Source: Paramuribaculum sp. (GTDB lineage: Bacteria > Bacteroidota > Bacteroidia > Bacteroidales > Muribaculaceae). Taken from it: a stretch of 5,879 nt of DNA. How positions within the stretch are numbered: position 1 is the first letter of the stretch; the number at the start of each line of letters is the position of its first letter. The translations under genes were made by a program, and so were the position numbers. Shown here piece by piece: positions 1 through 5,879 of the stretch. The stretch lies in the NCBI GenBank assembly GCA_029062075.1, contig JAIDQW010000100.1, positions 1 to 5,879 of the forward strand. Direction: 5' to 3'. The notes beneath the pieces are model-generated. The model was not told where the DNA came from. It saw only the letters and a list, made by a program, of their open reading frames with translations, and ran no database searches.

Positions 1-52
1 GCATCCCCTCACCAGAAGGAGAGAGGAGTATGAGCTATTCCATAATCAAAGT

Positions 53-86
53 TTTGCACTTCGATTTGGAATCTTCAGTACCTTTG
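53..86 (+). promoter_or_regulatory. Putative Bacteroidetes promoter ahead of the SMR remnant
   Basis: A TTTG box (53-56) and a perfect TAnnTTTG box, TACCTTTG (79-86), are separated by 22 bp, slightly more than the usual 19-21. Transcription would start near 92-95, leaving a leader of about 54 nt with an AGAAGGAGA stretch before the ATG at 147. This promoter lies downstream of an earlier in-frame ATG at 30. That argues the ATG at 147, which begins the recognisable SMR protein, is the true ancestral start. Confidence 0.45.
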
Positions 87-146
87 CAATGTCTTAGAAG
101 GAGACGACGGAAATTTCTGCAGCCCTCAAATAGACTCTTCATACTT

Positions 147-218
147 ATGAACTGGATAATTCTTATTCTTGCCGGGTTGATGGAAGTGGCGTTCACATTC
201 TGCCTTGGTAAAACTAAA
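147..218 (+). pseudogene. 5' remnant of an SMR-family (EmrE/SugE-like) small multidrug transporter
   Basis: The first 24 codons read MNWIILILAGLMEVAFTFCL and then GKTK. This is the typical first transmembrane helix of small multidrug resistance proteins and includes the membrane-embedded Glu (residue 13 here, equivalent to Glu14 of EmrE) that binds cation and proton. SMR proteins have about 105 residues and four helices. Helices 2-4 are missing, and the frame runs directly into an unrelated flavoprotein segment at about 219. An intact relative would export quaternary ammonium compounds or guanidinium as a dimer in the inner membrane; this fragment cannot. The start at 147 is preferred over the in-frame ATG at 30 because family similarity begins there and a promoter-like site lies between the two. 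The frame is open upstream to the window edge, but residues encoded before 147 are Arg-rich and match nothing I recognise. Confidence 0.7.
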
Positions 219-425
219 GTAATTGTATTCGGTAGGGCACGATTCGTGGTGGATGAAAAAGAAAAGATTGACGCTTTGCAGAAACTCTCTGAAAAATATA
301 GTGATGGTATAGACCCCACTGTTGAAATTAACAAATTCCTTAAGGTTGTTACTGTCATTGAAATCACAATTGACGGCGTTACCGGCAAAGAAGCTATAGA
401 ATTGACACGGAACCGTACTATATAA
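219..425 (+). pseudogene. 3' remnant of a NimA-like pyridoxamine 5'-phosphate oxidase-fold flavoprotein
   Basis: These 68 codons, from VIVFGRARFVVDEKEK to VIEITIDGVTGKEAIEL, match the C-terminal part of the PNPOx-like flavin-nucleotide-binding family that includes NimA-type proteins. Visible family features are the VxVFGxAxxVxDxxEK strand-turn-helix, a LSEKYS-like helix end, and the closing VIEITIxxxTGKEAIEL strand. Complete members are roughly 150-170 residues. The N-terminal half, with most of the FMN-binding barrel and the segment just before VIVFG, is absent. The segment continues in frame from the SMR remnant, so the ORF 147-425 would encode a 92-residue chimera, most likely non-functional. 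Its stop falls inside an inverted repeat where the opposite-strand response-regulator remnant ends. Confidence 0.7.
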
Positions 426-439
426 GCAATCGGCTTATA
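421..439. repeat. 7-bp inverted repeat at the junction of two gene remnants
   Basis: TATAAGC (421-427) and GCTTATA (433-439) are perfect inverted copies around a 5-nt loop. They coincide with the point where the flavoprotein remnant (ending 425, plus strand) meets the response-regulator remnant (514 to about 425, minus strand). There is no T-run, so it does not look like a terminator. It may be chance, or it may mark the recombination point. Confidence 0.4.
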
Positions 440-514
440 GCCGTGCTTAACAAGCAAGCTCGACATAAGCCGACGGTCAGATTCGGAGGCATCAACTATG
501 ATTACCTTGTTCAT
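425..514 (-). pseudogene. N-terminal remnant of a response regulator (receiver domain)
   Basis: The reading frame opens with MNKVIIVDASESDRRLMSSL and continues LVKHGYKPIA. This is the first beta strand, acidic turn (Asp8) and first helix of a CheY-like receiver, of a type I associate with Bacteroidales response regulators. After about 30 codons the similarity stops. The frame stays open to position 35 only because it reads antisense through the flavoprotein and SMR remnants. The phosphoacceptor Asp (expected near residue 50-55), the rest of the receiver and any output domain are missing. Its ATG lies 10 nt after the stop of the MFS pump gene on the same strand, with an A-rich AAAAAAG just before it. 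It may therefore once have been the next gene of, or directly after, the efflux operon. Confidence 0.6.
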
Positions 515-524
515 CTTTTTTGTT

Positions 525-2177
525 TTACTTTTTGATTATTATGGTGTTTACATCTGTATTGTTTTTTAATTGAAGTTCTTGATATTCTTTATTAGTTCTT
601 ACCAAGTGCTTGATAACTCGGCGTACTGTGCTCCATTTCGGGAAGATTGCAAATGGTCTTACAGAACTATAGCTGAGAAGAATTATAGCGAGTGAAGAGA
701 GTGCCAAGATCATTAGCAAGCCGAATATTTCTTTCATGGATACGACCAATGCCTGTGTCTGCACCATTCCATAAAGTGGTCCCAGTGGGGCGTAGGCTAT
801 GTCGGGATTGGTATTCACTATGTTCGCTCCAAGCAAGGAGGCATTTTTCGCCATAGTATGACGCAAGAACTCGCCGATTATCGCCGGTCCGAGTGTTGCA
901 CCCATCACAGCACCGGTAAAACCGTTTATCGTCAAAGCCTGCGGAAATACCTGAAAAGGCAATCCGCTTTGCACTATCGATGTCAGGAACACAATTGAGA
1001 TTATCACCGCTGCCGCCCCTCTGAAAAAGAGAGGAATGAAAAGCATTTCTTTCTCAATGCCGTAATCTATGAAGAAATAAAAATATCCAAGATATACAAT
1101 TGCGAGAGAAAATGCTATCGCAGTCATCGTCTTATATCTCCATTTTCGTAAGGCGAAGGTGTAGTATGTGAATGCACATCCGGCAATTATGCCGGTAAAC
1201 ACATACCAGTTGAGGTCTATGAGGTTTGTCTCGTCAAAACCGAGAATATTCGCGGCATAGCTGTGTTCAAAAACATGTTCAGTAGCTATGAGCGTGAAGA
1301 AAACAAGATACACGCAGGTGGCACGAATTACATTGCGGTTCTTCATTGCCCGGAAGCTAATATATGGATGATGCAAGAATGATGCTCGCCAGAGATTTAC
1401 ACAGAGACAGGCAAGTCCTATAAGAGCCGCCCCCCTTATCTCTACAGCATCCCACCAATCGAAATAGTTACCATATACGCAGATGAATGTAAAGCACATC
1501 ATAAATCCGGCCCACAGTATTGCTCCGATCCAGTCAATACCGAGCAGAGGAATGTACATTGGTCCGCGCACGGGTTTAACAAGTATAAGTACCATCACCA
1601 TCATCAATGCGAGCAATCCTATCATTATCCAGTGCATATATTCCCATTGGGAGAAAAATGCCGTATATATTGTAGCGATTCCGCTCAACTGTATGACGCT
1701 GTCGACTATCAGATAGACGTAGCAGAAGAAAATCGCCATATCCCTGACTGGAGTAAGCCAAAGCTGGATAGTGGAATTGCACGCGAGTGTTGCCTGCATA
1801 CGAAACCATCCAGCGACAAAGCATGTAATTACAAGCACCGGAACTGACGTAGTGTTGGCGCAGATCAGATTAGCTGCTATAAGAATTATAGCCGACACAA
1901 GTAGTTGAGTACGAGTGGAGAAGCGGAACTTGATGCGGAACATCACCGCAAAGTTTATTGCCAAACCTATGAGGGAAGCGTAGCCAGCCATAAGTATATC
2001 CTCCTGTATCAGTGCCGTAGTTCCGACCATATCGGTTGCGGCGGCGAGGTACACGCCACCTGAAAACTGCACTATCAGTACGAAGAATATAAATATATAT
2101 GGCTTCAACCGTCTTGGGATGAAATTCGGGACTTCCGGTATGTCAAAAGGTCCCGACGGTGCATGCCAGTCTGCCAT
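525..2177 (-). CDS. MFS drug efflux transporter, DHA2/EmrB-like, 14 transmembrane helices
   Basis: This 550-residue integral inner-membrane protein should be the proton-driven pump of a tripartite exporter. Hydrophobic segments lie near residues 27-48, 60-82, 91-107, 112-132, 146-170, 181-200, 212-235, 247-265, 285-303, 323-343, 348-370, 376-402, 415-437 and 482-503. Fourteen helices is the DHA2 count. The GIDWIGAILW stretch (213-222) after a basic loop and ATLGPAIIGEFL (427-438) also resemble EmrB relatives. The usual MFS motif A between helices 2 and 3 is not recognisable; the loop there reads FRIKFRFSTRT (80-90). Motif C is also unclear, so this is a divergent Bacteroidetes-type branch and the substrate cannot be predicted. 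The tail (from about 505) is basic and cytoplasmic. The ATG is 1 nt after the adaptor stop, indicating translational coupling. No terminator is visible after the gene; a response-regulator remnant starts 10 nt later. Confidence 0.88.
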   Translation of the reverse strand: MADWHAPSGPFDIPEVPNFIPRRLKPYIFIFFVLIVQFSGGVYLAAATDMVGTTALIQEDILMAGYASLIGLAINFAVMFRIKFRFSTRTQLLVSAIILIAANLICANTTSVPVLVITCFVAGWFRMQATLACNSTIQLWLTPVRDMAIFFCYVYLIVDSVIQLSGIATIYTAFFSQWEYMHWIMIGLLALMMVMVLILVKPVRGPMYIPLLGIDWIGAILWAGFMMCFTFICVYGNYFDWWDAVEIRGAALIGLACLCVNLWRASFLHHPYISFRAMKNRNVIRATCVYLVFFTLIATEHVFEHSYAANILGFDETNLIDLNWYVFTGIIAGCAFTYYTFALRKWRYKTMTAIAFSLAIVYLGYFYFFIDYGIEKEMLFIPLFFRGAAAVIISIVFLTSIVQSGLPFQVFPQALTINGFTGAVMGATLGPAIIGEFLRHTMAKNASLLGANIVNTNPDIAYAPLGPLYGMVQTQALVVSMKEIFGLLMILALSSLAIILLSYSSVRPFAIFPKWSTVRRVIKHLVRTNKEYQELQLKNNTDVNTIIIKK

Positions 2178-2178
2178 A

Positions 2179-3213
2179 TCAATACTTCACACTACATTCC
2201 ACATTCATTCCGGCACGCAGCTTGGCCATATCCTCAGGCTTGTTGTCGGCACTGAATTCAATTCTGACCGGTACTCGCTGCCTTACTTTCACAAAATTAC
2301 CTGCCGAATTGTCTTGTGGCAATAATGACAGCGATGCGCCCGTGGCAGTTGAAATGGATTTTACCTTGCCGCTGAATGTCACTCCGGGAATAGCATCCAC
2401 CTTAATCTCGACATTGCTGCCCGGCTCAATGTGACGGAGTTGAGTTTCTTTGTAATTAGCTGTAATCCAAATATCCTGTGAGTCAACAATGTCAAGTAGG
2501 GTCTGACCGGGCTGTACGAGTTGACCTACCTGAATCTCCTTGCGTGAAGTGAAGCCATCGCAAGGAGCTGTAATCACCGTATAGCTGAGGTTCAGTTCCG
2601 CTGTCTCAAGCAATGCCTTCGCCAGTTCTATACCGGCTTCCGACTGTGATATGCGCTGACGACTTACATCTACAACAGTCGATGTTGCAGAACGTTGACG
2701 TGACAGCATCTCATAACGTGCTTTTTTTGCTTCATAATCGGTTTTTGCACCATCATATTGCTGACGGGTCACAGCATCTTGAGATAGAAGTTTCTCATAT
2801 CGAGCTAAATCAGTGGCTGCCATTTCCATCACAACCTTTGCTTCAGCGATTGAAGCCTCACTAACGGCTACATTGGCTGAAGCCGAGGTTGCCGAGCGGT
2901 CGGCGACATCACGTCCTGCAAGGGCATTCTGATAATCCGCCTGTGCACGCACCACGTTGAGACGCATATCGGCATCGTCTATTATGACGAGTGTATCACC
3001 CTTTTTCACGGGTTCATACTCGTTGAAACGGATTTCCTTGATATAGCCCTGTACACGGCTGTTTACCGGCACTATCTGCTGTCGCACCTGCGCGTTATCA
3101 GTAAACTCGACATTTCCAAGGTGTATGAACCGAGAGCCGACCCAGATAGCAGCTGCGGCAATTACTACGATTGTGATTATATAGGAGAGTATCTTTTTAC
3201 TGTGATGTTTCAT
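2179..3213 (-). CDS. emrA: Periplasmic adaptor (membrane fusion) protein, EmrA/HlyD family
   Basis: This 344-residue adaptor should link the inner-membrane MFS pump to the TolC-type channel. A short basic cytoplasmic N-terminus is followed by one membrane anchor (about 9-26). Then comes FTDNAQV (37-43), a variant of the TDDAYV motif typical of EmrA proteins. The first lipoyl half is near 47-80 (VQGYIKEI, VKKGDTLVIID). An Ala/Gln/Glu-rich alpha-helical hairpin, probably coiled coil, spans about 85-210. The second lipoyl half is at 215-245 (APCDGFTS, VGQLVQPGQTLLDI). The beta-barrel region (247-320) includes ATGASLSLLPQDNSAGNFVK followed by VRQRVPVRI, a hallmark of EmrA-type adaptors that pair with DHA2 pumps. 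Length is slightly below E. coli EmrA (about 390). The start overlaps the upstream channel-gene stop as ATGA. The anchor and partner genes argue against an RND- or ABC-type adaptor role. Confidence 0.92.
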   Translation of the reverse strand: MKHHSKKILSYIITIVVIAAAAIWVGSRFIHLGNVEFTDNAQVRQQIVPVNSRVQGYIKEIRFNEYEPVKKGDTLVIIDDADMRLNVVRAQADYQNALAGRDVADRSATSASANVAVSEASIAEAKVVMEMAATDLARYEKLLSQDAVTRQQYDGAKTDYEAKKARYEMLSRQRSATSTVVDVSRQRISQSEAGIELAKALLETAELNLSYTVITAPCDGFTSRKEIQVGQLVQPGQTLLDIVDSQDIWITANYKETQLRHIEPGSNVEIKVDAIPGVTFSGKVKSISTATGASLSLLPQDNSAGNFVKVRQRVPVRIEFSADNKPEDMAKLRAGMNVECSVKY

Positions 3214-4523
3214 ATCTTTCCGGTTGTGAACAAGAGTTTGTAATAATAGTAAATGGTGTTTATACGGGCGTTTACGAGTTGCTGTTCCGCTTCCAGTTTT
3301 GAATTGGCGGCATCAAGCATATCCGTAATAAGAGCCATATCGGCGGAATAACGAGTTGAGATGGTTCTATAGTTACGTTCTGCGAGTTCCACACTTTTCT
3401 GTTGTGTCTTCAGCTCCTCGTATGCTTCAAGATAACGGATGTGATCGGAGTTGACAGCCAGTGACACTTCCTCGCGTGTAGCTTCGAGTTGTTCGAGGGC
3501 TTTCTGTGGCGCCACACGACTCTTGGATAGAGCCTTATTATTTTTGTAAAGGGATGAAATGTTATAGCTTATGCCGACCCCGACAAACCAGTAACTTAGA
3601 TTACGGTTGATCGGAGGAACCTCAACAAGAATAGGTCCGTCTATACTCCATCCTGCCTGCAATCCTATCTTCGGAAGACGTTCCGACCGCACAAGCGATT
3701 CCGCCTTCCGGCTTATATCGACCCCTGATCGCGCGAGATTAAGCGATGGAGAGTTTGCATCAGCCTCATTCTGCCACCACGCGATGCCTTCATTCGGCAA
3801 TGAGCGTGTAAGAATTGTACTGTCAGGGACGATTATAGTGCCGTCAGGAAGTCCGGCAGTTGTGACGAGATTGGTATTTAGAATATCAATTGTATTGTTG
3901 ATCCTTACGAGTTGCAGCTCAAGATTGGAAACAAGGAGTTCATATCTTGTGATGTCATTCCGAAGTGCCGTACCCTGCTCAAACCTCGCTCTCATTTGCT
4001 GAAGTACCTTTTGAGCGGCTGCGATGTTTCCTTCTACTACACGTCTCAAATTATTGTACTTGTAGATGTCAAGGTAAAAACCGGTAAGCTGGAATCGGAT
4101 ATTGTCACGTTGGAAATCCGTGGCAAATCTTGCGGATGTAGATTTCAGTTCGGCAAGTTGAATGGTAGTCGTCACCGCGCCACCGGTATAAACCGGTTGG
4201 GAGATGTTGATGGATAGAGCGTTTCCGAAATGCGGAATCGGAGCCTTTTGATAATCACTGAAATTTCTTTTGGTGGTAAAACCGTCTCCAATATAACTAA
4301 ATGATAGAGAGGTGTTGATGTCGGGAAGACGACCTGAACGGGCAACGCTGATTTCCCGTTCAGCCTCAGTCTGGGCGGTGATGGAAGGACGGAGTTGCGC
4401 GCTATTGGCTTCAGCGGCTTCAAAAATATCTTCAAGGGTTACAACCGATTGACCGTAAGCACACACTCCACCGCTCGACAGAACCATCGTCAGAAGTCCT
4501 GTGAGCAATCGAAGATTGTTCAT
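3210..4523 (-). CDS. TolC-family outer-membrane efflux channel
   Basis: This 437-residue protein should form the trimeric outer-membrane and periplasmic tunnel through which the adaptor-pump pair exports substrate. The N-terminus is a signal peptide: MNNLR, a hydrophobic core to about residue 19, then CAYGQ with likely cleavage near 22-25. Cys21 is not in a proper lipobox (preceded by GGV). Two outer-membrane-factor repeats are visible. The first runs about 27-240, with ISQPVYTGGAV (107-117) at the beta-strand/helix border and the RFEQGTALRNDITRYE helix (180-195). The second runs about 255-437, starting with the RLPKIGLQAGW strand (282-292) and ending in MALITDMLDAANSKLEAE and a Tyr-rich helix. 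Length is normal for Bacteroidetes members. It is the first gene of the operon, preceded by a 34-codon leader ORF ending 60 nt upstream, and its TGA overlaps the adaptor ATG. The region before the ATG is A/T-rich without a clear Shine-Dalgarno. Confidence 0.92.
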   Translation of the reverse strand: MNNLRLLTGLLTMVLSSGGVCAYGQSVVTLEDIFEAAEANSAQLRPSITAQTEAEREISVARSGRLPDINTSLSFSYIGDGFTTKRNFSDYQKAPIPHFGNALSINISQPVYTGGAVTTTIQLAELKSTSARFATDFQRDNIRFQLTGFYLDIYKYNNLRRVVEGNIAAAQKVLQQMRARFEQGTALRNDITRYELLVSNLELQLVRINNTIDILNTNLVTTAGLPDGTIIVPDSTILTRSLPNEGIAWWQNEADANSPSLNLARSGVDISRKAESLVRSERLPKIGLQAGWSIDGPILVEVPPINRNLSYWFVGVGISYNISSLYKNNKALSKSRVAPQKALEQLEATREEVSLAVNSDHIRYLEAYEELKTQQKSVELAERNYRTISTRYSADMALITDMLDAANSKLEAEQQLVNARINTIYYYYKLLFTTGKI

Positions 4524-4583
4524 AATAAGATTTTTAGAATTTTTTTGGGTGATTTTTAGTCTATATGACTGATAGAGGATTGT

Positions 4584-4688
4584 TTATATACAAGCCTGAA
4601 CCGGAGCGGTGCTTTTCCAGTTTTCAAGATACCCCCAGTTGGTCACTCTCGGGGATGATGTTTCATTCTTTCCTAATATTTGATTCAT
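4584..4688 (-). CDS. Putative 34-residue leader peptide of the efflux operon
   Basis: A complete small ORF begins about 24 nt after the predicted transcription start and ends 60 nt before the channel-gene ATG. It opens MNQILGKNETSSPRV and closes LENWKSTAPVQACI. There is no signal peptide or membrane segment. Two Asn-Trp pairs (17-18 and 23-24, both AAC TGG) and a Pro-containing end (TAPVQACI) recall leader peptides whose stalled translation controls a downstream gene. The other two minus-strand frames have in-frame stops across this stretch, so this is the only complete open frame here. Several RNA hairpins overlap it. I have an impression of similar peptides in other Bacteroidetes genomes but cannot verify it. 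Inference: translation status, perhaps drug-impaired, adjusts expression of the exporter. Alternatively the conserved element could be the RNA fold rather than the peptide. Confidence 0.5.
   Translation of the reverse strand: MNQILGKNETSSPRVTNWGYLENWKSTAPVQACI
4599..4656 (-). promoter_or_regulatory. Candidate attenuator-like RNA structures in the operon leader
   Basis: In the minus-strand RNA, ATCCCC (4656-4651) can pair with GGGGGT (4636-4631), with an inner AGT/ACT stem. Downstream, ACCG (4610-4607) pairs with CGGT (4603-4600) around a CTC loop. In competition, CCGGTT (4604-4599) can pair with either of two AACTGG copies (4640-4635 and 4622-4617), which encode the two Asn-Trp pairs. No T-run follows, so control, if any, would act on translation or RNA stability rather than by intrinsic termination. 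Confidence 0.35.
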
Positions 4689-4717
4689 TTAGAAGCAACT
4701 CTTTGTGAATTGCACTA

Positions 4718-4748
4718 CAAAGTTACAAAGAATTAATCTAATTGCATA
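4718..4748 (-). promoter_or_regulatory. Promoter of the efflux operon
   Basis: On the minus strand a perfect TAnnTTTG box, TAACTTTG (4725-4718), has TATG (4748-4745) 19 bp upstream, or TTTA 21 bp upstream, as an imperfect TTTG box. Transcription should start near 4712. This gives about 24 nt before the leader ORF and about 190 nt before the channel gene. Confidence 0.6.
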
Positions 4749-4873
4749 AAAAAAACTGTGTCAAGAAAATCACAGAACTGCTATATATTTGATTATTACA
4801 CGAATTCAATCGTTGATACAGAAAAACAATAGAAAGACAAAGCATTGAAGCCTGATCTGTCTATTTAGGATTG
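4749..4873. other. A/T-rich intergenic DNA with no recognisable gene
   Basis: The stretch upstream of the efflux promoter contains no convincing ORF, repeat or second promoter that I can see. No divergent regulator gene is present. Decayed coding remnants begin at about 4874 and run towards the tRNA gene. Confidence 0.5.
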
Positions 4874-5135
4874 TCAGATACCGGAATGTCGAGCCGGAAA
4901 ACGCGGCGCACTTGCCGACATTGGATAACGGGGCTGAGGTTCGGCAACCATCGAGGGCTTATATCCCTGCGGAGTGTCGGTTGTATGGACATTTACGGTA
5001 TTTACTGTTGTTTCTGCGTTGCCCTCTGTACGGGGCTTATTGGGTTTGCTCCTGCTTATTCTCCGTACCGTAATTCTCATCGTGCTTGGGGGCAAGTTCA
5101 GTCGTAATCTTGCGGTCGAGGGCGGCAAGTTCGGA
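4874..5135 (-). pseudogene. Decayed C-terminal tail of a large protein, possibly from a conjugative element
   Basis: After a stop at 5138-5136, the frame reads SELAALDRKITTELAPKHDE and continues with Asn, Glu, Gln-rich sequence to a TAA at 5039-5037. A second minus-strand frame, shifted by one base around 5040-5060, continues with similar low-complexity Thr/Asn/Pro-rich sequence (for example GYKPSMVAEPQPRYP) to a TGA at 4876-4874. Together they look like one charged, disordered tail broken by a frameshift. The ELAALDRKI-ELAP pattern reminds me of tails of large proteins on Bacteroidales integrative conjugative elements, but I cannot name the family. There is no start codon or upstream domain. 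It is more GC-rich than its surroundings, as expected for imported DNA. Confidence 0.4.
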
Positions 5136-5154
5136 TTAGAGCATAACAATTCAG

Positions 5155-5185
5155 GACAATGCCGCTATTCATTAACGGCATTGTC
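5155..5185. repeat. 10-bp perfect hairpin between two coding remnants
   Basis: GACAATGCCG (5155-5164) and CGGCATTGTC (5176-5185) form a perfect 10-bp stem around an 11-nt loop. On the minus strand it lies about 30 nt after the stop of the remnant ending at 5217, the position of a terminator, but no clear T-run follows on either strand. It may be a terminator of the former element or an inverted repeat from it. Confidence 0.5.
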
Positions 5186-5216
5186 TGTTGGAATATTCTT
5201 TTCATTGGTTATGGGA

Positions 5217-5299
5217 CTACATATCTTCCTCGAAAGTGTATCCGTTTGACTTGAAGAACTGTTCGAGGATGTAGTTGATCACGTCGCGGACACAGCACG
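5217..5299 (-). pseudogene. C-terminal gene remnant of unknown family
   Basis: A minus-strand frame reads CCVRDVINYILEQFFKSNGY followed by TFEEDM and a TAG stop at 5219-5217. The composition and amphipathic helix look like a real protein end. The same frame is interrupted by a TAG about 35 nt further upstream (near 5332), and no start codon or recognisable domain is present. I do not recognise the family. Its position beside the tRNA-Lys 3' end, with another remnant following, suggests debris of an integrated element. It could also be a chance frame. Confidence 0.35.
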
Positions 5300-5357
5300 G
5301 TTGGCGTTGAGTTGACAGAAATTGCTAAACGCTGGTAAACAGTCGCTTGCGGACACG

Positions 5358-5393
5358 AAAAAAGGCCACAAATCCTTGTCGAATTTGTGACCC
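5358..5393 (-). terminator. Intrinsic terminator of tRNA-Lys
   Basis: On the minus strand, ATTTGTG pairs with CACAAAT (positions 5367-5373 and 5383-5389; 7 bp, 9-nt loop). The stem is extended by two G-C pairs beyond one mismatch (5364-5365 with 5391-5392). It is followed at once by six T (5363-5358). It lies 6 nt after the mature tRNA 3' end. Confidence 0.75.
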
Positions 5394-5398
5394 TTGTG

Positions 5399-5471
5399 TG
5401 ATCCGCCTGGGGCTCGAACCCAGGACCCCAACATTAAAAGTGTTGTGCTCTACCAGCTGAGCTAGCGAATC
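5399..5471 (-). tRNA. tRNA-Lys (anticodon TTT)
   Basis: A complete 73-nt cloverleaf is visible. The acceptor stem is GATTCGC/GCGGATC with one T-G wobble. The D arm is GCTC/GAGC, the anticodon stem CAACA/TGTTG with loop CTTTTAA, the variable loop 5 nt, and the T arm CTGGG-TTCGAGC-CCCAG. The discriminator is A and CCA is not encoded. The anticodon TTT reads AAA and AAG. It has its own promoter and terminator, and its 3' end borders decayed element-like sequence. Confidence 0.97.
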
Positions 5472-5489
5472 TCCTTTTCAAAAGCGTTG

Positions 5490-5521
5490 CAAAGGTATGG
5501 AGTTTTTTTTATTCTGCCAAA
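5490..5521 (-). promoter_or_regulatory. Consensus promoter of tRNA-Lys
   Basis: On the minus strand TTTG (5521-5518), a 20-bp spacer and TACCTTTG (5497-5490) match the Bacteroidetes TTTG/TAnnTTTG promoter perfectly. The start point should be near 5484, about 13 nt before the tRNA 5' end. Confidence 0.85.
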
Positions 5522-5587
5522 TATTCGGGTGTTATTTTTTTAGTAAAAATGTTGTTAATTCTTTTAGTTGGTTGATAATCAGGAATG

Positions 5588-5616
5588 GAGCAAGCTGAAT
5601 TCAACTTTTGTTGCTC
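5588..5616 (+). repeat. Stem-loop upstream of the 28-codon ORF
   Basis: GAGCAA (5588-5593) pairs with TTGCTC (5611-5616). The loop contains an imperfect palindrome centred on GAATTC, so a longer nested hairpin is possible. A T-rich tract (TATATTGTTTTT) follows, so it could be a weak terminator or a leader structure for the ORF at 5650. Confidence 0.35.
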
Positions 5617-5649
5617 TATATTGTTTTTAATTACAAAAGGTATATTATA

Positions 5650-5736
5650 ATGAAACATTTATTTAAGAAGCTTGTAGGGTGGTTCTCAGAAGGGGCTTCA
5701 ATAGCTTTTGGAGGAGAAGATCACCATTTACGCTAA
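5650..5736 (+). CDS. Putative 28-residue amphipathic peptide
   Basis: The ORF begins MKHLFKKLVGWFSEGASIAF and ends GGEDHHLR. Residues Leu4, Phe5, Leu8, Val9, Trp11/Phe12, Ala16, Ala19 and Phe20 can form one hydrophobic helix face, with Lys2, Lys6 and Lys7 on the other. A membrane-surface helix with an acidic, His-containing tail is therefore plausible. There is no signal peptide. A weak AAAAGG lies about 10 nt before the ATG, and I found no consensus promoter. An intrinsic terminator begins 7 nt after the stop, which supports a dedicated short transcript. I do not recognise the family. It could be a microprotein, a type I toxin-like peptide, or a chance ORF inside a small RNA. Confidence 0.4.
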   Translation: MKHLFKKLVGWFSEGASIAFGGEDHHLR

Positions 5737-5743
5737 TGATTGT

Positions 5744-5774
5744 AAAGTACTCGTAAAAGCGGGCACTTTTTTTT
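5744..5774 (+). terminator. Intrinsic terminator after the 28-codon ORF
   Basis: AAAGT (5744-5748) pairs with ACTTT (5765-5769), and CTCG (5750-5753) with CGGG (5760-5763), with one A/C mismatch between and a TAAAAG loop. The stem runs into eight T (5767-5774). This is a convincing plus-strand terminator and implies a transcript arriving from the left. Confidence 0.75.
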
Positions 5775-5781
5775 GTTTCTT

Positions 5782-5813
5782 TTTGGGAGTTGAGTTATTT
5801 AGTGGTAATTTTG
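5782..5813 (+). promoter_or_regulatory. Consensus promoter pointing out of the right edge
   Basis: TTTG (5782-5785), a 20-bp spacer and TAATTTTG (5806-5813) fit the Bacteroidetes promoter pattern exactly. Transcription would start near 5818. No convincing gene start is seen in the remaining 60 bases, so its gene presumably lies beyond the window. Confidence 0.6.
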
Positions 5814-5879
5814 TGATGTATTATTCGTGCTATGGTATGAATAATATTATATGTAATAGAGTATCATTTAACTAAATAC

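What the first reader, a model, noticed from the sequence alone, without database searches (positions are those of the whole stretch)
4584..4688. 34-codon leader ORF between promoter and tripartite efflux operon
A complete minus-strand ORF sits between a near-consensus promoter and the TolC-type gene, with correct spacing for a leader peptide. It contains two AAC-TGG (Asn-Trp) pairs and a C-terminus (WKSTAPVQACI) of the sort seen in stalling peptides. No regulator gene flanks the operon, so leader-based, ribosome-sensing induction of a drug exporter is an attractive and possibly undescribed mechanism.
Basis: partly seen in the sequence, partly recalled or inferred. Interest (0 to 1): 0.72.

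Follow-up and report, generated by a model that had tools for sequence, protein, structure and literature searches.

The report
Ribosome-stalling leader peptide of efflux operon
In Muribaculaceae, a family of gut bacteria, a tiny gene for a conserved peptide of about 30 amino acids lies just ahead of a three-part efflux-pump operon and keeps its peptide core while the DNA letters change; the peptide is predicted to stall the ribosome and so likely switches the pump on, which would be a drug or stress sensor built without a regulator protein.

Summary
A core, N-W-G-[YF]-L-E-N-W-K-S-T-A-[PS], is kept with synonymous changes upstream of an orthologous TolC-EmrA-EmrB-like operon. In 397 genomes of the window's family, 112 of 113 near-full-length tolC matches of at least 61% identity carry the leader or a divergent form such as LNFAFKENWKSTQ-stop. 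Core and distance from the start codon (27 residues to the Thr in 89 of 117) are kept; residues before and after drift. That pattern fits a nascent-chain arrest motif. Two further features flank it: a 5' hairpin with strong covariation, and a hairpin holding the tolC start codon, which accompanies leaders in paralogous operons too. Some paralogous pumps carry other conserved leaders (for example NKLHSFHKWGRSNSN-stop). Translation, stalling, the inducer and the way a stall would act on tolC are untested; no intrinsic terminator and no conserved antisense to the start hairpin was found. Eight searches of an open-licence library listed no description. Verdict: a new family of probable arrest-type leaders for tripartite MFS pumps.

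The parts
4718..4725 (-). Bacteroidota-type -7 promoter box TAACTTTG of the leader-pump transcript
   Evidence: Sequence; TAnnTT[TC][GC] found in 115 of 117 homologous leader loci, 28-30 nt before the leader ATG in 107 of 115. Consensus TAnnTTTG as quoted in PMC7366714 (passages).
4695..4713 (-). 5' hairpin GCAATTC-ACAAA-GAGTTGC directly after the promoter box, ending 6 nt before the leader ATG
   Evidence: 115 of 117 loci could be anchored on the loop (L177 and L196 could not); on the 110 unique rows 97.5% of cells are paired and 119 are changed on both sides, against means of 84.4% and 28.3 in 500 column shuffles and at most 51.1% paired when slid; the A[CT]AAA loop is nearly invariant.
4584..4688 (-). 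Leader ORF, 34 codons plus TAA
   Evidence: orthologous tolC matches carry it or a divergent form in 112 of 113 cases.
4602..4640 (-). Conserved core NWGYLENWKSTAP (codons 17-29), predicted arrest motif
   Evidence: 117 leaders: Glu 117, Trp 117, Lys 116, Ser 115, Thr 116, all partly fixed by the search motif. Positions not fixed by that motif: Asn17 108, aromatic 18 115, Gly/Ala19 116, Ala/Gln28 112 of 117 (for the 78 loci that came through the pattern, or the window, Asp/Asn, Trp and Gly were fixed there). All four Gly and Thr codons and both Lys and Glu codons are used.
4571..4602 (-). Weak hairpin over the leader's 3' end and stop codon (-5.5 kcal/mol here); relatives often have a stronger hairpin in the spacer
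   Evidence: 102 of 108 loci with a hairpin, median -9.95 kcal/mol; 11 of 102 with 6 or more T in the next 10 nt. Spacer folding z-score mean -1.82 over 108 loci.
4502..4522 (-). Hairpin holding the tolC start codon: UGA-a-CAAUC-uuc-GAUUG-c-UCA
   Evidence: Frozen codons: Leu6 TTG 110 of 112 and Leu7 CTC 112 of 112, against 9% and 30% of Leu codons later in tolC. 6-8 of 9 pairs in 9 of 10 leader-bearing paralogous or other-family operons, against 2 of 30 in which I recognised no leader. No covariation within the orthologues.
3210..4523 (-). tolC-type outer membrane factor
   Evidence: Pfam OEP PF02321, E 8.1e-49
2179..3213 (-). EmrA/HlyD-type periplasmic adaptor
   Evidence: TIGR00998 E 3.1e-71, below its curated cut-off; PF16576
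525..2177 (-). EmrB-like MFS inner-membrane pump
   Evidence: No Pfam or NCBIfam match alone; a profile of 6 orthologues and paralogues matches EmrB structures 8zal (E 5.7e-7) and 8zar (E 1.2e-6)

Best explanation
A conserved leader peptide encoded between the promoter and a TolC-EmrA-EmrB-like efflux operon is predicted to arrest its own ribosome when the ribosome's tunnel or active site is perturbed, which would likely raise expression of the pump. Shown: the peptide core is kept while codons change, mostly at a fixed distance from its start codon, in front of one orthologous operon across the family, with a covarying hairpin between promoter and leader and a hairpin at the tolC start codon. 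Inferred: translation of the ORF, arrest with the Ala/Gln (or the following Pro/Ser/Gly/stop) codon at the active site, a small-molecule or antibiotic signal (the chain is about 28 residues, so it would be largely or wholly inside the tunnel), and the output. For the output I commit to translational control of tolC: its start codon sits in a hairpin that accompanies leaders, and the stalled ribosome would change folding of the structured spacer and help ribosomes enter at tolC.
For: Homologues in 86 of 397 family genomes with a single-sequence query at E 0.1 or better, 103 of 397 with a profile at E 0.01 or better. 113 near-full-length tolC matches at 61% identity or more: 91 have a profile hit 59-212 nt upstream on the same strand, 20 of 20 further fetched regions carry a divergent leader, and G178 does too. 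Synonymous variation with a frozen peptide. Met-to-Thr distance 27 residues in 89 of 117. 5' hairpin covariation. Structured spacer, z mean -1.82. Start-codon hairpin tied to leader presence. Other leader classes before paralogous operons, two of which were read in full and have the same gene order.
Against: No ribosome footprint, toeprint or expression data. Predicted accessibility of the tolC start rises only slightly when RNA upstream of a stalled ribosome is removed (mean 0.574 to 0.637; up in 70 of 108). None of 11 tested stretches complementary or near-complementary to the arms of the start hairpin recurs upstream (at most 6 loci), so a simple erm-like switch is not supported. In this window the spacer hairpin is weak. 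Within the orthologue group the start hairpin hardly varies, so it has no covariation support there (98.7% paired, shuffles 98.4%). One leader-bearing paralogue (L210) lacks the start hairpin in that register, and two leaderless ones (L212, L222) reach 6-7 pairs.
Confidence: 0.55

Rival explanations
1. Same arrest peptide, but the output is transcriptional: a ribosome stalled at the leader's end blocks Rho, as in TnaC.
For: In 17 of 117 leaders the core ends ...KSTQ-stop, and in one more ...RTTR-stop, so the stop codon follows the core directly, as in TnaC (passages of PMC8429421). The spacer is C-rich and G-poor (24% C, 15% G).
Against: The same imbalance is found in 100 nt upstream of 9 leaderless paralogues (C/(C+G) 0.63 against 0.61), so it is no evidence for a rut site. 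It leaves the start-codon hairpin unexplained. (The lack of an intrinsic-terminator tail, does not bear on Rho.)
Confidence: 0.22
2. Classical amino-acid attenuation: the two Trp (or Asn-Trp) codons sense charged tRNA.
For: Two Trp codons in the window and in 81 of 117 leaders.
Against: The first Trp is another residue in 36 of 117 leaders (Tyr or Phe in 34), while Lys-Ser-Thr, which codon counting would not need, is nearly invariant. The downstream genes are a pump, not biosynthesis.
Confidence: 0.04
3. The ORF is incidental and the conserved element is RNA or a DNA operator (the 5' palindrome could bind a repressor).
For: The 5' element is a near-palindrome next to the promoter with compensatory changes; codon choice in the core is not neutral (Ser26 AGY in 115 of 115, Leu21 CTY in 75 of 82).
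Against: The core varies at synonymous sites while residues stay fixed, mostly at a constant codon distance from ATG. In the 5' element the loop is the conserved part and the outer arms change, with T-G the commonest state of one pair (75 of 109); that fits an RNA hairpin better than a protein site. No regulator gene was recognised among the window ORFs tested.
Confidence: 0.09
4. The ORF encodes a working small protein, for example a pump accessory subunit.
For: Close association with one operon.
Against: Only about 12 residues are conserved; the N-terminal half and the residues after the core drift, the stop moves (1 to 18 residues after the Thr), and no membrane-spanning segment is apparent by eye (no prediction was run). 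Some paralogous pumps have unrelated leaders in the same place.
Confidence: 0.05

Closest known systems
TnaC leader of tnaCAB (Escherichia coli)
   Same: [quoted passage not shown] an aromatic and, four places on, an acidic residue recur here
   Different: Here Glu stands where TnaC has Asp16, and D16E is reported to abolish TnaC stalling; Trp-to-Pro spacing is 11 here and 12 in TnaC; a pump rather than Trp catabolism is controlled; the core ends KST[A/Q]
toiL uORF of topAI-yjhQ (E. coli)
   Same: A uORF whose stalling by ribosome-targeting antibiotics is proposed to alter RNA structure around the downstream ribosome-binding site (PMC12121999, abstract and outline only)
   Different: Target is a toxin-antitoxin operon; stalling at different positions rather than one motif (abstract); sequences not compared
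Macrolide- and phenicol-inducible leaders (erm, mef/mel, msrD, bmrCD, cat)
   Same: Leader peptides before resistance or efflux genes (listing abstracts only; cat recalled)
   Different: No sequence resemblance noticed (from memory, not by a search); most of those are from Gram-positives; here no erm-like mutually exclusive hairpins could be shown
SecM/MifM/RAPP-type arrest peptides
   Same: Arrest peptide encoded upstream of the gene it controls (listing abstracts of PMC7897499, PMC10987492 and PMC12992588)
   Different: No signal or transmembrane segment seen by eye; about 28 residues, too short to reach the translocon; no RAPP motif; target not a protein-localization gene

Membership tests
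Regulatory leader peptides (arrest type) | Short ORF between promoter and operon, conserved at peptide level | tested here: met
Regulatory leader peptides (arrest type) | Ribosome stalls at a defined codon in response to a signal | not testable with these tools
   Needs toeprinting or ribosome profiling
Regulatory leader peptides (arrest type) | Downstream RNA structure switch or terminator | tested here: inconclusive
   Structured spacer and start-codon hairpin, but no U-tail as a rule, no conserved antisense, small predicted change in access
TnaC | Asp16 (D16E abolishes stalling) | tested here: not met
   Glu in 117 of 117 at the position four after the first aromatic (the motif allowed only Glu or Lys there); D16E statement
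TnaC | Pro at the arrest codon next to a stop | tested here: not met
   At the position after Ala/Gln: Ser 51, Pro 31, stop 18, Gly 11 of 117; an immediate Pro-stop was noted only in L163 (STQP-stop)
Amino-acid attenuators (trpL type) | Run of codons for the regulated amino acid | tested here: not met
   Two separated Trp codons, the first replaced in 36 of 117; target operon is a pump
Known RNA families (Rfam 15) | Covariance-model match in the leader region | tested here: not met
   Only a tRNA at 5399-5471 matched at E up to 1 in the window
EmrAB-TolC-type tripartite MFS pump | OMF, EmrA-like adaptor and EmrB-like transporter in one operon | tested here: met
   number of membrane segments not tested; adaptor scores below the TIGR00998 cut-off (240.1 against 390.8 bits)

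The most novel reading that the evidence does not exclude
Bacteroidales run a whole superfamily of tripartite MFS pumps through diversified arrest leaders: each pump clade has its own tunnel-reading peptide (WKST[A/Q], HxWGRSNSN-stop, NISTNWEN-stop), set between a common type of 5' hairpin and a start-codon hairpin, so the ribosome itself is the drug sensor and different pump clades read different inhibitors, replacing the MarR regulators of sister operons.
Probability: 0.4. Interest if true: 0.85.

Novelty: new variant of a known kind. Interest (0 to 1): 0.7.

Why it matters
Leader-peptide control of drug pumps is best known from Gram-positives and E. coli (recalled); here is what looks like a family-wide, multi-class version in gut Bacteroidota, whose mRNAs are thought to make little use of Shine-Dalgarno sites (recalled), so the usual RBS-masking model may not apply. 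If the peptides arrest ribosomes, they are ready-made sensors that would reveal what these uncharacterised pumps respond to, and a new set of nascent chains for structural work.

Tried and rejected
Sigma-70 promoter and intrinsic terminator scan: nothing above shuffles. Rfam: no leader RNA family. Pfam and NCBIfam on the peptide: none. Intrinsic terminator in the spacer: not supported, 11 of 102 hairpins with a T-rich tail. Rho site by C>G bias: rejected, leaderless controls have the same bias. Erm-type switch by a conserved complement of the start hairpin: not found. The 5' hairpin as a genome-wide regulon signal: not supported; of 11 exact pattern matches in 8 genomes 5 are at this operon, the other 6 were not followed up, and the backward control pattern gave 1. 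Leader core in viral contigs: 0. Order-level leader profile search: beyond the family only weak matches (best E 0.0037), several with stops inside; yet reading upstream of tolC in other families gave one clear class-1 leader (L218...HSCMEKWKSTGHIE) and one class-2 leader (L220).

Selection caveats: the scan found 82 contigs and listed 80, all chosen by a core pattern; the residue counts use a motif; both fix part of the core. Two of the 80 (L112, which looks like a repeat of L058, and L089) are missing from the later tables, and L052 was dropped for lack of a start codon. 75 of the 79 remaining (window included) have a recognised tolC start downstream; L050, L110, L116 and L121 do not. Four partial tolC matches of 64-90% identity (G273, G290, G219, G158) and matches of 46% or less were left out of the 113; all four of those genomes have a leader hit. 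One of the 113 (G016, contig 16) is a match lacking the first 23 residues whose upstream was not read; a leader with a tolC start lies on another contig of that genome (L253). Thirteen of the 104 leader profile hits were not beside one of the 113: G313 has a broken tolC, G393 a leader with no tolC seen downstream, G363 is most likely chance, G030 looks like a real divergent leader near a contig end, G016 is the case just named, and the remaining eight (four of them the partial-match genomes) were not all read. 'No leader' in paralogues means that I recognised none among ATG-started short ORFs by eye, most of them filtered for Trp.

Full report
What is there. The window holds a minus-strand operon: a TolC-type outer membrane factor (3210-4523; Pfam OEP), an EmrA/HlyD-type adaptor (2179-3213) and a 550-residue inner-membrane protein (525-2177) that no Pfam or NCBIfam model recognises alone, but whose six-member profile matches solved EmrB structures (8zal, E 5.7e-7). 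The reported ORF (4584-4688, 34 codons) lies between tolC and a TAACTTTG box at 4725-4718, the Bacteroidota -7 consensus TAnnTTTG (quoted in PMC7366714, passages). The E. coli-type promoter near 4764-4735 is no better than shuffles.

The peptide is conserved. A single-sequence six-frame search of 397 genomes of the window's family found matches in 86 (E up to 0.1). The 30 best loci all show the core and all have a tolC start (MNNLRLL, MNNHRLL or similar) downstream; in L019 tolC is broken after 72 codons and in L013 its frame is interrupted after 175. Across these 30 the core uses four Gly codons, four Thr codons, both Lys and both Glu codons while the residues stay fixed. A pattern scan of about 85,000 species genomes gave 82 contigs, 80 of them listed; of the 80 titles all name Bacteroidales taxa (Bacteroides sp., Bacteroidales, Porphyromonadaceae, Muribaculaceae, Duncaniella, Muribaculum, Paramuribaculum, Barnesiella and a few others, among them Bacteroides timonensis, Alistipes sp. 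dk3624, Phocaeicola, Palleniella muris and Prevotellaceae UBA711) except one MAG labelled Lachnospiraceae. That the window's family f1 is Muribaculaceae is inferred: f1 contigs share their lengths with titled records (G006 contig 126 with a Duncaniella contig, 87,970 bases; G119 contig 245 with a Muribaculum contig, 20,736), and Duncaniella belongs there.

How strict is the link to the pump? A profile of 66 leaders hit 103 of 397 genomes (104 places, E up to 0.01), and a tolC search under the same genome handles hit 154 of 397 (E up to 1e-60). I took the 113 near-full-length tolC matches with at least 61% identity. Of these, 91 have a leader hit 59-212 nt upstream on the same strand. Of the other 22 I read 21: 20 of 20 fetched together and G178 have a more divergent leader, such as QNYAFKENWKSTAG, LNFAFKENWKSTQ-stop, VSYAIMESWKSTAG or QYAVMENWRTTR-stop. 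Nineteen of the weaker profile hits among the 91 were read and all have the core. Thus 112 of 113; the last, G016 contig 16, lacks the first 23 residues and was not read upstream.

Anatomy. The first 16 residues drift apart from a tendency to P-x-V before the core: Pro in 68 and Val/Ile in 107 of 117. The residue after Thr is Ala in 94, Gln in 18, Gly in 4 and Arg in 1. Of the 18 with Gln, 17 stop at once. Conservation confined to a stretch near the C-terminus, with a mostly fixed chain length and free ends, is what a nascent-chain arrest motif looks like; at about 28 residues the chain should be mostly within the tunnel, which favours a ribosome-bound signal over force sensing. This is inference.

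Two RNA features frame the leader. (1) Directly after the promoter box is a hairpin, GCAATTC-ACAAA-GAGTTGC in the window. Of 117 loci, 115 could be anchored on the loop; on the 110 unique rows 97.5% of cells are paired and 119 are changed on both sides, against means of 84.4% and 28.3 in 500 column shuffles and 34-51% paired when slid by 1-3. These controls do not remove relatedness. Loop and inner pairs are nearly invariant and the outer arms change, and T-G is the commonest state of one pair, so I read it as RNA rather than a DNA operator. (2) The tolC start codon lies in a hairpin, UGA-a-CAAUC-nnn-GAUUG-c-UCA. Codons 6 and 7 are TTG in 110 and CTC in 112 of 112, against 9% and 30% of Leu codons later in tolC. 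The stem hardly varies among orthologues, so it has no covariation there (98.7% paired, shuffles 98.4%). In paralogous and other-family operons the same register is paired by different letters: 6 or more of 9 pairs in 9 of 10 leader-bearing operons and in 2 of 30 where I recognised no leader; L219, with too little upstream sequence, was set aside (8 pairs). These operons are related, and no test was made for that. The spacer between leader and tolC folds better than dinucleotide shuffles (mean z -1.82; 80 of 108 below -1, 11 above 0).

Output step. An intrinsic terminator is not evident. C>G bias is no stronger than upstream of 9 leaderless paralogues. No conserved complement of the start hairpin was found, and a crude fold with the stalled ribosome's side removed raises access to the start only from 0.574 to 0.637 (up in 70 of 108). 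So control of tolC initiation is my choice because of the start-codon hairpin, not because a switch was demonstrated.

More classes. Of 20 paralogous tolC loci in the family that I fetched (36-46% identity; 33 such matches are listed and more were not listed), 6 have a second leader type (NKLHSFHKWGRSNSN-stop and relatives) and 2 a third (YIPYHHNISTNWEN-stop); in 12 I recognised none, though some have small ORFs that I did not class. A class-2 profile hit 9 of 188 family genomes, 6 of them strongly; of the four weak places I read three: G046 and one of G028 are leader-like ORFs before a tolC, G064 is not. Two paralogous operons read in full have the same gene order. Among 218 order-level genomes, 17 besides the window's own gave 21 tolC matches; all 21 upstream regions were read and two have a leader: L218 (class 1) and L220 (class 2). 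Three leaderless operons (L214, L235, L236) have a MarR-like ORF upstream of tolC (two confirmed by Pfam).

Known systems. TnaC is the nearest in form, but its D16E change abolishes stalling while these leaders have Glu there, and Pro is not constant here. toiL (abstract and outline) is the nearest in proposed logic. PMC7366714 (passages) noted short ORFs in long 5' UTRs of B. thetaiotaomicron reminiscent of leader peptides, with a different example (BT_4401). Eight full-text searches of open-licence papers listed no description of this leader; only listings were looked at beyond the three papers named, and subscription papers and preprints were not searched.

Verdict. Leader-type control is well supported (I would give 0.85 for a translated regulatory leader); ribosome arrest about 0.7; the specific output about 0.5. 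The inducing compound is unknown.

Noticed in passing
window 30-425 (+): A 131-codon ORF converging on the end of the pump operon has a C-terminal match to NimABCDEF nitroimidazole reductases (E 1.4e-11, far below the cut-off); it looks like a partial Nim/PNPOx gene at the contig edge.
   Followed up: no
L198, L202: A third leader class...SYIYIPYHHNISTNWE[N/M]-stop, with its own 5' hairpin (GAAGA-GCACAAAGT-TCTTC), before a paralogous tolC.
   Followed up: partly
L199, L201, L203, L206, L208, L210, L220, L254, L256: A second leader class (NKIHxFHxWGRSNSN-stop and variants) before paralogous tolC genes in the family and in one other family; gene order tolC-emrA-MFS read in one of them (L239, the wider stretch of L199).
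   Followed up: partly
L214, L235, L236: Leaderless paralogous operons have a MarR-like ORF upstream of tolC instead, as if the leader and a MarR repressor replace each other.
   Followed up: partly
L084, L089, L102, L080, L069: Class-1 leader in records labelled Bacteroides timonensis, Alistipes, Phocaeicola, Palleniella and Prevotellaceae; in the first three the whole pump operon follows and its MFS protein is 79-83% identical to the window's, suggesting transfer of the unit.
   Followed up: partly
L019/L050 and L110/L268: Leader kept while tolC is broken (L019) or not found downstream (L110), i.e. probably decaying copies of the unit.
   Followed up: partly
window 525-2177 (-): EmrB-like transporter that Pfam and NCBIfam do not detect; its 5 aligned relatives are also missed by Pfam.
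   Followed up: partly
leader core, 117 loci: Codon choice inside the core is not neutral: Ser26 always AGC/AGT (115 of 115), Leu21 CTT/CTC in 75 of 82, Ala28 GCT in 59 of 94; tRNA or RNA-structure constraint unexplained.
   Followed up: partly
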